Origin: Pseudanabaena sp. FACHB-2040
Lineage (GTDB): Bacteria > Cyanobacteriota > Cyanobacteriia > Phormidesmidales > Phormidesmidaceae
Length of the DNA: 64,000 nucleotides
Direction: 5' to 3'
NCBI RefSeq assembly: GCF_014696715.1
Contig: NZ_JACJQO010000012.1
Span: 1-64,000 of the forward strand
The notes beneath the pieces were generated by a model. That model searched no databases and was not told where the DNA came from. It was given only the letters and a program-made list of their open reading frames with translations. Below, in pieces: positions 1 through 64,000 of this stretch. The position numbers and the translations under genes are program-made. The stretch's first letter is position 1. Every line of letters begins with the position of its first letter.

Positions 1-71
1 TTTCACAAAATCTGGGGGCTTCTATTTAGGCAAGCTTTAGGCAAGCCATTTGCCCAGAGACCCGCAATAAG

Positions 72-145
72 GGCGAACGAAGGGACTCGAACCCTCGAAT
101 GGTGGAACCACAATCCACTGCCTTAACCACTTGGCTACGCTCGCC
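72..145 (-). tRNA. tRNA-His (GTG)
   Basis: The minus strand folds into a full cloverleaf: a 7-bp acceptor stem (138-144 with 73-79, one G-T pair), TA at positions 8-9, anticodon GTG in a 7-base loop, and a TTCGA T-loop. An extra G at 145 sits opposite the discriminator C at 72, the G-1:C73 identity pair of tRNA-His, so G-1 is encoded here. CCA is not encoded. Confidence 0.95.
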
Positions 146-254
146 ATATTCGTTTTCGCGGTTCTAAGTATAGCATTCAAATAACTGTTTCAGCCACACA
201 CATTTCATAGGTGTCTGGGTTACCTTAAAGCATGACGAGGCAAGGGTAACCACT

Positions 255-674
255 ATGGCAGGTTCTCATTCCGGGGTCAGAACGATGGGGAAAATGAACC
301 GGGTTCTCTGGCTGGGTGCTTTAGCCGCGATCTCACTGGTGGCGGTGGGTATGGCTGCGACCAACCCTGACCCTTTCGAGTACGAGCAGTATGCAGCAGA
401 TCGGTTATCAATTTATTTAGAAGATCAGCTTTGTGCTGACCTGCCTGCTTTTTTGGCTCAAGTTTTACAGGAGCAGTGTAGCGTCCTACTGAAGCAAAAC
501 CAGTCCGCTTTTCAGGAGATCATTCGCAACCATACACAGCGGCAAAATTTTGTTCTGTTCAGCCGCTATAGCACTACCTTGGCCCTTCCTGGCACCGGCC
601 TGCTGCCCACCTATCAGGTAGACTCGTTAGGAGCCTTTAACCGCTTCTTCACCTATAGAGCTGTCCAGCACTGA
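255..674 (+). CDS. Small membrane-anchored or secreted protein, DUF4359-like
   Basis: This 139-residue protein has one hydrophobic N-terminal segment (about residues 17-35) ending in an AATNP motif, followed by a soluble domain with two cysteines (in QLCADL and EQCSVL). It resembles the cyanobacterial DUF4359 family, whose function is unknown, and is probably held in or exported across the membrane. The ATG at 255 has AAGGG 8 bases upstream. An ATG at 285 with GGGG 8 bases upstream is an equally good start, and a third ATG lies at 294. A 16-bp palindrome (676-691) follows the stop directly. Confidence 0.6.
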   Translation: MAGSHSGVRTMGKMNRVLWLGALAAISLVAVGMAATNPDPFEYEQYAADRLSIYLEDQLCADLPAFLAQVLQEQCSVLLKQNQSAFQEIIRNHTQRQNFVLFSRYSTTLALPGTGLLPTYQVDSLGAFNRFFTYRAVQH

Positions 675-821
675 GGTTTGGCTAGCCAAACGATAGAGAA
701 AGTTTTGCTCTGTCAAGAAGGTAAATGCTGTTTTAGATACTGGAGAACAGAAGCCAGGTCCCTATAATATGTCTACACAAAAACGCCCTGGTGTGTTTTT
801 GCTCTGTTCTGTGATTTAGGG

Positions 822-1766
822 GTGTCTCTTGTGTCTGCGTCTTCTCCTACAGCTTACCTGTTGATTGCTCACGGTAGTCGGGACCCTCGTCCCCAGGCTG
901 CGATGAATCGTTTAGCGCAGTTAGTTCGAGATCAGCTCAGGGAGCGAACTGTACTGAATCGGCCTAATAAATCCTTCGGCGCGGATCTCAAGGCGGCCCC
1001 CTATCAGATGATGACAGCGGCGGCTCTGGTTAACCTGCCGACGCATCAGAGCCGATCTGCGCCTGCCATATCTAGTGATTGGGACCAGCAACCGCCGTAT
1101 CCTATCGTGGGCACTGCCTATCTAGAGTGCACACCGTTGCCGCTGCATCAACAGGTGTATGAGTTCTGCGTGCGGGTTAAGGCGGCTGGTGTGGAGCGGG
1201 TAAAACTGGTGCCCATCTTTTTGCTGCGGGGAGTCCACGTGGTGGAAGATATTCCGCAGGAAGTGGCGCTGGCGCGAGAGCAGTTGGCGGGCTGCATGGC
1301 TATAGACTTATGCACCCATTTGGGCAGCCATTCCCGGCTGGGCCAGGTTTTGAAGGCAAAGGTGGCGGCGACAGCTTCTAAGTCTTGGCTGCTGCTAGCC
1401 CACGGCAGTCGACAGCCTGGCGGCAATGATTCAGTCGAGGCGTTGGCACAGTCTTTGAGTGCGAATGTTGCGTTTTGGTCGGTATCGCCAGATTTAGAAA
1501 GTCAAGTGGTGCAGCTGATGCAGTCGGGCTGCCAGCAGATCACAATCATGCCCTACTTCCTGTTTACTGGCGGCATTACGGATGCGATTACACGCGTAAC
1601 TGAGGAGCTAGCCGAGCGGTTTCCTCGGGTGAATTTTCGGCTGCTGCCGCCTCTGGGAGCCACAGTAGAGGTGGCCCGATTGACTGCTGAAATTGCTTTG
1701 GATAGTTGCTCTTCGAGCGCGGGGGCTGTGATTAAGCCTATGAAGCGCATGGCGCTGCGGCATTAA
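822..1766 (+). CDS. sirB: Sirohydrochlorin chelatase, two CbiX domains
   Basis: Chelatase that inserts a metal, probably Fe2+, into sirohydrochlorin in siroheme synthesis. Both halves begin with the family signature: LLIAHGSRDPRP near residue 13 and LLLAHGSRQPGG near residue 190. The first half also has FLLRGVHVVEDIP and the second FLFTGGITD. The 314-residue length fits a duplicated CbiX protein. The first domain carries an extra stretch of about 50 residues (roughly 42-95) after the HGSRDPRP helix that single-domain CbiX proteins lack. GTG starts at 822 or 831 are both possible. cobA follows on the same strand, which fits siroheme. A cobalt role cannot be excluded from sequence. Confidence 0.85.
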   Translation: MSLVSASSPTAYLLIAHGSRDPRPQAAMNRLAQLVRDQLRERTVLNRPNKSFGADLKAAPYQMMTAAALVNLPTHQSRSAPAISSDWDQQPPYPIVGTAYLECTPLPLHQQVYEFCVRVKAAGVERVKLVPIFLLRGVHVVEDIPQEVALAREQLAGCMAIDLCTHLGSHSRLGQVLKAKVAATASKSWLLLAHGSRQPGGNDSVEALAQSLSANVAFWSVSPDLESQVVQLMQSGCQQITIMPYFLFTGGITDAITRVTEELAERFPRVNFRLLPPLGATVEVARLTAEIALDSCSSSAGAVIKPMKRMALRH

Positions 1767-1971
1767 GGTCAGCTGTTCCCCATGAACTGAATGGTCTTGG
1801 GGCTGGCCTATAATTGGGTTTACTTTTTGTGAGAGCTGGCCTCGAAAGGAGCTGGCTTGTGGGCTGTGCAATGGCTCTTTTGGGCCGGGCTTTGACCATC
1901 ACATCTCCCGCTAGCCACTGCCTAGATAGGCTGCGGCAGCTGTCCTCCTGTCCCAATCAGGATATCGATGT

Positions 1972-2793
1972 ATGACCTTATCAACTCTGCTTGGCCTTTC
2001 TGAGGCTCCGTCTGCTCCAGGTAAGGTGTATCTGGTAGGGGCTGGGCCGGGAGATCCGGGGTTGTTTACCCTGAAGGGTAAGGCCCTGCTGGAGTGTGCT
2101 GATGTGGTGGTTTACGATGCGTTGGTAAGTCCACCCATTCTGGCGATGATTAATCCTCAAGCCGAGGTGATTAATGCTGGCAAGCGCCGGGGTGACCACT
2201 CGCTGCTGCAGCCCGACATTACGCAACTGCTGATCGACAAAGTGCAGACCCATGCCCTAGTGGTGCGGTTGAAAGGGGGCGATCCTTTTGTCTTTGGTCG
2301 GGGGGGTGAAGAGATGGTGGCTTTGGTCGAAGCGGGCATTGCGGTGGAGGTGGTGCCAGGAATTACTGCTGGGGTAGCTGTTCCGGCCTATGCCGGTATT
2401 CCTATTACCCATCGTGACTACAGTTCTTCGGTAACGTTTGTAACGGGCCACGAGTCAGCTGGGAAGTACCGGCCCGAGGTGAACTGGTCTGCGATCGCAC
2501 ATGGCTCCGAAACCATCGTGATCTATATGGGCATCCACAACTTAACGAAAATTGTTTCTGAACTGCTGGCGGCGGGGCTGCCTGCTGCCACGCCGGTAGC
2601 GCTGGTGCGCTGGGGCACGCGCCCGCAGCAGCAGGAACTGCGGGGCACGCTGGAGACGATTATGGAGGCTATCCAAGCAGCGGATTTTAAGGCTCCTGCG
2701 ATCGCAGTTATTGGCCAAGTCGTCAATTTATACGCGTTGCTGTCTGAGTGTCGGCCTGAAGTAATGAGCTATGGGGCCTCATCCGCCAGCTAA
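1972..2793 (+). CDS. cobA: Uroporphyrinogen-III C-methyltransferase (SUMT)
   Basis: SAM-dependent methyltransferase that methylates uroporphyrinogen III at C2 and C7 to give precorrin-2, the branch point to siroheme and cobalamin. At 273 residues it is a single-domain CobA without the CysG oxidase/chelatase part. Visible motifs are VGAGPGDPG near residue 22, the DALVSP region, GGDPFVFGRGGEE near residue 104, and the PGIT and PITHRDYSS segments typical of the family. It lies 205 bp after the sirohydrochlorin chelatase, so the first and last steps of siroheme formation are side by side. Confidence 0.95.
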   Translation: MTLSTLLGLSEAPSAPGKVYLVGAGPGDPGLFTLKGKALLECADVVVYDALVSPPILAMINPQAEVINAGKRRGDHSLLQPDITQLLIDKVQTHALVVRLKGGDPFVFGRGGEEMVALVEAGIAVEVVPGITAGVAVPAYAGIPITHRDYSSSVTFVTGHESAGKYRPEVNWSAIAHGSETIVIYMGIHNLTKIVSELLAAGLPAATPVALVRWGTRPQQQELRGTLETIMEAIQAADFKAPAIAVIGQVVNLYALLSECRPEVMSYGASSAS

Positions 2794-2993
2794 GCTGCCG
2801 TAGATTTCTGTAACATAGGCCTCTACAAACCTGAGCCTGATCAAGCAAGGCGCTAATATGCCTATGCTTTCTGACGGATGGGGGGGATCTATCGACCTTT
2901 GCTTGTCGTACTTTTAGGTCTATCTCGAAGTGAGTTTGTGTTGCTAGGATAGAAGCAAAGCAATTTGTCGCACAAGGGTATTCCCAGCCGCTT

Positions 2994-3554
2994 ATGACCG
3001 CCGCAATCCAAGTTGAGAAAAAGAAAGTTCAGCAGCCGCCTCTAGAGATTCACGTTCTGGGAGACAAGGTGCTGCGTCAGCCCGCCAAGCGAGTTGCCAA
3101 GGTGGATGATGAGCTGCGGCAGCTAGTGCGGGAAATGCTGCAAACCATGTACACAGCTGACGGCATTGGCCTAGCAGCGCCCCAAGTGGCAGTCAACAAG
3201 CAGCTGATTGTAGTAGATGTAGACCCGGAAAATGCAGCAACCCCTCCCCTGGTGCTGATCAATCCGCAAATTATCCGCGTCACTAAGGATCTAGCGGTTG
3301 GGCAGGAAGGCTGTCTCAGCATTCCTAATGTGTTCCTCGATGTGTTGCGTCCGGCAGCTCTAGAGGTGTCATACAAGGATGAAAACGGTCGGCCTAAAAA
3401 GTTGGCAGCTTCAGAACTACTGGCCCGCTGCATTCTCCACGAAATGGATCACCTGAACGGCGTCATGTTTGTAGACCGGGTAGAAAACGCCTTGGCACTC
3501 AATCAAGAGCTGCAGAAACACGGCTTCTCCGCGAAAGACGTGCGGCCTGTATAG
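2994..3554 (+). CDS. def: Peptide deformylase
   Basis: Metalloenzyme that removes the formyl group from the N-terminal methionine of new proteins. All three family motifs are present: GIGLAAPQV at residues 57-65, EGCLSIP with the metal-binding Cys107, and HEMDH with His149, Glu150 and His153. At 186 residues it is a normal type 1 enzyme with an N-terminal extension of about 17 residues. A membrane microprotein gene begins 31 bp downstream and is probably co-transcribed. Confidence 0.96.
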   Translation: MTAAIQVEKKKVQQPPLEIHVLGDKVLRQPAKRVAKVDDELRQLVREMLQTMYTADGIGLAAPQVAVNKQLIVVDVDPENAATPPLVLINPQIIRVTKDLAVGQEGCLSIPNVFLDVLRPAALEVSYKDENGRPKKLAASELLARCILHEMDHLNGVMFVDRVENALALNQELQKHGFSAKDVRPV

Positions 3555-3585
3555 TAAGGTGGCAGGTAGTCTTTTTTAGGAGTGG

Positions 3586-3792
3586 ATGACGGCCGTGATG
3601 ACCCCCAAGAGCGGTGTGTTTTTGGCTGGTTCTTGTGTAGCTGCGATCGCAGCGGTTGGTTCCATCTTTGAACTGTCCTCCGGCCAGCCGGACTGGGGCA
3701 CTCTGCCTACCAGCGTGGTGCTGGCAGTGAGCATTCCTCTGGTGGGGCTGCTGTTCTATGCCGCTGTAAAAGATGCCCGTGCCAATATGTAA
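3586..3792 (+). CDS. Two-helix membrane microprotein, unknown function
   Basis: This 68-residue protein has two predicted membrane helices (about 10-28 and 41-60) joined by a short polar loop containing SSGQPDW, and a basic C-terminal tail. I recognise no named family. It starts 31 bp after def and is followed by a strong hairpin terminator at 3831-3866, so it probably shares the def transcript. The layout resembles another microprotein at 33392-33592, but the similarity is too weak to claim homology. Confidence 0.7.
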   Translation: MTAVMTPKSGVFLAGSCVAAIAAVGSIFELSSGQPDWGTLPTSVVLAVSIPLVGLLFYAAVKDARANM

Positions 3793-3830
3793 TAGGTCTT
3801 GGTAACGGCGGTTGCCCTAAAAGAATTAGA

Positions 3831-3866
3831 AAGGCCCAGGTTAATGTACTCAACCTGGGCCTTTTT
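3831..3866. terminator. Bidirectional Rho-independent terminator
   Basis: An inverted repeat AAGGCCCAGGTT / AACCTGGGCCTT with a short loop is followed by TTTT on the plus strand and has A-rich flanks for the minus strand. It lies between the convergent ends of the microprotein gene (3792) and the anti-sigma gene (3888). Confidence 0.88.
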
Positions 3867-3887
3867 GGCTAAAAAATAATCGGTGGT

Positions 3888-4658
3888 CTATAGCCGCTCA
3901 ATTAAAAGCGGGGGCGCAACGTGCTGTTGGGGGGCCGCTGCATCTTCAACGGTAACGGCAACAGCAGTGACAGTGCCCTGGTCGCGGTAAACTCTGGGCA
4001 CCAGAATATCCTCCACCAGATCGCCCTCGGCGTCGACCGTAAAGACTTGGGTCAAGATGGCGTCTTTCTCATCAGTGGTAAAGGGTGCGTCAGGTGCAAC
4101 AACGGTCCAGAGCACGTATACCTGATTAGGCGGTAGGGGCGGCAAATCCTGTACGGTGAGGGTGCCCTCTAGCGTGTCGGGGTTGACCGCAACTGTAACA
4201 GACGCCGCTAGGGCAGCATCGGTAGGCTGCAGGGAAAAGGTCAGCGGAGCGGCAGCAGGCCCAGTAGAAGAGGCTATGCGGAGAGTCTGCAGCTCTTGCC
4301 AAAGCACATAGTTGCTGATGCTGAGACCGCCAATCAGAACAGCGGCAGCGGCTCTCCACCAACCTTTCCGGTCTGGGCGCTGGCGACCTAAAGGCGAGGA
4401 CTCGACTACGTGCAAAGCGGGCCTAGAAGGTTTCTCGTAAGCGCTTAGAAGGGCATCGCGCAGGTGGGCCGGGGGCGCAACTTCTGGACTGTCGTAGGCC
4501 GACTCAAGGACCTGCTGTAGGCGAGCCACTTCTAACCCCAGCTCTGGATCAGCGGCTAGCTGCTGTTCAAACTGGGTCGCCTCTTCTGGACTGAGGTCAC
4601 AGAGCACATAGCCTGCGATCAATAGCTGCAACTCTTCTGAATGCATCACCCCAGCCAT
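3888..4658 (-). CDS. Anti-sigma factor, RskA family
   Basis: Membrane-bound anti-sigma factor, 256 residues. The N-terminal 90 residues form a helical sigma-binding domain (LIAGYVLCDLSPEEATQFE). One membrane helix follows at about 112-130 (WWRAAAAVLIGGLSISNYVLW). The rest is the extracytoplasmic RskA domain, with YVLWTVVAPDAP. It begins 7 bp after the ECF sigma gene, so the two are almost certainly translated from one mRNA and act as a pair. AAGGAG lies just upstream of 4658. The ATG at 4646 is an alternative start. Known RskA proteins release their sigma factor after regulated proteolysis; the trigger here is unknown. Confidence 0.88.
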   Translation of the reverse strand: MAGVMHSEELQLLIAGYVLCDLSPEEATQFEQQLAADPELGLEVARLQQVLESAYDSPEVAPPAHLRDALLSAYEKPSRPALHVVESSPLGRQRPDRKGWWRAAAAVLIGGLSISNYVLWQELQTLRIASSTGPAAAPLTFSLQPTDAALAASVTVAVNPDTLEGTLTVQDLPPLPPNQVYVLWTVVAPDAPFTTDEKDAILTQVFTVDAEGDLVEDILVPRVYRDQGTVTAVAVTVEDAAAPQQHVAPPLLIERL

Positions 4659-4665
4659 TTGCTCC

Positions 4666-5250
4666 TTATTCTCGATTATCTTGAAGGGTTTGGCGTAGCT
4701 TTATCAGCGCCCGTCTGGCCCGCGCTTTAACGGTGCCTAGGGGCAGGTTGAGCTGCTCGGCAATTTTGCTTTGACTGAGGCCATCGTAATAAGCCATCTG
4801 CAGAATTTGCTGCTGCTCCTGCGACAGCTGAGTCAGCGCCGATTGAACTTCCTGGGACTGTTCCTGCGCCGCTACGATATCGACAGGTGAGTTTCTAGAG
4901 ACCAGGGGATCGCTGCTGCGGTGCCACCGCTGTAGATGGGTGTGGGCAGACTGATGCGATCGCATCCGGTCAACCGCCCGCGATCGAGTGAGAATAGCCA
5001 GATAAGTTCGCAAGGAACCGCGTCGGGGATCGAAGGACAGCGTTCTAGCTAGACTCAAAAAGATGTCTTGGGTGAGATCTTCTGCCTCCTGAGCGTTGCC
5101 TAGCAACCTCAGGGCCAAGCCATAAACCAGCCCAGCATGGCGGTCGTAGAGCACACCTAAAGCCTCAGTTTGCCCCGCCCGCAAGGCCAGACAAAGTTCT
5201 GCATCGCTAGAGTTGAGATCGGCGTGGCTGCTGGGTGGCTCAGAATGCAT
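4666..5250 (-). CDS. ECF-type RNA polymerase sigma factor
   Basis: Alternative sigma factor of 194 residues. Region 2 is near residues 40-110 (AEDLTQDIFLSLART, with the DNA-melting segment RGSLRTYLAILTRSRAVDRMR). Region 4 is near 130-190 (MAYYDGLSQSKIAEQLNLPLGTVKARARRALIKLR, helix-turn-helix). It lacks regions 1 and 3, as ECF factors do. The anti-sigma gene follows after 7 bp, and a CHRD-domain gene lies 150 bp upstream on the same strand as a possible regulon member. This matches the SigK/RskA-type arrangement. Confidence 0.93.
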   Translation of the reverse strand: MHSEPPSSHADLNSSDAELCLALRAGQTEALGVLYDRHAGLVYGLALRLLGNAQEAEDLTQDIFLSLARTLSFDPRRGSLRTYLAILTRSRAVDRMRSHQSAHTHLQRWHRSSDPLVSRNSPVDIVAAQEQSQEVQSALTQLSQEQQQILQMAYYDGLSQSKIAEQLNLPLGTVKARARRALIKLRQTLQDNRE

Positions 5251-5400
5251 AGATGCAGCTTGAGGAAATCTCCCGGATGCCCCGTTGTCGGGTTCAACCG
5301 ACTCATCTTAACCTGTCGCAGGACGACTCGTCGTGGTAGCGGCAGGGGCAAAGCTAGGTTTATCCCTGCCGCACGGAAGCTTATCGGGCTGTAGATTGCC

Positions 5401-6030
5401 CTAGTAGGGCATTAAGATGCCGCGCAGTTCACCGCCCCGATTGCGGCTAGTGTGAAGATCAACGTAGAGCATGCCATTATTCAAAGCCTGCAGCTGCTCT
5501 TGGGTTAGGGTGTACTCGCCCATCGCCATGCCGCCCATGCCAGTATTGTTGAGCATGACCTGCAGAGCGTATTGGAAGGGGCCATTTTCAGAAGGCATAC
5601 CCCGGTGAATGTGGAAGGCTGAGGTGATGTTGGCATTAGGCGGATCAACTGGGTCGGTAGCGTAGTTGCGTAGGGAGCTAGACAGGTTGTTGAAGCTGCC
5701 TCGAACTACCAGACGGTTACCCGACAAGACTGCTCCGACAGCTCCCCGCGCCCTGGACATAGGTGCTTTGGGAACTACATTGGCAGGCCGCAAAATTGCT
5801 CCGTAAGACATCATGCCGCTGCCGGTCATGCCTTGAGCCAGCAGTGCCGACTCTGCAGCGTTAAGGTTGGTGGCCAGAGCTTCTAGCGAAGCGGGCAATG
5901 AAGTGGCTTGAGCCGTGGTAGGGGCGGGAGTCGCCATGCGGCTAAAGGCGGGTGACGAGACACCGACTAAAAATAGGCAGGTTAAAGCGCCAAGCAAGCA
6001 ATTCAACACAACGCGCTGAACGTTCTTCAT
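5401..6030 (-). CDS. Secreted CHRD-domain protein
   Basis: This 209-residue protein has a clear N-terminal signal peptide (hydrophobic residues about 9-26, cleavage likely after PAFS). The C-terminal half is a CHRD domain: GNRLVVRGSFNNLSSSL, FHIHRGMPSENGPF, and the closing MLYVDLHTSRNRGGELRG. CHRD domains occur in chordin and in bacterial exported proteins of unknown function. The gene precedes the ECF sigma and anti-sigma genes on the same strand, so it may belong to that stress regulon (inference). The segment between, about residues 30-90, is Ala/Thr-rich and low in complexity. Confidence 0.85.
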   Translation of the reverse strand: MKNVQRVVLNCLLGALTCLFLVGVSSPAFSRMATPAPTTAQATSLPASLEALATNLNAAESALLAQGMTGSGMMSYGAILRPANVVPKAPMSRARGAVGAVLSGNRLVVRGSFNNLSSSLRNYATDPVDPPNANITSAFHIHRGMPSENGPFQYALQVMLNNTGMGGMAMGEYTLTQEQLQALNNGMLYVDLHTSRNRGGELRGILMPY

Positions 6031-6159
6031 GGGTATTCCTTATGGGATGAATGCGTGAGTTACCTGCGCCTGGCTCCAAAGCAAGGGGTATAGGGCAGGT
6101 GGTTGTATTTAGTACGAAGCTGGTTGGGAATTGGATGCAGGAAGCGGAGAGGCGAGGGA

Positions 6160-6993
6160 TTAGCGGTGGGGGGATAGGGGTTGGCAGGTAGGGCAGTAGT
6201 AGTAGCGTCGTCCGCCGCTGATGGCTTTGATAATAGGGGTGCCGCAGATGTAGCAGGGCTGGGTTTCGCGGCCAAATACCCAGTGGCGATATTCCCGGCG
6301 AGCTAAGCCTTCTGCTTTGAGGCGAGCAGCTAGCGCTAAGTCGTTGGTAATGCCGTTGTGCTGGTAGGACTGGCGGGGAATTGCGATCGCACCTTTCACC
6401 AACCCCTCAATTTGTACTTCTGAGCAATCCATAGGCCGTAGCGTCGGATGAGTTCTAGCCACAAACAGGATCTCGCTACGTAGGTAATTGCCGATGCCGC
6501 AGAGAAACCGCTGATCGAGCAGCAGCGACGAAAGGCTTTTTCGCCGAAAGCGGGTCGAGGTGATCTGCTCTAGCACCGTCGCTTCGGTAGTGGTCGGTTT
6601 CAGTACGTCTGGCCCTAGGTTGCGGATGAAGGGGTGATGGGGCACTTCATCAGCGTATAGTACGGCAATGTCTGAAGCGCTATAGAGCAGGGCTGATTTC
6701 TTGCCGGTGTGAATAGCAAAGCGGAGCTGGCGCTTAGTGGGTGGGTAGTCGTGGGCCGAACGCACCATCCAAAGCCCGTAGAGCTGGTTGTGGCTATAGA
6801 CGCAGATCTCGTTGTCGAAGCGAGTAACCATAGCCTTGCCGAAGGTTTCGATGGCCGCTACCGCTCGTCCAGCTAGCTTTTCCTCGAAGGGCTTGAGGTG
6901 CTCAAAGGCAAAGAAGACTGCGGTAGTGGGCTGATGTGCGATCGCTTTTTCCAGTCGATCTGCAGCTCGACGAATTTCCGGTCCTTCGGGCAT
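6160..6993 (-). CDS. nei: Endonuclease VIII (Fpg/Nei DNA glycosylase)
   Basis: DNA repair glycosylase/AP lyase that removes oxidised pyrimidines. It begins PEGPEIRRAAD, giving the catalytic Pro2 and Glu3 after loss of Met1. It has the helix-two-turn-helix GIGNYLRSEILF and ends in a C-terminal zinc finger CYICGTP...YYCPTCQ. At 277 residues it is slightly longer than E. coli Nei. PEGPEIR and the FGK hairpin lysine favour Nei over Fpg. The TTCG..YNF-type Fpg features are not seen. Confidence 0.92.
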   Translation of the reverse strand: MPEGPEIRRAADRLEKAIAHQPTTAVFFAFEHLKPFEEKLAGRAVAAIETFGKAMVTRFDNEICVYSHNQLYGLWMVRSAHDYPPTKRQLRFAIHTGKKSALLYSASDIAVLYADEVPHHPFIRNLGPDVLKPTTTEATVLEQITSTRFRRKSLSSLLLDQRFLCGIGNYLRSEILFVARTHPTLRPMDCSEVQIEGLVKGAIAIPRQSYQHNGITNDLALAARLKAEGLARREYRHWVFGRETQPCYICGTPIIKAISGGRRYYYCPTCQPLSPHR

Positions 6994-7022
6994 GGGTTAT
7001 AGGCAAAAAACTCCTCTTCTCA

Positions 7023-7271
7023 CTATGCCGCTTTTTTCTTTTCTGCCTCTAGCCAGCCCAAGGAAAGCAAAAAAGAAGGGGAGGCGTTAGCGCCTCCCCT
7101 GTCTTTCCCGTTCTGCCCTTTGTCGTCGGGCTGTGTATTGCTGTCTTTTAACCGCTGGCGCAGCTGCTGTTGCCGCTTGACCAACTGCCGCTGTCGGGCT
7201 GATCCGCCTCGACCCTTGTCATTTCGCCCCTTACGACGAGGCGATTCCCACCGCTTCAACTGTTGAGACAT
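7023..7271 (-). CDS. Small basic protein with KGR-Gly repeats
   Basis: This 82-residue, strongly basic protein has no recognised family. It contains two similar segments, RKGRNDKGRGG and DKGQNGKDRGG, separated by an Arg/Gln-rich helix (QRQLVKRQQQLRQRLKD). The start at 7271 has GAGGT about 5 bases upstream; an upstream in-frame ATG exists at 7283. Composition suggests a nucleic-acid-binding protein, but that is inference. The 3' end is odd: a complete intrinsic terminator lies inside the reading frame at 7067-7101, so the last 25 or so residues may rarely be made. Confidence 0.55.
   Translation of the reverse strand: MSQQLKRWESPRRKGRNDKGRGGSARQRQLVKRQQQLRQRLKDSNTQPDDKGQNGKDRGGANASPSFLLSLGWLEAEKKKAA
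7067..7101 (-). terminator. Rho-independent terminator inside the 3' end of an ORF
   Basis: On the minus strand, GGGGAGGCG and CGCCTCCCC form a 9-bp stem with a CTAA loop, followed by TTCTTTTTT. This is a textbook intrinsic terminator, but it lies more than 40 bases before the stop codon of the ORF it should terminate. Confidence 0.85.
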
Positions 7272-7377
7272 GGTGTACCTCACGACTTATCTCTATTTTC
7301 TATCAGCTAATACAGCTCCGGCTAGGGCAATTCCCGATCTTATTGGCAAGGTTTACGGGAAAGCCTAACCCGTTAGG

Positions 7378-7623
7378 TTAATCCTGACTCTCATCTTTGA
7401 GCACATCTCCCAAATAGCGCTGCACAAACTCCTCAGCAGCCCGGTGATTTAGGGTTTTTAGGGCTTTGAGAATATCGGCAGCTGTCTCAGCCGTGGGGTC
7501 TCGCTCTTCGTGAAACCACTTATAGATAGCAGAGCGCTGCAACCCCATCGCAACGGCAAGGCTGTTTTGGCTAATGCCGTACTTGGTTAGGACTTCCCTT
7601 AGGGCTTTACCGGCTTTTCCCAT
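7378..7623 (-). CDS. XRE-family helix-turn-helix regulator
   Basis: This 81-residue DNA-binding protein has a Cro/CI-type helix-turn-helix at about residues 14-45 (ISQNSLAVAMGLQRSAIYKWFHEERDPT) and a helical C-terminus (AAEEFVQRYLGDVL). It resembles a family of small XRE proteins frequent in filamentous cyanobacteria. The ATG at 7623 follows AAGGAG closely. The longer frame from 7680 would overlap one of two operator-like palindromes (7658-7681), so 7623 is preferred. It is divergent from the small gene at 7751 with both palindromes between them, which suggests autoregulation plus control of that gene. Confidence 0.85.
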   Translation of the reverse strand: MGKAGKALREVLTKYGISQNSLAVAMGLQRSAIYKWFHEERDPTAETAADILKALKTLNHRAAEEFVQRYLGDVLKDESQD

Positions 7624-7657
7624 GCTCCTTATCGTCCCAAAGGAGCACAACACCGTA

Positions 7658-7681
7658 AATGTAATCGGTTGAGATGACATT
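7658..7681. promoter_or_regulatory. Operator-like palindrome, site 1
   Basis: Imperfect 24-bp palindrome AATGTAATC-N6-GATGACATT between divergent genes. A second copy with the same half-sites and a different core lies at 7707-7730, with centres 49 bp apart. The likely binder is the adjacent XRE protein (inference). Confidence 0.65.
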
Positions 7682-7706
7682 CTAATAAAAAAGCCCTATG
7701 ATGGCT

Positions 7707-7730
7707 AATGTAATCGCAAGAGATGACATT
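7707..7730. promoter_or_regulatory. Operator-like palindrome, site 2
   Basis: Same AATGTAATC-N6-GATGACATT half-sites as 7658-7681, but with core GCAAGA instead of GGTTGA. Symmetry extends by three bases each side (GCT...AGC). It ends 20 bp before the ATG at 7751, so it would overlap the promoter or 5' leader of that gene. Confidence 0.65.
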
Positions 7731-7750
7731 AGCTTTTCGAGGTGCTCAAT

Positions 7751-8005
7751 ATGGTTAAAGCCTTTCTAACTTCAGACATTCCAGCCCACGAAGCTCAAGC
7801 TGCCGTGACTGCCGATTCTGCCGCTGAATCTGGTAGAGAGAGCGTCAGAATTTTAGTAAAAGGCTCGCCCCGTAGCGTGAAGCGAGTAATTCACGAACTC
7901 TATCGGGTAGGTTTTGCCGAGGTTAGGGAGTGGAGCAAACCTCAAGCCACCGGCCGAGTCAACGAAGTGATAAGGATTTTGACTCGCTACGTTTTGGGAG
8001 AATAG
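7751..8005 (+). CDS. Small conserved cyanobacterial protein, unknown function
   Basis: This 84-residue soluble protein has a conserved-looking core (SVRILVKGSPRSVKRVIHELYRVGFAEVREWSKP) resembling a recurrent cyanobacterial family with no assigned role. The N-terminal 35 residues look poorly ordered (Ala-rich, acidic). ATG 7751 has GAGGTG 6 bases upstream; a GTG at 7742 is in frame but lacks this. It is transcribed away from the XRE regulator and shares the two operator-like palindromes, so the pair probably forms a regulatory unit. Confidence 0.7.
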   Translation: MVKAFLTSDIPAHEAQAAVTADSAAESGRESVRILVKGSPRSVKRVIHELYRVGFAEVREWSKPQATGRVNEVIRILTRYVLGE

Positions 8006-8108
8006 GGGCCAAATGCCAATCGAGCAAATTGCTTTCTGGGTCAGTGGCTAGAGCTGTTCTTGACTGGTTTTAATACATATCTGTAGCGATCTTGCATCTC
8101 ACATTGCC

Positions 8109-8480
8109 CTATAGCTGCTGCTTAGCAAGAGCTATAAATTTTTCTGCTCTCTCACTCTGTGTCTCTACCTCTGCTCGGCTGGTTTTAGAAGCAGTATCAT
8201 AGTCAGCTTTTGTACGAGACTGTTCTACTTGAATCAGATTTCGATGAAACTCTTTGGGGATGCGACCCGGTTTTGCATAGATTTCACCGAACTTGGCAAT
8301 CACCCCAGAATGTTTAGAGAGTGATAGCCCTTCCTTTAGCAGGAAAGCCTCTGCGATGTAAAACATTGCATAGTAGGCTCTAGAGACAGCGATATCGTAG
8401 AGGCTCTCTGCAAGCAGTAATCTTGCGGCTTGGACATTTTCCTCAGCTTTTGTAACAAGCTGCTACTGCTCAAACGTCAA
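8109..8480 (-). pseudogene. HEPN-domain gene interrupted by an amber codon
   Basis: From a TTG at 8480 that overlaps the stop of the nucleotidyltransferase gene (TTGA), the frame reads LTFEQ, then TAG at 8463-8465, then an uninterrupted HEPN protein (QLVTKAEENVQAARLLLAES, then AVSRAYYAMFYIAEAFLLKEG) to the stop at 8109. A CAG-to-TAG change would explain it. The next ATG (8366) would delete the first helix with the AYYAMFY core. The C-terminal part contains RIPKEFH, which fits a loose HEPN RX4-6H pattern. In intact MNT-HEPN pairs the HEPN protein is a ribonuclease toxin that its partner neutralises. Suppression or an alternative start such as CTG is possible. Confidence 0.72.
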
Positions 8481-8800
8481 AGTGGACCCCCTTCCTGATA
8501 GACGTTACGAATAAGAGCATTTCCCTGGCTTTGGTAGCGGCTAGCAGAGACAAAAACATTGCAGATCACAACGCTGTAAGTCAAACAAAGATCTGAGATA
8601 AATTCGCCTGTTCGCTCGATCTCGATCCAAGGATCAATCTCACCTTTGAGGACTACCATCACGTCGATATCAGAATCAGGCTCTGCTTCTTGGTGAGCCC
8701 GAGAGCCAAACAACATTAATCGCTCTAGGCGTTCACTGTAGAGGTTTTTAAGGTAAGCCTGGAGCTGATCGAGGATTTCAGTCAGCTGAGGATGTTGCAT
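8477..8800 (-). CDS. MNT-type nucleotidyltransferase (HEPN partner, antitoxin-like)
   Basis: This 107-residue minimal nucleotidyltransferase has the signature GSRAHQEAEPDSDIDVMVV near residues 32-50, with the catalytic GS and DxD residues. Proteins of this type in the MntA class act as antitoxins by adding nucleotides to the HEPN toxin. The HEPN frame begins inside its stop codon, the usual translational coupling, but that partner is broken by a stop. The antitoxin itself looks intact. No strong ribosome site is visible before 8800. Confidence 0.85.
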   Translation of the reverse strand: MQHPQLTEILDQLQAYLKNLYSERLERLMLFGSRAHQEAEPDSDIDVMVVLKGEIDPWIEIERTGEFISDLCLTYSVVICNVFVSASRYQSQGNALIRNVYQEGGPL

Positions 8801-9144
8801 TAGAGTAGGCCCATACTGCCTAATGACAGCATATGTCGAAATTTCTACGCTGTCTGTTTCATTGCTTTCCCTTGTTCTTAACCAGCAAGTGTGAAGATAC
8901 AGGGGATGTTCTGAAGCTGCCCCACGGGGGCTGCAATGCCATGCCTGGTTGAGATGTAGGTCACCTTGAACAAAAAAAGAGACGCTAGCAATCTTGCTAA
9001 CGTCCCTCTAAAGCTCAAGCGTAGGGTGGGCAAAGGGCAACCGTCCGTGCCCACCTTCTCAAGGCATCAGCGGCAGTGAGCATCCATCCTACAGCGCGCC
9101 ACATCCTCGCTTTGTGGAGGGGTGTAGCCTTGCTTCTCGAATGG
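8801..9144. other. Intergenic stretch before the repeat gene
   Basis: 344 bp between the start of the nucleotidyltransferase gene and the end of the decayed repeat gene. Apart from the terminator at 8968-9009, I see no gene or other structure in it. Confidence 0.5.
8968..9009 (-). terminator. Rho-independent terminator, homologous to the one at 11401
   Basis: On the minus strand GACGTTAGCA and TGCTAGCGTC pair around a short AGAT loop, followed by a run of T (TCTTTTTTTG). The sequence is nearly identical, loop included, to 11401-11443. It would end transcripts of the nucleoside-hydrolase-like gene and the decayed repeat gene. Confidence 0.8.
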
Positions 9145-9423
9145 CTAGCAAAGTTTGTTGAATTCAGCACCGTAATTATTGAATTCGTCGCGACGATCCT
9201 TGAATTCGTCGCGCCATTTGTTGATTTGGTCGCGACGATCCTTGAATTCATCGCGCCATTTGTTGATTTGGTCGCGACGATCCTTGAATTCATCGCGCCA
9301 TTTGTTGATTTGGTCGTGATGATCCTTGAATTCATCGCGCCACTTGTTGAATTCATCGTGCTATTTGTTGAATTGGTCGTGATGATCCTTGAATTGGTCG
9401 CGCCTTTTCTTGATTTTGTCCTC
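9145..9423 (-). pseudogene. Decayed coiled-coil gene of 14-residue repeats
   Basis: The third minus-strand frame, not the longest open one, encodes a charged repeat protein: units of DEFKDRRDQINKWR repeat about five times with heptad spacing, ending NKLC and a stop at 9145. One internal TAG at 9361-9363 replaces the TGG of the NKWRDEF unit, and the next CGC (Arg) has become CAC (His); both are G-to-A changes. There is no start codon: TAA lies directly upstream at 9424-9426. The pattern fits a coiled-coil protein in decay. The two longer overlapping ORFs are low-complexity readings of the same repeats. Confidence 0.6.
9155..9420. repeat. 42-bp / 21-bp tandem repeats
   Basis: Direct repeats with a 42-bp period; copies start at 9218, 9260, 9302 and 9344, with a 21-bp half-unit to 9365 and diverged copies at both ends. 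Units contain TTGAATTCATCGCGCCA and TTGATTTGGTCGCGACGAT. The period is a multiple of three and the units are contiguous, so this is a coding repeat array, not CRISPR. Confidence 0.9.
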
Positions 9424-9599
9424 TTATTCTCAAGAAACGGCCCCTTTTTCTCAATAACCAGGCCAATTGCCTGCTAAAAGTTCAGAGCCAGTTTCGATTT
9501 AGCATAAATACTGACAGCGCGCGAAACATTCAGAGGGTCAGCCTCCGTAACTTGGCGTAGATCCTTGCTGAATGCTTCGCGCCTATCTCAATCTGGGGA

Positions 9600-11276
9600 T
9601 TAATCCTTGTCGCAGACCACGCCAAAGACAAAATCCTGAATCGTCTCGGCAAAGTCCTCATCTCCAGCAGCAGGCTTCACCGATAGGGCCATCTCCACCG
9701 GGTTGTCCACCCGATTCCGACGAAACATATTGCCAATATCTCGCCGAAACAGCTCCGCCTGAGGAATTTGCCCCGTCACTGTCGTTGGGTCGCCGTTAGT
9801 CAAGGTAGTAATTTCCAGGTCGTTGAACGGCACAAAAGTGACAAAATCATTCCACAGACTAGCCACCGTGAGCGTGTCCCAGAAAAACAGTGTGTCAAAC
9901 ACAAAGACACCCGGAGCCGGTTGATTCGAGCGCTGCAGCGTTTTAACAAACTGAGCCGGGGCCGTATTACACACTGCTGGATTATTCTCAATCCGGTCGG
10001 CAAAGCCTGCCAAGTTGGCAAAGTCAGTAGCATTGAGCGGCACAATCGAGGTCGAAATGCCCGAATTCAAAACCTTATCGACAGCCAGGGCATCCACCCA
10101 AAAATTAAACTCTGCGTTATTGAGAGAATTAAACGCCTGCTTGTGCTGATTGGTTTGAATGCCTTCAAAGTTAGTGCCTGGAAAAGGCAAGTGGTGCATG
10201 CCAAAGATATGCTCCCCAGCCTGATAGTAGATGTTGCCCACTGTCCACACCGGGAAGGGCTCATTTAGGCGGTAGCGGCCCTGTTCGTCAAAGTTGTCCG
10301 CTTTATTGGTGTCCCAAGCGCCTCCCATATGGCGGGTCGAAACGACATCATCGAGGTCTTCCAGCTCAAGGTTGCGGGGGCAGCCGTACTTAGCTGGGTT
10401 CTTTTCGATTTTGTCGTAGGCCCTAGCCAGGTTGGTGACTGGCCCCACCGTGACTACCGTAAGTGGGTTGCTATCTTGATAAGACTCACAGATAGTAGAA
10501 GCGATAAACTCAGAAGCCTTTTTGCGAGGAGCAATCAAATCAAGTTCCGACAGACCAAAGGTATCTAGAGTGTTTTGAGCGGTGGGCAAAACATAGCGCA
10601 GCGTTTCATCGCGAAAGGCGCGGTTAAATTCGTTCCAGCAGACCACATCGGGCTGTTGAAACACGAACTCTTGGTGAAAAATGCACGGCTCTAGCGCCTT
10701 GCGTCCTCCCAAGGGAAGCTGCATTCGAATGGGGGTACGGCCTGCTCCCGGAATAGGTTTGCCAAAGGCATCAGCTTCGTTGGCAACCGCAATGGTGGCA
10801 ACGCTCTCATCACAGCCCGAGTAGATTTTGGCATCGTCGTACTGGGCCAGGGAGATGACCTTTTGAAAAATGCCGTCGATGGTGCCTTCTTCAGCGGAAA
10901 AGTTGCCCAGCAGATCCTGCTTGAGTTGGGGGTAGCCGCTGGAGTTGTTGCAGTAGGCCTCACCGTGGGCCATGGTCGTTACACCTATTAGCTTCACTGG
11001 AGGGTTGGGCTGTTGGGAGGCCAGGGCCAGCACCAGCACGGCATAAAAATCTTCGAAGGCACCGTCGGTGTCGTAAATCACTCGAATCGGCTCCGAGGCC
11101 TGCTGGAGTGGAGGGGCCGGAGTTCCCTGCTGGAGGCTATCTAGATCGACACATTCCCCTGCCGCATTAATTAGATAGGCCAGCATACCAGGGCACTCCA
11201 GATCTTGAGCGTGAGTATCTGCCCCAACGGCCAAACTCACAACACCTGCTGAAACAACGGCCAAAAATTTTTTCAT
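9600..11276 (-). CDS. Secreted nucleoside-hydrolase-like protein
   Basis: This 558-residue protein has a signal peptide (MKKFLAVVSAGVVSLAVG, cleavage near THA). The region from about residue 55 (IRVIYDTDGAFEDFYAVLVL) resembles the Ca2+-binding aspartate cluster DTDxxxDDxxA of the inosine/uridine nucleoside hydrolase family, though one Asp is Glu here (GAFEDF). Later blocks include TVVTVGPVTNLARA and RHMGGAW. Family members are about 310-330 residues; this one is much longer, with inserts and a 200-residue C-terminal extension. The exact substrate is unknown. Start 11276 is chosen for the signal peptide, with GGAG about 10 bases upstream. An in-frame start at 11315 would hide it. Confidence 0.72.
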   Translation of the reverse strand: MKKFLAVVSAGVVSLAVGADTHAQDLECPGMLAYLINAAGECVDLDSLQQGTPAPPLQQASEPIRVIYDTDGAFEDFYAVLVLALASQQPNPPVKLIGVTTMAHGEAYCNNSSGYPQLKQDLLGNFSAEEGTIDGIFQKVISLAQYDDAKIYSGCDESVATIAVANEADAFGKPIPGAGRTPIRMQLPLGGRKALEPCIFHQEFVFQQPDVVCWNEFNRAFRDETLRYVLPTAQNTLDTFGLSELDLIAPRKKASEFIASTICESYQDSNPLTVVTVGPVTNLARAYDKIEKNPAKYGCPRNLELEDLDDVVSTRHMGGAWDTNKADNFDEQGRYRLNEPFPVWTVGNIYYQAGEHIFGMHHLPFPGTNFEGIQTNQHKQAFNSLNNAEFNFWVDALAVDKVLNSGISTSIVPLNATDFANLAGFADRIENNPAVCNTAPAQFVKTLQRSNQPAPGVFVFDTLFFWDTLTVASLWNDFVTFVPFNDLEITTLTNGDPTTVTGQIPQAELFRRDIGNMFRRNRVDNPVEMALSVKPAAGDEDFAETIQDFVFGVVCDKD

Positions 11277-11400
11277 TGGGTAAATACTCCCTGCAAAGCT
11301 GTGATGCCCCCCCACGCTTCCTCGGGTGGGCAGGGAGAGCTGTCGTATCGTAGCAGGCTGCCCGAGACGGTTATGTTTTGCCCAATACGGCCAGATGTAT

Positions 11401-11443
11401 GAACAAAAAAAGGGACGCTGGCAATCTTACCAGCGTCCCTTTT
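11401..11443 (-). terminator. Rho-independent terminator after tRNA-Leu
   Basis: On the minus strand GGGACGCTGG and CCAGCGTCCC pair around a TAAGATTG loop, followed by TTTTTTTG. It lies 8 bp downstream of tRNA-Leu and is nearly identical to 8968-9009. Confidence 0.88.
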
Positions 11444-11450
11444 CAATCAA

Positions 11451-11532
11451 TGGGCGGAGCGAGACTCGAACTCGCAAGGCCGAAGCCGCCGCATTTTGAG
11501 TGCGGTGCGTCTACCAATTCCGCCATCCGCCC
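11451..11532 (-). tRNA. tRNA-Leu (CAA)
   Basis: Class II tRNA. Acceptor GGGCGGA/TCCGCCC, the GGCGGAATTGGTAGACGC D-arm typical of tRNA-Leu, anticodon CAA in loop CTCAAAA, a long variable arm, a GTTCGAGTC T-loop, and discriminator A. CCA is not encoded. Its first 22 bases are also the last codons and stop of the M48 protease gene. Confidence 0.95.
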
Positions 11533-12380
11533 GTTGTTTCAGCTTCACTATTATACTGAATTGGCTTCGATTTCAACAGCTGAAAATATTCTTGGCTGCT
11601 GGCCCAGCGATCGACCTCCCGCGCTCGCAGTACCGGCACCGGATGCGTAAGATCTTGGGTGCGGATTTGCTTGAGCATGTCGCCGATCTGGTCACTGCTG
11701 ATGGCGTCGTAGGAGCGAGCCTGCTCTAGAAAGGCCTCTACATTGAGCTGGCTAGATAGAGTCGGGGAGCCGCCCGAGAGCTTCATTAGCAAGGAGGCGA
11801 CAATCCGAGGGTCTTGGGCAACTAGGAGGGCGGCGCGATCGCACGTAAACTCCGCACACCTAACCCACTCCATCATCTGGGTCTGCAAAGCCTGAGCCAA
11901 CACCTCGCCCATCGGTAGCTGCGTAGCTGCCAGGGACAAGAGATTAGCTAGCGTTAGATAAACCCCGTGGTCACATTTCAGATGGCCCAACTCATGGGCG
12001 ATCACCGCCTGAATCTCCTCTGGCGTGAGCAAATCTAGCAACGAAGTGTGAACCACAATAAACGGCTGCTTGCCCCGCATGGCAAAGGTATAGGCATTGG
12101 GAACCGGATGCTGCCGGACATAGAGCTGGGGCGGCTCTAGATCGAGAACTTCACAGGCTTCTAGTAGCAGCGTGTGGAGCTGAGGCAGCTGTTGCTCACC
12201 CACTAGCACACTAGAAGCGATATTCTCTAGGTAGAAAAATTGCTCTCCCAGCGGACCGATCAGATTGCGGATCAGTATGTCTAGTCCTGGAAGCTGCTTG
12301 AGGGCTTGAGTCGATTCCTGGTCTAGGGGATGCCGAAACTGGTCTGCCTTAAGCCCCAATAAACAAACTTTCGAACCCAT
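11511..12380 (-). CDS. M48-family zinc metalloprotease
   Basis: This 289-residue peptidase is related to HtpX/Ste24. The zinc site HELGHLKCDH is near residue 150, with a downstream Glu in MEWVRCAEFTCDRAALL acting as third ligand. Hydrophobic stretches are weak, so it may be peripheral rather than a multi-pass HtpX. The N-terminal 80 residues hold an unassigned helical region. The reading frame continues into tRNA-Leu and stops at the TAG in its D-arm (11511), so the last seven codons lie inside the tRNA. tRNA maturation would cut the shared transcript before the stop. Confidence 0.87.
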   Translation of the reverse strand: MGSKVCLLGLKADQFRHPLDQESTQALKQLPGLDILIRNLIGPLGEQFFYLENIASSVLVGEQQLPQLHTLLLEACEVLDLEPPQLYVRQHPVPNAYTFAMRGKQPFIVVHTSLLDLLTPEEIQAVIAHELGHLKCDHGVYLTLANLLSLAATQLPMGEVLAQALQTQMMEWVRCAEFTCDRAALLVAQDPRIVASLLMKLSGGSPTLSSQLNVEAFLEQARSYDAISSDQIGDMLKQIRTQDLTHPVPVLRAREVDRWASSQEYFQLLKSKPIQYNSEAETTGGWRNW

Positions 12381-12597
12381 GCTCAGGTGTGGTGACCTCG
12401 TAGCGAAGAGCCTATCGGGTATTGAGTCCGTTGAGTCGGAGTGAGGAGAAGGCTAGAAATGAGCCTCAAAGACTCGGCTTGCCTGCTGTACTAGCTCCAA
12501 TACCTGATGTTGGCTTGATTATTTGGATAGTATAGCGAGGTTTTTGGGCTCTCAGGGGGATAGGGGTGAATGACCTCCCTAATCAAACAGGTAACCA

Positions 12598-12626
12598 AGC
12601 AGGAGCGCAGCGCCTGCGCTCCTGCT
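12598..12626 (-). terminator. Hairpin terminator after murA
   Basis: AGCAGGAGCGCAG and CTGCGCTCCTGCT form a 13-bp stem with a 3-base loop 8 bp beyond the murA stop. The T tract after it on the minus strand is weak (TTGGTT), so efficiency is uncertain. Confidence 0.65.
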
Positions 12627-12633
12627 CGATGGG

Positions 12634-14061
12634 TTAGAGGCTGACCTCCGCAGCTAAGGGAGTTGTGCCTGCCTCAGCTGCGGTCACCCGGCTGAGATTT
12701 GCCCCCAAGCCGCGCAGCTTGGCCTCTAGGTTCTCGTAGCCTCGGTCTAGGTGGTGCAGCCCTTGGATAACTGTGGTGCCTTGTGCTGCTAGTCCTGCCA
12801 GCACCAGCGCTGCAGAGGCCCGCAGATCGGTGGCCAAGACAGGAGCGCCCGACAGACCCGAAACCCCTTTGACAATGGCGCAGGTGCCATTCATCCGGAT
12901 ATCAGCGCCCATGCGGTTAAGCTCGGCTACGTGGCGCAGCCGATTTTCAAACACAGTTTCGGTAATCAGGCTGTTGCCATCGCACAGGCTCATCAGAGCC
13001 ATAAACTGGGCCTGCATATCCGTAGGAAAGCCTGGGAAGGGGCCAGTTTGAATGTTGATGGGGCGGATGGTATCGCCTGGAATAAACCTTACTCGGTTAG
13101 GGCCTTCCTCAACGATGTCGCCCCCAGCCTCGCGCAGTTTGGCGATAACGGCAGTGAGATGCTCTGGAATAATCGGCGACAGGCTGATTTCAGAACGGGT
13201 AATTGCGCCAGCTACCAAAAAGGTGCCCGCCTCAATTCGGTCGGGAATGATGCCGTAGTCGGTGCTGTGTAGGCTGGGAACCCCGGCAATGGTGATGGTG
13301 TTGGTACCTGCGCCTCGAATGCGAGCTCCCATCGCTCGGCAGAAGTTAGCCAGATCGACCACTTCGGGTTCTTGAGCAGCATTTTCGATGATGGTTTCCC
13401 CATCGGCCAGGGTAGCAGCCATCATTAGGGTTTCCGTTGCGCCAACACTGGGGTAGTCGAGGTAGATGTGGGCTCCCTGTAGGCGGCGACGGCTACCTGG
13501 AATATAGGCATGAACGGTGCCGTGATCGATATGCACGTCGGCACCCATCGCCTGCAGCCCACGCACGTGCAGCTCAACCGGACGGGCCCCAATAGCGCAG
13601 CCTCCAGGCAACGGCACCCGAGCAACGCCCATGCGAGCTAGCAGTGGGCCGATGACAAAGAAGCTGGCCCGCAATCGGCTGACCAACTCGTAAGGGGCTT
13701 TGGTGTGACGAATCGTGCTGGCATCAATGTCGAGAGTGTTGCCATCTCTGGAAATTTTCATTCCCAGCGCCAGGAGAACTTCTCCCATACGCTCAACGTC
13801 TACCAAAGAGGGAATGTTGCGAATCCGGCACTGCTGAGAGCAAAGCAGGGCACCTGCCATCACAACTAGCGCAGAGTTTTTTGCGCCGCTGATGGATACG
13901 TGCCCCGACAAGGAGGCTCTGCCGTAAATTTTCAGCACAGAATCGTCTGCCTCGGGGGAAGCAGGCACGTTGTGCAGACCAGTTGGGGTAGCGATAGGCT
14001 TAGCCTCCAAAAACTTAATTAGTGCGACAGAATTTTTTCGTCTAGATTCTACCCGAAACAT
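12634..14061 (-). CDS. murA: UDP-GlcNAc 1-carboxyvinyltransferase
   Basis: First committed enzyme of peptidoglycan synthesis; it transfers enolpyruvate from PEP to UDP-GlcNAc in the cytoplasm. The catalytic cysteine is in [14 protein letters not shown] (Cys155), so this is the fosfomycin-sensitive Cys type. [12 protein letters not shown] lies near residue 59. At 475 residues it is about 45 longer than E. coli MurA because of an N-terminal extension before [11 protein letters not shown]. That segment shows no domain, and a later start cannot be excluded. Confidence 0.95.
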
Positions 14062-14218
14062 TCTTGCTCGCTACTGAGTTTTTAACCCGTTTTCGGCAAT
14101 CTGACCTAATTGCTTGGCTACTTTCTTCTAAAGGCAAAAATCTTTTTCGAAGAAGTACTTGACGAAATGGGTTTTGTGCCGCATATTGATAAATCGCGGC
14201 ACAAATGCTGCACCGCTA

Positions 14219-14302
14219 GCGGAACTGGCGGAATTGGTAGACGCGCTAGATTCAGGTTCTAGTGTTCGCAAGGACTTCCGGGTTCAAGTCCCGGGTTCCG
14301 CA
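14219..14302 (+). tRNA. tRNA-Leu (CAG)
   Basis: Acceptor GCGGAAC/GTTCCGC, the Leu-type D-arm GGCGGAATTGGTAGACGC, anticodon CAG in loop TTCAGGT, a long variable arm, a GGTTCAAGTCC T-arm, and discriminator A at 14302. CCA is not encoded. Confidence 0.95.
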
Positions 14303-14340
14303 TATAAAACAAGACTGCTTTGCAGTAGTTTTGAACTTTG

Positions 14341-14368
14341 AAAAGTGCTATTTCGGTAGCACTTTTTT
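14341..14368 (+). terminator. Rho-independent terminator after tRNA-Leu (CAG)
   Basis: AAGTGCTA and TAGCACTT form an 8-bp stem around TTTCGG, followed by a T run, 39 bp after the tRNA. Confidence 0.88.
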
Positions 14369-14530
14369 GTTTGTTTTAACGGAAAGAAATGAAGCTTTAG
14401 ACTTTGTTATATATCGGGCCAGTTCTTCAATAAATTCTGATCAGTCGTTGATCAGTCGTTGGGATAACAGAAGGGAAGGGCTGGTTGTGGGTTGAGGTAT
14501 CACTTGGGTTGTCACAAGGAAGCGTCGGCG

Positions 14531-15319
14531 ATGTTGACGAGCTTGCAAAATTCTTTGGTTAAACACGTTCGCAAGCTGCACCAGGCCAAAGGGCGACGGG
14601 CCTATGGCCAGTTTCTGCTAGAAGGCACTCATTTGGTGCAGGAGGCCTGGGGGACGGGCTATCCCCTGGAAGTGGTGTGTTGCACCCCTGCTTGGGAGAG
14701 CCGCTACCCTGACCTGCAGCAGACGCTGGCTGGCTATGCGGCGCGGTTTGAGCGAGTGAGCCCAGAGGTGCTAGCTGCGATCGCAACCACCGTTCATCCC
14801 GATGGCGTTGTTGCTGTTGCCCCCCACCGCGCCCCGCTAGCAGCGGCGGCTGCTCCTACTCTGGGTATTGCTGTTGAAACCCTGCAAGACCCTGGCAACC
14901 TGGGCACGCTGATCCGTAGCGCTAGCGCTGTAGCCGCCGACGGTCTTTGGCTCAGCGCCGATAGCGTCGATCCAGCCCATCCTAAGGTGCTGCGAGCTTC
15001 GGCCGGACAGTGGTTTCGCTGCCCCACGACAGTGAGCCCTGACTTAGCGGCTCAGGTCAACCAGTGGCAGCAGGCAGGCATTCAGGTACTGGGCACCAAT
15101 GCCCAGGCCGAGGTTGATTACTGGGCGGTTGATTTTCATCCGCCGACTGTAATCCTCCTCGGTAATGAGGGAGCTGGGCTTTCTCCAATCCTGCTAGAGC
15201 AGGTTTCGCAGCAGGTAAAAATTCCCCTGAACCCAGCAGTGGAGTCGCTCAATGTTGCGATCGCAGGCACGCTCCTGCTCTACGAAGCCCTGCGCCAGCG
15301 AATGGGGAGCGGTTCTTGA
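14531..15319 (+). CDS. SpoU/TrmH-family RNA 2'-O-methyltransferase
   Basis: SAM-dependent ribose methyltransferase of the SPOUT class acting on rRNA or tRNA. The N-terminal substrate-binding domain (LVKHVRKLHQAKGRRAYGQFLLEGTHLV) precedes the knotted catalytic domain with motif 1 (LQDPGNLGTLIRSASA), motif 2 (ILLGNEGAGLS) and motif 3 (IPLNPAVESLNVAIAGTLLLYE). It is close to the RlmB/TsnR type; the exact nucleotide is not predictable. ATG 14531 is preferred over an upstream TTG at 14492, because AAGGA lies 11 bases before it and the family normally begins here. Length is then 262 residues. Confidence 0.9.
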   Translation: MLTSLQNSLVKHVRKLHQAKGRRAYGQFLLEGTHLVQEAWGTGYPLEVVCCTPAWESRYPDLQQTLAGYAARFERVSPEVLAAIATTVHPDGVVAVAPHRAPLAAAAAPTLGIAVETLQDPGNLGTLIRSASAVAADGLWLSADSVDPAHPKVLRASAGQWFRCPTTVSPDLAAQVNQWQQAGIQVLGTNAQAEVDYWAVDFHPPTVILLGNEGAGLSPILLEQVSQQVKIPLNPAVESLNVAIAGTLLLYEALRQRMGSGS

Positions 15320-15375
15320 AGGCCCGATAGGGTGGAGCCAGACAACGCGTGAGCGTAAGGGCACTCAATTCACGT

Positions 15376-15633
15376 CTATGGGGTGTTCATGAACTGCTCA
15401 ATGTCAGCCGCTGCTGCCTCAAGGGCTGCTTCTAGGTCTGACTGCGGCGAGGCTGTTGTCTGAGCCGAGGGTGCCGCCATTGCTGGAGGTGCTGAGGCTG
15501 TTGGCTGAGCAGGGGGTGTGGGGGCAGGTGGCTCAACCTCTGCTTCGGCTTTTAAGACGTTTTCTAATTGGCCTAGGGACTGCATGAATTCATCGCTAGA
15601 GGCCTGCCGCTGATAATGAGAATGATTTGACAT
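15376..15633 (-). CDS. Small Ala/Pro-rich protein, unknown
   Basis: This 85-residue protein has a short charged N-terminal helix (SDEFMQSLGQLENVLKAEAE), a Pro/Ala/Thr linker (about 35-65), and an acidic C-terminal helix (LEAALEAAAADIEQFM). No family recognised. The layout of two short helices joined by a flexible linker suggests a tether or adaptor (inference). Start 15633 gives MSNHSHY; an ATG at 15648 is also in frame. Confidence 0.6.
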   Translation of the reverse strand: MSNHSHYQRQASSDEFMQSLGQLENVLKAEAEVEPPAPTPPAQPTASAPPAMAAPSAQTTASPQSDLEAALEAAAADIEQFMNTP

Positions 15634-15648
15634 GCAACTCCGCTCCAA

Positions 15649-16033
15649 ACGGAAGGACAGTGGGAAGGCTGAAGCCTAATCCGCTTCAGCTAGGCGTGGG
15701 AGGATGTCAGGCAGCTCCCTAAATTAGGGTTTGCCCAATTTGGCGGGTTCTCTAACGCGAGGTTTCTTCTCAAGGGTTCTTCCAAAGATTCCCTCTAAAA
15801 CAGTTCCCTTGCCCATCAGCGAGGATAGGAGCATACCTTTGGCCTGGGGCAATTCAAGGCCGGCCGGTGACTGGGGTTCACTAAGGCACCTACTGAGATG
15901 TTGTCTAAAACGCCGTCTCTAGTCAAGAATGGAAGAGGGCTGATACCCCTGGCTTTCTGTTTACAGAGATTTGTTTGCAGAAATGAGTCAGCCTGGGGTG
16001 AGGGCATGTTTAGGTGATGTCTGGGAGAGTGAC
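15649..16033. other. Intergenic region upstream of lpdA
   Basis: 385 bp between the divergent small Ala/Pro-rich gene and lpdA. It contains a small inverted repeat, AGCTGAAGCGG near 15680-15690 partly pairing with nearby GGCTGAAGCC, and presumably the promoters of both genes. I see no gene or other clear signal. Confidence 0.45.
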
Positions 16034-17470
16034 GTGAGTCAAGCATTCGACTACGATCTGCTGATTATTGGTGCAGGGGTGGGGGGGCACGGAGCGGCTC
16101 TCCATGCCGTTAAAAGCGGCCTCAAGACTGCGATTGTAGAAGCCGGAGATATGGGCGGCACCTGCGTTAATCGAGGCTGTATTCCCTCCAAGGCCCTGCT
16201 GGCGGCATCGGGCCGAGTCCGGGAACTGCAGGATGCGGCGCATCTCAAGTCTTTGGGAATTCAAGTGGGGCAGGTCGGGTTTGACCGGCAGGCTGTGGCT
16301 GACCACGCCAAAAATCTGGTGGGCAAGATTCAGGGCGACTTGACCAACAGCCTCACCCGGCTAAAGGTGGAGACGCTGAGAGGTTGGGCTAAGGTTGCTG
16401 GTGAGCATAAGGTGGTGATTGAAACCGCCGAGGGCGAAAAGACGGTGACGGCCCGCGACATCTTGCTGGCTCCGGGGTCGGTGCCCTTTGTGCCACCCGG
16501 TATTGAACTTGATGGCAAGACGGTTTTTACCAGCGATGAGGCCATTCGCCTAGACTGGCTGCCCGACTGGATCGCTATCATCGGCAGCGGCTATATTGGC
16601 CTAGAATTTTCTGATGTTTATACTGCCCTCGGCTCCGAGGTGACGATGATCGAGGCGCTAGATCGGCTGATGCCGACTTTCGATCCCGACATTGCCAAGA
16701 TTGCTGAGCGGGTGCTGATCAATCCCCGCGCCATCGATACCCGAGTGGGTCTGATTGCCAAAAAAGTGACCCCCGGTTCGCCGGTGCTGATCGAACTGGC
16801 TGACCCTGCCACTAAAGAAACCGTTGAAGTCCTAGAAGTCGATGCTTGCCTAGTAGCCACTGGGCGAATTCCTGCCACTAAGAACTTGGGGCTAGAGTCG
16901 CTCGGCATTGAGCTAGATCGGCGTGGCTATATCCAGGTTAATGACCAGATGCAGGTGCTGCGAGATGGTGAACCCGTAGCTCACCTGTGGGCCATTGGCG
17001 ACTCTACGGGCAAGATGATGCTGGCCCATGCGGCTTCGGCCCAAGGGGTAGTGGCGGTTGAGAATATGTGCGATCGCACCCGCACCATCAACTACCAGAG
17101 CATCCCAGCGGCAGCCTTTACCCACCCAGAGGTGAGCTTTGTTGGCATGACGGAGCCCACAGCCAAAGCCCTGGCCGAAGCAGAGGGGTTTGCGGTTGAC
17201 TCGGTGCGAACCTACTTTAAGGGCAACTCCAAGGCGCTAGCTGAAGGGGAGTCTGACGGGCTAGCCAAGGTGATCTACCGCAAAGACACCGGGGAGATCT
17301 TGGGGGCGCACATCATCGGTATGCATGCGGCTGACCTAATTCAAGAGGCGGCCAATGCGATCGCTCAGGGCCAGACAGTCACTGACCTGTCTTTCTGCGT
17401 CCACACCCATCCCACCCTGTCTGAGGTGCTGGATGAAGCCTTCAAGCGGGCTGTGGTAGTTCCCTCCTAG
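16034..17470 (+). CDS. lpdA: Dihydrolipoyl dehydrogenase (E3)
   Basis: Flavoprotein that reoxidises lipoamide in the pyruvate dehydrogenase and glycine cleavage complexes. Domains in order: FAD-binding ([18 protein letters not shown]), redox disulfide [16 protein letters not shown]-binding ([13 protein letters not shown]), then the dimerisation domain ending in the active-site [14 protein letters not shown]. Start is the GTG at 16034, giving [11 protein letters not shown] as in other cyanobacterial LpdA proteins, with GGGAGAG upstream. The longer in-frame ATG at 15971 adds only unconserved residues. Length 478. Confidence 0.95.
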
Positions 17471-17509
17471 CGTTTTCTCCATATCCCTTCGCAGGCCCTC
17501 GCAGGATTT

Positions 17510-18391
17510 ATGCACATTCGTCGCCGCCCGCCCAATCCTTCGGTTTCTGTGCAGGCTCTTCAGTATCAAATCCAGGTGCCTGATGCTGAGCCTCGCAACA
17601 TCTTAGAGAAGATCATTTGGCAAAAAGAGGAAGAGGTCGAACAGCTGCGGCAACAGCAGGCTCTGCCAGAGCTACAGCGTCAGGTGTTAAGTGCGCCGCC
17701 GCCTCGGGACTTTGCTGCGGCCTTGCGGCAGGGTAAAACAACCCCGGCCCTGATTGCAGAGGTCAAAAAAGCCTCTCCTAGTAAAGGCGTGATTCGGGAG
17801 GATTTTGATCCGGCTGCGATCGCAAGCACCTATGCCAGCCACGGAGCTACCTGCCTGTCGGTTCTAACCGACAAGACCTTCTTTCAGGGTGACTTTGAGT
17901 ACCTGGCCCAGATCCGGCAGGCGGTTGATTTGCCTTTGCTCTGTAAGGAGTTCATTATCTACCCCTACCAGATGTATTTGGCTCGGGTGAAGGGGGCCGA
18001 TGCGGTATTGCTGATTGCAGCGGTGCTCTCTGACAAAGATTTGGGCTATTTCGTGCAGATTGCCAAAGCTTTGGGCATGAGCGCCCTGGTCGAAGTCCAC
18101 ACCCTAGAAGAATTAGATCGGGTGTTAGCCATTGAAGCGATCTCTTTGATCGGCATTAACAATCGCAATCTGGCCGACTTTACTACTAGCCTAGAGACGA
18201 CTCGCCAGCTGATTGCTGCCCGTCGAGCCCAACTACAGGCCCGCAATGCCATCGTGGTCAGTGAATCTGGAATTCACGCGCCAGCCGACCTCAAATTTGT
18301 GGCCGAAGTGGGAGCAGATGCGGTGCTAATTGGTGAATCTTTGATGAAGCAGCCCGATCCAGGTCAGGCAATTGTCGATTTGTTTACCTAG
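17510..18391 (+). CDS. trpC: Indole-3-glycerol-phosphate synthase
   Basis: Tryptophan pathway enzyme that closes the indole ring of CdRP. It is a TIM barrel with [47 protein letters not shown] and [12 protein letters not shown], carrying the known catalytic Lys and Glu residues. It is a stand-alone enzyme of 293 residues with the roughly 35-residue N-terminal extension usual in cyanobacteria. It starts 39 bp after lpdA and may share its transcript. Confidence 0.96.
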
Positions 18392-18493
18392 TTTCTTCTA
18401 CGATTACCGTACTCTGCTAATAACCGTATTTGCTGGAGCGCGATCGCAACATGGCTATTCCAGGTATTTTTTACTCAGCGGCTGGTTGACTCT

Positions 18494-18757
18494 ATGGTGA
18501 ACCCGGAATATCAGATTCCTCTTCCTTCTCACATCCACTACGAACTGCTGCTACAGCTTCTCGAACGGCAGACCATGGCCGCCGCATACCAAAACCCGGT
18601 ATTGAAGACAAAGGTTCAAGAGCTGATCGGTACTCTTCGCAAAGCTCTGTCCCAACAGCGTCAGATAGAAGATATATGCCAGCAATCCAAAATCTCACTC
18701 GAATATTACTGGTCGTTAAATGATTTCTCAAAGCCGTCCTCCGCCCAGGAGAAGTAG
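18494..18757 (+). CDS. Small cyanobacterial protein, DUF5340-like
   Basis: This 87-residue helical protein (LPSHIHYELLLQLLERQTM, ELIGTLRKALSQQRQIE, EYYWSLND) is recognised as resembling DUF5340, restricted to cyanobacteria and without known function. ATG at 18494 fits the family. It is followed by a 46-bp perfect palindrome that probably ends transcription. An equally long antisense ORF (18492-18761) is a shadow. Confidence 0.7.
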   Translation: MVNPEYQIPLPSHIHYELLLQLLERQTMAAAYQNPVLKTKVQELIGTLRKALSQQRQIEDICQQSKISLEYYWSLNDFSKPSSAQEK

Positions 18758-18809
18758 GCATCAGGTCGGCTGTTGAAAAGCCAAAATCAGGTTCTTAAAA
18801 GAGAAGACT

Positions 18810-18855
18810 TAAAGTGAAAGAGCTGTTACTCATGAGTAACAGCTCTTTCACTTTA
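18810..18855. terminator. 46-bp perfect palindrome, bidirectional terminator
   Basis: A perfect inverted repeat with arms of 23 bp and essentially no spacer: arm TAAAGTGAAAGAGCTG continuing TTACTCA, mirrored exactly. A-rich and T-rich ends suit both strands. It separates the convergent DUF5340-like gene and psaL. Confidence 0.82.
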
Positions 18856-18887
18856 GGAAATGAACGTAATAAAGAACGCTCAATCTC

Positions 18888-19403
18888 TTAGCTGTGACCG
18901 CCGGTAACGACGCTCTGCAGCAGGGGCAGATTTGTCCACAGCAGGTAGGCAAAGGTTGCCCCACCAATGCCGCCAATCAAAAAGCTGCCAGCAAACTCGC
19001 TCCAGCCCTCTTCGGTCTCCAAACTAGCAGGAGGGGTGAAGGGAGTGGTCGTTTTGGTGACCGTCTTGTTGACGCCCGCGCCTGAATAAAGGGACAGGCA
19101 AGCAGTCAAAATGATGATCAGGCCAGCTGCAGACAGCAGGCCCGCTAGACCAGGGATATCAGAATCCCGCAGAGGACCAAAGTAGGTGAAGGGGCCAAAC
19201 AGGAAATAGCCATGGGCCATGCCAATTTCCAGTCCTCGCCGCTGAGGCGAGAGGCCGGAACGGTAAGCAGGTAAGTTCCCAATAAAAGCTTTGGTGAAAC
19301 CAGAGGAATTAATTGGGGTCTCTAGGTCTCCGACCTGCGGATCGTTAAGGGCAGGCCTGATGGGATCGTCTGATGGCCTTACAGGTGCAGTGGTAACCAC
19401 CAT
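18888..19403 (-). CDS. psaL: Photosystem I subunit XI
   Basis: Integral thylakoid protein that holds PSI trimers or tetramers together. This 171-residue protein carries the stromal N-terminus (ETPINSSGFTKAFIGNLPAYRSGLSPQRRGLEIGMAHGYFL), membrane helices at about 84-105 and 138-160, and the conserved FGPLRDSDIPGLAG loop. It lies downstream of psaF and psaJ on the same strand. GGAGAA precedes the ATG by about 10 bases. Whether the complex is trimeric or tetrameric cannot be told from this. Confidence 0.97.
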   Translation of the reverse strand: MVVTTAPVRPSDDPIRPALNDPQVGDLETPINSSGFTKAFIGNLPAYRSGLSPQRRGLEIGMAHGYFLFGPFTYFGPLRDSDIPGLAGLLSAAGLIIILTACLSLYSGAGVNKTVTKTTTPFTPPASLETEEGWSEFAGSFLIGGIGGATFAYLLWTNLPLLQSVVTGGHS

Positions 19404-19525
19404 AAAAAAGGGTTCTCCAACTCAAACAACATTCACAGCAAAGAATCAACAACCCATCTTCGATGAGCGATTGATTTGAGTCTTGGAAAGATATTAGAAA
19501 GCGTTAGGGAATTCCGCCTCTGCCC

Positions 19526-19651
19526 TTATGGGTGAAAGAGCAGATCTGGGAAGAATCGATTGAATTCGATTAGGGCACTTGACAAAATAAGCAACGTGAT
19601 GGTGGCCAACACGGGAGCAGTTGACAAGTATCTTTGCAAACCATTAGACAT
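19526..19651 (-). CDS. psaJ: Photosystem I subunit IX
   Basis: 41-residue single-helix membrane protein: [14 protein letters not shown], a hydrophobic helix, then [15 protein letters not shown]. The STAPV start and the [11 protein letters not shown] end are diagnostic for PsaJ, which binds pigments next to PsaF. AGGAGAA lies 9-10 bases before the ATG. It starts 43 bp after psaF and precedes psaL. It is not PsaI, whose sequence differs. Confidence 0.96.
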
Positions 19652-19694
19652 GGGTTTGTTATTCTCCTGAGCGCAATGACTAGGACGTTAAGAA

Positions 19695-20195
19695 TTAGCG
19701 AGGGGAAACGGTAATTTCGTTTTCCTTTGCAAACATCTCACCTGTGGTGATCTCTTTGAATGCTACGAGGGGCCAAGCGAATGCTCCCAACGCGCATTTA
19801 ATAGCTAGGGGAAGCTCAATGACAACTTCTTTTTCTTCAGGGTTCTTTTCAGCACGCACAGCCATGATGTAAGAACGACCTGCCCAGCCGATGAAGCCAG
19901 CAATGTATAGGAACAAGATGCTGGGGATGATGAACTCACCTGCGTGAGAGAGGTCACCACTGACTACTAGGTGGGGCAGCCCTTCGGGTCCACAGAGGAC
20001 ATTGGATCTGCCATACATAGCAAAGCGAGCCTTGGCTGATTCGGTTTTGGCACCGTCAGCCCGCTTTTGGAAAGCAGCATTTTCGCTACAGGGGGTCAGG
20101 CCAGAGACATTGTCTCCAGCCAGTCCAGCGGAGGCTGGAGCGGCGAAGCCAAACCAGAGGCAAATGACCAGTACTACAGCAAACAACCGTCGCAT
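19695..20195 (-). CDS. psaF: Photosystem I subunit III (plastocyanin/cyt c6 docking)
   Basis: This 166-residue protein has a lumen-targeting signal peptide ([23 protein letters not shown]), the mature N-terminus [24 protein letters not shown], one membrane helix ([18 protein letters not shown]), and a stromal end ([22 protein letters not shown]). Two cysteines (TPCSE, VLCGPEG) form the known lumenal disulfide. It starts a psaF-psaJ-psaL unit. AAGGAAA lies about 7 bases before the ATG at 20195; the longer frame from 20288 would hide the signal peptide. Confidence 0.96.
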
Positions 20196-20368
20196 AAACT
20201 GTTTCCTTTTGTTACAGAGAAACCAGGCGTTTTTGAACAAAACGTTACGTTTTTTGAACAGGAATTCACCCAACTTAGGCGCAATCATACCCCGCGGGGG
20301 AAACCCCGTAAAGCTAAGATGGATGGGGTGTTTACATCTCTACAAACTCTTATACAAACTGTTTAAGC
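20196..20368. promoter_or_regulatory. Divergent psaF / tsaD promoter region
   Basis: 173 bp shared by two divergent genes. Near psaF it holds a direct repeat GTTTTTGAACA (20229-20239 and, with one extra T, 20249-20260) around a 15-bp palindrome AAAACGT-T-ACGTTTT (20239-20253). Near tsaD, TACAAACT occurs twice (about 20340-20360) next to a TTTACAT. A TATGAT-like -10 for psaF is near 20284-20289 on the minus strand. The TTACA-type repeats loosely recall HLR1 sites of RpaB, but the match is weak. Confidence 0.35.
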
Positions 20369-21424
20369 ATGGTCACAATTCTCGCTTTAGAAACAAGCTG
20401 TGATGAGACAGCAGCGGCTGTCGTTAGCGATCGCACAGTGCTCAGCAGCGTTGTGGCCTCTCAAATTGAGACTCATAAGCGTTATGGCGGGATTGTACCC
20501 GAGGTGGCCTCGCGTGAGCACGTGGTAACGGTGGGAGATGCGATCGCAACCGCCCTAGATCAGTCCCGCCTGGGTTGGGCCGATATTGATGGGGTAGCGG
20601 CTACCTGTGCCCCCGGCCTCGTCGGAGCGCTGATGGTGGGGTTAACGGCTGGTAAGACGCTGGCAATGGTGCATAACAAGCCGTTCCTAGGCGTGCACCA
20701 CTTGGAAGGGCATATCTATGCCTCCTATCTGGCCGATCCAGACTTGCAGCCTCCCTACCTGTGCCTGTTGGTCTCTGGTGGCCACACTAGCCTAATTTAC
20801 GTCAAAGACTGTGGCCACTACGAAACCCTGGGCCAAACCCGCGACGATGCGGCAGGCGAGGCCTTTGACAAGGTGGCGCGGCTGTTGGGCCTGGGCTATC
20901 CGGGCGGCCCTGTAATGGACCGTTTGGCAAAGGAGGGCAACCCCAAAGCCTTCCCGCTGCCCGAAGGCAATATTTCTCTTCCTGGCGGCGGCTTTCACCC
21001 CTACGACTCCAGCTTTAGCGGGCTGAAGACGGCGGTGCTGCGGCTGGTCGAGCGGCTCCGGGCAGAGGGCGTTGACCCACTGCCGGTAGCCGACATTGCC
21101 GCCAGCTTTCAGGAGACCGTAGCCAGAGGGCTAACCAAGCGAGCGATTGCCTGTGCTTTGGACTATGGGCTGCCTGCGATCGCACTAGGCGGCGGCGTCG
21201 CGGCCAACAGCGGCTTGCGGCAACACCTTCAGGAGGCTGCTGCGGAAAAGGGGCTCAAGGTTATGTTTCCGCCCCTCAAGCTCTGCACTGATAATGCTGC
21301 CATGATTGGTTGTGCCGCCGCCGACCACCTGAACCGAGGCCATCGATCGCCCTGGTCCGTGGGCGTACAGTCGCGCATGCCCGTGACCCGTGTGATGGAG
21401 CTGTACGGCGAATCTCAACCGTAA
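20369..21424 (+). CDS. tsaD: tRNA N6-threonylcarbamoyladenosine transferase
   Basis: Transfers the threonylcarbamoyl group to A37 of ANN-decoding tRNAs. The ASKHA-fold protein begins [15 protein letters not shown]. The metal site is VHHLEGH (His111, His115), and the nucleotide-binding motifs [24 protein letters not shown] and [11 protein letters not shown] are all present. At 351 residues it is full length. It is divergent from psaF, and the next gene begins 30 bp after its stop. Confidence 0.96.
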
Positions 21425-21454
21425 AGACCCGGTTCATCGCGTCTTTGTGCTGTC

Positions 21455-23224
21455 ATGCTCCACCCCCTAACCGCCTTTATCGCCCCTCGTACCGCTGTCC
21501 CGGCTGAACCTCCAGACTATTGGTACGAGGGGCGCTGCCCGTATACAGGACAGATTCTGCGGCTGCCGAGGACCGGGTTGGCGCGTGCGATCGCACACGC
21601 CCTCATGGCTCAACTCGCGGCTGAGCGTGGTTCTGACACTGAGGGCAAAATGTATGGGGTCTTGTTGGTGCAGACAGCAGAGGGCAATCACGGTGTCTTA
21701 AAAGCATTTTCAGGGCTACTAGAGGGGCAAAGCGAGGTGGCTGGTTGGGTGCCGCCGATTCCGGGTCGAGAACAGGTTGCCTGCGAGGAAGCCAAGACCC
21801 TAGCCGCCCTTGATCAGATCAAACAGCGCCTGATAGCACTACAACAACTTCCTGAGCGGGAAAAGTTCAGGGTGCAGTCCCAGGAATTTGAAGCCCGCCT
21901 GAAGGCGCTAACCCAGGTGCACCAACAGCGGAAACAGCAGCGGCAGGCCCAGCGGCAGCAGGTTCAATCCCATGAGCTAGGGGCAGTGGCAACCGATCTT
22001 GCCGTCCTAGACGAGCAAAGCCGCCAGGACGGGCTAGAGCGGCGGCGGCTCAAGCAGAAACAAGCGGTGGTATTGGAGCCGCTAAAGGATGCGATCGCAG
22101 CTGCCGACTCCGAGATTTTGGCCCTCAAGCGCCAGCGCAAAGACCTCTCCCGGCGACTGCAGGCGCAAATGCATGAGACCTATCGCTTAACCAACTTCGC
22201 GGGCCAGTCTCAATCGATTGAGGCATTGGCTCAGAACGGCCTGCCTACAGGAACCGGAGACTGCTGCGCCCCAAAACTGCTGCAGTATGCCGCCACACAA
22301 GGATTAATGCCCCTAGCAATGGCCGAGTTTTGGTGGGGTCGGCCCTCAGCCAGTGGGGACAAGTTACCTAGACAGTTCTATGGGGCCTGCGAAGACCGCT
22401 GCCAACCCATAATGGGCTTTCTCCTGGCAGGACTCAGCCCCCGCCTGCAGCCTCTAGCAGGGGCGCAGGAGCCTGCGCCTGGTGCAACGTCTTTAGCTGT
22501 TATCCAAAGCCCCAGCCCCGTTTCGGTTTCCCACTCCTTGCCCATCCTCTACGAAGATGAATGGCTAATCGCCCTCGATAAACCTGCAGGGCTTTTGTCC
22601 GTCCCTGGCCGCTACCTCGACACCCAAGACAGCGTACTCAGCCGCCTACGTCATTCCCACCTAAAGGGAGACACCCTAATCGCCGTTCACCGTCTCGACC
22701 AAGACACCTCCGGCATTCTCCTGCTTGCCTGCGACCCTGAAACCGGCCAGCACCTCAGCCGCCAGTTTCAGCAGCGACAGGTGCAAAAGACCTACGAAGC
22801 CGTCCTAGAGGGCACAATCAAAACCCTGTCAGGGCTGATTAACCTGCCGCTGTGGGCTGATCCGCAGGATCGCCCAAAACAAAAAGTTGACTGGCAAAAA
22901 GGCAAGTCCAGCCTCACCCGCTTTCAGGTCGTTCCCTCAGCAGATCGATTAGAGAACTCCTTACCACCCGCAGCAAAACCCTGCTCAGAGCACGCTATCT
23001 CTACCCCAGTAACCCGGATTGAGTTCTTTCCCATTACCGGCAGAACCCACCAGCTAAGAGTTCACGCAGCCGATCCAGCAGGATTAAACGCACCCATCCG
23101 GGGCGATCGCATCTATGGCACCCCAGCAGCCAACCTGCGGCTGCACCTCCACGCGAGAGAGTTGCGCTTTCACCACCCCCATACCAACAGCGAAATTCAT
23201 CTGTCCTGCCCAACCCCGTTTTAA
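21455..23224 (+). CDS. RluA-family pseudouridine synthase with long N-terminal coiled-coil
   Basis: The C-terminal 230 residues (from ILYEDEWLIALDKPAGLLSVPG) are an RluA-type pseudouridine synthase with catalytic Asp in VHRLDQDTSGIL. The N-terminal 350 residues are unusual: a short Cys-containing segment (YWYEGRCPYTGQILRLPRTGLAR), then a long Gln/Lys/Arg coiled-coil (about 120-250: REKFRVQSQEFEARLK, QRKQQRQAQRQQVQ), then CCAPKLLQYAATQGLMPLAMAEFWWG. Such fused forms occur in other bacteria as a distinct RluA-like subfamily. Target RNA unknown. It is 30 bp downstream of tsaD, another RNA-modifying gene. Confidence 0.87.
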   Translation: MLHPLTAFIAPRTAVPAEPPDYWYEGRCPYTGQILRLPRTGLARAIAHALMAQLAAERGSDTEGKMYGVLLVQTAEGNHGVLKAFSGLLEGQSEVAGWVPPIPGREQVACEEAKTLAALDQIKQRLIALQQLPEREKFRVQSQEFEARLKALTQVHQQRKQQRQAQRQQVQSHELGAVATDLAVLDEQSRQDGLERRRLKQKQAVVLEPLKDAIAAADSEILALKRQRKDLSRRLQAQMHETYRLTNFAGQSQSIEALAQNGLPTGTGDCCAPKLLQYAATQGLMPLAMAEFWWGRPSASGDKLPRQFYGACEDRCQPIMGFLLAGLSPRLQPLAGAQEPAPGATSLAVIQSPSPVSVSHSLPILYEDEWLIALDKPAGLLSVPGRYLDTQDSVLSRLRHSHLKGDTLIAVHRLDQDTSGILLLACDPETGQHLSRQFQQRQVQKTYEAVLEGTIKTLSGLINLPLWADPQDRPKQKVDWQKGKSSLTRFQVVPSADRLENSLPPAAKPCSEHAISTPVTRIEFFPITGRTHQLRVHAADPAGLNAPIRGDRIYGTPAANLRLHLHARELRFHHPHTNSEIHLSCPTPF

Positions 23225-23267
23225 GGCAGAGGACTGACCCACCACTTCTCTGCGTCTCCCCTCCTCT

Positions 23268-24518
23268 TCACCCAGAAACCACCGAAGCCCGTCGTCGAGG
23301 CGAGGGAAAAAGCGATCGCACTGCTGCCTGTCTTGCCTCAGGGGTTTCCCCTGCCGCATTCCAAAGCGTGTCGTAGAAAAAGAAAGAGACGCCTGCATAG
23401 CCTCGATCCCTCACAGAACGAACCTTCTGACTGATTAGGTTGATCGACACAGGAGCATTTTTAAGCCCAGTCAAAATGCCGACTGCGGTGGGAATGTGGC
23501 CTCGCGCCCGCACGATCTCAGGCTCCTGCAGAACGGCATTGAAGCTGCTCAGGCTGTCTCGATACACCTGCACAATCAGCTCCTCTACGTAGCCCTCCTG
23601 TTCCCACCGAGGCCAGTCCTGCAGATAGCGGCTGTAGGCAAAGCGAGCCGGATTGGGCGAAACGGAAATGACGGCATTGGGCCGATGGGTTTTAACGACT
23701 CGAAACACCTGCTCCAGGAATCGGCTGATCTTGTCTGCCCGCCAGCGCATCCACTCGGGGTCTTGGGAATTGGCCGGAGGCGTGCGACCGCCGTGTTCTT
23801 GCTGGTAGAGTGCCACAGTGTAGGAGTCGTAGCCAAACTCGACGGGCAGACCGAAGTGGTCATCTAGCTGCAAGCCATCGACGTCGTAATTGGCCATCAG
23901 TTCTGCCACCAGATCCAGAATGAACTGTTGCACCTGGGGATGAAAGGGGTTTAGCCAGACGCGCGTATGGCGGCCCTCTTGATAGAGCTTGGCTTGGGGT
24001 GAACTGCCCCGCTTCTGGGTCAGCCAGTCGGGGTGACGCTGGGCCAAGGGCGAGTTGGCCGGAGCCATAAAGCTGAACTCAAACCAGGGAATGACACTGA
24101 GGTTACGGGCGCGAGCCAGCCCTACCAGCTCTTGCAGCAGATCGCGGTTGCCCTGGGCTGCCTCTAATGCCTCATTACGCCCCTGGTCCTCCAAGTCGGG
24201 GTAAATGCCCTGCTTGTAGCCAATCTCACGGGTGGCAACCGCGCTGGGAAACAGCGTGTAGCCCCAGCTCCACACTGCCGGATAGAGGGTGTTGAAGTTT
24301 AGAGCAGCTAGCCGATCTAGAGCTGTTTCCAGGCCCTGCCTAGAGAACAGTACGTCGCTGTCTACATTGGTCATCCAGACGCCGCGAATCTCGCTGTCGC
24401 CCCGAGCATAGGCTAGAGGCACAGCATCTCTCGACATCCTAGCGCTAGACAGCCCCGGCACCAGCACCAGCCCTATGACCAGGACTACCAACAAGCAATA
24501 GCGTAAGCGTTTCACCAT
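23268..24518 (-). CDS. Exported glycosidase-like protein (GH10-like, GHL10/DUF187)
   Basis: This 416-residue protein has an N-terminal hydrophobic signal (YCLLVVLVIGLVLVPGLSSA). The TIM-barrel domain starts at RGVWMTNVDSDVLFS and includes LNFNTLYPAVWSWGYTLFPS, IPWFEFSFMAP, YDVDGLQLDDHFGLP and the C-terminal GVSFFFYDTLWN. This is the glycosyl-hydrolase-like 10 family, often SLH-linked in cyanobacteria and thought to act on cell-wall or extracellular polysaccharide. The acidic LDDH cluster is a likely active-site element. Substrate not determinable. Confidence 0.87.
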   Translation of the reverse strand: MVKRLRYCLLVVLVIGLVLVPGLSSARMSRDAVPLAYARGDSEIRGVWMTNVDSDVLFSRQGLETALDRLAALNFNTLYPAVWSWGYTLFPSAVATREIGYKQGIYPDLEDQGRNEALEAAQGNRDLLQELVGLARARNLSVIPWFEFSFMAPANSPLAQRHPDWLTQKRGSSPQAKLYQEGRHTRVWLNPFHPQVQQFILDLVAELMANYDVDGLQLDDHFGLPVEFGYDSYTVALYQQEHGGRTPPANSQDPEWMRWRADKISRFLEQVFRVVKTHRPNAVISVSPNPARFAYSRYLQDWPRWEQEGYVEELIVQVYRDSLSSFNAVLQEPEIVRARGHIPTAVGILTGLKNAPVSINLISQKVRSVRDRGYAGVSFFFYDTLWNAAGETPEARQAAVRSLFPSPRRRASVVSG

Positions 24519-24681
24519 AATCTCCCCAAGGCGGTTTTCCTACCTTAGGAGAAGACTCGCCTTTTTGGATCTCCGTCTTCAGGGGGTTGTCCTCCGGAAA
24601 GATGGAGATGGAGGTTGGGCCTGCTTTTGTTTACTGAGCAGTATGTTTGAGCTGTTCAGTAGAAGCGTGTGCTTAGCCCAG

Positions 24682-25764
24682 CTACTGCTGCAGGGGGGGA
24701 ACTACATAAGGAGAGTCAATTCTTTCAACGTCACCTCGCTCTACTAGTGCCTGATACAGCATTGCCACAATTTCTGCTCGGGTGGCAGGCTGCTCGGGTC
24801 TTAGCAGGTTCGGGTCAGGATGATTGACGACTAGCCCTTCTGCTGCCGCTGCTGCCACTTTGCCCCTAGCCCAGTCGGGTAGCTCACCGCTGTCCGGAAA
24901 TCGGCTCAGAATTTCCTGGGTATAGGGAGAATCGGGAATGCCTAGGCCGCTGGTCAAGCTAACCAATACTTGCGATCGCGGCACCAACTCATCCGGCCGA
25001 AAATCTCCCTCTGGAAATCCCCGCATGTAGTTGGCTGCAACTGCTTGCTGAATCGCCTCAGCTGCCCAATAGTCAGGAGCAACATCGGTAAATTGAGGAT
25101 TGCCAGGGGTTTGAGGGGTGCCAGGAGTTTGAGGATTAATCAGGGATTCGTTTAGAAGCGCTGCAAGTTCGGCCCGTGTCAGAGCCCGATCTGGCTGAAA
25201 CTGCCCTTCTGGGAAATCAGGTAGATAGCCTGCTTCAAAGAGGCGAGCGATAAAGGGATAGGCCCAATGGTCAGGCGGGACATCGGAAATATCGAGAGGC
25301 GGCGGGGTCGTAGTGGCCGGGTCTGCTGGAACCGGATCTGCGATCGCTGAGTCTGCGGTTGCTACTGGAACACGTTGAGTCGGCAAGAACGGGCCAAAAA
25401 TTCCGCCCGTCGCAGCGGGGTCTTCTAACGGGGCTGAACCTACTCCTGGGCGAGCGGTTTCTGGAACTCTGTCTTGCCGCAGCCGTTCTGCCTCTAAATC
25501 AGCAGGATCTCCTGGGACTGGGGCTACTCTTGGACGGGTTGGATCGTCCAGAGGGGCTGCTCCTGGATCACCCAAGTTAAACAGGCCAGTAGTTTGCAGG
25601 CCAGGTCGGGTCAACCCCCACAGCAAAATACCGCCCAGTGCCAAAAAGGCAACAACCACGGCAATAAACTCGTCAAAATTGAGAGGTGCGGAGGCAGAGT
25701 TGGTGGGGCGAGTGCGATCGCTCGGCGTTTCTCCAGGCTCAGGCGGTAGGTTGACCATAAACAA
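24682..25764 (-). CDS. SLH-domain surface protein with one membrane helix
   Basis: This 360-residue protein has a short cytoplasmic start, one membrane helix (about 30-50, DEFIAVVVAFLALGGILLWGL), a Pro/Asp-rich linker (60-160), then SLH repeats (DISDVPPDHWAYPFIARLFEAGYLPDFPEGQF; FTDVAPDYWAAEAIQQAVAANYMRGFPEGDF; and a third, degenerate one near 300). SLH domains bind secondary cell-wall polymers or the outer envelope; here the anchor puts the repeats in the periplasm. Role probably structural. Confidence 0.88.
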   Translation of the reverse strand: MFMVNLPPEPGETPSDRTRPTNSASAPLNFDEFIAVVVAFLALGGILLWGLTRPGLQTTGLFNLGDPGAAPLDDPTRPRVAPVPGDPADLEAERLRQDRVPETARPGVGSAPLEDPAATGGIFGPFLPTQRVPVATADSAIADPVPADPATTTPPPLDISDVPPDHWAYPFIARLFEAGYLPDFPEGQFQPDRALTRAELAALLNESLINPQTPGTPQTPGNPQFTDVAPDYWAAEAIQQAVAANYMRGFPEGDFRPDELVPRSQVLVSLTSGLGIPDSPYTQEILSRFPDSGELPDWARGKVAAAAAEGLVVNHPDPNLLRPEQPATRAEIVAMLYQALVERGDVERIDSPYVVPPLQQ

Positions 25765-25880
25765 GACCCTTTGGCAGTGAGTTCATATTAACCCTACCTA
25801 GTAAAAGTCTTTAGTCAAGAGCAATAGCAGTTTAGGACGCAAGTTTTTGCGCTCTTAGAACTTGCGCCCCAAAACTGAGC

Positions 25881-26744
25881 CTAAGCGTTGACGACGACAC
25901 CCCCATTGGGATGCAGCACCTGACCGGCAATGTAGGAAGAATCTGCTTCAGAAGCCAGGAACACAAACGAGGGAGCAACTTCACGAGGTTGGCCTGGGCG
26001 CTTCATCGGCACCTGCTCGCCAAAGGAGCTAACCTCCTCCTCCGGGAAGGAACCGGGGATGAAGGGTGTCCATATTGGGCCAGGGGCAACGCCGTTAACG
26101 CGAATGCCTTTTTCTAAAAGCGGCTGGGCGATAGATCGGGTAAACGCCAAAATTGCGCCCTTGGTGGTTGAGTAGCTCAGTAGCTTGGGGTTGCCCTTGT
26201 AGGCATTGATCGAGGTGGTGTTGATAATTGAGCTACCCGGCTGCATGTGGGGCACAGCGGCCTTGGTGAAGTAGAACATGGCGAAAATATTGGTGGCAAA
26301 GGTTTCGCCGAGCTGGGCTGCATCGATTTCTTCAATGCTGGTCTCTATGTACTGAACGCCTGCATTGTTGACCAGAATATCCAGCTTGCCCAGTTCCTGC
26401 ACCGTTTGCTGTACGGCTTCCTGACAAAATTTTTCGCTGCGAATATCGCCTGGAATGAGTAAACAGCGACGGCCATAGGATTCGACTGCCTGCTTAGTCT
26501 CCTCGGCATCCTCATGTTCGTTCAAATAAACAATCGCAACGTCAGCCCCTTCTTTGGCATAAAAAACTGCAACGGATCGGCCAATGCCACTGTCGCCTCC
26601 GGTAATTAGGGCAACCTTATCCTGCAGTTTGCCGCTGCCTTTGTAGTTAGGGTCATCATACTCAGGCCTGGGCGTCATTTCTGCCTCAGACGCGGGCATT
26701 TTGTTTTGACTCTGAGGAGGAATTTGATCAGAGGTAATCGTCAT
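25881..26744 (-). CDS. SDR-family oxidoreductase (glucose/ribitol dehydrogenase-like)
   Basis: This 287-residue short-chain dehydrogenase resembles the YhdF/YhxC group. The N-terminal tail (RPEYDDPNYKGSGKLQDKVA) is typical of that group. The cofactor site is TGGDSGIGRSVA, NNAGVQY follows, and the catalytic Ser and Tyr-x3-Lys are in TTSINAY and SYSTTKGAI. Substrate unknown, probably a sugar or alcohol. ATG 26744 has AGGAAA about 9 bases upstream. The hemerythrin gene precedes it on the same strand. Related dehydrogenases are often general-stress proteins. Confidence 0.88.
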   Translation of the reverse strand: MTITSDQIPPQSQNKMPASEAEMTPRPEYDDPNYKGSGKLQDKVALITGGDSGIGRSVAVFYAKEGADVAIVYLNEHEDAEETKQAVESYGRRCLLIPGDIRSEKFCQEAVQQTVQELGKLDILVNNAGVQYIETSIEEIDAAQLGETFATNIFAMFYFTKAAVPHMQPGSSIINTTSINAYKGNPKLLSYSTTKGAILAFTRSIAQPLLEKGIRVNGVAPGPIWTPFIPGSFPEEEVSSFGEQVPMKRPGQPREVAPSFVFLASEADSSYIAGQVLHPNGGVVVNA

Positions 26745-26790
26745 GATGTATTTCCTAAATAGTTGATGCCTACAAACCATGCTCAAAGGA

Positions 26791-26822
26791 CTTGATCAGG
26801 GCGAGACTTAGCCCTGATCAAG
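26791..26822. repeat. 12-bp inverted repeat upstream of the SDR gene
   Basis: CTTGATCAGGGC and GCCCTGATCAAG form a perfect 12-bp stem with an 8-base loop. There is no T tract on either strand, so it is not a normal intrinsic terminator. It lies between the hemerythrin gene and the SDR gene and could be a processing or mRNA-stability hairpin or an operator. Confidence 0.7.
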
Positions 26823-26882
26823 CATCACCTGCAAAGGATTAACCGCCTGCGCTTAGCCTGTGGTTGTCGAGTGCCAATGCAA

Positions 26883-27923
26883 CTACATTTGAGACGCCAT
26901 CTCAGTCTGCAGCTGCTTTTTGGCTTCTTTAAACTGAGCGCCCATTTGTTCGCGCTGCTCAGGGCTCATGTTTTTCCGCATGGCGGGAAACACGTGATTT
27001 TCTTCTTCGCTGGTGTGGTGCCCCACCATGTCGCGCAGCTGCTGCAGACAGGCACTAAACTCATCCGACTGTGGACTGAGGGACTTCATCTGGTTCAGCA
27101 CAGACTCCATTTCAGCCTGGTCGTCATACAGCTCTTGGGTATCGCCTTCGCCGTAGAAAGAGCGAATTTTGGGATAGACTGCCTGTTCTTCAGCTTTGGA
27201 GTGAACAATCAGGTCTTGGTAGAGCTGGCCGAAGTATTCTTCGCTCTTTTGGCTGCTGGAAGCGTTTTTGATCTCTCGAATCAGCGTCTTTGCCTTTTGG
27301 TGATCCATAAAGATCAGGCTCATGATGTCGGCGTTTTCGTTGTCAGAGGCCTGGGTTTTAGCGCTGCCTAAAACGCCGGTCATGGCTGCCATGGCGTCTT
27401 GTACCCGCCCCCAAATGCTCTGGTCGGGCTCTTGTCCGGTCAGTTCCTGGGTGCCAACGTACTCCAGCAGGCCCTTGAGCTGTTCTTGGTGTGCCCGGGT
27501 TTCAAAGTTAACGGTGTTGAGGGGTGCGATCGCAGCTTCAATATCGGCCCCCACAACCTGCCCAGCCTTGTGAACTAGCAGACCAGACATTACCTGTCCA
27601 TGCTTCAGCAGTTCGTGCTGAGACAGCTTTTCATACAGGCTTAGGTCAGAGCCTTGCATCATTTGCCCGACGTGCTCAACTAGCTGCTTGACAGTTTGCT
27701 TGGGCTCGCTTTGAATGCCATATTGAATGATGCTGGTTTCTAGAATTTTCAGGTTCTTCTCATCATCTTCCAGCATGTCTTGAACGCGGCTGCGCACCTT
27801 CTCATCCCGGCAGTCCTGAAGGAACTGATGCTCGTTGTTAATGATCAGATTTTGAATAGCCCGCATACCGGCTAATTTTTCTGCGATCGCAGTGCGCTTG
27901 GCATCCGTTAATGTGGTGACCAT
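26883..27923 (-). CDS. Two-domain protein: ferritin-like helical part plus hemerythrin HHE
   Basis: This 346-residue protein has a C-terminal hemerythrin HHE cation-binding domain (about 200-330) with the expected ligands: FMDHQKAK, HSKAEEQAVYP, and HHTSEEENHVFPAM. The N-terminal half (NEHQFLQDCRDEKVRSRVQ, QHELLKHGQVMSGLLVHKAG) is an all-helical His/Glu-rich region that may be a second metal-binding four-helix bundle (inference). Hemerythrins bind di-iron and O2 or sense NO or oxygen. Start at 27923 has GGGGAA about 9 bases upstream; 27938 is an alternative. Confidence 0.8.
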   Translation of the reverse strand: MVTTLTDAKRTAIAEKLAGMRAIQNLIINNEHQFLQDCRDEKVRSRVQDMLEDDEKNLKILETSIIQYGIQSEPKQTVKQLVEHVGQMMQGSDLSLYEKLSQHELLKHGQVMSGLLVHKAGQVVGADIEAAIAPLNTVNFETRAHQEQLKGLLEYVGTQELTGQEPDQSIWGRVQDAMAAMTGVLGSAKTQASDNENADIMSLIFMDHQKAKTLIREIKNASSSQKSEEYFGQLYQDLIVHSKAEEQAVYPKIRSFYGEGDTQELYDDQAEMESVLNQMKSLSPQSDEFSACLQQLRDMVGHHTSEEENHVFPAMRKNMSPEQREQMGAQFKEAKKQLQTEMASQM

Positions 27924-28109
27924 TCTTATCTTCCCCATTAGAACCGTAAAAATACAGCTTCACGGTCGCACACCCCATATCGAACGCCATCGTCCACTTG
28001 ATAGAGGGCTTTAACGGGTCAAAAGCAGTTAAGAAAAGAGCGGAGTTTGATCGCTATTTTAGATGAGCCAATTCGCTTGAAAGGTTAATTGAGTTAATGC
28101 TATTGAAAG

Positions 28110-28144
28110 CAAAAAACAGCCAGTTCCTATCACGAACTCCGGCT
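28110..28144 (-). terminator. Rho-independent terminator of the PIN/TRAM gene
   Basis: On the minus strand AGCC(GG)AGTTC pairs with GAACTGGCT with a small bulge around GTGATAG, followed by GTTTTTT. It lies 82 bp beyond the PIN/TRAM stop codon. The rest of the 302-bp gap from 27924 shows nothing else clear. Confidence 0.7.
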
Positions 28145-28225
28145 GAGAGGTAGTATTGCATGGATAATCCCCTACAGCCTTACCGAGGCTATAGCGGCAG
28201 CGCTCTTGCTTTGAGAAGTCTTTAC

Positions 28226-29305
28226 CTAAGCCACGATGGAGGTTTTAGGACGGGCAAAAATCATGCGTCCAGCCGAAGTTTGCAGCGATCCGGTGACAAC
28301 TACACCCACTTCTTCACCGATGTAGTCTCTGCCCTCTTCAACCACGACCATAGTGCCGTCATTCAGATAACCAATGCCCTGAGCGGGTTCTTTGCCTTCT
28401 TTGACAATCTTGAGGTCGATGTCATCTCCAGGTAGATAGGAGGGGCGAATAGCCTGGGACAGGTCATTGATGTTAAGCACCTGAACTTCCTGGAAGCTGG
28501 CGACTTTATTGAGGTTGTAGTCGTTGGTCAGCAGGGCGGCATTGAGTTCTTGCGCCAGCTTAACCAGCTTGGCGTCCACCGTTGGGATGTCTTCGTAATC
28601 TTCAGAATTGATCAGCACCCGGTTGGGGTAGGCCTCTCGAATTCGGTTCAAAATATCTAAACCCCGCCGACCTCGCGTGCGCTTCTGATCGTTAGAGGCA
28701 TCCGCAACCTGCTGCAGCTCCTGCAAAACAAACTGGGGCACCAAAATCTGCCCCTCCAGAAAACCAGTCTCTAGCAATCCCTCAATCCGCCCGTCAATAA
28801 TGCAGCTAGTGTCGAGCACTTTAGTTTTTGAAGCTTTAAGAGTGCCCTCGGCCAGCAGCATTGATTCCATGCTGTTGGGATTGATCAGCCGCAGCAGAGA
28901 GCGACCGTGGGTATCGGCCAAGTTCATGCCCGATACGGCAAACAATACACTGCCGAGAACTGCGGTCATTGGCTTGATAAAGCCAAATTCCTGGGGAATG
29001 GGTAGCAGGAACAGAGGAGCCAGCATGAGATTGGCAATCAACAGGCCAAGAACCAACCCTACGGCTCGAGTCAGCAGACGCTCTGGGGGTAGCTCGCGGA
29101 TCTGACGTTCTAGGCGGTGGTAGCTGGTTTGCATGACCAGCCCTAGCCCCGTGCCGATCAGCGCACCAAAGACTGCTGTGACCGCACTTAGGCCCTCCAG
29201 ATTGGTGACTTGCTGCAAAATTCGCTCTGGCAGCAGGTCAACGCTGTAAAAGCCAATTCCTGCCCCCGCCAGGATAAAAGAAAATACAATGAGTGTGTCC
29301 AGCAT
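28226..29305 (-). CDS. Membrane PIN/TRAM-domain protein
   Basis: This 359-residue protein has four membrane helices in the first 145 residues (IVFSFILAGAGIGFYSV, VTAVFGALIGTGLGLVM, LVLGLLIANLMLAPLFLLP, MTAVLGSVLFAVSGM). A PIN nuclease domain follows (VLDTSCIIDGRIEGLLETGFL ... TNDYNLNKVA, acidic residues typical of metal-dependent RNases), then a C-terminal TRAM domain (DGTMVVVEEGRDYIGEEVGVVVTGSLQTSAGRMIF). This architecture matches the YacL family, proposed RNA-cleaving or RNA-binding membrane proteins of unknown substrate. Confidence 0.9.
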   Translation of the reverse strand: MLDTLIVFSFILAGAGIGFYSVDLLPERILQQVTNLEGLSAVTAVFGALIGTGLGLVMQTSYHRLERQIRELPPERLLTRAVGLVLGLLIANLMLAPLFLLPIPQEFGFIKPMTAVLGSVLFAVSGMNLADTHGRSLLRLINPNSMESMLLAEGTLKASKTKVLDTSCIIDGRIEGLLETGFLEGQILVPQFVLQELQQVADASNDQKRTRGRRGLDILNRIREAYPNRVLINSEDYEDIPTVDAKLVKLAQELNAALLTNDYNLNKVASFQEVQVLNINDLSQAIRPSYLPGDDIDLKIVKEGKEPAQGIGYLNDGTMVVVEEGRDYIGEEVGVVVTGSLQTSAGRMIFARPKTSIVA

Positions 29306-29509
29306 GATAAGCAGCCGTTTAGGCTAGGGTCTGCAGGGAGTAAGAGCTTAAGCTCCTTACCCAGTGTACTCCGGAGGCCGATTGCCCGGTCGTGACTGCC
29401 GATGGGTAATCCACCCTAGTCAAACGAGCGAGTGACTTTGACTGGAATTTCCAGAGCTAAGCTGGCAAAAGTATACCTCTATAAATCCGTTGCTGGGGTT
29501 CGACTCTTC

Positions 29510-30823
29510 ATGACACTATCGCCCCTGTCGGCAGATGCTGGCTTAAAAACGCCAGTTTCTCTCTTGCCGCCCCAGTCTGCCTATATTCACATTCCCTTCT
29601 GTCGCCGCCGCTGCTTTTACTGCGATTTTCCGATTGCAGTGCTGGGCGATCGCAAACGGGGAGAAAATTCGGGCACGATTGAGCAATATATCGCAACGTT
29701 GTGCCGCGAGATTGCGATCACTCCTGCCACGAGCCTGCCGCTGCAAACAGTGTTCTTTGGTGGCGGCACGCCCTCGCTGTTGTCGGTGCGTCAGCTTGAG
29801 CAGGTGCTGACAGTCCTAGATCAGCGATTCGGGATTGCCTCAGGGGCCGAAATTTCTATGGAGATGGATCCCGGCACCTTTGATCTGGCTCACCTACAGG
29901 GGTATTTGGCTCTGGGGGTTAACCGTATCAGTTTGGGGGTGCAGGCCTTTGATGACGATTTGCTCAAAGCCTGTGGTCGCACCCATACCGTGGCGGAGGT
30001 GTACCAGTCTGCCGAGTGGCTGCTGCAGACTGGGGTTGCTAGCTGGAGCTTAGATTTGATTTCGGGGTTGCCCCACCAAACGATGGCGCTGTGGCAGGCG
30101 GGGTTGGAACGTGCGATCGCACTGCAGCCCCATCACCTCTCTGTTTACGACCTCACAGTAGAGCCGCAAACTGTTTTTGCCCACCGCTATGAAGCTGGCG
30201 CAGCCCCGCTGCCTACCGATGAGCAGACGGCAGACATGTACCGTCTGGCCCAGCAGCGGCTCACCGCCAGTGGCTACCAGCACTACGAAATCTCTAACTA
30301 TGCCCAGCCCGGTCACCAGTGTCGCCACAACTGCACCTACTGGGAAAATCGCCCTTACTACGGTTTCGGCATGGGCGCTGCCAGCTACGTCAATGGTCAG
30401 CGGTTTGGCCGCCCCCGCAAAACCCGTGAGTACAGCCAGTGGGTTGAGACCCTAGAGCAACAAGAGGGGTTGATTCAATGTTCAGTAACTTCACCAGGCG
30501 AACAATTTTTAGATCATTTAATGGTTGGGCTGCGGCTGGCAGAAGGCGTTGCTAGCACTACCTTGGCTCGGCTTTGTGATGGGCCGACCTGGCAACGGCT
30601 GCTGCAGGTACTGCGACCCCACATTGATAAAGGATGGGTCTGCCTTGATCCCCAGGGAGATTCTGCGGATAGCAGCGAAATCAGCTTGGGCCTGTCTGCC
30701 CATCTGCGGATTCGATTGAGCGACCCAGAAGGATTTCTCTTTTCCAATCAAGTATTGGTTGACCTGTTTGAGACTTTCTCCGACCTGATAGAAAGCGATG
30801 AAGGCGTCTCACCTTTGCAGTAA
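29510..30823 (+). CDS. hemW: Radical SAM heme chaperone HemW
   Basis: This 437-residue radical SAM protein has the iron-sulfur motif CRRRCFYCDF near residue 31. It lacks the extra residues of true HemN, and the protein fits HemW, a heme-delivery protein once named coproporphyrinogen oxidase-like. Other blocks: FFGGGTPSLL, ISLGVQAFDDDLLKACGR, LDLISGLPHQT, YEISNYAQPGHQCRHN. ATG 29510 gives a normal N-terminus; the 26 residues from the next upstream in-frame start (29432) look unconserved. Confidence 0.9.
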   Translation: MTLSPLSADAGLKTPVSLLPPQSAYIHIPFCRRRCFYCDFPIAVLGDRKRGENSGTIEQYIATLCREIAITPATSLPLQTVFFGGGTPSLLSVRQLEQVLTVLDQRFGIASGAEISMEMDPGTFDLAHLQGYLALGVNRISLGVQAFDDDLLKACGRTHTVAEVYQSAEWLLQTGVASWSLDLISGLPHQTMALWQAGLERAIALQPHHLSVYDLTVEPQTVFAHRYEAGAAPLPTDEQTADMYRLAQQRLTASGYQHYEISNYAQPGHQCRHNCTYWENRPYYGFGMGAASYVNGQRFGRPRKTREYSQWVETLEQQEGLIQCSVTSPGEQFLDHLMVGLRLAEGVASTTLARLCDGPTWQRLLQVLRPHIDKGWVCLDPQGDSADSSEISLGLSAHLRIRLSDPEGFLFSNQVLVDLFETFSDLIESDEGVSPLQ

Positions 30824-30854
30824 AATGGCAGCTTGTGAAATCCGTTGCTGAGCT

Positions 30855-32435
30855 ATGCCCAAGGTTCTTGTTTCCGATCCGATTGAGCAGGTGGGGCTTG
30901 ATATTCTGTCCCAGGTAGCCCAGGTTGATGTCAAAACCGGGCTGTCTCCAGAAGAACTCGCCAAAATCATTCCTGAATACGATGCCTTGATGATTCGCTC
31001 AGGCACCCGAGTCACCAAAGACGTGATTGAGGCAGGCCAGCAGCTCAAGATCATTGGCCGGGCCGGAGTCGGCGTTGACAATGTCGATGTTCCTGCAGCC
31101 ACCCGACGCGGCATCGTCGTTGTCAACTCCCCGGAAGGCAACACCATTGCCGCTGCCGAACACGCGCTAGCCATGATGTTTGCCCTATCGAGGCTGATTC
31201 CAGCTGCCGATCAGTCGGTCAAATCGGGTGAGTGGAACCGCAAAGCTTTTACTGGGGTCGAGGTTTACAAAAAGACCCTTGGTGTGGTGGGGCTGGGCAA
31301 AATTGGTGCTCACGTCGCCACCGTGGCCCGAGCTTTGGGCATGAGGCTCTTAGCCTATGATCCTTTTATCTCTACCGAACGGGCTGAGCAGCTAGGCTGC
31401 CGCTTAGTTGATCTCGATCTCTTGTTCCGGGAGGCTGACTACATCACCCTACACCTGCCCCGGACTCCCGAAACTACTCACCTGATCGGTGAACGGGCTC
31501 TCTCCCTGATGAAGCCGACCGTACGCATCATCAACTGCGCTCGAGGCGGCATCATTGATGAAGGGGCCCTGGCAAACGCCATTCGAGAAGGCAAAATTGG
31601 CGGTGCGGCTTTAGATGTTTACGAGCAGGAACCTCTGGGTGAATCTGCTCTGCGAGAGCTAGGTAAGGCCATTGTGCTCACGCCGCACCTGGGCGCTTCT
31701 ACTGAAGAAGCCCAAATTAACGTGGCTATCGATGTGGCCGAGCAAATTCGAGATGTGCTGCTAGGGCTCCCGGCTCGATCTGCGGTCAACATTCCCGGTC
31801 TGCGGGCAGAGGTGCTGGAGAAGCTGCGGCCCTACCTGCAGCTGGCTGAAAGCCTAGGCAACCTAGTGGGTCAGCTAGCCGGAGGACGCGTGGATGAACT
31901 GACGGTGCGGATGCAGGGCGACATTGCTCAAAACGACAGCCAACCCATTATGGTGGCAGCGCTAAAAGGGCTGCTCTCCCACGCTTTGCAAGAGCGGGTC
32001 AACTACGTCAATGCCAGCATTGAGGCCAAAGAGCGCGGTATTCATGTGATTGAAACGCGCGATGCTACCGTTAAAGACTATACCGGCTCTCTAACGCTAA
32101 CGGCCAGAGGATCCCTGGGTGAACACTCGGTCACGGGAGTACTGCTGGGCGGCAACGAGATTCGCGTCACCGATATCGATGAGTTTCCTATCAACGTTCC
32201 CCCAACGAAGTACATGCTGTTTACCCTGCACCGGGATATGCCCGGTATCATTGGCAAGATAGGCTCCCTGCTGGGCAGTTTCAATGTCAATATTGCCAGT
32301 ATGCAGGTGGGCCGCAAGATTGTCCGAGGTGATGCCGTTATGGTCTTAAGCCTCGATGATCCGTTGCCTGAGGGCATTCTCTCGGAGATTACCAAGGTTC
32401 CTGGCATCCGCGATGCCTATACCGTTAACCTATAA
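30855..32435 (+). CDS. serA: D-3-phosphoglycerate dehydrogenase
   Basis: First enzyme of serine synthesis; it oxidises 3-phosphoglycerate with NAD. Domains: N-terminal substrate-binding (KVLVSDPIEQVGLDIL), NAD-binding Rossmann (GVVGLGKIGAHVA, GRAGVGVDNVDV), the catalytic Glu-His region (GAALDVYEQEP, TPHLGAST), an ASB regulatory domain (about 320-440), and a C-terminal ACT domain (FTLHRDMPGIIGKIGSLLGS) that in homologs binds serine for feedback control. At 526 residues it is the long type 1 form. It starts a co-directional set with prmA. Confidence 0.97.
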   Translation: MPKVLVSDPIEQVGLDILSQVAQVDVKTGLSPEELAKIIPEYDALMIRSGTRVTKDVIEAGQQLKIIGRAGVGVDNVDVPAATRRGIVVVNSPEGNTIAAAEHALAMMFALSRLIPAADQSVKSGEWNRKAFTGVEVYKKTLGVVGLGKIGAHVATVARALGMRLLAYDPFISTERAEQLGCRLVDLDLLFREADYITLHLPRTPETTHLIGERALSLMKPTVRIINCARGGIIDEGALANAIREGKIGGAALDVYEQEPLGESALRELGKAIVLTPHLGASTEEAQINVAIDVAEQIRDVLLGLPARSAVNIPGLRAEVLEKLRPYLQLAESLGNLVGQLAGGRVDELTVRMQGDIAQNDSQPIMVAALKGLLSHALQERVNYVNASIEAKERGIHVIETRDATVKDYTGSLTLTARGSLGEHSVTGVLLGGNEIRVTDIDEFPINVPPTKYMLFTLHRDMPGIIGKIGSLLGSFNVNIASMQVGRKIVRGDAVMVLSLDDPLPEGILSEITKVPGIRDAYTVNL

Positions 32436-32491
32436 AGGTTGCTCTGAGCTGATTTGGCCTTGCCTCTGCGTCGTCTAGCTACCTCAAAACC

Positions 32492-33382
32492 TTGGTCAAT
32501 AGCTGGTGGGAGATTCAGGTCTTTTGTGAACCCACGCTTGAAGAAACTGTCTTCTGGCGGTTCGATACCTTTGGCAGCTACGGCACCTCTAGCCAGCGCA
32601 AAGGCCAAACCTGTCTAGTACAGACCTATTTTCCCCAGCACCGATTTGAGCTGCTGGATTTGGCAGCCGTGTCTCTGCTGCTCAAGCAGGATGCGCTGTG
32701 CAGTGAGCTACCGCCCCCCCATGTGAGCTGGCGCTTAATTGATGAGGAGGATTGGTCAAAGAGCTGGAAGGAGCACTGGCATCCTCAGAAAGTTGGCGAT
32801 CGCCTGCTAATTAATCCAGCCTGGCTGCCCGATCCCGAAGAGTCAGATCGGGCGGTACTCAGGTTAGATCCAGGGGTGGCCTTTGGGACGGGTGATCACG
32901 CCACTACTCAGCTCTGCCTTGAGTCTTTGGAGATGCGCCTGGAAGAAGACGCCTCTGAACTGGTCGTTGCCGATATTGGCTGCGGTTCGGGCATTCTTTC
33001 TATTGGGGCGCTGCTGCTGGGGGCAAAGCGAGCTTATGCCGTCGATACAGATGATATGGCGGTTAGCTCAACTCATCTCAATCGAGAAATCAATCATATT
33101 TCTGATAGCCGTCTAGTGGTCTATGAAGGCAGCCTAGATACTTTGATTACAAAGTTAGACGGGCCAGTAGACGGCATTCTCTGCAATATTTTGGCCGAAG
33201 TGATTTTAGACTTGATTCCTCGGCTCCACGAGATCTCTAAGCCCAGTACTTGGGGTATTCTCAGCGGCATTTTGCTGGAGCAGTCAAAGCTGGTAGCCGA
33301 TACGCTGGAGCAAAATGGCTGGGTGGTCGCAACGCTATGGCGACGACAGGAATGGTGCTGTCTCAACATTAGAAGGTCCTAG
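32492..33382 (+). CDS. prmA: Ribosomal protein L11 methyltransferase
   Basis: SAM-dependent enzyme that trimethylates ribosomal protein L11. The N-terminal L11-binding part ([22 protein letters not shown]) is followed by a Rossmann methyltransferase domain ([51 protein letters not shown]). Length 296. The start is a TTG at 32492, needed to include the conserved NSWWEI segment; no strong ribosome site precedes it. It lies 56 bp after serA and 9 bp before a microprotein gene. Confidence 0.93.
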
Positions 33383-33391
33383 CAGGCAGGT

Positions 33392-33592
33392 ATGAACGCG
33401 TCTCCAGGCTTTGTCTTTAAAGTGTTTGGTCTGTCGGCTGCGATCGCATTTGCCATCAAGTTTCTAGCCCCCAAACTAGAAATTCCTGCGACTGCAAGCG
33501 TGAGCCTGCTCATGGTGCTGCTGCCGGTCATAGCTATGGCGGGGTTGCTGGCCTGGCAGCTCAAGCGCCCCGGTACCCCCGGCAGCAATTAA
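33392..33592 (+). CDS. Two-helix membrane microprotein, unknown function
   Basis: This 66-residue protein has two hydrophobic helices (about 8-25 and 37-56) joined by KLEIPATAS, and a basic, Pro-rich tail. No family recognised. It is packed between prmA (9 bp upstream) and the DUF39 gene (17 bp downstream), so it is probably translated as part of that operon. Confidence 0.7.
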   Translation: MNASPGFVFKVFGLSAAIAFAIKFLAPKLEIPATASVSLLMVLLPVIAMAGLLAWQLKRPGTPGSN

Positions 33593-33609
33593 ACTGGCGG
33601 CAAATAACT

Positions 33610-34809
33610 ATGCGCACCCTCGACGAGATCAACGACAAGATTCGACAGCGTCGAGTGGTGGTAGACACTGCTGAAGCCTTTAAAGCGCGCGTCGCAGAGA
33701 CTGGACTCGATCAGGCTGCCAAAGCTGTCGATGTCGTTACCACGGGCACCTTTGAGCCCATGGAGTCATCGGGAGCTATCCTAAATCTGGGCCATACCGA
33801 TCCGCCGATCAAAATTCGTGAGTGCTATTTAGATGGGGTGCTGGCTTACGCTGGGTTTGGCGCTGTTGATTTGTACCTGGGGGCTAGCCAGCCGACCGCA
33901 GTACAGCGGACCGGAGAAAGTGCCGATAGTGAAGAGGTGCGCGAGCGGGGCGGCGGCCACGTAATCGCCGATCTGGTTGCCGGTAAGTCGGTTCAGCTCA
34001 GAGCCATTGGGCAGGCAACCGATTGCTACCCCCGCTCCTCCTTTGAAACCAGCATCACCCGAGATACGATCAACCAGTTTTACCTGTTTAACCCCCGCAA
34101 CCTTTACCAAAACTTCATTGTTGGGGTCAATGGCGGCGATCGACCCCTGCTCACCTACCTTGGGCCGTTACAGCCTCGCCTGGGCAATGCCGTCTACTCC
34201 AATCCTGGAGCGCTCTCGCCGCTGCTCAATGACCCCGATCTGCAGGCTATCGGTATTGGTAGCCGCATTTTTTTGGGGGGCGGCACTGGCTACATTGCCT
34301 GGGAGGGCACCCAGCATTTCCCGCTACAGAAACGCTTGCCCAACCGCACCCCAATCGGCCCTGCTGCGACTCTGGCGCTGATCGGCGATGCCAAACAGAT
34401 GCAGGAGCGGTGGGTGCGGGGCTGTTACTTCAAGGGATACGGGTCTTCTCTCATGCTGGGCGTCGGCGTGCCAATTCCCCTGCTCAACTTAGACATCGCA
34501 TCTGGCTGTGCCGTCGAAGACAAGGATCTAGTTGCGCCGATTGTCGACTTTTCGATTCCTCGGCGAGTGCGGCCCACTTTTGGCCTGGTTAGCTACGCCC
34601 AGCTCAAGTCGGGCCAGATTACCGTTGATGGTCGTCCGGTGCGAACCGCTCCTCTGGCCAGCATTTTTCTCGGTCGCCAAGTAGCTGAGGCCCTAAAGCA
34701 ACAGATTGAGGCCGGACAGTTTGAGCTAAGCCAGCCAGTTGCACCGCTGCCGTGCGATCGCACATTTCTGCCCCAAGATGTTTGGAGTGCCCAAATGGGC
34801 CTCAGCTAA
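33610..34809 (+). CDS. DUF39 / HcyBio sulfur-transfer protein
   Basis: This 399-residue protein belongs to the HcyBio (DUF39, PF01837) family, whose methanogen member MA1821 takes part in making homocysteine from aspartate semialdehyde and sulfide. The conserved Cys139 in GQATDCYPR and Cys72 in IRECYLDG fit the cysteines thought to carry sulfur. Other blocks: GTFEPMESSGAILN, FLGGGTGYIAWEGTQHF, KGYGSSLMLGVGVPIPLL. It has no CBS or ferredoxin part here. It follows serA-prmA, consistent with amino-acid sulfur metabolism (inference). Confidence 0.82.
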   Translation: MRTLDEINDKIRQRRVVVDTAEAFKARVAETGLDQAAKAVDVVTTGTFEPMESSGAILNLGHTDPPIKIRECYLDGVLAYAGFGAVDLYLGASQPTAVQRTGESADSEEVRERGGGHVIADLVAGKSVQLRAIGQATDCYPRSSFETSITRDTINQFYLFNPRNLYQNFIVGVNGGDRPLLTYLGPLQPRLGNAVYSNPGALSPLLNDPDLQAIGIGSRIFLGGGTGYIAWEGTQHFPLQKRLPNRTPIGPAATLALIGDAKQMQERWVRGCYFKGYGSSLMLGVGVPIPLLNLDIASGCAVEDKDLVAPIVDFSIPRRVRPTFGLVSYAQLKSGQITVDGRPVRTAPLASIFLGRQVAEALKQQIEAGQFELSQPVAPLPCDRTFLPQDVWSAQMGLS

Positions 34810-34822
34810 ACTAGCTGCTACT

Positions 34823-35971
34823 CTACTCTGCCGGTTTTGGTTTAGGAACCGGACTTCCTTCTGAAGGTTTACTGGGAGGCGCAGGGCGAGCGCCCTTGTT
34901 TATAGGCCGAGGCGAAAAAGGTCGACTGCCGCCCCCAGGACCACCCCCAGGACCGCCCCGGCGCGGTGGACCGCTCCGCCGGCCCCCAGGACCACCGCCG
35001 CCGCCTTTGCGCTTTTTAGGGGGTACAATTCCGACTGCCGAACCCCGCTCCAAAACCAGAGTCTTGGCCTCTCGCTTGACGTTGAGGTCCCAAAAATAAC
35101 CAACGCTGCGGCCCTGCAAAGTCCCCTGAACCAAAAGGCGAAAAGCTTTGCGGGAAGCCGGAGGGCGCTTTAACCCCTGAAGAATTTTGACAATGATGAT
35201 CTGCTGATCTTCCTCATAGCGAACAATTTCGCCTCGGATTGAGAAATAGTTTTCGTTGACTGGCGGCAGATCCGCTAACGACATCTTGGGCTTCTCAGCT
35301 TCAGCAGCGGGCTCTACCGCCTCAGTTGTCTGCTCGGTTGTCTTCCCAACTGTTTCCTCAGCTTTATCTTCACCTTCGGCTGCACTATTTTCTTCTGATT
35401 CGCTCTCTACGCCCTCTCCCGGCAGACCCAGCGTTTCCGGCTCCCAAACGCCTACAATTTGCACATGCAGGTCCTGGTCCTCTTCCTCATCATCGGCCTT
35501 GCGCGTGCGTGGGTAAACTACCCATAAATGAGGAGACTGCAGGTCAAGGTGCTTTTTCACTAGACTGGTTATGCGACCTAACAGCACAGCTTCAATCGTC
35601 ACCCCATCTTCTGTCGCCAGCAGTCCCCGATTAAACTGTTCATCTTCGGGGGTGTAAGTACCGCGAATTAGCCCAATAGCCCGGTACTGCATGGGCTCAC
35701 TGGGGGGAGCAATAGGCTGGTACTGACTAGCTGCATCTGCGGCTTCGGCCTGAGGTTCTTCTTTGCCGACAGACTGTGGCTGTGCTCTAACCACTGTGGG
35801 TGTTGTCGGTTCAGCTGCTTGCTCCCGTTCCGTAGGCGTAGGTTTGGTGGGTCGCTGGGGGGGCGAAACCAGGGTTGGGCGCTTTGGCGGCGTCTTCAGC
35901 GAAGCCGTCTCGGCTGGGGGGTCTGCCGGGGACTTAGAAAAATCTGGGGACTGACTCGCTGCCGAACTCAT
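34823..35971 (-). CDS. Conserved cyanobacterial protein with Pro-rich head and Gly/Arg tail
   Basis: This 382-residue protein has a disordered Pro/Thr-rich N-terminus, a conserved core (about 95-170, YRAIGLIRGTYTPEDEQFNRGLLATEDG ... PHLWVVYPRT), an acidic linker (190-235), a second core (YFSIRGEIVRYEEDQQIIIVKI ... GYFWDLNVKREAKTLVLERGSAVGIV), and a Gly/Pro/Arg tail (GGGGGPGGRRSGPP) with RGG-like features. The cores are known to recur in cyanobacteria without assigned function. The tail suggests nucleic-acid binding (inference). An in-frame start at 36130 lies far upstream in what is probably leader. Confidence 0.75.
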   Translation of the reverse strand: MSSAASQSPDFSKSPADPPAETASLKTPPKRPTLVSPPQRPTKPTPTEREQAAEPTTPTVVRAQPQSVGKEEPQAEAADAASQYQPIAPPSEPMQYRAIGLIRGTYTPEDEQFNRGLLATEDGVTIEAVLLGRITSLVKKHLDLQSPHLWVVYPRTRKADDEEEDQDLHVQIVGVWEPETLGLPGEGVESESEENSAAEGEDKAEETVGKTTEQTTEAVEPAAEAEKPKMSLADLPPVNENYFSIRGEIVRYEEDQQIIIVKILQGLKRPPASRKAFRLLVQGTLQGRSVGYFWDLNVKREAKTLVLERGSAVGIVPPKKRKGGGGGPGGRRSGPPRRGGPGGGPGGGSRPFSPRPINKGARPAPPSKPSEGSPVPKPKPAE

Positions 35972-36310
35972 AGCACCACCAATATCCTCAACACAAAACA
36001 AGGGGTCTGCCGATGACCAACTTGCAACTTTCAAGCCTAGCGTAACATTCCCATTACGACTGTCACGGGATTGTGATGATTCACCAGGCTGAGAGCCTTG
36101 CTGCAAGCAAGAAATTGACCTAATCGGCAACTGCTGCCCCTAAAAAGCCGTCTAACTCTACTTCCATTTGATATTGGCTCATATCCGCATCTTTTTTAAT
36201 TGACTTTTTCATTTCTTCTTTAAAGCTGCAAAGCTACGGGTTAGGTTTGCACCGCCCGAAGCGGCACACCGATAACGTTAAGATGGGCTTAGCATTGTGG
36301 GATTTGGACT
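35972..36310. other. Divergent promoter region
   Basis: 339 bp between two divergent genes (the Gly/Arg-tailed protein and the TPR protein). An AT-rich stretch lies near 36170-36225. No gene, hairpin or repeat stands out. Confidence 0.4.
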
Positions 36311-37198
36311 ATGGCTGCACAAAAAAACCGCTGGTTAATCGGAATAGTACTCATTTTTTCCCTGGTAGCCCTGTTAGCGGTCTCCTTACTGCCTATTCTG
36401 GGCAGTACCGGCAACAGACGGACTGAGGCTCCAGGTTCGACCCCCAATGCAGATGCTTCCTCCGCCCAAGCTGAACTGGAGTCGCGGGCCAAAGGGTACG
36501 AGCTGGTGCTACAGCGTGAACCCGATAATCAAACCGCTTTAAAGGGCCTGGTTGAATCTCGAATACAGCTAGGAGATTTGCAGGGTTTAGTAGATCCGCT
36601 AACCAGACTGGCTGAGCTCAATCCCACCGTGCCTGACTACCGAGTTCTTTTGGGGCAGACCAAGCAACAGCTAGGTGACCTAGAAGGAGCAGCCCAGTCC
36701 TACCGACAGGTTCTAGACAACCAACCTGGCAACATGAATGCCCTCCAAGGCCTGGTGGCTTTACTAGTGCAACAAAACCGTTCTCAGGCTGCAGTCGGGC
36801 TGCTGCAGGATACGCTAAAGAGCGCTGAGAGGCTCAGCACAACAGGGGGCAGCGCCGTAGACGTAACTTCGGTCAAACTGTTGCTGGCTGAGGTTTACTT
36901 AGAGGATCAAAAAGTGGACCAGGCCCTGAAGCTCTATGACGAGGCTATTCAAGAGGCAGGCCAAGATTTTCGACCACTACTGGCTAAGGCACTAGTGCTG
37001 CAGGATCAGGGTCGCCCAGAGGAGGCCCAACCGCTATTTGACCAGGCTCTGTCAATGGCTCCGGCCCAGTACAAGGATCAAATTCAGCAACTGGCAGCAG
37101 CTGGAACGACTGACTCAGAAACTCCTGCCTCTACACCAGATGCCGCTGCCGAACCGGTTGCCCCAGAAACCGACGGTGAAACTCCCCAAGGTGAGTAG
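36311..37198 (+). CDS. Membrane-anchored TPR protein
   Basis: This 295-residue protein has one N-terminal membrane helix (about 8-28, WLIGIVLIFSLVALLAVSLLPIL). About 200 residues of tetratricopeptide repeats follow (LVLQREPDNQTALKGLVESRIQLGDLQGL; LGQTKQQLGDLEGAAQSYRQVLDNQPGNMNALQGLV; LLAEVYLEDQKVDQALKLYDEAIQEAG), with a Pro/Thr/Ala-rich tail. TPRs bind partner proteins, so it is probably a periplasmic or thylakoid-lumen assembly or scaffold factor (inference). Partner unknown. Confidence 0.85.
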   Translation: MAAQKNRWLIGIVLIFSLVALLAVSLLPILGSTGNRRTEAPGSTPNADASSAQAELESRAKGYELVLQREPDNQTALKGLVESRIQLGDLQGLVDPLTRLAELNPTVPDYRVLLGQTKQQLGDLEGAAQSYRQVLDNQPGNMNALQGLVALLVQQNRSQAAVGLLQDTLKSAERLSTTGGSAVDVTSVKLLLAEVYLEDQKVDQALKLYDEAIQEAGQDFRPLLAKALVLQDQGRPEEAQPLFDQALSMAPAQYKDQIQQLAAAGTTDSETPASTPDAAAEPVAPETDGETPQGE

Positions 37199-37282
37199 AA
37201 ACTTGGCTCCCTCCCAACCAAGACGAGAAGCTTTTTGAGGGTGAGAAAAGAGCCTGTTTAGTGAACAGATTTGTAACAAAGC

Positions 37283-37326
37283 AAAAAGCAGGCTCCCCAG
37301 AAGCTTATCTGGGGAGCCTGCTTTTT
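37283..37326. terminator. Bidirectional Rho-independent terminator
   Basis: An 18-bp perfect stem AAAAAGCAGGCTCCCCAG / CTGGGGAGCCTGCTTTTT with an 8-base loop, between the convergent TPR gene and the small membrane gene at 37369. Confidence 0.93.
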
Positions 37327-37368
37327 GAGATTAACGAGATTAAAACCTCAACAGTCAAAGGTAAAAAG

Positions 37369-37683
37369 TTAGCTGACGGCTTGGGCAGCCTGTTGCGAAG
37401 AGATCGCACCGGAAGCAGGTCTGGCTGTTTCTACCTGAGGCTCATCGGCTTTGAACTCAATGTGGTTCACCAGCGTTGTAACAAAGGCAAATAGCAGAAA
37501 TGGAAGAGAAAGAACCAAAATAAGGCCAACAGTTGCCAGGGCGAAAACAGGTTGACGAGCGCCCATCAGTGCCAGTGAAGCGGCCAAGCTAATGAGCAGA
37601 ATGACCAACCAAACAATGACCTGGCCATAGATATCCCCGAACGTCAGAGTACAGACGAAACGGTACTTCGGTGCCTTATCCAT
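37369..37683 (-). CDS. Small two-helix membrane protein, unknown
   Basis: This 104-residue protein has two membrane helices (about 20-42, IYGQVIVWLVILLISLAASLALM, and 47-72, FALATVGLILVLSLPFLLFAFVTTL) and a polar Ala/Ser-rich C-terminus. It resembles conserved cyanobacterial membrane proteins without named function. Start 37683 (MDKAPKY) is preferred; an upstream in-frame ATG at 37701 adds six residues. Confidence 0.7.
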   Translation of the reverse strand: MDKAPKYRFVCTLTFGDIYGQVIVWLVILLISLAASLALMGARQPVFALATVGLILVLSLPFLLFAFVTTLVNHIEFKADEPQVETARPASGAISSQQAAQAVS

Positions 37684-37854
37684 AGATTTGTCCTGAAACA
37701 ATTCTGGTTTTCTCTCAGCATATCGGGCAGACCCGCTGCCCCACAGTTTCTAAACATTTTCACAAGAGTTGAAATCAAATGTTGCAAACTGTGATCATTC
37801 CAGCAGCCGTCTGCAGCCTGCGGGCTCTGTAAATGAATTGATTGGGATGGAGTT

Positions 37855-38493
37855 GTGACCTATCGATATCTCTTGTTCTACAAACCCTACGACGTACTCA
37901 GTCAATTCAGCGATGACCTGAAGGTAGAGAAAGACCTGTCTGAGAGCAACTGCCAGATGAGCCAAGTTGTGGCTACTGATGGCCAAGGCCGCCTTACTTT
38001 AAAGGACTACATTCCTGTACCTGACGTTTACCCAGTTGGGCGGCTTGACCGAGATAGTGAGGGGCTAATGCTGCTAACCAATCATGGCCGACTACAGCAT
38101 CGCCTAACCGATCCTCGCTATGCCCATCGCCGTACCTACTGGGTACAGGTTGAGCGCATACCCGATGAAGAAGCGCTGCAGCGGCTGTGTTCTGGAGTCA
38201 CGATTAAAACTTACCGCACCCGGCCTGCTCAGGTTAGGCTATTGCCCGACGAGCCTGATGTACCGCTTCGGCATCCCCCCATCCGATTTCGCAAGGCTGT
38301 GCCAACTGCCTGGTTGGAAGTTACCATTACGGAGGGTCGCAACCGCCAGGTCAGGCGTATGACGGCTGCTGTAGGTCATCCTACGCTGCGGTTAGTTCGG
38401 GTTGCCATTGCCCATTTGCGGCTAGAAGGACTCACTCCGGGCCAGTGGCGGGATCTTACCGCTTCTGAGCAGAGCCAATTACTGCGGCTATGA
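37855..38493 (+). CDS. rluE: RsuA/RluE-family pseudouridine synthase
   Basis: Pseudouridine synthase of 212 residues. Catalytic Asp lies in [39 protein letters not shown] follows. Closest by layout to 23S rRNA U2457 synthase RluE: no S4 domain and a start at [14 protein letters not shown]. An insert of about 25 residues ([24 protein letters not shown]) replaces the usual short loop after the KPYDV block. The start is the GTG at 37855. Confidence 0.85.
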
Positions 38494-38622
38494 ACCATAA
38501 TCGAATAAAACAAGCGTATAGATGACACTGTTTGCCCTTGCCCAAACGCCTATCATCAAAGAGTGATGCTGCGTGTGGTCTTGCGCCTGTCGTGACCGGC
38601 TGCTGTGACGTTAGGCTGTGTG

Positions 38623-40605
38623 ATGTTGATCTGCCCCCACTGTACCTTCGAGAATCCTGATCAAAACCGCTTTTGTCAACAGTGCGGATATGCGCTCCAG
38701 GTTTGGCGGGTTCTAGTGATGCCCCGACCCTCGCTGGGGCACCTTGCAGATGGCCTAGATCAGCCGGTTTCCTGGCCTCAAGAGCCGGAAGTGGAAAGGC
38801 TAGAGACCTCAGAGACCTCTACTGGGGGTGAGACACAAGCCCCTACGCTGGTGGCTCTTTTTCCAGAATATCCTTACCTAGATGCTCAACATCGGTATCA
38901 GCTCCAAGAAGGCAAGTCTGAGCAGCCCGTCACTGAGACCACAGCTTTGACGGTGATCGATTGCCAGCCCGCGGTAGAGTCTCCTCTAGCCAAGCTCCAG
39001 GCCAGAGGGCTGAGACACCCTGATCAAGATTGGGGGGCTTCTGATCTGGTAGCCAGCTTGCCTCAAGCTGCAATACCATACCTGTCGCTGCAGTCTCAAT
39101 TCTTTCCGATAGTGCCAACCCTACAGGCTGCCTGGGAAGACTCAGCCTGTACTGTGCTGCTGTTGGAAGACCGCTGGTCTTGGTCGCTACTGGGCGATAT
39201 GTGGAAACTGGGGGCTGTAGATCCGCTGCAGCAGCTGCACTGGTTTTATAAGATGGCTGAACTGTGGGATGCGTTGGCGCAGTGGCAGGCTCAGGTTAGC
39301 CTCCTAGATCTCACCAATCTTCGAGTTGATGAAGATCAAATCTTTTGTTTGGCCTACCTAAAGCATGACCCCTCAAATGCGGTTCTAGAACTGCCGACCC
39401 TGGGCCAGATTTGGCAAACGCTTATTGAACCTGCTCAAGAAGCGGTGCCGCCTGAGTTAAAAACCGTGATTGACCATCTCGCTGCTGGCAAGATTGCCTC
39501 TGTCTCTGATTTACAGACTCAGATAGTTCAACTGGTGGATATTTTTCAGGCTACAGCCGAGGTTGATCTACCCCTAGATGATGTAAAAGAAGACGCTGGA
39601 GAGCCAATAGTCATGCCTACTGATTTGCCTGAGCTGGAGATTGACGACAGGTTGGAGCCAGATCTGGAGTATTCGCTGGATACCTCGCAGGAAGCTCTAG
39701 GCGAAGATACAGCGCCGGCTGATGGGCTGGAAGAGTCTGAGGAGAACCTTGATTTGCCGACTATGGTGCTGCCGATGAAAATCGTGCGGCTAGATGAGGC
39801 CGGACGTACTCATGTTGGGCGGCAGCGAGATCACAATGAGGACTTTTTCAGCGCTCAGACCGAGTCTACTAAGTTAGAAGGCCCCCAGGGGACTTCACTA
39901 AACGTTAAGGGGCTGTACATTCTCTGCGACGGCATGGGAGGACATGCTTCTGGAGAAGTTGCCAGCAGCTTAGCAGTCAGAACTTTGCAAAATCACTTTG
40001 CTGAAAGTCCTGCAACTTTGCCTGAAGAGGATGCCTTAGCTGAGGCTGTCGCTGCTGCTAATCAGGCAATCTACGAAATTAACCAGGAAGGAGATCGATC
40101 GGGCCACGGTCGGATGGGCACTACTCTAGTGATGCTCATGCTGCACAATGACCGGGCTGTGGTTGCCCACGTGGGCGATAGCCGCCTTTACTGCTACACC
40201 CGACGATTGGGCCTGAAGCAAGTAACAGTGGACCACGAGGTAGGCCAGCGAGAGATTCAACGGGGGGTAGAACCTGCGATCGCATATGCCCGCCCCGATG
40301 CCTACCAGCTAACCCAAGCCCTCGGACCTCGCAGCAGCAGCGATCTCAGGCCGGGAATAAGCTTTCTAGATATTGCTGAAGATACGCTTTTTATTCTCTG
40401 CTCCGACGGCCTCAGTGACAACGATCTACTGGAGCTGCACTGCACCACTCATATTGAGCCCCTGCTGCACTCCAAAGCCGATTTGGAGGAAGGGACAAAC
40501 CGGCTAATCGAGCTAGCCAATGAGCACAACGGCCATGACAACATCACCGCCATATTGATTCGGATTAAGCTTCGACCCAATATGGATAAGGTGATAGCTG
40601 CCTAG
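38623..40605 (+). CDS. PP2C-type protein phosphatase with N-terminal zinc ribbon
   Basis: This 660-residue protein begins with a zinc ribbon (CPHCTFENPDQNRFCQQCG). A 370-residue unassigned acidic middle region follows, and then a C-terminal PP2C Ser/Thr phosphatase (about 395-650): HVGRQRDHNEDFF, LCDGMGGHASGEVAS, VVAHVGDSRLY, LCSDGLSDNDLL, GHDNITAILI, with all metal-binding Asp residues. The middle (SWSLLGDMWKLGAVDPLQQLHWFYKMAELWDAL) resembles a degenerate kinase-like or docking domain (weak). Probably cytoplasmic signalling. The in-frame GTG at 38605 adds only six residues. Confidence 0.88.
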   Translation: MLICPHCTFENPDQNRFCQQCGYALQVWRVLVMPRPSLGHLADGLDQPVSWPQEPEVERLETSETSTGGETQAPTLVALFPEYPYLDAQHRYQLQEGKSEQPVTETTALTVIDCQPAVESPLAKLQARGLRHPDQDWGASDLVASLPQAAIPYLSLQSQFFPIVPTLQAAWEDSACTVLLLEDRWSWSLLGDMWKLGAVDPLQQLHWFYKMAELWDALAQWQAQVSLLDLTNLRVDEDQIFCLAYLKHDPSNAVLELPTLGQIWQTLIEPAQEAVPPELKTVIDHLAAGKIASVSDLQTQIVQLVDIFQATAEVDLPLDDVKEDAGEPIVMPTDLPELEIDDRLEPDLEYSLDTSQEALGEDTAPADGLEESEENLDLPTMVLPMKIVRLDEAGRTHVGRQRDHNEDFFSAQTESTKLEGPQGTSLNVKGLYILCDGMGGHASGEVASSLAVRTLQNHFAESPATLPEEDALAEAVAAANQAIYEINQEGDRSGHGRMGTTLVMLMLHNDRAVVAHVGDSRLYCYTRRLGLKQVTVDHEVGQREIQRGVEPAIAYARPDAYQLTQALGPRSSSDLRPGISFLDIAEDTLFILCSDGLSDNDLLELHCTTHIEPLLHSKADLEEGTNRLIELANEHNGHDNITAILIRIKLRPNMDKVIAA

Positions 40606-40666
40606 GCCGCTGACTCAAGGGGGCTGGCTCTAAGGCCATTGGAGCGGACAAAAGCGCCCAAGGGGG

Positions 40667-40900
40667 CTATTCTTCCCAGCTCTCTACTGCTAGCAAATCC
40701 CCAATCGGGTCTTGCGTTGAAAACTCAAAATCCTCTAGTTCTTTGCGCCAGTGAGCCCAGTCGTCTCCGAACAAAAAAGCAATCTTCCAGATCGGATCTT
40801 CTGGCTTGATCATCTTGGATTTGTTCACCAGAGACTGCACCTGGCGCTGAAATTTCACCATCGGATGAGCAACCTGCTGGTTGGTCATAGTCTGTGTCAT
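40667..40900 (-). CDS. Small cyanobacterial protein, DUF4327-like
   Basis: This 77-residue protein has a conserved core (VKFQRQVQSLVNKSKMIKPEDPIWKIAFLFGDDWAHWRKELEDFEFS, QDPIGDLLAVESWEE). It resembles the DUF4327 family, known only from cyanobacteria and of unknown role. The start at 40900 is chosen for family-like length; the longer in-frame ATG at 41026 adds 42 unconserved residues. Confidence 0.68.
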   Translation of the reverse strand: MTQTMTNQQVAHPMVKFQRQVQSLVNKSKMIKPEDPIWKIAFLFGDDWAHWRKELEDFEFSTQDPIGDLLAVESWEE

Positions 40901-41399
40901 ATTTACAATTTTTTCAAAAACTTCTTTTGGTTTTCTGGCGGAAAACGGACAACACAATGGGTTGAAGCTAGCCGTGCTGCCAGAATTTTCTTTCCCAGTG
41001 AACAACAATAGCACAGGAAATGTCAAATCGCCAAAAGCAAACCCACTTTCTCCGATAGAGCCCGACTAAGCTGCCTTAGATATCTGGCTACTAGAGGGGG
41101 AATTGCCTTTCGAGATGACTTGCTCCATTCTGACACGGAATTTGACTCTTGACGCTGGCACGAAATTTTACCGCTCAGCTCAGCTTCTAGGTTAGCCTGC
41201 TGTTGCTTTATCGATATATCGGCAGCCCGCAGGCCGTAAAGCTTTTGCGCTGCAGCATTGACGGGTGGGTTGGACTTGTAGTTAGGTGGCCTACCCCTGC
41301 TGAGGGAGAGTGCTCAGCACCGGCAGCAGTTCGTTAAGATGGGAATCTGCGTGCTTGGTTGGTACACTGAACGTCGTTAATACAGCGCATTCCTGATCG
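40901..41399. other. Long leader/intergenic region before thrS
   Basis: 499 bp between divergent genes, most of it upstream of thrS. It contains several short complementary stretches (GCAGCCCGCAGG and nearby GCGCTGCAGC near 41220-41250; GAGGGAGAGTGCTCAGC near 41300) that could form leader structure. No T-box or other known riboswitch motif is recognised, and no gene is seen. Confidence 0.4.
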
Positions 41400-43226
41400 A
41401 TGGCTCCCTCTGACGCATCCGGCTCTCAGCTCGAAACAGAAAAAATTGATCTGCCTCGCACCAGCGAGTCTGAAGCGCTTAAGCAAATTCGCCACACGTT
41501 TTCCCACGTCATGGCAATGGCAGTGCAGAAGCTTTTTCCTAAAGCGCAGGTCACTATCGGTCCCTCGACTGAGCAGGGCTTTTACTACGACTTTGACAGT
41601 CCCGATCCCTTCACTGAAAAAGATCTGAAGGCGATCAAGAAGGAGATGATCAAAATCATCAACAGAGGCTTGCCGGTGACCTGTGAAACGGTTAGTCGAG
41701 AGGAGGCTCAGCGCCGTATCGAAGCTCTAGGCGAACCCTACAAGCTTGAGATTTTAGAAGGATTGAAAGATCCGATTACGCTGTATCACCTGGGCGAAGA
41801 CTGGTGGGATCTCTGCGCCGGCCCCCATGTCAGCAGTACTAAAGACCTCAACCCCAAAGCCTTTGAGCTAGAGAGTGTTGCCGGAGCCTACTGGCGCGGC
41901 GACGAAACCCGAGCCCAGCTCCAGCGCATTTATGGCACCGCTTGGGAAACGCAGCAGCAGCTTGAGGAATACAAGCGCCGCCGAGAAGAAGCCAAGCGAC
42001 GAGATCACCGCAAGCTGGGCAAAGAACTGGGTCTATTTATCTTCTCAGATGATGTTGGCCCTGGCTTGCCTCTGTGGACGCCTAAGGGGACTGTGCTGCG
42101 CTCCACCCTAGAAGATTTTCTCAAGCAGGAGCAGGTCAAGCGGGGCTACCTGTCGGTCGTGACACCCCACATTGCCCGAGTCGACCTATTTAAAGTCTCA
42201 GGTCACTGGCAGAACTACCGGGAAGATATGTTTCCCTTGATGGCAGACGATGATGCTGCCCGGCTGGCAGAGCAGGGCTTTGTCATGAAGCCGATGAACT
42301 GCCCCTTCCACATTCAGATTTACAAGAGTGAGCTGCGCTCTTACCGGGAATTGCCCATGCGACTGGCCGAGTTTGGCACGGTCTATCGCTACGAACAGTC
42401 GGGTGAGCTGGGCGGGCTGACTCGGGTGCGCGGGTTTACGGTCGATGATTCTCACCTGTTCGTGACGCCAGAGCAGCTTGATGACGAGTTTCTGAAGGTG
42501 GTGGACCTCATTCTCTCTGTGTTTGGCAGCCTGAAACTGAAAAACTTCAAAGCCCGTTTAAGCTTCCGCGATCCGGAGTCTGATAAGTACATTGGCTCTG
42601 ATGCAGCCTGGGAGGTTTCTCAGAATGCAATTCGCCGGGCTGTGCAGACCCTTGGCATGGACTACTTTGAAGCCCCTGGAGAAGCTGCCTTCTACGGGCC
42701 TAAACTGGACTTCATCTTCCGCGATGCCCTAGAACGAGAATGGCAGCTGGGCACGGTGCAGGTAGACTACAACCTGCCCGAACGCTTTGATCTGGAGTAT
42801 GTGGCTGAAGACGGGTCCCGTCAGCGGCCGGTAATGATTCACCGGGCTCCTTTTGGTTCTTTAGAGAGGCTGATCGGTATTTTGATCGAAGAGTATGCCG
42901 GGGACTTTCCGCTGTGGCTGGCCCCAACGCAGATTAGACTGCTGCCGGTGACCGAGGAGCAACTAGGCTTTGCTAAGCAGATTGCTGACCAGATGCTGGC
43001 TCGAGGAATTCGGGCAGAAGTTGATACTACTGGTGAGCGACTGGGCAAGATGATCCGCAATGCTGAAACCAAAAAAATTCCAGTCATGGCGATTATTGGG
43101 GCCAAAGAAGTGGAGGCCAATGCGCTGAGCATTCGCACCCGAGCTCAGGGAGAACTGGGGTCAATTGCGGCTGCGGAAGTCGTGGAGCGGGTGGCGAGTG
43201 CGATCGCAAACCGCGCCGATTTCTAG
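41400..43226 (+). CDS. thrS: Threonyl-tRNA synthetase
   Basis: Class II aminoacyl-tRNA synthetase of 608 residues. It has the editing domain (IRHTFSHVMAMAVQKLFPKAQVTIGPSTEQGFYYDF), zinc-binding CPFH, motif 2 (YRYEQSGELGGLTRVRGFTVDDSH), motif 3 (PVMIHRAPFGSLERLIGILIEEY), and the anticodon-binding domain (APTQIRLLPVTEEQLGFAKQ). The N-terminal TGS domain of E. coli ThrRS is missing, as is usual in cyanobacterial enzymes. Single-transcript gene preceded by a long leader region. Confidence 0.97.
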   Translation: MAPSDASGSQLETEKIDLPRTSESEALKQIRHTFSHVMAMAVQKLFPKAQVTIGPSTEQGFYYDFDSPDPFTEKDLKAIKKEMIKIINRGLPVTCETVSREEAQRRIEALGEPYKLEILEGLKDPITLYHLGEDWWDLCAGPHVSSTKDLNPKAFELESVAGAYWRGDETRAQLQRIYGTAWETQQQLEEYKRRREEAKRRDHRKLGKELGLFIFSDDVGPGLPLWTPKGTVLRSTLEDFLKQEQVKRGYLSVVTPHIARVDLFKVSGHWQNYREDMFPLMADDDAARLAEQGFVMKPMNCPFHIQIYKSELRSYRELPMRLAEFGTVYRYEQSGELGGLTRVRGFTVDDSHLFVTPEQLDDEFLKVVDLILSVFGSLKLKNFKARLSFRDPESDKYIGSDAAWEVSQNAIRRAVQTLGMDYFEAPGEAAFYGPKLDFIFRDALEREWQLGTVQVDYNLPERFDLEYVAEDGSRQRPVMIHRAPFGSLERLIGILIEEYAGDFPLWLAPTQIRLLPVTEEQLGFAKQIADQMLARGIRAEVDTTGERLGKMIRNAETKKIPVMAIIGAKEVEANALSIRTRAQGELGSIAAAEVVERVASAIANRADF

Positions 43227-43293
43227 CTTTAAAGACTAAAGATTTGGGAGCGCCTTAATACCCTAGGCGTTCCCAAGCTATTGGCAGGTGGTC

Positions 43294-43725
43294 CTATCGA
43301 CCCACTCTGCTATCGAGTTCATTCAATTCAGTTTGAAACTGCTGCATAGACTCAATCAGCAGATCAACTTCAGCTTGGTTAGCTGCCTGTCGTTCCTGAA
43401 CAAAGCCTGACACTGCGTCTAAACAGGCGTTCATCCCAGCGGCAAATTCGTAGCGCGTAACCGGCTGATCGCCGCGAAACGTGCCGTCGGGGTAACCTGC
43501 CAGACAGCCATAGTTCTGCACGAGGCTCTGAATGGCCTGATAGGCCCAGGCATCGGGGGAGAGGTCAGAGAATACCGGCGTTTCTAGATTGGTTTGGGAG
43601 AGCTGCACCTCAGACAGCTCAGAAGCCCTTACCCAGCTTTGAGGCATGGCCGCCAGAGATAATCCGGCAATACCCAAAACAGTAACAACTTGACTAAAAA
43701 CTGTGTGACGGTTGAAGCGTGTCAT
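43294..43725 (-). CDS. Short SLH protein, probable N-terminal fragment of an OprB-type porin
   Basis: This 143-residue protein has a signal peptide (QVVTVLGIAGLSLAAMP), an SLH domain (FSDLSPDAWAYQAIQSLVQNYGCLAGYPDGTFRGDQPVTRYEFAAGMNACLD), and the start of a coiled-coil (EVDLLIESMQQFQTELNELDSRVGR) that stops at TAG. This is exactly the N-terminal order of cyanobacterial SLH-OprB porins, but the following beta-barrel of about 350 residues is absent; the frame ends 67 bp before the thrS 3' end. Either a truncated porin or a stand-alone SLH protein. Confidence 0.7.
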   Translation of the reverse strand: MTRFNRHTVFSQVVTVLGIAGLSLAAMPQSWVRASELSEVQLSQTNLETPVFSDLSPDAWAYQAIQSLVQNYGCLAGYPDGTFRGDQPVTRYEFAAGMNACLDAVSGFVQERQAANQAEVDLLIESMQQFQTELNELDSRVGR

Positions 43726-43882
43726 AAGTCAATATAAAGGAGCTCAAATGCTCTAACAGCTGTGACCAGAAAGAAGAATCTAAAGTTCGTCGGAGGCAAG
43801 GTTCTAGAAAAATGGTAGTATTCCTTTCGCCTCAGTCGCTGCGCTGGTGGACAGTTTGCTGCATTGCCCTGGAGAACCTGCC

Positions 43883-44806
43883 TTGCCCAACTCTGTAAAG
43901 GTGACTGTTCCTGCAACCACAGCCAATATCGGCCCTGGGTTTGACTGTTTGGGAGCGGCGCTGACGCTCTATAACCAGTTTCAGTTCACACTCCTAGAGG
44001 CCCCTGCCGGCACTGTCAAAGTGGATGTGACAGGAACCGAAGCAGGACGGGTTACGACCGACAGCAGTAATTTGGCCTATAAAGCCTTTGTCCAAGCCTA
44101 TGAAAAGCTGCAGCAGCCCGTTCCTGCCTTAAATATCGCGATTCAGCTAGGAGTGCCCTTGGCTCGGGGTTTGGGCAGTTCTTCTACGGCTATTGTAGGC
44201 GGATTGCTGGGGGCCAATCACTTAGCCGGACAGCCCTTCAGTCCGGCGGATCTAGTGGCATTGGCCACTGAGATCGAAGGCCATCCCGACAATGTTGTCC
44301 CGGCGTTGGTCGGCGGCTGCCAACTGGCTGCCGCCAGTGAGTCAGGTCAGTGGATTTTGAGTGAAGTGCCTTGGCACCCAGATATTGTGCCTGTAGTGGC
44401 AATCCCTGATTTTGAGCTGTCTACCGAAGCGGCTAGGAGCGTGTTGCCTCAGTCCTACAGTCGGGCAGACGCGATTTTTAACATGGCTCACTTGGGTTTA
44501 TTGCTGCGGGGACTGGCAACAGGCGATGGGGCATGGTTGAGGGAGGCGCTGTGCGATCGCATCCACCAGCCCTACCGCAAGGCGCTCATTCCTGGCTATG
44601 ACAAGGTAACGGCGGCAGCTCTAGCGGCAGGGGCTCACGGTCTGGTGATCAGCGGCGCAGGCCCAACCTTATTAGCTCTCACCCCCCCAGATCAAGCTGC
44701 AGCGGTTCAACAAACTATGCAGGCTGCGTGGACAGCGGCCCCTGCAGCGGTGAGCGTTCACATTCTGGCCTTAGATACTGCTGGGGCGCGGGTAGAACAC
44801 CTTTGA
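43883..44806 (+). CDS. thrB: Homoserine kinase
   Basis: GHMP kinase that phosphorylates homoserine for threonine synthesis. 307 residues: [26 protein letters not shown] at the N-terminus, the ATP-binding [16 protein letters not shown], the [14 protein letters not shown] block, and [10 protein letters not shown] near the end. The start chosen is the TTG at 43883, which has GGAG 8 bases upstream; an in-frame GTG at 43847 would add 12 residues. It is 157 bp downstream of the divergent SLH fragment and carries a terminator at 44825. Confidence 0.94.
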
Positions 44807-45392
44807 GCTGGGAGCTTTAGGGAGGAAGGGGAGTGGGAGTTGCGATCGCACCCACTCCCCTTCTCGCGTGTTAAAAGTCCGTTTCGAAGGGCTTTAGCTA
44901 ACCCTTGAGTCAACTTGAGGTCATTTAGACCAAATTCCTCCCAGGCGAAAATCCAGCTGTGGACAGCTTCGTATTGAGCAGCACAAATGCGAGCAAAGGC
45001 TCCGGTTGTCTCATCTGAATGAGTTGTGTGGGAAATGGTGAAACTTTTTACGTCAAATTAATCGGCGTGAAATTTCTCAAGATTTCCGTATTTATGACTT
45101 ATCAAAAGTTAATGAAGTTTTCTATACTAGAAGCGGGCGCACTGAAATTAAGTATTTCTGCCCACTGCGAACACCTCCGGTTAGTACGCCTAGTCGTAAT
45201 CACCTCCGAGGCTACGACATCACGTGATAGATTCCTTCGACCTGATCCGCCTGGGTAGGCCGCTGTGAACCCCAAACGAAATGCCCCTCTGATGCCGCCA
45301 TCCCAGGGTCATGTGTCCGCCTCAAGCTAGACCACTGCCTAAACCGGAACATCAGATACGCTGCTGTTCTTTTGGAATTCACGTGATTTGTG
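44807..45392. other. Intergenic region between thrB and ndhD
   Basis: 586 bp. Besides the hairpin at 44825-44863, the minus strand from 45055 to about 44860 has a stop-free protein-like frame (GAFARICAAQYEAVHSWIF, WEEFGLNDLKLTQGLAKALR) without a start codon, possibly a gene remnant. The rest is the upstream region of ndhD and shows no clear gene. Confidence 0.4.
44825..44863. terminator. Hairpin terminator after thrB with a HIP1 loop
   Basis: GAAGGGGAGTGGG and CCCACTCCCCTTC form a 13-bp stem; the loop contains GCGATCGC (HIP1). The T tract is weak (TTCTC), so it may be a terminator or a processing hairpin. Confidence 0.65.
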
Positions 45393-47003
45393 ATGATTAG
45401 CGAACAGTTTCCGTGGCTAACGGCCCTTGTTCTACTGCCCATCCTGGCCATTCTGCCCATTCCAGTTCTGCCAGATCGGAACGGCCAAACACTTCGCTGG
45501 TATGCCCTAGGGATTGGCTTTATCGAATTCGCCCTCATTCTCTATGCATTTATCCGGTTCTACGATCTCAACACCAGCGGTCTGCAGCTAGTTGAAACCT
45601 ACTCCTGGGTTCCCCAAATTGGTCTTAGCTGGGCGCTAGCGGTCGATGGTCTATCAATGCCCCTGGTTGTTCTCAGCGGCCTTATAAGCGCACTGGCCAT
45701 TCTTGCCTCCTGGAACATTACCCGTAGGCGAAGACTCTACTTCAGCCTGCTGCTGCTCATGCTCAGTGCCCAGGTTGGCGTGTTTCTAGCCCAGGACATG
45801 CTCCTCTTCTTCCTAATGTGGGAGCTGGAACTGGTGCCAGTTTACCTACTGATTTCTATTTGGGGTGGTCAAAAACGCCTCTATGCCGCGACCAAATTTA
45901 TCCTTTATACGGCGATTGGTTCCGTCTTCATTTTGGTGGCAGCCCTGGCAATGGCCTTTTACGGCGACCAGGTCACCTTTAACTTAAGTGAACTGGCGCT
46001 AAAAGACTATTCTTTAACCTTCCAGCTGCTGGTCTATGCCGCGCTGTTTATTGCATTTGCCGTCAAACTTCCAGTCTTTCCCCTGCACACTTGGCTGCCC
46101 GATGCCCATAGTGAAGCACCCGCTCCTGTATCCATGATTCTGGCCGGTGTGCTGCTGAAGATGGCTGGTTACGGCCTTATTCGCATGAATATCGAGATGC
46201 TGCCCGATGCCCATATCTACTTTGCCCCGGTGCTGGCAGTCTTGGGCGTCATCAACATTCTCTACGCTTCCCTCACGGCCCTGGGTCAAGATAATCTGAA
46301 GCGCCGGATGGCCTACTCCTCTGTAGCTCATATGGGGTTTGTGCTAATTGGCTGCGCTGCCTTTACAACCCTGGGCATGAGCGGCGCAGTGCTGCAGATG
46401 ATTTCCCATGGTCTAATTGCGGCTGTGATGTTCTTCTTATCCGGGGTTGCCTACGAGCGCACCCATACCCTCGACATGAATGCAATGGGCGGCATGGCCC
46501 GCAAAATGCCAACCACATTTGCCCTGTTCACAGCAGGCTCAATGGCATCATTGGCCCTACCAGGCATGAGCGGTTTTGTCAGCGAGCTGGCTGTTTTCCT
46601 GGGAATGGCGACCAGCGATGCCTACAGCTCTGGCTTCAAGGCGGCCGTGATCATTCTGGCTGCTGTTGGAGTTGTGCTGTCACCCATTTACCTGCTGTCC
46701 ATGCTGCGCCGGATGTTCTACGGTGCGCCGGGAGAAGTCCTCAGCAAAGTTACCAATATTATCGACATCCGGCCTCGTGAAGCATTTGTTGCGCTCTGTC
46801 TATTGGTCCCCATCATTGGGATTGGCCTCTATCCTAAGCTGGCAACCCAGATCTACGATGCCAAAGCCGTTGCGGTGTCTGCTCGGGTGCAAGATACCCT
46901 GCTGGTAGCAGAGCAACCCACCGGCCTCTATGCCCATGTCTTGACGGCTCCCGAACTGACAGCCACTAACCCCGAAGCTCTAGCAAGTTCAGTAGTTGAC
47001 TAG
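45393..47003 (+). CDS. ndhD: NAD(P)H-quinone oxidoreductase chain 4
   Basis: Proton-pumping membrane subunit of NDH-1 in thylakoids, used in respiration and cyclic electron flow. 536 residues with about 14 membrane helices. Family blocks: [65 protein letters not shown], and [14 protein letters not shown]. The motifs fit NdhD1/D2, not the CO2-uptake NdhD3/D4, but this is not certain. Start 45393 is the second ATG of GTGATGATT; 45390 GTG is possible. Confidence 0.94.
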
Positions 47004-47054
47004 GTCAGCACCTCAGTCAGCAGGTTAACTGCACAAGACTCAATATTAAGTATC

Positions 47055-47088
47055 AAGGGTCAGGCTTTTGAAGAAGGTCTGACCCTTT
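47055..47088 (+). terminator. Rho-independent terminator after ndhD
   Basis: AAGGGTCAG and CTGACCCTT form a 9-bp stem with a 16-base loop followed by TTTA, 52 bp after ndhD. The remaining sequence to 47355 shows nothing else clear. Confidence 0.72.
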
Positions 47089-47355
47089 AACTATAGAAAC
47101 TTGTACCTAGCATCTATGTGATCGGAAGCCAATCTTTGACCTCGTGCCCGGTTAGAGAGCCTGCCGCAATCAATAATCTACTACGGTTTCCCTCAATACC
47201 TTCTGCTGACAACCGTAATTGTACGCTTGAGGTCGCCCAGTGCCTATGACGCTTTCGGTAGTGTCTCTCTAGGCGGTTCGTTCGAAATTTAGAAAGATAA
47301 AACAGTAGAAGACATCATCTACTGCTTCTAAAACATCTACGTGCATTTCATTGCC

Positions 47356-47499
47356 ATGACTAAGACCAAGCAGTGTCCTGACTGCCGCAGCAGCCGACTT
47401 CAGCGTATTGGAGTGTCTGGCATCAAAAAGTGTTCCGAATGTGGCTCTTTTGTGGATCTCCGCAAAAAAGGCTGGCTCAAGCGGCTGATCTCTGCTTAA
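47356..47499 (+). CDS. 47-residue zinc-ribbon protein
   Basis: A small frame encodes CPDCRSSRLQRIGVSGIKKCSECG followed by a Lys/Arg-rich tail (RKKGWLKRLISA). Four cysteines in CxxC pairs 17 residues apart fit a zinc ribbon. It sits between ndhD and a sulfite-oxidase-like gene. It is too short for most ORF callers. A larger antisense ORF (47269-47622) overlaps it but is a shadow. Function unknown; possibly RNA- or protein-binding (inference). Confidence 0.6.
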   Translation: MTKTKQCPDCRSSRLQRIGVSGIKKCSECGSFVDLRKKGWLKRLISA

Positions 47500-47668
47500 A
47501 TGCCAGTCCGGTCTGCCCGAGTTGCGAAAGAATGGTTTAGGCTGATAGCAGAACAGCCTATGACCGTCTCCAGAGTGCGCTATTTCCTTTTGGTAGAGGT
47601 TACATATAGCCTCCTCCAACAACGCACCTGAAGCATGCCTTTCATCGTTGCACCTCTAGTAGACAGCC

Positions 47669-48262
47669 ATGAAATTCTTCAATAAGCCAGGACCCGAGTT
47701 GGCAGATCGAGTACCCCCTGGGCAGCACCTCGCAAACGGATTTCCGGTACTCACTTATGGAGAAACGCCTCAAGTTGCAACCGCTACTTGGGAGCTGAAG
47801 GTCTGGGGCTTAGCAGCACCTAAAACCTTGACCTGGGCCGACTTTATAGCCTTGCCTCAATCTGACTTTACTGCCGATTTTCACTGCGTTACAACCTGGT
47901 CTAAGCTAGACGTGAAATGGCAGGGCACCAAAGTTACAGATTTCATGCAGGCTATCGAGGTTGATGCTAAAGCTGCCTACGTTATGCTCCACTGCTATGG
48001 TGGGTACACCACTAACCTGGCGCTGCCTGACTTTATTCGAGAAGCTAACTTTTTTGCTCATACCCTAGCAGGTGAGCCGCTACCAGCTGAACATGGAGGT
48101 CCCCTGCGGTTGGTGGTGCCCCACCTTTATGCCTGGAAAAGTGCCAAGTGGATTAACGGTCTAGAGTTTTTAGAAGAACAAGAACTTGGCTTTTGGGAGC
48201 GCAATGGCTATCACGAGCGAGGTGAGCCTTGGGCTGAAGAACGCTACAGCAGCCTCTACTAA
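47669..48262 (+). CDS. Sulfite-oxidase-like molybdopterin oxidoreductase
   Basis: This 197-residue protein has the single-domain oxidoreductase molybdopterin-binding fold (SUOX/YuiH type). DFHCVTTWSKLDVKWQG holds the cysteine that would coordinate molybdenum, followed by LHCYGGYTTNLALPDF, HGGPLRLVVPHLYAWKSAKWI and FWERNGYHERGEPW. No signal peptide, so cytoplasmic. Partner and substrate unknown; the family reduces or oxidises S/N-oxides. Reads as a complete gene. Confidence 0.9.
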   Translation: MKFFNKPGPELADRVPPGQHLANGFPVLTYGETPQVATATWELKVWGLAAPKTLTWADFIALPQSDFTADFHCVTTWSKLDVKWQGTKVTDFMQAIEVDAKAAYVMLHCYGGYTTNLALPDFIREANFFAHTLAGEPLPAEHGGPLRLVVPHLYAWKSAKWINGLEFLEEQELGFWERNGYHERGEPWAEERYSSLY

Positions 48263-48391
48263 CGCATTGATTGCAGCCCAACCAGTCAAGTTGAGGCTGA
48301 TGGCTAGTCGGGCAATAGGGGAATATTGTTAAGAGAACCCAAGCCAGCCCGACCAGCCTGGCTCGGGTTTCCCCTCTCTCTGGGTATTCCC

Positions 48392-49156
48392 ATGCAAGAC
48401 AGCGATCCTATCTATGTCTCCTTGCCGGTTGCCGCTAAGCAGTGGCTAGAGAGCCTGCCTTGGGAACAACGGCGCTATGTGCTGTCCCTCTGCCACATTA
48501 TGTGTGCGACTCCGCCGGAGGTGCAGGCTGAATTTTTGGACGACTACACCGCAGATGGGTTAGTATCTCGCATTCTTCAAGACAAGGAAACTCAGCAGCG
48601 AGTTAACAGCTATCTACAGCGATTTCATATTGACCTGATTTTGACGGAAACCGTTCTTCGGCGCTATATTCGCCAGTTCTATATTCATTCAGCCCAAGAC
48701 ACTCGGCAACAGCCTGGCTTGTATCTTGAATCGGCGCTTAAGCTAGTAGCTAGCAGCAAAGAGCGAAACAGCGTTTTCAACTATATTTTGGGATTTGAGC
48801 TGATCAAGCTCATGTTTCAGATGAGCTGGTCCCAGCATGAGCGGCTATACCGGCTGCAGGTCAACCAAGAAGACTTCATCCGCGCCTTTATCAAGCCTAT
48901 TCAGTACGCTCACCGGCTTAATAGCGTGATTGTGCCTAGGGACGAGGGTCAGTTTTTTGCTCGGCGAGACTACTTTGTGCAGAGACCTGACCTGCAGGGC
49001 AGACGATTGATTGAACTGGTGATCGCCACTTTTACAACCTCAGCTGTGACCAGCTTGGGGCTCTCGATCATCTGTCATCCCAAGTCGTTTCAGTTTGAAT
49101 ACGACGTTATCTTTGCCCCTGAACCTCAAGAAGCTATTTTTAATCAGGTAATCTAG
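48392..49156 (+). CDS. Conserved cyanobacterial protein, unknown
   Basis: This 254-residue soluble protein (LPVAAKQWLESLPWEQRRYVLSLCHIMC, LQRFHIDLILTETVLRRYIRQFYIHSAQDTRQ, VASSKERNSVFNYILGFELIKLMFQMSWSQHERLYRL) recurs in cyanobacteria and is sometimes labelled cobyrinic acid diamide synthase in databases, but I see none of that enzyme's motifs (no P-loop). Start 48392 gives a normal beginning; the frame extends upstream to a TTG at 48326. Function not inferable. Confidence 0.7.
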   Translation: MQDSDPIYVSLPVAAKQWLESLPWEQRRYVLSLCHIMCATPPEVQAEFLDDYTADGLVSRILQDKETQQRVNSYLQRFHIDLILTETVLRRYIRQFYIHSAQDTRQQPGLYLESALKLVASSKERNSVFNYILGFELIKLMFQMSWSQHERLYRLQVNQEDFIRAFIKPIQYAHRLNSVIVPRDEGQFFARRDYFVQRPDLQGRRLIELVIATFTTSAVTSLGLSIICHPKSFQFEYDVIFAPEPQEAIFNQVI

Positions 49157-49169
49157 TTGATTAGGTGAT

Positions 49170-50903
49170 TTAGGGTCGTTGCCACTCGGCAATGTTCCAG
49201 GTATGGAGATCCCAGGGCGTGAGGTCGATGCCGACTAGCTGATTGCTGACCCCAGCCGCATCGGCGCGATGAACTACCGGCAGAACGACTGCTTCGTTGA
49301 CTAACAAGTCATTCATTTGGATAAAAATTTGCTGTCGCCGCTCTGGATTAAGCTCTCGATTAGACTGTTCCCAGAGGGCATCGTAGGCAGGATTGCAGTA
49401 GCGGGCGTAGTTTTGCTTAGACCAGCTATTGGCTTTTTGAGTAATTTCATCACAGGTGTAGGTTTTCATGTAGGCTCCTGGGTCGGGGTTAGTGTTGCCA
49501 GTTGCCAACATTTGCAGGTCAGCCTGAAACCGCTCTACAGTCTCCGAGTTTGCCGGATCGCCTGAGAAGTAGACGGAGGCGTCGATACTCTTCAGCTCAA
49601 CTCTTATGCCGATAGCTTCTAGAGATTGTTTAATGATTTCCTGAGTCTTTTGCCGCAGCGGGTTGACTGAAGTTTGAAAAACGACTGTCATTTCAATGCC
49701 TTCTTTGTCGCGGGTACCGTTGTTGTTGGTGTCTACCCAGCCGGCTTGGTCGAGCAAGGTCTGTGCCTGATCCAGGCTGTAGGTATAGGTAGTGTTGCTA
49801 GAGTTAAAGGGCTCGGGTGCTACCAGAAAGTTGGTTGTGGCTCTGCCGGTGCTCCCATAAAGCCGCTCGGTAATCGTTTCTCGGTCAATAGCCAGGTTAA
49901 GGGCTTGCCTAACTTGCGGATCTACTAGGAAAGGATGGGGAAATTGCAGACTGGAGCGCTCCCCATCAGGGGTTGCCTGGTTAGGATCTGTAAAGTTGAG
50001 GATGACTCGCTCAACCAGCGAGCCAAAGCTGGTAACTACCTCTCCCCGGCCTGCCGCTTCCAACTGCTGCAGCACCGGCGCTTCCACTTGTAGGTTGTAG
50101 GCAAAGTCGGCATCTCCTGTTTGCAGGACAGCGCGGGCTGCAGAGGTGGCGTCTCCGCCGCCCTTGAGCTCAATGCGCTTGAAGGCAAGGCTGTCGGCTG
50201 CCCGGTAGTTGGGGTTGGGCTCGTAGACAACCACATCTCCAGGGCGAAACTCAGCGACTCGGTAAGGGCCGGTGCCAACCGGCATGCGGTTAGCTGGAGC
50301 TTCTCGGCCATTGGCCCCAGCGTAGTCTTGAAATAGATGCTGGGGCAAAATCATCCCCTCAGTGCCGGTGAAAACAAGGTACCAGGCGGGGTTAGGTTCT
50401 TTAAAGATGATTTGGACAGTGGTGTTGTCGAGCGCTTCTACCCGTTCGATGCTTTCGTAGGTACCGGCAGTGGTAGAACCGACCTCAGGATTGGTAATAA
50501 ATTCGTAGGTGAAGACGACATCATTGGCTGTGAAGGGAGTGCCATCGGACCATTGGAGCCCTTCCTTGAGCTGCCAAGTTACCGATCGGCCGTCGGCAGC
50601 AACGCCACCATTCTCCAAACTGGGTTCTTCAGCTGCTAAAAATAGAACCATTTCCCCTTGGGCGTTGAAGCTGGCTAGGGGTTCTAGAGTGATGCGGCTG
50701 GCCTCAGAGTCTTTAAACCCGCTAGAGAAGTGAGGGTTTAGGATGGTTGGGGCCTGCCAGTAAAGTAGCCGTAAGGTGTCGCTAGCTACAGCTTCCTCAC
50801 GACTGACTGAAGCTGCTTCGGTTTGAACTGAATTGGGGCTAGATCGGCAGCTGCTGAGCAGTAGTAAGCACAGTAGGGGGAGAATGGCGTATCGGGAAGC
50901 CAT
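49170..50903 (-). CDS. Peptide/oligopeptide-binding lipoprotein of an ABC transporter
   Basis: This 577-residue SBP_bac_5 protein has a lipoprotein signal peptide with lipobox LLSSC (modified Cys near residue 19). Motifs include ITLEPLASFNAQGEMVLFLAAEEP, LKEGLQWSDGTPFTANDVVFTYE, GTGPYRVAEF, QALNLAIDRETI. The anchored protein would deliver peptides or nickel to a permease, but no permease genes are adjacent, so it is an orphan binding protein. Start 50903 gives MASRYAIL; an in-frame TTG at 50924 adds seven residues. Confidence 0.9.
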   Translation of the reverse strand: MASRYAILPLLCLLLLSSCRSSPNSVQTEAASVSREEAVASDTLRLLYWQAPTILNPHFSSGFKDSEASRITLEPLASFNAQGEMVLFLAAEEPSLENGGVAADGRSVTWQLKEGLQWSDGTPFTANDVVFTYEFITNPEVGSTTAGTYESIERVEALDNTTVQIIFKEPNPAWYLVFTGTEGMILPQHLFQDYAGANGREAPANRMPVGTGPYRVAEFRPGDVVVYEPNPNYRAADSLAFKRIELKGGGDATSAARAVLQTGDADFAYNLQVEAPVLQQLEAAGRGEVVTSFGSLVERVILNFTDPNQATPDGERSSLQFPHPFLVDPQVRQALNLAIDRETITERLYGSTGRATTNFLVAPEPFNSSNTTYTYSLDQAQTLLDQAGWVDTNNNGTRDKEGIEMTVVFQTSVNPLRQKTQEIIKQSLEAIGIRVELKSIDASVYFSGDPANSETVERFQADLQMLATGNTNPDPGAYMKTYTCDEITQKANSWSKQNYARYCNPAYDALWEQSNRELNPERRQQIFIQMNDLLVNEAVVLPVVHRADAAGVSNQLVGIDLTPWDLHTWNIAEWQRP

Positions 50904-51121
50904 AAGTTTTTTGTATTTAGGCAATTGTTCAAAGATATTGTGTAGCCCCTAGCTTAGCGGGCCTGAGTTCATAGAATGGTTCACTTGTAGTGCCTTTGTA
51001 GAGCCTTACTGGTTTAAGTACCCAAGATATTCCAAGGTTCGGCGAAGGTTCGGCAACAACTCTTACCTTTGCAAGATTGGGACATTGGAGGACTTTGGCT
51101 ATTTTGGAAGAGAAAACATTC

Positions 51122-54100
51122 ATGTTTGGCGGAATGACCTTAAAAGATGACCCCCTGTGGTTTAAGAGCGCCATTATCTATGAAGTACCGGTTAGAGCCT
51201 TTGCAGACAGTAATGGGGACGGTATCGGCGACTTTCGAGGCTTGACAGAAAGGCTGGACTATCTGCAGGAGCTGGGGGTCACGGCGGTTTGGGTACTTCC
51301 CTTTTTCCCGTCGCCACTGCGGGATGATGGCTACGATATCGCAGATTATACTGAAGTCAACCCAATCTACGGCACCCTAGGAGACTTTAAGGAGTTCCTA
51401 ACCGCTGCTCACCAGCGGGATATCCGAGTGATTATTGAGCTAATCATTAATCACACGTCTGACCAACACCCGTGGTTTCAACGTGCTCGGCGGGCACCAA
51501 TAGGCAGCCCTGAACGAGATTTTTATGTCTGGAGCGATACACCAGAGAAATATAAAGAGACTCGAATCATCTTTCAGGATTTTGAGACCTCGAACTGGAC
51601 CTGGGATCCGGTGGGGCAAGCCTATTACTGGCACCGCTTCTATCACCATCAGCCTGACTTGAATTACGACAATCCGGCGGTTCAAAAGGCTGTATTTGAG
51701 GTGATGGACTTTTGGCTGGATCTGGGCGTGGATGGCCTCAGAATGGATGCAGTCCCTTACTTATACGAGCGAGAAGGAACTAACTGTGAGAACCTGCCTG
51801 AAACCCATGCCTTTCTGAAGCAGCTACGGGCCTACGTGGATGAAAAGTATCCTAATCGGATGCTGCTAGCGGAGGCTAACCAGTGGCCAGAAGACGCTGC
51901 TGCCTACTATGGCGATGGCGATGAGTGCCACATGAATTTCCATTTTCCGCTGATGCCCCGACTCTTCATGGCGCTGCGGATGGAGGATAACTTCCCAATT
52001 CACGATATTTTGCAGCAGACTCCGGCGATTCCTGACAACTGCCAGTGGGGCCTGTTTCTGCGGAACCACGATGAGCTGACGCTGGAAATGGTCACGGATG
52101 AGGACCGGGACTATATGTACCGGGTCTATGCCCATGACCCAGAGATGCGGGTGAACCTGGGGATTCGCCGTCGTTTGGCCCCGCTGCTGGAGAACGATCG
52201 CAGACAAATTGAGCTGCTCAACAGTCTGCTGCTGGCGCTGCCGGGCACCCCAGTTTTGTATTACGGGGACGAGATCGGCATGGGCGACAACGTCTATGTG
52301 GGCGATCGCAACGGGGTGCGCACGCCGATGCAGTGGACTCCTGACCGTAACGCTGGATTTAGCCGGGCCAATCCCCACCGCCTTTATCTGCCGCTGATTG
52401 TAGATTCGGAGTACCACTACAACACGGTAAATGTGGAGGCGCAGCGGGCTAACCCCAACTCGCTGTTGAACTGGATGAAGCGGCTGATCTCTACCCGCAA
52501 GCGCTATCAGGCGTTGGGGCAGGGCGATTTTCAAATGCTGCACCCAGATAACCGTAAGGTGCTGGCCTTTACCCGTACCCATGAAGATGAGCAGATTTTG
52601 GTGGTGGCTAACCTGTCTCGCTTTGTGCAGACGGTGCAGCTCGATTTGCTTGGGTTTAAGGGTCGGGTGCCGGTTGAGATCTTTGGCCGCACAGAGTTTC
52701 CGGCGATTGAGGAGCAGCCCTACTTCCTTAGCCTTGGGCCTTATGCATTCTACTGGTTTACTCTGAAGCTACAGCCCAGCCAGATGCAGCTTCAGCCGCA
52801 GATCGATCTGCCCACGCTGACAGTGGCAGATCCTTGGTCAACGGTGCTGCAGCAGCCGGCACTGCGGGAGCGGCTAGAGGCGCTGTTGCCAGACTACCTG
52901 CTGCGCAACAACTGGCTACCGAAGGGACGGCACATTGCCCGTACCGCCCAAATTATTGAGGTCATTCCTCTGCCCCACGATGGCCGAGAGGCTCAGCTAC
53001 TGGCGCTGCGGGTTGAGTATACCCAGGGCGATCCGGATATTTACCTGCTGGCTCTAACCCAGGCTGAAGGGGAACAGGCACTGCATTTGCTGACTGAAAA
53101 TCCCCAGGCAGTTGTAGCCCGTCTGCGCCGACCAGGCAACGATGAGGTGGCGGTGCTGGTGGATGCGATCGCAGACAAATCCTTCCTCATGGGGCTGCTC
53201 GACACCATTGCCCATAACCGCACCTATCGAGGCAAAACCGGTGAGCTAGTTGCCCACGCCACCGAGCTGTTTGAAGCCTTTGGCGGCAGTAGCTTGCAGG
53301 GAGAGCCGCTGTTGCTCAAGGGCGAGTTTAATAACACCTCCATCATCTACTCCGGCGAGGTGGTAAAGGAAGGGATAATGCCCCAGCTGATTTTAAAGCT
53401 ATTCCGCAAAGCCGGAGAGGGTACCAACCCAGACCTGGAAATCCGTCGATTCTTAGATCAGCAGCGCTTCGAGCACATTACCTCAGTGGCAGGCTGCCTG
53501 GAGTACCGCCGTCCTAAGGAAGAACCCACGACTGTCGGGATCTTGCAGCAGTATGTGCCCGATGCTCAAAGCGCTTGGGAGTACTCCTTAGACAGCCTAC
53601 GCAGCTTCTTTGATCAGGTGGCGGTGCAGCAGGCTGATTTGATGGCTGTGCCGGTGCCGCAGGGATCTCTGTTGTCTTTACGGAGCGTCTTTGACCTAGC
53701 TCTCGATAGCGAGATACCCCTGGGCAGTGAAGCTGGGCCATTTCCCCTGTCCTCTAATCTGGTGCCCACCTCAGCCGCAGATGTGCCCACAGTTAAGGCA
53801 TTTATTTCCCATGCCATTGGTTCCTACCTAGCTAATGTGCAGCTCTTAGGTCAGCGCACAGCGGAACTGCACCTGGCCTTGACCTCAGATCCCAAAAATC
53901 CTGATTTTGCCCCAGAACCGTTTACGACCTTTTACCAGCGTTCGATCTATCAATACGATCGCAACATCGCAGGCCGGGTCTTTTTGCTGCTGAAGGAGCG
54001 AATGCCTTTGCTTCCAGAGGATGCTAAGCCATTGGCCCAAAGGGTTTTGAGCCTACAGCAGGATCTTTTAGAGCACTTCCGCCGAGTGCTAGATCTCAAA

Positions 54101-54592
54101 ATTACGGCTCTGCGAGCGCGCTATCACGGCGACTACCATCTAGGGCAGGTGCTCTATACCGGTAAGGACTTTTACATCATTGACTTTGAAGGCGAAGCTG
54201 CCCTCAATCTCAATGAACGCCGAATGAAGCGATCGCCCTTGCGAGATGTGGCCAGTATGCTGCAATCCTTCCACTACGCGGTCACCCAGGCCTTTGAGGA
54301 TGAGGTTGAAAGCGGCATGATCCACCCGGAACAGCGCGATCGCATGCAGCAGTGGGCGCACTTCTGGGAGCGCTGGGTAAGCGCCGGCTTCCTCCACGCT
54401 TACCTGACAGCGGCCCAAGAGAGCACCTTCCTGCCCAAAACCCAGCAGGAACTGGAGGTGCTGCTAGACAATTACTCGCTTACCAAGGTTCTCTCTGATC
54501 TGGGCTATCGATTGATTAATAACCCCAGCCAAGTCAAAGTGCCGCTAGAGCGAGTGCTGCAGTTCACTAAAGGATCGCCAGTCCACCGATAG
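51122..54592 (+). CDS. treS: Trehalose synthase-maltokinase fusion
   Basis: This 1156-residue fusion has a GH13 trehalose synthase at the N-terminus (to about 550): [22 protein letters not shown], nucleophile Asp209 in [11 protein letters not shown], acid Glu in LAEANQW, and NHDELTLE. The C-terminal half (about 650-1156) is a maltokinase (Pep2/Mak type) with [11 protein letters not shown] at residue 1002 and IIDFEGE at 1021, the kinase catalytic and metal-binding residues. TreS interconverts trehalose and maltose, and Mak makes maltose-1-phosphate for GlgE. No glgE lies in the window. GGAAGAG precedes ATG 51122 by 10 bases. Confidence 0.93.
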   Translation: [1156 protein letters not shown]

Positions 54593-54627
54593 CGCTGCCT
54601 TTAGTGGTGACGCCAAGGTAGATATGC

Positions 54628-54665
54628 AAAGGAACTGAGGGCTGAAAAACCCTCAGTTCCTTTTG
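54628..54665. terminator. Bidirectional Rho-independent terminator
   Basis: AAAGGAACTGAGGG and CCCTCAGTTCCTTTT pair over 14 bp around CTGAAAAA, between the convergent treS and CDF genes. Confidence 0.9.
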
Positions 54666-54690
54666 TTAGTTGCTCCTTTGGCTGAATGGC

Positions 54691-55434
54691 TCAGGTGCGG
54701 TTGCGCGCAGTTAAGAGGGCTTCTAGGTCCGTTGAGCCGATTTCGAGAAGGCCAAGCTCTTGCAAACTCGGTTGTGTTATCTGTAGGGAGCGAATGCTTT
54801 GGCGAATCAAAGGAATGGCGCTGCCCCCGATTAGCAGGGCGACAGTTAGACTAATAGCGCCATCGAGCCAGAACCAGTGGAAGGTTGAAATTGCGATCGC
54901 ACCCGCAATTACCCCCACCGAACTGGCAAGATCAGCCAACACATGCAAAAATGCGCCCCGCACATTTAAGTCCTGATGATTTTCGCCGTGCAGCATCCAT
55001 ACGCCTAGACCGTTGATCACTAGGCCAATGATTGCTGTTATCAGCATGGGTTCACTAAAGATAGCTTGGGGAGGGGCAATCAAATGCTTAACGGCCTCCC
55101 AACTGATTAACCCAGCCATCACCAGCAGACCAAAGCTATTAATCAAAGCTGAAGCCACGTCTAAACGAGGCCGACCTGCGGATTTACGCGCTAGCATGAG
55201 CCGGGTCAGCCAACTAGCCGTGAGCGCCAAAATAATGGCCCAGCCGTCAGCTAGCATATGCCCCGCGTCTGACTGTAGAGCCAAGCTGTGGCTGAACCCG
55301 CCCACGACCCACTCAATCGCTGCAAACCCCATGACCAGGATTAAGAGCCTGCGCAGCGGCCGGCGTTGGTCAGCCACTAAAGACGCTGGTGAAGCACATT
55401 GCGGAGAGTTACAGGAATGCCAAACTGCAATCAT
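54691..55434 (-). CDS. Cation diffusion facilitator transporter
   Basis: This 247-residue membrane protein has six hydrophobic segments. The metal-binding motifs SDAGHMLADG in TM2 and HVLADLASS in TM5 are the HxxxD pattern of zinc-type CDF exporters such as ZitB. The C-terminal cytoplasmic domain is short (about 45 residues), less than in typical members. Probably a Zn/Co/Cd exporter; the metal is not certain. The N-terminus contains CNSPQCASP. Confidence 0.87.
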   Translation of the reverse strand: MIAVWHSCNSPQCASPASLVADQRRPLRRLLILVMGFAAIEWVVGGFSHSLALQSDAGHMLADGWAIILALTASWLTRLMLARKSAGRPRLDVASALINSFGLLVMAGLISWEAVKHLIAPPQAIFSEPMLITAIIGLVINGLGVWMLHGENHQDLNVRGAFLHVLADLASSVGVIAGAIAISTFHWFWLDGAISLTVALLIGGSAIPLIRQSIRSLQITQPSLQELGLLEIGSTDLEALLTARNRT

Positions 55435-55768
55435 TCACGAACCTTTGCTGCAAATATTAAAGCGGGGGCTGGACTGCTGATAAAACGCAGGGGGCTATCT
55501 TATGATGTCGTCAATCCCTGCCTGAAGGTGCCCGTTTTTAAGTAGCCCTTCTACAGAGCGGCGTCACAGGCGCTGGCAGCACCGTCATTATGCAGTATTG
55601 CTTACCGCAAAGAAACGCTCAGGCTGAACCAATCGCCCGGAATCTTGAAAAAACTTGGTAGAGAGGGGCGCATCGGCACCTAAGCAGGCTCTCCAGTCGA
55701 TGCGATGGGCGCAACACCTGATACACTTAGCCAAGCAATTACGACCCGACTCCCCTCCCAGGTTGGCT

Positions 55769-56398
55769 ATGGAATGGCACATATCCGATGCTCAAAGTCT
55801 GAGAATCATCGACCAAGAAATCGGTGAGCACGCATTTTCTCCCTCAGAATACGAAATTGTCCGTCGGGTTATCTATGCCACCGCTGACTTTGAGTACAAA
55901 TCCCTCATTCACTTCTCAGATCAGGCTTTACAGTCGGGGGCTGCAGCTTTAGCCGCCCGCACTACTATCATTGTAGATCTGCCGATGGCGCAGGTCGGTA
56001 TTACGCCCAGCATTCAAGCCACCTTTGCCAATCCGGTGTATTGCAGTATGGATGCCCTGACCCGGCCCCAAAAGGGAAAGAGCCGGGCTGCCTGGGGCAT
56101 TGAGACGCTGGCCAAACGCTACCCTGAGGGCATCTTTGTCATTGGCTCTTCTCATACCGCTCTGGCCACGCTGGTAGATTTGATCGAAGAAGACCAGGTG
56201 CGACCGGCGTTGGTCGTTGGTACCCCAGCCGGTTTTCTCGATGTCGATGTCCTCAAAGCCCGCCTGCAGGACACCCTCATCCCGCATATCCGGATTAACG
56301 GTCGTAAAGGGAGTGCCGTAGTTGCTACCGCCATTCTCAACGGCCTGATTGACTTAGCCTGGCAGGCTTACGGCCGCGAAGCACAACAGATGGGCTAG
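55769..56398 (+). CDS. cobH: Precorrin-8X methylmutase
   Basis: Cobalamin-pathway enzyme that moves a methyl group from C11 to C12 to give hydrogenobyrinate or its cobalt form. 209 residues with the catalytic His in YKSLIHFSDQAL, followed by TTIIVDLPMAQVGITPS, SRAAWGIETLAKRYPEG and the GTPAGFLDV block. It lies alone here, away from cobA at 1972, which is common in cyanobacteria. ATG 55769 begins the conserved part; the longer frame from 55655 adds unconserved residues. Confidence 0.94.
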   Translation: MEWHISDAQSLRIIDQEIGEHAFSPSEYEIVRRVIYATADFEYKSLIHFSDQALQSGAAALAARTTIIVDLPMAQVGITPSIQATFANPVYCSMDALTRPQKGKSRAAWGIETLAKRYPEGIFVIGSSHTALATLVDLIEEDQVRPALVVGTPAGFLDVDVLKARLQDTLIPHIRINGRKGSAVVATAILNGLIDLAWQAYGREAQQMG

Positions 56399-56422
56399 GG
56401 CCAGTGAACTAAGATCGGTAGG

Positions 56423-56980
56423 CTAGGGACAATCGCGGTTTTCGATGGCTCCATCCGGCATGGTAGTGCGGCAAAAGCGCACCTCACTACGGTTAGCCCC
56501 TCGCAGGTTAGCACCCTTCAAGTTGGCGTCTGTCAGGTCTGCAGTACCTAACACCACGCTCATCAAAACAGCGTTTTCCAAGTTTGCCTGAGACAGGTCT
56601 GCATTATTCAGGTTTGCCTGGGTCATTTCAGCGCCTCGCAAGTCGGCCCCAACTAGCTTAGCTTCACTCAAATTAGCCCCATTGAGGCTAGCTCCAGCTA
56701 AGACAGCTCCGCTCAAGTCAGCTCTGTCAAAATAGCTCAGCATCAGATTGGCCTTACTCAAATTAGCTCCCTGCAAGTTGGCTTTTGTCAAAACAGCCAC
56801 TTTTAGATTTGAGTTTTGCAGATCGGCATTTTGCAGATCGGCTTCGTCGAGGATGCACACCGGACAGGAGTTGGTGTCTAGCAGCTTCTCTACATCCTCA
56901 GGAATAGCCGCGTAAGCGGATTGGGCAAGGCCCAGGCATACAAACCAGACGATGCTCAGGGCCAAAAAAAGACGTTTCAT
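56423..56980 (-). CDS. Exported pentapeptide-repeat protein
   Basis: This 185-residue protein has a signal peptide (MKRLFLALSIVWFVCLGLAQSAYA) and then tandem A(D/N)LXX repeats (NLSKANLMLSYFDRADLSGAVLAGASLNGANLSEAKLVGADLRGAEM) forming a right-handed quadrilateral beta-helix. The two cysteines in NSCPVCILDE at about 47-50 and the C-terminal pair (FCRTTM, NRDCP) are unusual in these proteins and suggest disulfides in the lumen or periplasm. Function unknown. An in-frame ATG at 57028 would hide the signal peptide. Confidence 0.87.
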   Translation of the reverse strand: MKRLFLALSIVWFVCLGLAQSAYAAIPEDVEKLLDTNSCPVCILDEADLQNADLQNSNLKVAVLTKANLQGANLSKANLMLSYFDRADLSGAVLAGASLNGANLSEAKLVGADLRGAEMTQANLNNADLSQANLENAVLMSVVLGTADLTDANLKGANLRGANRSEVRFCRTTMPDGAIENRDCP

Positions 56981-57071
56981 GCTTCTCAAATCTACGCAGC
57001 TAGATATCGGTTTTATTCTCCCATTCAACGGATGCCCTTGCTAGGGTCAGTCTTGGGGGAAGTGATTAGCG

Positions 57072-57701
57072 TTAGCGGTGCGGCAAAGGGGTTTTTCCCA
57101 ACCAAAACGCTGTTGGATGGAGCTGGGGTTGGCAGGGGGGCCAGCTGGCTAGGCTTTCACTGGAGCGGCCTGTGGGAGGAGACAGTAGACCTAGCCCCAG
57201 GCATAGATGGGTGAGGGTCTGCTGGAAACCGATATCGTGCCCTGGAGAGCCGACGACAGCATGGGCGTATTCGTGAGCTACCATAGCCAACCAGTCTTGA
57301 GGCAGCACCCGACCCACATCGATTAGCAGCGTTATGGGCCGGGTCTGAAGGATACAAACGCCATCTAGGCCCAAGTCGTTGGCTAAAGGCGCTGCCAGAA
57401 TTTGCACGAAGGGGCGATCGGCTGGATGCAGACAGGCTTCGCACTCCTCTAACAGGCTCTGGAGATGTTGGTTTACCCGCTGGATCTGCAGGCCGATCCA
57501 GCCGCACATTTTCATGCGATCGCAAAGCTCCCCCTCCAGGTCAATCCCTACAGAAGCTGGGGTTATCTGGCGCAGTTCTTCTAGGTAACGAGTACCCCGC
57601 ACAATAGGATCGTCGGTTGAACTCGGCGGCATCTGCCAACGGCTGGCCAAATTAATAACTGAATTGGGCACATGGAAATCGGGGAATTCAAAATGCTTCA
57701 A
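57072..57701 (-). CDS. Small zincin-type metalloprotease-like protein
   Basis: This 209-residue protein has a HEYAHAVVGSPGHD motif near residues 143-156, an HExxH zinc site plus a further His and Asp. The rest matches no family I recognise (RGTRYLEELRQITPASVGIDLEGELCDRMKMCGWIGLQ; ACLHPADRPFVQILAAP; GLDGVCILQTRPITLLIDVGRVL). No signal peptide, so probably cytoplasmic. Substrate and role unknown. The end is Pro-rich and low in complexity. Confidence 0.65.
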   Translation of the reverse strand: MKHFEFPDFHVPNSVINLASRWQMPPSSTDDPIVRGTRYLEELRQITPASVGIDLEGELCDRMKMCGWIGLQIQRVNQHLQSLLEECEACLHPADRPFVQILAAPLANDLGLDGVCILQTRPITLLIDVGRVLPQDWLAMVAHEYAHAVVGSPGHDIGFQQTLTHLCLGLGLLSPPTGRSSESLASWPPCQPQLHPTAFWLGKTPLPHR

Positions 57702-58046
57702 GGTACGGTTAGTCAGGCGCGCTCTGCGTGTAATTTGAGTATTTCAGATCAGGCTCCCTAACTGTTAACAAACAGCTCAATCTTGCTGCAACGTTTTAGT
57801 TTGGAGCTGTTAAACAAGGCGGCCTCAGACATTGCTATTGGGTAACTTTGCCTACTTGAGGCCTCCCTTTTAGTTCTATGGTAGGAGCTAGGTTTAAACT
57901 TGCTCGTTGAAGCCAGGAGCCTATGGGGGCAAGGCTTTTCCAAAACTTACATTGGTCTGTAGTGAACACTTTCGAACATCAACTCTATATATGCTTAAGG
58001 CAGAAGCTATATTAGTAGAAGACACACGCAATCTTTTGCAATAATC
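57702..58046. other. Intergenic region with inverted repeats
   Basis: 345 bp. AACAGCTC near 57775 pairs with GAGCTGTT near 57805, and GGCCTCA with TGAGGCC at about 57820-57863 around a longer loop. These could be structured leader or a small RNA, but there is no clear promoter or T tract. I see no protein-coding gene here. Confidence 0.35.
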
Positions 58047-58793
58047 ATGGTGGCCAGCCCTGTGCAGGTTCCGGGCCTCAGAGTCGGAGCAGCAAGCAGA
58101 ATGAAAGTCTTGAGGGGAATTTTCTCATCTGTCGATGAGACGAGTTGTCCTACCTCGTACAACTTTCACATGCACACGGTCTGTTCAGATGGCCGACTCA
58201 CGCCGGAAGCGCTCATGGAGCAGGCGTTTGGGTTGGGGCTGAAGGGATTTGCCATCACTGATCATCACACTGTTGCAGGCTATTTCAGAGCCAGACGATG
58301 GCTAGAAGACTGGCAGTGGCGTCATCCGGCGCGAGTCAAAGTAGGCAAAAGCGGAGTTTTAAGCAGCCAGGGAGAGCTTCCTCGTCTCTTTACAGGTATC
58401 GAGATTAACTCTCTATTGCTGGGCACTGACGTTCATATTTTGGGATATGGTTTTAGCCCTCAGCACTCGGCGATGCAGCCCTACATTCAGGGACACGCTC
58501 CTCAGGGAGAAAATCGATTGGCGGACAAGGTGATTTGCGCCCTTCAAGCGGCTGGAGGGCTGGCGGTTCTGGCCCATCCAGCTCGCTATCGACGGGCAGC
58601 AGCTGAGCTAATTGCTGGTGCGGCTGAACTGGGCATTGACGGAATTGAGACCTACTACGCCTACGACAATCCTGAGTGTTGGCGACCCTGCCCTAAGCAG
58701 ACCCCCAAAATTAAAGCGCTAGCCCAAACCCACCAGCTCTTTACCACCTGCGGAACAGACACCCATGGGCTGACGCTCACCCGACGGCTTTAG
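58047..58793 (+). CDS. PHP-domain metal-dependent phosphoesterase
   Basis: This 248-residue protein has the PHP signature: FHMHTVCSDGRLTPE near residue 40, ITDHHTV near 70, and a C-terminal GTDTHG. These supply the metal-binding His and Asp residues. Family members hydrolyse phosphoester bonds, e.g. 3',5'-bisphosphonucleosides (YciV/RnmA) or polymerase-linked editing. The middle contains EINSLLLGTDVHILGYGF, typical of the YciV group, so a nucleotide or short-RNA substrate is likely (inference). ATG at 58047, with a possible later start at 58101. Confidence 0.82.
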   Translation: MVASPVQVPGLRVGAASRMKVLRGIFSSVDETSCPTSYNFHMHTVCSDGRLTPEALMEQAFGLGLKGFAITDHHTVAGYFRARRWLEDWQWRHPARVKVGKSGVLSSQGELPRLFTGIEINSLLLGTDVHILGYGFSPQHSAMQPYIQGHAPQGENRLADKVICALQAAGGLAVLAHPARYRRAAAELIAGAAELGIDGIETYYAYDNPECWRPCPKQTPKIKALAQTHQLFTTCGTDTHGLTLTRRL

Positions 58794-58819
58794 TCTCGCT
58801 GATTCAGCTTAGTTAGCAA

Positions 58820-58904
<85 letters not shown>

Positions 58905-58971
58905 AGGGGGGTTGCGATGGATGATTCGCTTTTCTGTTATAGCACCCATCTGCGATCGCTGAACAGGCTGG

Positions 58972-59904
58972 CTAAGGGACCATCGCAACTGTTTCTGTGG
59001 CCTGGTGCAGCACCTCTTGAGAGCAGACCTCAAAAAACTGGTTGACCCAAACCTGGCAAACCTGATCCACTTGGCCGCCTTTCAATGTGACGACTGAGAA
59101 AGTGCGCTGACAGTCGGTTGGCGTCTGCACAATACGGGGCACGCTGGCCGCATTCAGATAAACGGTGCCGTCTGGATTACTCAGCAGCCGTTGACGCAGA
59201 CGGTCTTTGCGGTGGCGCAGGCCGTGGTGCATGTGGCCAAAGGTGACGAGGGGGATTTGTTTACCCAACGCTTGAGCAGCGGCAATGGCCTCGGCCAGAT
59301 CGGGGTCGCCATGATCGCCGCCCAAGGGTTTCCAGTCTCGGCCACAGATGTCTTCTGGCTGGTCGCCTAGGCCGGTCGGGCCGCAGTGCCCAATGAAAAT
59401 GACTGTCTCGTGAGCGGCCGCCTGCACTGATGCCACAATCCGTTCAGCAGATTCGGCAAAGCCATGGACGTTGTAGCGATTGGCGTAAAAAGTTTTGTTT
59501 TTCCACTCAGAACCGCCCCAGCTAAAGGGTCGGCCCCCAACAACCGTGAGGCCGAATTGGGGAAAGTCAAGTTTGCCGTAGCCGACGTGACATTCTCCCA
59601 GCAGATCGACTTGAGTTTGCACCCAATCTTCTTGAGCCGGATCGTAGGGCCTTTTCTTGCGGCCCCAGTCGGTGGCGGTGTACCAAGCATCGTGGTTGCC
59701 AAAGATGGCGGCTTTGGGCTGCTCTAGCGCCGCAATTTGCCGCACTACGCCGACTGCTTCGTTGCCAAAGTCGCCGACAAATAGCACCAGGTCAATGGCT
59801 AGGTGGTGAAGTGCGATCGCATCTTCAGGGCTCCACTGGTCATGTACGTCCCCTACCACAGCAATCCGAATCGCGCGGTCTATCTGGGACGGGGAACTGT
59901 TCAT
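58972..59904 (-). CDS. Calcineurin-like metallophosphoesterase (TIGR04168 type)
   Basis: This 310-residue protein has the calcineurin fold motifs: VVGDVHDQW (DxH), FVGDFGNE (GD), IFGNHDAWY (GNHD), FIGHCGPTG and TFGHMHHGLRH. The length and motif spacing match the cyanobacterial TIGR04168 group, whose substrate is unknown; members may act on nucleotides or phosphoproteins. No signal peptide. ATG 59904 (MNSSPSQ) is preferred over 59928. Confidence 0.9.
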   Translation of the reverse strand: MNSSPSQIDRAIRIAVVGDVHDQWSPEDAIALHHLAIDLVLFVGDFGNEAVGVVRQIAALEQPKAAIFGNHDAWYTATDWGRKKRPYDPAQEDWVQTQVDLLGECHVGYGKLDFPQFGLTVVGGRPFSWGGSEWKNKTFYANRYNVHGFAESAERIVASVQAAAHETVIFIGHCGPTGLGDQPEDICGRDWKPLGGDHGDPDLAEAIAAAQALGKQIPLVTFGHMHHGLRHRKDRLRQRLLSNPDGTVYLNAASVPRIVQTPTDCQRTFSVVTLKGGQVDQVCQVWVNQFFEVCSQEVLHQATETVAMVP

Positions 59905-60080
59905 GAGAGCCTCTCTAGCTGCATCCACTTATCTAAGATACTGCGTACAAATACGTCCTTGGGTTTGATTTCAGTAGGGTCTTCCCCTCGAAAGTGACAA
60001 GGGCCGGTCGTGGGCAGCATTTTCTGCCAAGTATTGAATGCGGTAAGCTTTTCAGCGGTTGCATAACAGGCTGCTCCACC

Positions 60081-60914
60081 ATGACAAGCAAAACCTCCCT
60101 GCTGATTTTTACTGACCTCGATGGCACCCTGCTAGGCTCTGAAGACTATGCCTACGCGGCTGCCGTGCCGATGCTGGAGCGGCTGGGGACCGAAGGTATT
60201 CCCGTGATTCCCGTCACCAGCAAGACCCGTCGGGAAGTCGAAACGCTGCGCCAGCGAGTAGGGCTGCGCGATCCCTTTGTGGTGGAAAACGGCAGTGCTG
60301 TCTTTATTCCTCACGACCAGAACCAGTTTCAGCTGCCAGAGGGAGAAGATGCTGACGGCTACCGTATCCTGCAGCTGGGCTGCACCTATGTGGTGGCTAG
60401 GGCTGCGCTCAAGGCGATTGCCCAGCAGCTAGGCAGACCGCTTAAGGGCTTTGGCGACTGGACGGTAGAGCAGATTGAGCAGATGACAAAATTGGCCCAC
60501 GCTGACGCCCAGCAGGCCAAGGCTCGTGAGTTTACAGAACCGTTCATGACGCCAAAAAATGTTGAGCCTGAAACTCTAGTTGCCGTGGTCGAGGATTTTG
60601 GCTTTCGGGTAGTGGTCGGCGATCGCTTCTCTCACCTAATTGGCGGCGAGGCAGGTAAAGGAGCTGCTGTTCGTCAGCTGACCGCCCTATACCAGACGGG
60701 ATTGCCCGCAGGCAGCACCGTAAAGACTGTGGGTCTAGGGAACAGCCCCAACGATCTAGATATGTTAGAAGCAGTAGACATTGCCATCGTACTGCCCGGC
60801 CCGAGCGGCCCCCATCCCAAGCTAGCAGACCGGGGTTGGCAGGTTGCTCCAGAACCTGCTCCCGAAGGCTGGACTCTGGCCGTAGAGCAGGTTTTGGCTC
60901 AGGCAGGCTGCTAG
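60081..60914 (+). CDS. HAD phosphatase, mannosyl-3-phosphoglycerate phosphatase-like
   Basis: This 277-residue Cof-type HAD hydrolase has motif I LIFTDLDGTLL with the two Asp, VTSKTRREVE, and motif III/IV LGNSPNDLDMLEAVDIAIV. The middle part (GFGDWTVEQIEQMTKLAHADAQQAKAREFTEPF) is characteristic of MpgP/YedP, which dephosphorylates mannosyl- or glucosyl-3-phosphoglycerate to make compatible solutes. The matching synthase is not adjacent. Start 60081 has the MTSKTS beginning; the longer frame from 59994 adds 29 residues without conservation. Confidence 0.85.
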   Translation: MTSKTSLLIFTDLDGTLLGSEDYAYAAAVPMLERLGTEGIPVIPVTSKTRREVETLRQRVGLRDPFVVENGSAVFIPHDQNQFQLPEGEDADGYRILQLGCTYVVARAALKAIAQQLGRPLKGFGDWTVEQIEQMTKLAHADAQQAKAREFTEPFMTPKNVEPETLVAVVEDFGFRVVVGDRFSHLIGGEAGKGAAVRQLTALYQTGLPAGSTVKTVGLGNSPNDLDMLEAVDIAIVLPGPSGPHPKLADRGWQVAPEPAPEGWTLAVEQVLAQAGC

Positions 60915-61112
60915 AAGGGTTCACCAACCTGTAAAGCTGAAGTAAAACCTCACCAGACCCTCGCTGAGCCTGTTTTTGACTCTGATAAGCTGCCAAAGAA
61001 GGTTTTATGTTTACAGTCAACGGCTGTTTGTGCGTTCTTCTAGCTTTAGAAGCCTGTCCTGCAACCTCTGTAGACCCTCCAGCATCGCCAACCCTGTTCC
61101 CAGGAGGACACT

Positions 61113-62333
61113 GTGCCATTGACCAGCTTTAGCTTCACCCCTCTAAATAGCCTTGCTCTGCTGCTGTCGGCGGTCGCGTTGCTGGTGCTGGTGCCAACAG
61201 GGGTGCTGTTTTTAGAATGCCTGGCTGCTTTTTTCTGGCGGGGAGTCAAGCAGGGGGCTGAGGTTACCCTGCCCGCTGAGGTCAAGCTAGCCGTGCTGAT
61301 TCCGGCCCATAACGAGGCGACTGGCATTGGCCAAACGCTAGAAACGGTTAAGCCTCAGTTGCGATCGCAAGACCGCCTCATCGTCATTGCCGACAACTGC
61401 ACAGACGACACTGCCGCTGTTGCCCGCAGCTACGGAGCTACCGTCATTGAGCGGTTTAACATTCAAAACCGGGGCAAGGGCTACGCTCTCGACTTTGGCC
61501 TAACTCACCTCAAGGCCGAACCGCCCCAGGTTGTGATTTTTTTAGATGCCGACTGTAATGCTCATCCGGGTAGTATTGCCGCTCTCACCCAGCAGGCTCT
61601 GAAAACTGGTTATCCGGTACAGGCAACCTACCTGATGGAAAAGCCCCATGACCCTGGCTTAAAAGATTCCATCTCGGCCTTTGCCTTTAAAGTTAAAAAC
61701 CTGGTGCGGCCCCTAGGTCTGCGCCAGCTCCAGCAGCCCTGCCTGCTGACCGGCACGGGCATGGCCATGCCTTGGGCGGCAGCCACGGCAGTTAGCATCG
61801 CCAGCGGCCACATCGTAGAAGACATGAAGCTGGGGCTTGATCTTGCGATCGCAGGCTACCCACCCCAGTTTTGCCCAGAAGCCTGGGTAACTAGCCGCCT
61901 GCCCCAGGGAGAAGCGGCCGCCAAGAGCCAGCGCACCCGCTGGGAGCACGGCCATCTCCAGGTTATGTCAGAGTTTGTACCCAAGCTCCTGCTGCAGTTT
62001 TTGCGGCAGGGTCGTCTGGGCTTGTTGTCGCTGGCGCTGGAGCTATCGGTGCTGCCCCTGTCCCTGCTTGTGATGCTCTGGGCTGGGCTGTTAGTGGTAA
62101 TGGCTATCTTTACTGGCGTCACTGGGCTGTTGCTACCCCTGACCCTGGCGGCCCTAGCCGGTGCTTGCCTGTTCCTGGCTATCGGGCTAGCCTGGCAGCG
62201 CTATGGCCGCAGCGAAATTAGCTTAAAGCAGCTAGTACAAATCCCCCTATACATTCTCTGGAAGATTCCCCTGTACATAGGCTACGTGGTCAGGCCAGAA
62301 AAGCGCTGGATTCGCACCGAGCGCGATACTTAA
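61113..62333 (+). CDS. Membrane glycosyltransferase, family 2
   Basis: This 406-residue GT2 enzyme has an N-terminal membrane helix (LALLLSAVALLVLVPTGVLFLECL), a cytoplasmic catalytic domain with AVLIPAHNEATGIGQTLETV, the metal-binding FLDADCNAH and the acceptor motif SQRTRWEHGH, then four to five C-terminal helices. The layout is close to cellulose-synthase-like and exopolysaccharide enzymes, so it probably makes an envelope glycan (inference). The start is GTG 61113 with a near-perfect AGGAGG 8 bases upstream. Confidence 0.88.
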   Translation: MPLTSFSFTPLNSLALLLSAVALLVLVPTGVLFLECLAAFFWRGVKQGAEVTLPAEVKLAVLIPAHNEATGIGQTLETVKPQLRSQDRLIVIADNCTDDTAAVARSYGATVIERFNIQNRGKGYALDFGLTHLKAEPPQVVIFLDADCNAHPGSIAALTQQALKTGYPVQATYLMEKPHDPGLKDSISAFAFKVKNLVRPLGLRQLQQPCLLTGTGMAMPWAAATAVSIASGHIVEDMKLGLDLAIAGYPPQFCPEAWVTSRLPQGEAAAKSQRTRWEHGHLQVMSEFVPKLLLQFLRQGRLGLLSLALELSVLPLSLLVMLWAGLLVVMAIFTGVTGLLLPLTLAALAGACLFLAIGLAWQRYGRSEISLKQLVQIPLYILWKIPLYIGYVVRPEKRWIRTERDT

Positions 62334-62409
62334 GCTAACCAGACCTCTGGTAGCAGCCTTGCTCAAGGGCAGATGTCCTTTAGGGAACTGCTCGCCCCCA
62401 GTGCTAGCC

Positions 62410-62928
62410 CTAGCGGCAGCCCAGGCTGTCTCGCGTGCTGACTCCGGTCACCGGGTTAACGCCATCGGCAACTTTGCACATCCGCGCGATCTGGTATCGG
62501 TCCAAGATCGTACCTGAGAAATCAGCGCCTTGAATAATCGTGTCGGTGAAGGTCGAGCTGGTCATAATGGCTTCGGTCACCACCGCATTGGTCAGATCAG
62601 CCTGATCAAAAACTACCCGGTCGGCAAAGGACTTGGAGAGATCGACTCCGGCTAGATTGGCCTTGAGAAATAAGGCTTTGGTCAAGATCGTTCCGCTTAA
62701 GTCAGCCCCTTCAAAATTAGCCTCTCGCATCTCAGCCGCCGCGAAAGAGGTGCCCGAAAGGTTTTGGTGGGAGAAGTCTCGAAAGCTTAAATTAGTTAGG
62801 GTGTAATCAACGGTATTGGCCTGAGCGTAAGCTGGGGAAGGGAGACACAGCCCGCCTATGACCGCCAACAGGCAGACCAAGGTGACGACAAGTGCCGGTC
62901 GAAGGAGGGTGCGAATCGGCTGCAACAT
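62410..62928 (-). CDS. Exported pentapeptide-repeat protein
   Basis: This 172-residue protein has a signal peptide (about 5-30, [23 protein letters not shown]) and then irregular pentapeptide repeats ([82 protein letters not shown]), ending in an [25 protein letters not shown] tail with two cysteines. That Cys-bearing tail recurs in thylakoid-lumen pentapeptide proteins, so a lumen location is likely (inference). Function unknown. ATG 62928 begins MLQPIRTLL; 62940 is an alternative. Confidence 0.87.
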
Positions 62929-62994
62929 AGGCTTTCCCACAGGTTTTTAATAACTGCCCTTTATTATGCAAAATGATCTCTCTAGATGCGACTG

Positions 62995-63420
62995 CTAGAG
63001 ATCTGCAGCTAACGCCTGAAGGATCTCCTGGAATTCTGGCGGCAGGCGGCGCAGTACTTTTCGGGTCTGGCGGTCAACTGGCGCTAGGGTCACTGTGCCC
63101 AGCACGCAGGTGGTGCCGGTTTCCTGCTGCTGAATATCAAAATGCCAAACGATGCGGATGCCCTTAATTGGCTCTACCCTAGCCCGCACCACGCCAACCT
63201 CGCCCATCTGCAGCGACTGCCGGTAGCGCAAAGACAGGTCTACTACGGGCAGGTCAATGCCCGCTGCCACCCAGTCGGCAAAATTGACTTGGTGCGATCG
63301 CAAATACTCTACCCGCGCTTCCTCCATCCAAGCGACGTAGGTACCATGCCAGACAATCCCGGCATAGTCAGTGTGGTGAGGCTGCACTCGCACCGGGTAG
63401 TCAAACCATCCTGTTGCCAT
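62995..63420 (-). CDS. 4HBT-type acyl-CoA thioesterase
   Basis: This 141-residue hotdog-fold protein carries the 4-hydroxybenzoyl-CoA thioesterase signature QPHHTDYAGIVWHGTYVAWMEEARVEYL, whose Asp (HTDYAG) is catalytic. It resembles the YbgC/FcbC group. In some cyanobacteria a related enzyme hydrolyses dihydroxynaphthoyl-CoA for phylloquinone synthesis, but that one has a different signature, so the substrate is open. ATG 63420 gives MATGWFDY; the upstream in-frame ATG at 63435 adds five residues. Confidence 0.85.
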   Translation of the reverse strand: MATGWFDYPVRVQPHHTDYAGIVWHGTYVAWMEEARVEYLRSHQVNFADWVAAGIDLPVVDLSLRYRQSLQMGEVGVVRARVEPIKGIRIVWHFDIQQQETGTTCVLGTVTLAPVDRQTRKVLRRLPPEFQEILQALAADL

Positions 63421-63686
63421 AGCCACTCCATACAAACCCCGGTCAGAATACCAGAAACCGATTCCACACCGCCCAAGGCGAAATGAAATTGCCTTAAAGC
63501 GTAATTAATTGCGCTCTACTACAAATTATGAATTCCGCCAAAATAGCTCCAAAACCAATGCCTATGATGGTTGAGGGTAAGCTTAGAGCCTTGAAAAATC
63601 AGGATTTCAAGGCCAAATACCCAACTTACATCCTCTCAACTCCCATCGTTAGCCAGCCTTTTTGGGGCAAGCAATAAGAGGTCATT

Positions 63687-64000
63687 ATGATAGAAAAAAT
63701 TCTTCTGGCAGACTCCGGAGTCGGTAATACCGAAGCCATGATGAAAGTCCTGATGGATATTCCCACCATTCAGCGGGCTTCTGTAACCGTGCTTCACGTA
63801 GTGCCTTCCCAGGTATCCGCAGAAGGGATGACTGCAAAGTGGGAAGAAGGTGGGCGCACCCTGGCCGGTGCCATCAAGAACCTGGATCTCGACCCCACCC
63901 GCGTGACAGCAGTGCTGCGGGAAGGTGACCCCAAGGACGTGGTCGTCAAAGTCGCTGATGAAATCGATGCCAGCCTGATCATCATGGGCTCTCGCGGCTT
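63687..64000 (+). CDS. Universal stress protein, partial at the window end
   Basis: An open frame starting at ATG 63687 (AGAGGT 7 bases upstream) encodes a UspA-family N-terminus: MIEKILLADSGVGNTEAMMKVLM, VTVLHVVPSQVSA, REGDPKDVVVKVADEIDASLIIMGSRG. The ATP-binding GxxGSRG region is just reached, and the gene continues past 64000. USPs help survival under starvation, oxidative or other stress. Length beyond 104 residues is unknown. Confidence 0.9.
   Translation, partial: MIEKILLADSGVGNTEAMMKVLMDIPTIQRASVTVLHVVPSQVSAEGMTAKWEEGGRTLAGAIKNLDLDPTRVTAVLREGDPKDVVVKVADEIDASLIIMGSRG

Follow-up and report, generated by a model that had tools for sequence, protein, structure and literature searches.

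A divergent XRE regulator and small-protein gene sharing a paired operator: a probable private repressor switch from a cyanobacterial family

The stretch of DNA analysed here (the window, 64,000 nt) carries a gene for a small XRE regulator and, diverging from it, a gene for a small protein from a cyanobacterial family that has no name, with two nearly identical sites between them. What the sequences show directly is the divergent layout, the presence and conservation of the operator pair, the privacy of the operators at each locus and their covariation with the recognition helix. That the couple is an autoregulated repressor switch dedicated to its own locus is an inference that we hold with good confidence, in the absence of binding, expression or mutant data. 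The divergon most likely represents one of many privately addressed repressor switches; this is a reading of sequence, and neither binding nor repression has been measured. It is based on the site pair, on operator sequences that follow the recognition helix, on the -35 element in site 1 and on the start point in site 2. Dimerisation, binding, the direction of repression, the inducing signal and the role of the small protein as the regulated effector are all inferred. The preliminary description had suggested a small autoregulated switch, which the conserved pair, the covariation and the promoter overlap largely support, but bistability has not been shown. The elements of the divergon are the following.

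7378..7623, minus strand: XRE (HTH_3) regulator of 81 aa, with a Pfam HTH_3 match, a five-helix AF2 model and a conserved start
7624..7646, minus strand: leader of the XRE gene with a possible stem, GCTCCTT/AAGGAGC, which abuts the start codon and folds in the window member
7655..7661, minus strand: GTAAATG element, whose distance to the XRE start is fixed and which most divergons keep
7658-7681, no strand: operator site 1, AATGTAATC-GGTTGA-GATGACATT, whose right half includes the predicted -35 of the small gene
7674..7702, plus strand: predicted promoter of the small gene, sigma-70-like (ATGACA, 17-nt spacer, TATGAT)
7707-7730, no strand: operator site 2, AATGTAATC-GCAAGA-GATGACATT, in which the small-gene start point is inferred to lie
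7751..8005, plus strand: small protein of 84 aa from an unnamed cyanobacterial family, with a beta-alpha-beta core at residues 29-82

The two 24-bp sites were found exactly where they had been placed, with centres 49 bp apart and between the start codons at 7623 (minus) and 7751 (plus), and the symmetry of site 2 does extend to GCT/AGC (7704-7733). They had been presented as matching palindromes with different cores. The pair is real, but the palindromes are imperfect, with eight of nine pairs matching and one mismatched, and the cores differ at only three of six positions, so that 21 of the 24 bases are identical between the sites. The left arm is AATGTAATC, and the reverse complement of the right arm is AATGTCATC. 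When up to three mismatches were allowed, 0.01 occurrences of the operator pattern were expected in the window and four were found; these four are the same two sites counted on both strands. Across the 6.28-Mb genome, the two sites are the only copies with fewer than two mismatches. The next-best matches carry two or three mismatches, and a control pattern has two such matches per strand. Many unrelated copies of the motif would have refuted the operator proposal, and no other close copy exists in the 6.28 Mb.

The small-gene promoter prediction matches the consensus at 10 of 12 positions. Its predicted -35 lies within site 1 and its start point within site 2, and the TATGATG between the two sites is found again in orthologs. 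On the other side, GTAAA (7655-7659) keeps the same distance to the XRE gene in most divergons although their operators differ. The GTAAATG element is likely, by inference, to be the -10 region of the XRE gene. The XRE promoter has not been confidently identified, and the evidence for it consists only of the conserved GTAAA element and a weaker promoter-scan hit. Operator overlap is present for the small-gene promoter and can only be inferred for the XRE promoter. As a conserved covarying RNA, the possible stem in the XRE leader stays only a candidate: the best helix is 71% paired (67% in shuffled sequences), and double changes number 99 against a largest value of 89 in 500 shuffles, a modest excess, with a stem register that varies between members.

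In the proposed mechanism, an XRE dimer would bind both palindromes in the intergenic region that separates XRE from the divergent small-protein gene. At site 1 it would cover the small-gene -35 region and touch the conserved GTAAA upstream of XRE, and at site 2 it would cover the start point of the small gene. With both sites occupied, the small gene would be shut off and the production of XRE itself limited, until a signal that is still unknown released the repression. Alternatively, XRE could act as an activator of the small gene, or switch on one promoter and repress the other; the sites flank the promoter, and divergent regulators are generally known to do either. Activation nevertheless seems unlikely to us, since a -35 in site 1 and an inferred start in site 2 are positions where a bound dimer normally blocks the polymerase.

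The XRE protein meets the requirements for membership in Pfam HTH_3 (PF01381; 39.7 bits, cut-off 23) and for a helical HTH fold (five helices in the AF2 model, pLDDT 91). Its recognition helix spans approximately residues 29-37 (QRSAIYKWF), and the start at 7623 (MGKAG...) is backed by the family-wide conservation of MG[KR]A. The small protein was also modelled (pLDDT 82, above 95 in the beta-alpha-beta core). It had been described as a recurrent cyanobacterial family. There are 28 matches to it in the source genome, and 43 of the 59 related genomes searched contain it. No family was found for it in Pfam, NCBIfam, PHROGs or PADLOC, and 76 family members scanned singly against Pfam gave none either. 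A search of solved structures gave no reliable match for its fold (best E 0.13), and its sequence gave nothing at useful E-values against the PDB. A literature search on the divergon or the leader RNA described below found nothing on the small-protein family.

The source genome contains 10 matches to the XRE and eight XRE/small-protein divergons, including the window pair; some XRE copies have no small-protein partner. In evenly drawn samples of the phylum, 27 of 292 genomes have the XRE and 21 of 244 have the small protein, and the pair is therefore patchy and not universal. In the loci fetched from the 59 related genomes, all 85 XRE/small-protein pairs are divergent. A scan of named genomes, which partly overlaps the related-genome set, gave the same layout for 82 of 83 pairs; it covered Nodosilinea, Leptolyngbya, Phormidium, Halomicronema, Microseira, Nostoc, Fischerella and others. 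XRE genes are tandemly duplicated on one side of a single divergon at L035/L093, L022/L133 and L120. A different divergent small protein, with the motif GRFRxRxDAExHLxxLR, stands beside the XRE copies of L167, L090, L168 and L083; the one member tested has no Pfam family, and palindromes are visible between the XRE gene and this partner in L167 and L090.

A type II toxin-antitoxin system, with the XRE as antitoxin and the small protein as toxin, would be suggested by the weak similarity of the XRE to addiction-module antidote models. These scores all fall under the curated cut-offs, no known toxin or antitoxin family was found above cut-off, and the libraries searched gave no toxin family match for the small protein. 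Moreover, the 85 pairs never form one operon, so that the criterion of co-transcription is not met, and many small-protein copies in the same genome have no XRE. We consider the toxin-antitoxin explanation very improbable. As a separate observation, the window contains HEPN and nucleotidyltransferase (MNT) genes beside the divergon (8109-8800, minus strand), which are likely a toxin-antitoxin pair. The HEPN match in this region begins at profile position 35, and the N-terminus therefore seems to be missing or in another frame.

A divergent HTH gene with paired palindromes and a distant HTH similarity to phage repressors could also be the relic of a prophage immunity region of the CI/Cro kind. 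This origin is the least credible that we considered. No relative of the XRE was found in 50,697 phage records or, by pattern scan, in IMG/VR contigs, and the small-protein partner is not DNA-binding by any library searched. The proposed repressor switch has known counterparts. Cro/CI-type HTH repressors use paired operators in a divergent control region, as in the immunity regions of lambda and P22. The XRE divergon resembles them in its small HTH protein, in pseudo-palindromic operators that overlap the predicted small-gene promoter and, by inference only, the divergent XRE promoter, in a recognition helix that appears to set specificity and in the many private specificities among relatives. 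It differs from them in that it is not phage-linked here, has a non-HTH small protein as partner and two sites instead of three, and in that divergons with different operators coexist in one genome. The controller (C) proteins of restriction-modification systems, which are partly activators and lie in an operon with the endonuclease, are likewise small, autoregulatory and XRE-like, with tandem operator sites; in the XRE divergon, the partner gene runs divergently, and none of the libraries searched identifies its product as an enzyme.

The same XRE domain is also found fused to a C-terminal region in L083 (1501-2895), L128, L166 and on the Synechocystis plasmid pSYSM (L311). This region carries an HNH_4 nuclease domain, as shown for L083. 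The XRE-HNH proteins (L083; Synechocystis pSYSM, hit H5) share a homologous N-terminal XRE domain with the divergon regulator, and for the plasmid hits the identity is 43-55%. They differ in the fusion to the HNH_4-containing region, and no small partner of the divergon family was found beside them. Genes for DUF4007 and a cysteine desulfurase lie near the pSYSM protein, an arrangement suggestive of a defence island, based on DNA phosphorothioation or of another type.

The paired sites are a property of the whole family. Close to the XRE gene, at a constant position, lies a 20-bp stretch that recurs downstream, either direct or inverted. In 74 non-redundant divergons, site 1 and site 2 agreed at 15.84 of 20 positions (11.42 for shuffled sequences). 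Both the spacing of the sites (~26-53 bp) and their relative orientation (direct or inverted) vary among divergons, and therefore no single fixed cooperative geometry is conserved. Retention in orthologs had been put forward as a check on the window pair, and every ortholog with the same recognition helix does keep both palindromes (six in the related-genome set, the window member included, and 9 to 10 in the named-genome scan). Operator sequences vary widely between groups (TGTAATC, TGTTGTC, TGTCAC, TGTTTG, GTCCAATTGGAC and others), and each of these sequences goes with a type of recognition helix.

The privacy of the operators is visible within the source genome. Its eight divergons have largely distinct operators, with diagonal values of 15-20 and off-diagonal values mostly of 9-13. 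The exception is L059/L048, where the sites are alike (15-16) and the helices are also similar (NRSTVYQ, NRATVNQ). In general, site 1 matches the downstream region of another divergon at 14.67 of 20 positions when the helices are the same and at 10.61 when they differ. Helix identity remains a predictor of site similarity once the rest of the XRE is controlled for (partial r 0.28, Mantel p<=0.001), although this does not fully remove shared ancestry. The strongest covarying XRE positions, A32, H38, S31 and N20, are in or beside the HTH. In L006 and L162, the small proteins are 97% identical, whereas the XRE helix and the operator both differ. Among pairs with small-protein identity >0.7, site similarity is 0.49 when the helices are different (n=15) and 0.88 when they are identical (n=50), which argues that the operator follows the XRE. 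As far as sequence comparison can tell, it appears to be the recognition helix, and not the small protein, that the operator tracks; shared ancestry is not fully excluded. The XRE had been named as the natural binder of the sites, and the covariation of helix and operator favours this indirectly, without binding data. A possible action of XREs in trans on small-protein paralogs that lack an XRE was rejected: nearby sequence matched the operators no better than it matched shuffled operators.

About 40 small-protein paralogs of the source genome have no XRE and lie behind a covarying leader RNA of ~220 nt. Many of them begin with MFQS and share the long leader.

L251-L303, for example L253:1501-1726, plus strand: leader RNA examples, about 40 places in the source genome (G000)

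A covariance model was built from an alignment of 11 leaders. At E<=0.1 it matches 44 places in the source genome, of which 40 have E<1e-4, and it has matches in 35 of the 59 related genomes; no copy was found in the 64,000-nt window. The small protein lies directly downstream in 52 of 53 loci checked. In an alignment of 56 sequences, 90% of cells pair (35-51% in slid controls), and 36 of 40 pairs show compensatory changes, a count that is flattered by the fitting of the alignment to the model. The MAFFT alignment of 11 sequences already has double changes at 18 of the 40 pairs. In all 55 tails that were folded, the 3' strand of the closing stem P1 can alternatively pair within a hairpin immediately upstream of the start codon. 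The riboswitch criterion of a covarying, aptamer-like structure with a mutually exclusive expression platform is met. No match to Rfam 15 was obtained at the gathering score for 19 loci, and one leader searched at E<=10 gave only chance-level matches. The leader thus resembles a riboswitch or a leader bound by a protein; without a known ligand, ligand-dependent switching is only a hypothesis.

We lean, with only moderate assurance, towards one small-protein family under two unrelated private layers of control: either the XRE/operator couples, which are largely orthogonal, or a new riboswitch-like class of leader found almost only upstream of this family, with up to about 40 copies per genome. 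The leader RNA may be a bigger discovery than the divergon. The proposed mechanism of the divergon is of a known kind, that of a repressor which controls its own gene through two operator sites. The novelty lies in the unnamed partner family and in the many private operator pairs, several of them within single genomes. Together the divergons amount to a large, naturally occurring collection of XRE recognition helices matched to operators, which is useful for the protein-DNA code and from which candidate orthogonal repressors for cyanobacteria could be drawn. The small protein becomes more puzzling in view of its RNA-led paralogs, which merit a study of their own. This widespread family, still without a name, is under unusually elaborate control, which includes a leader RNA without an Rfam match as well as the XRE divergons.
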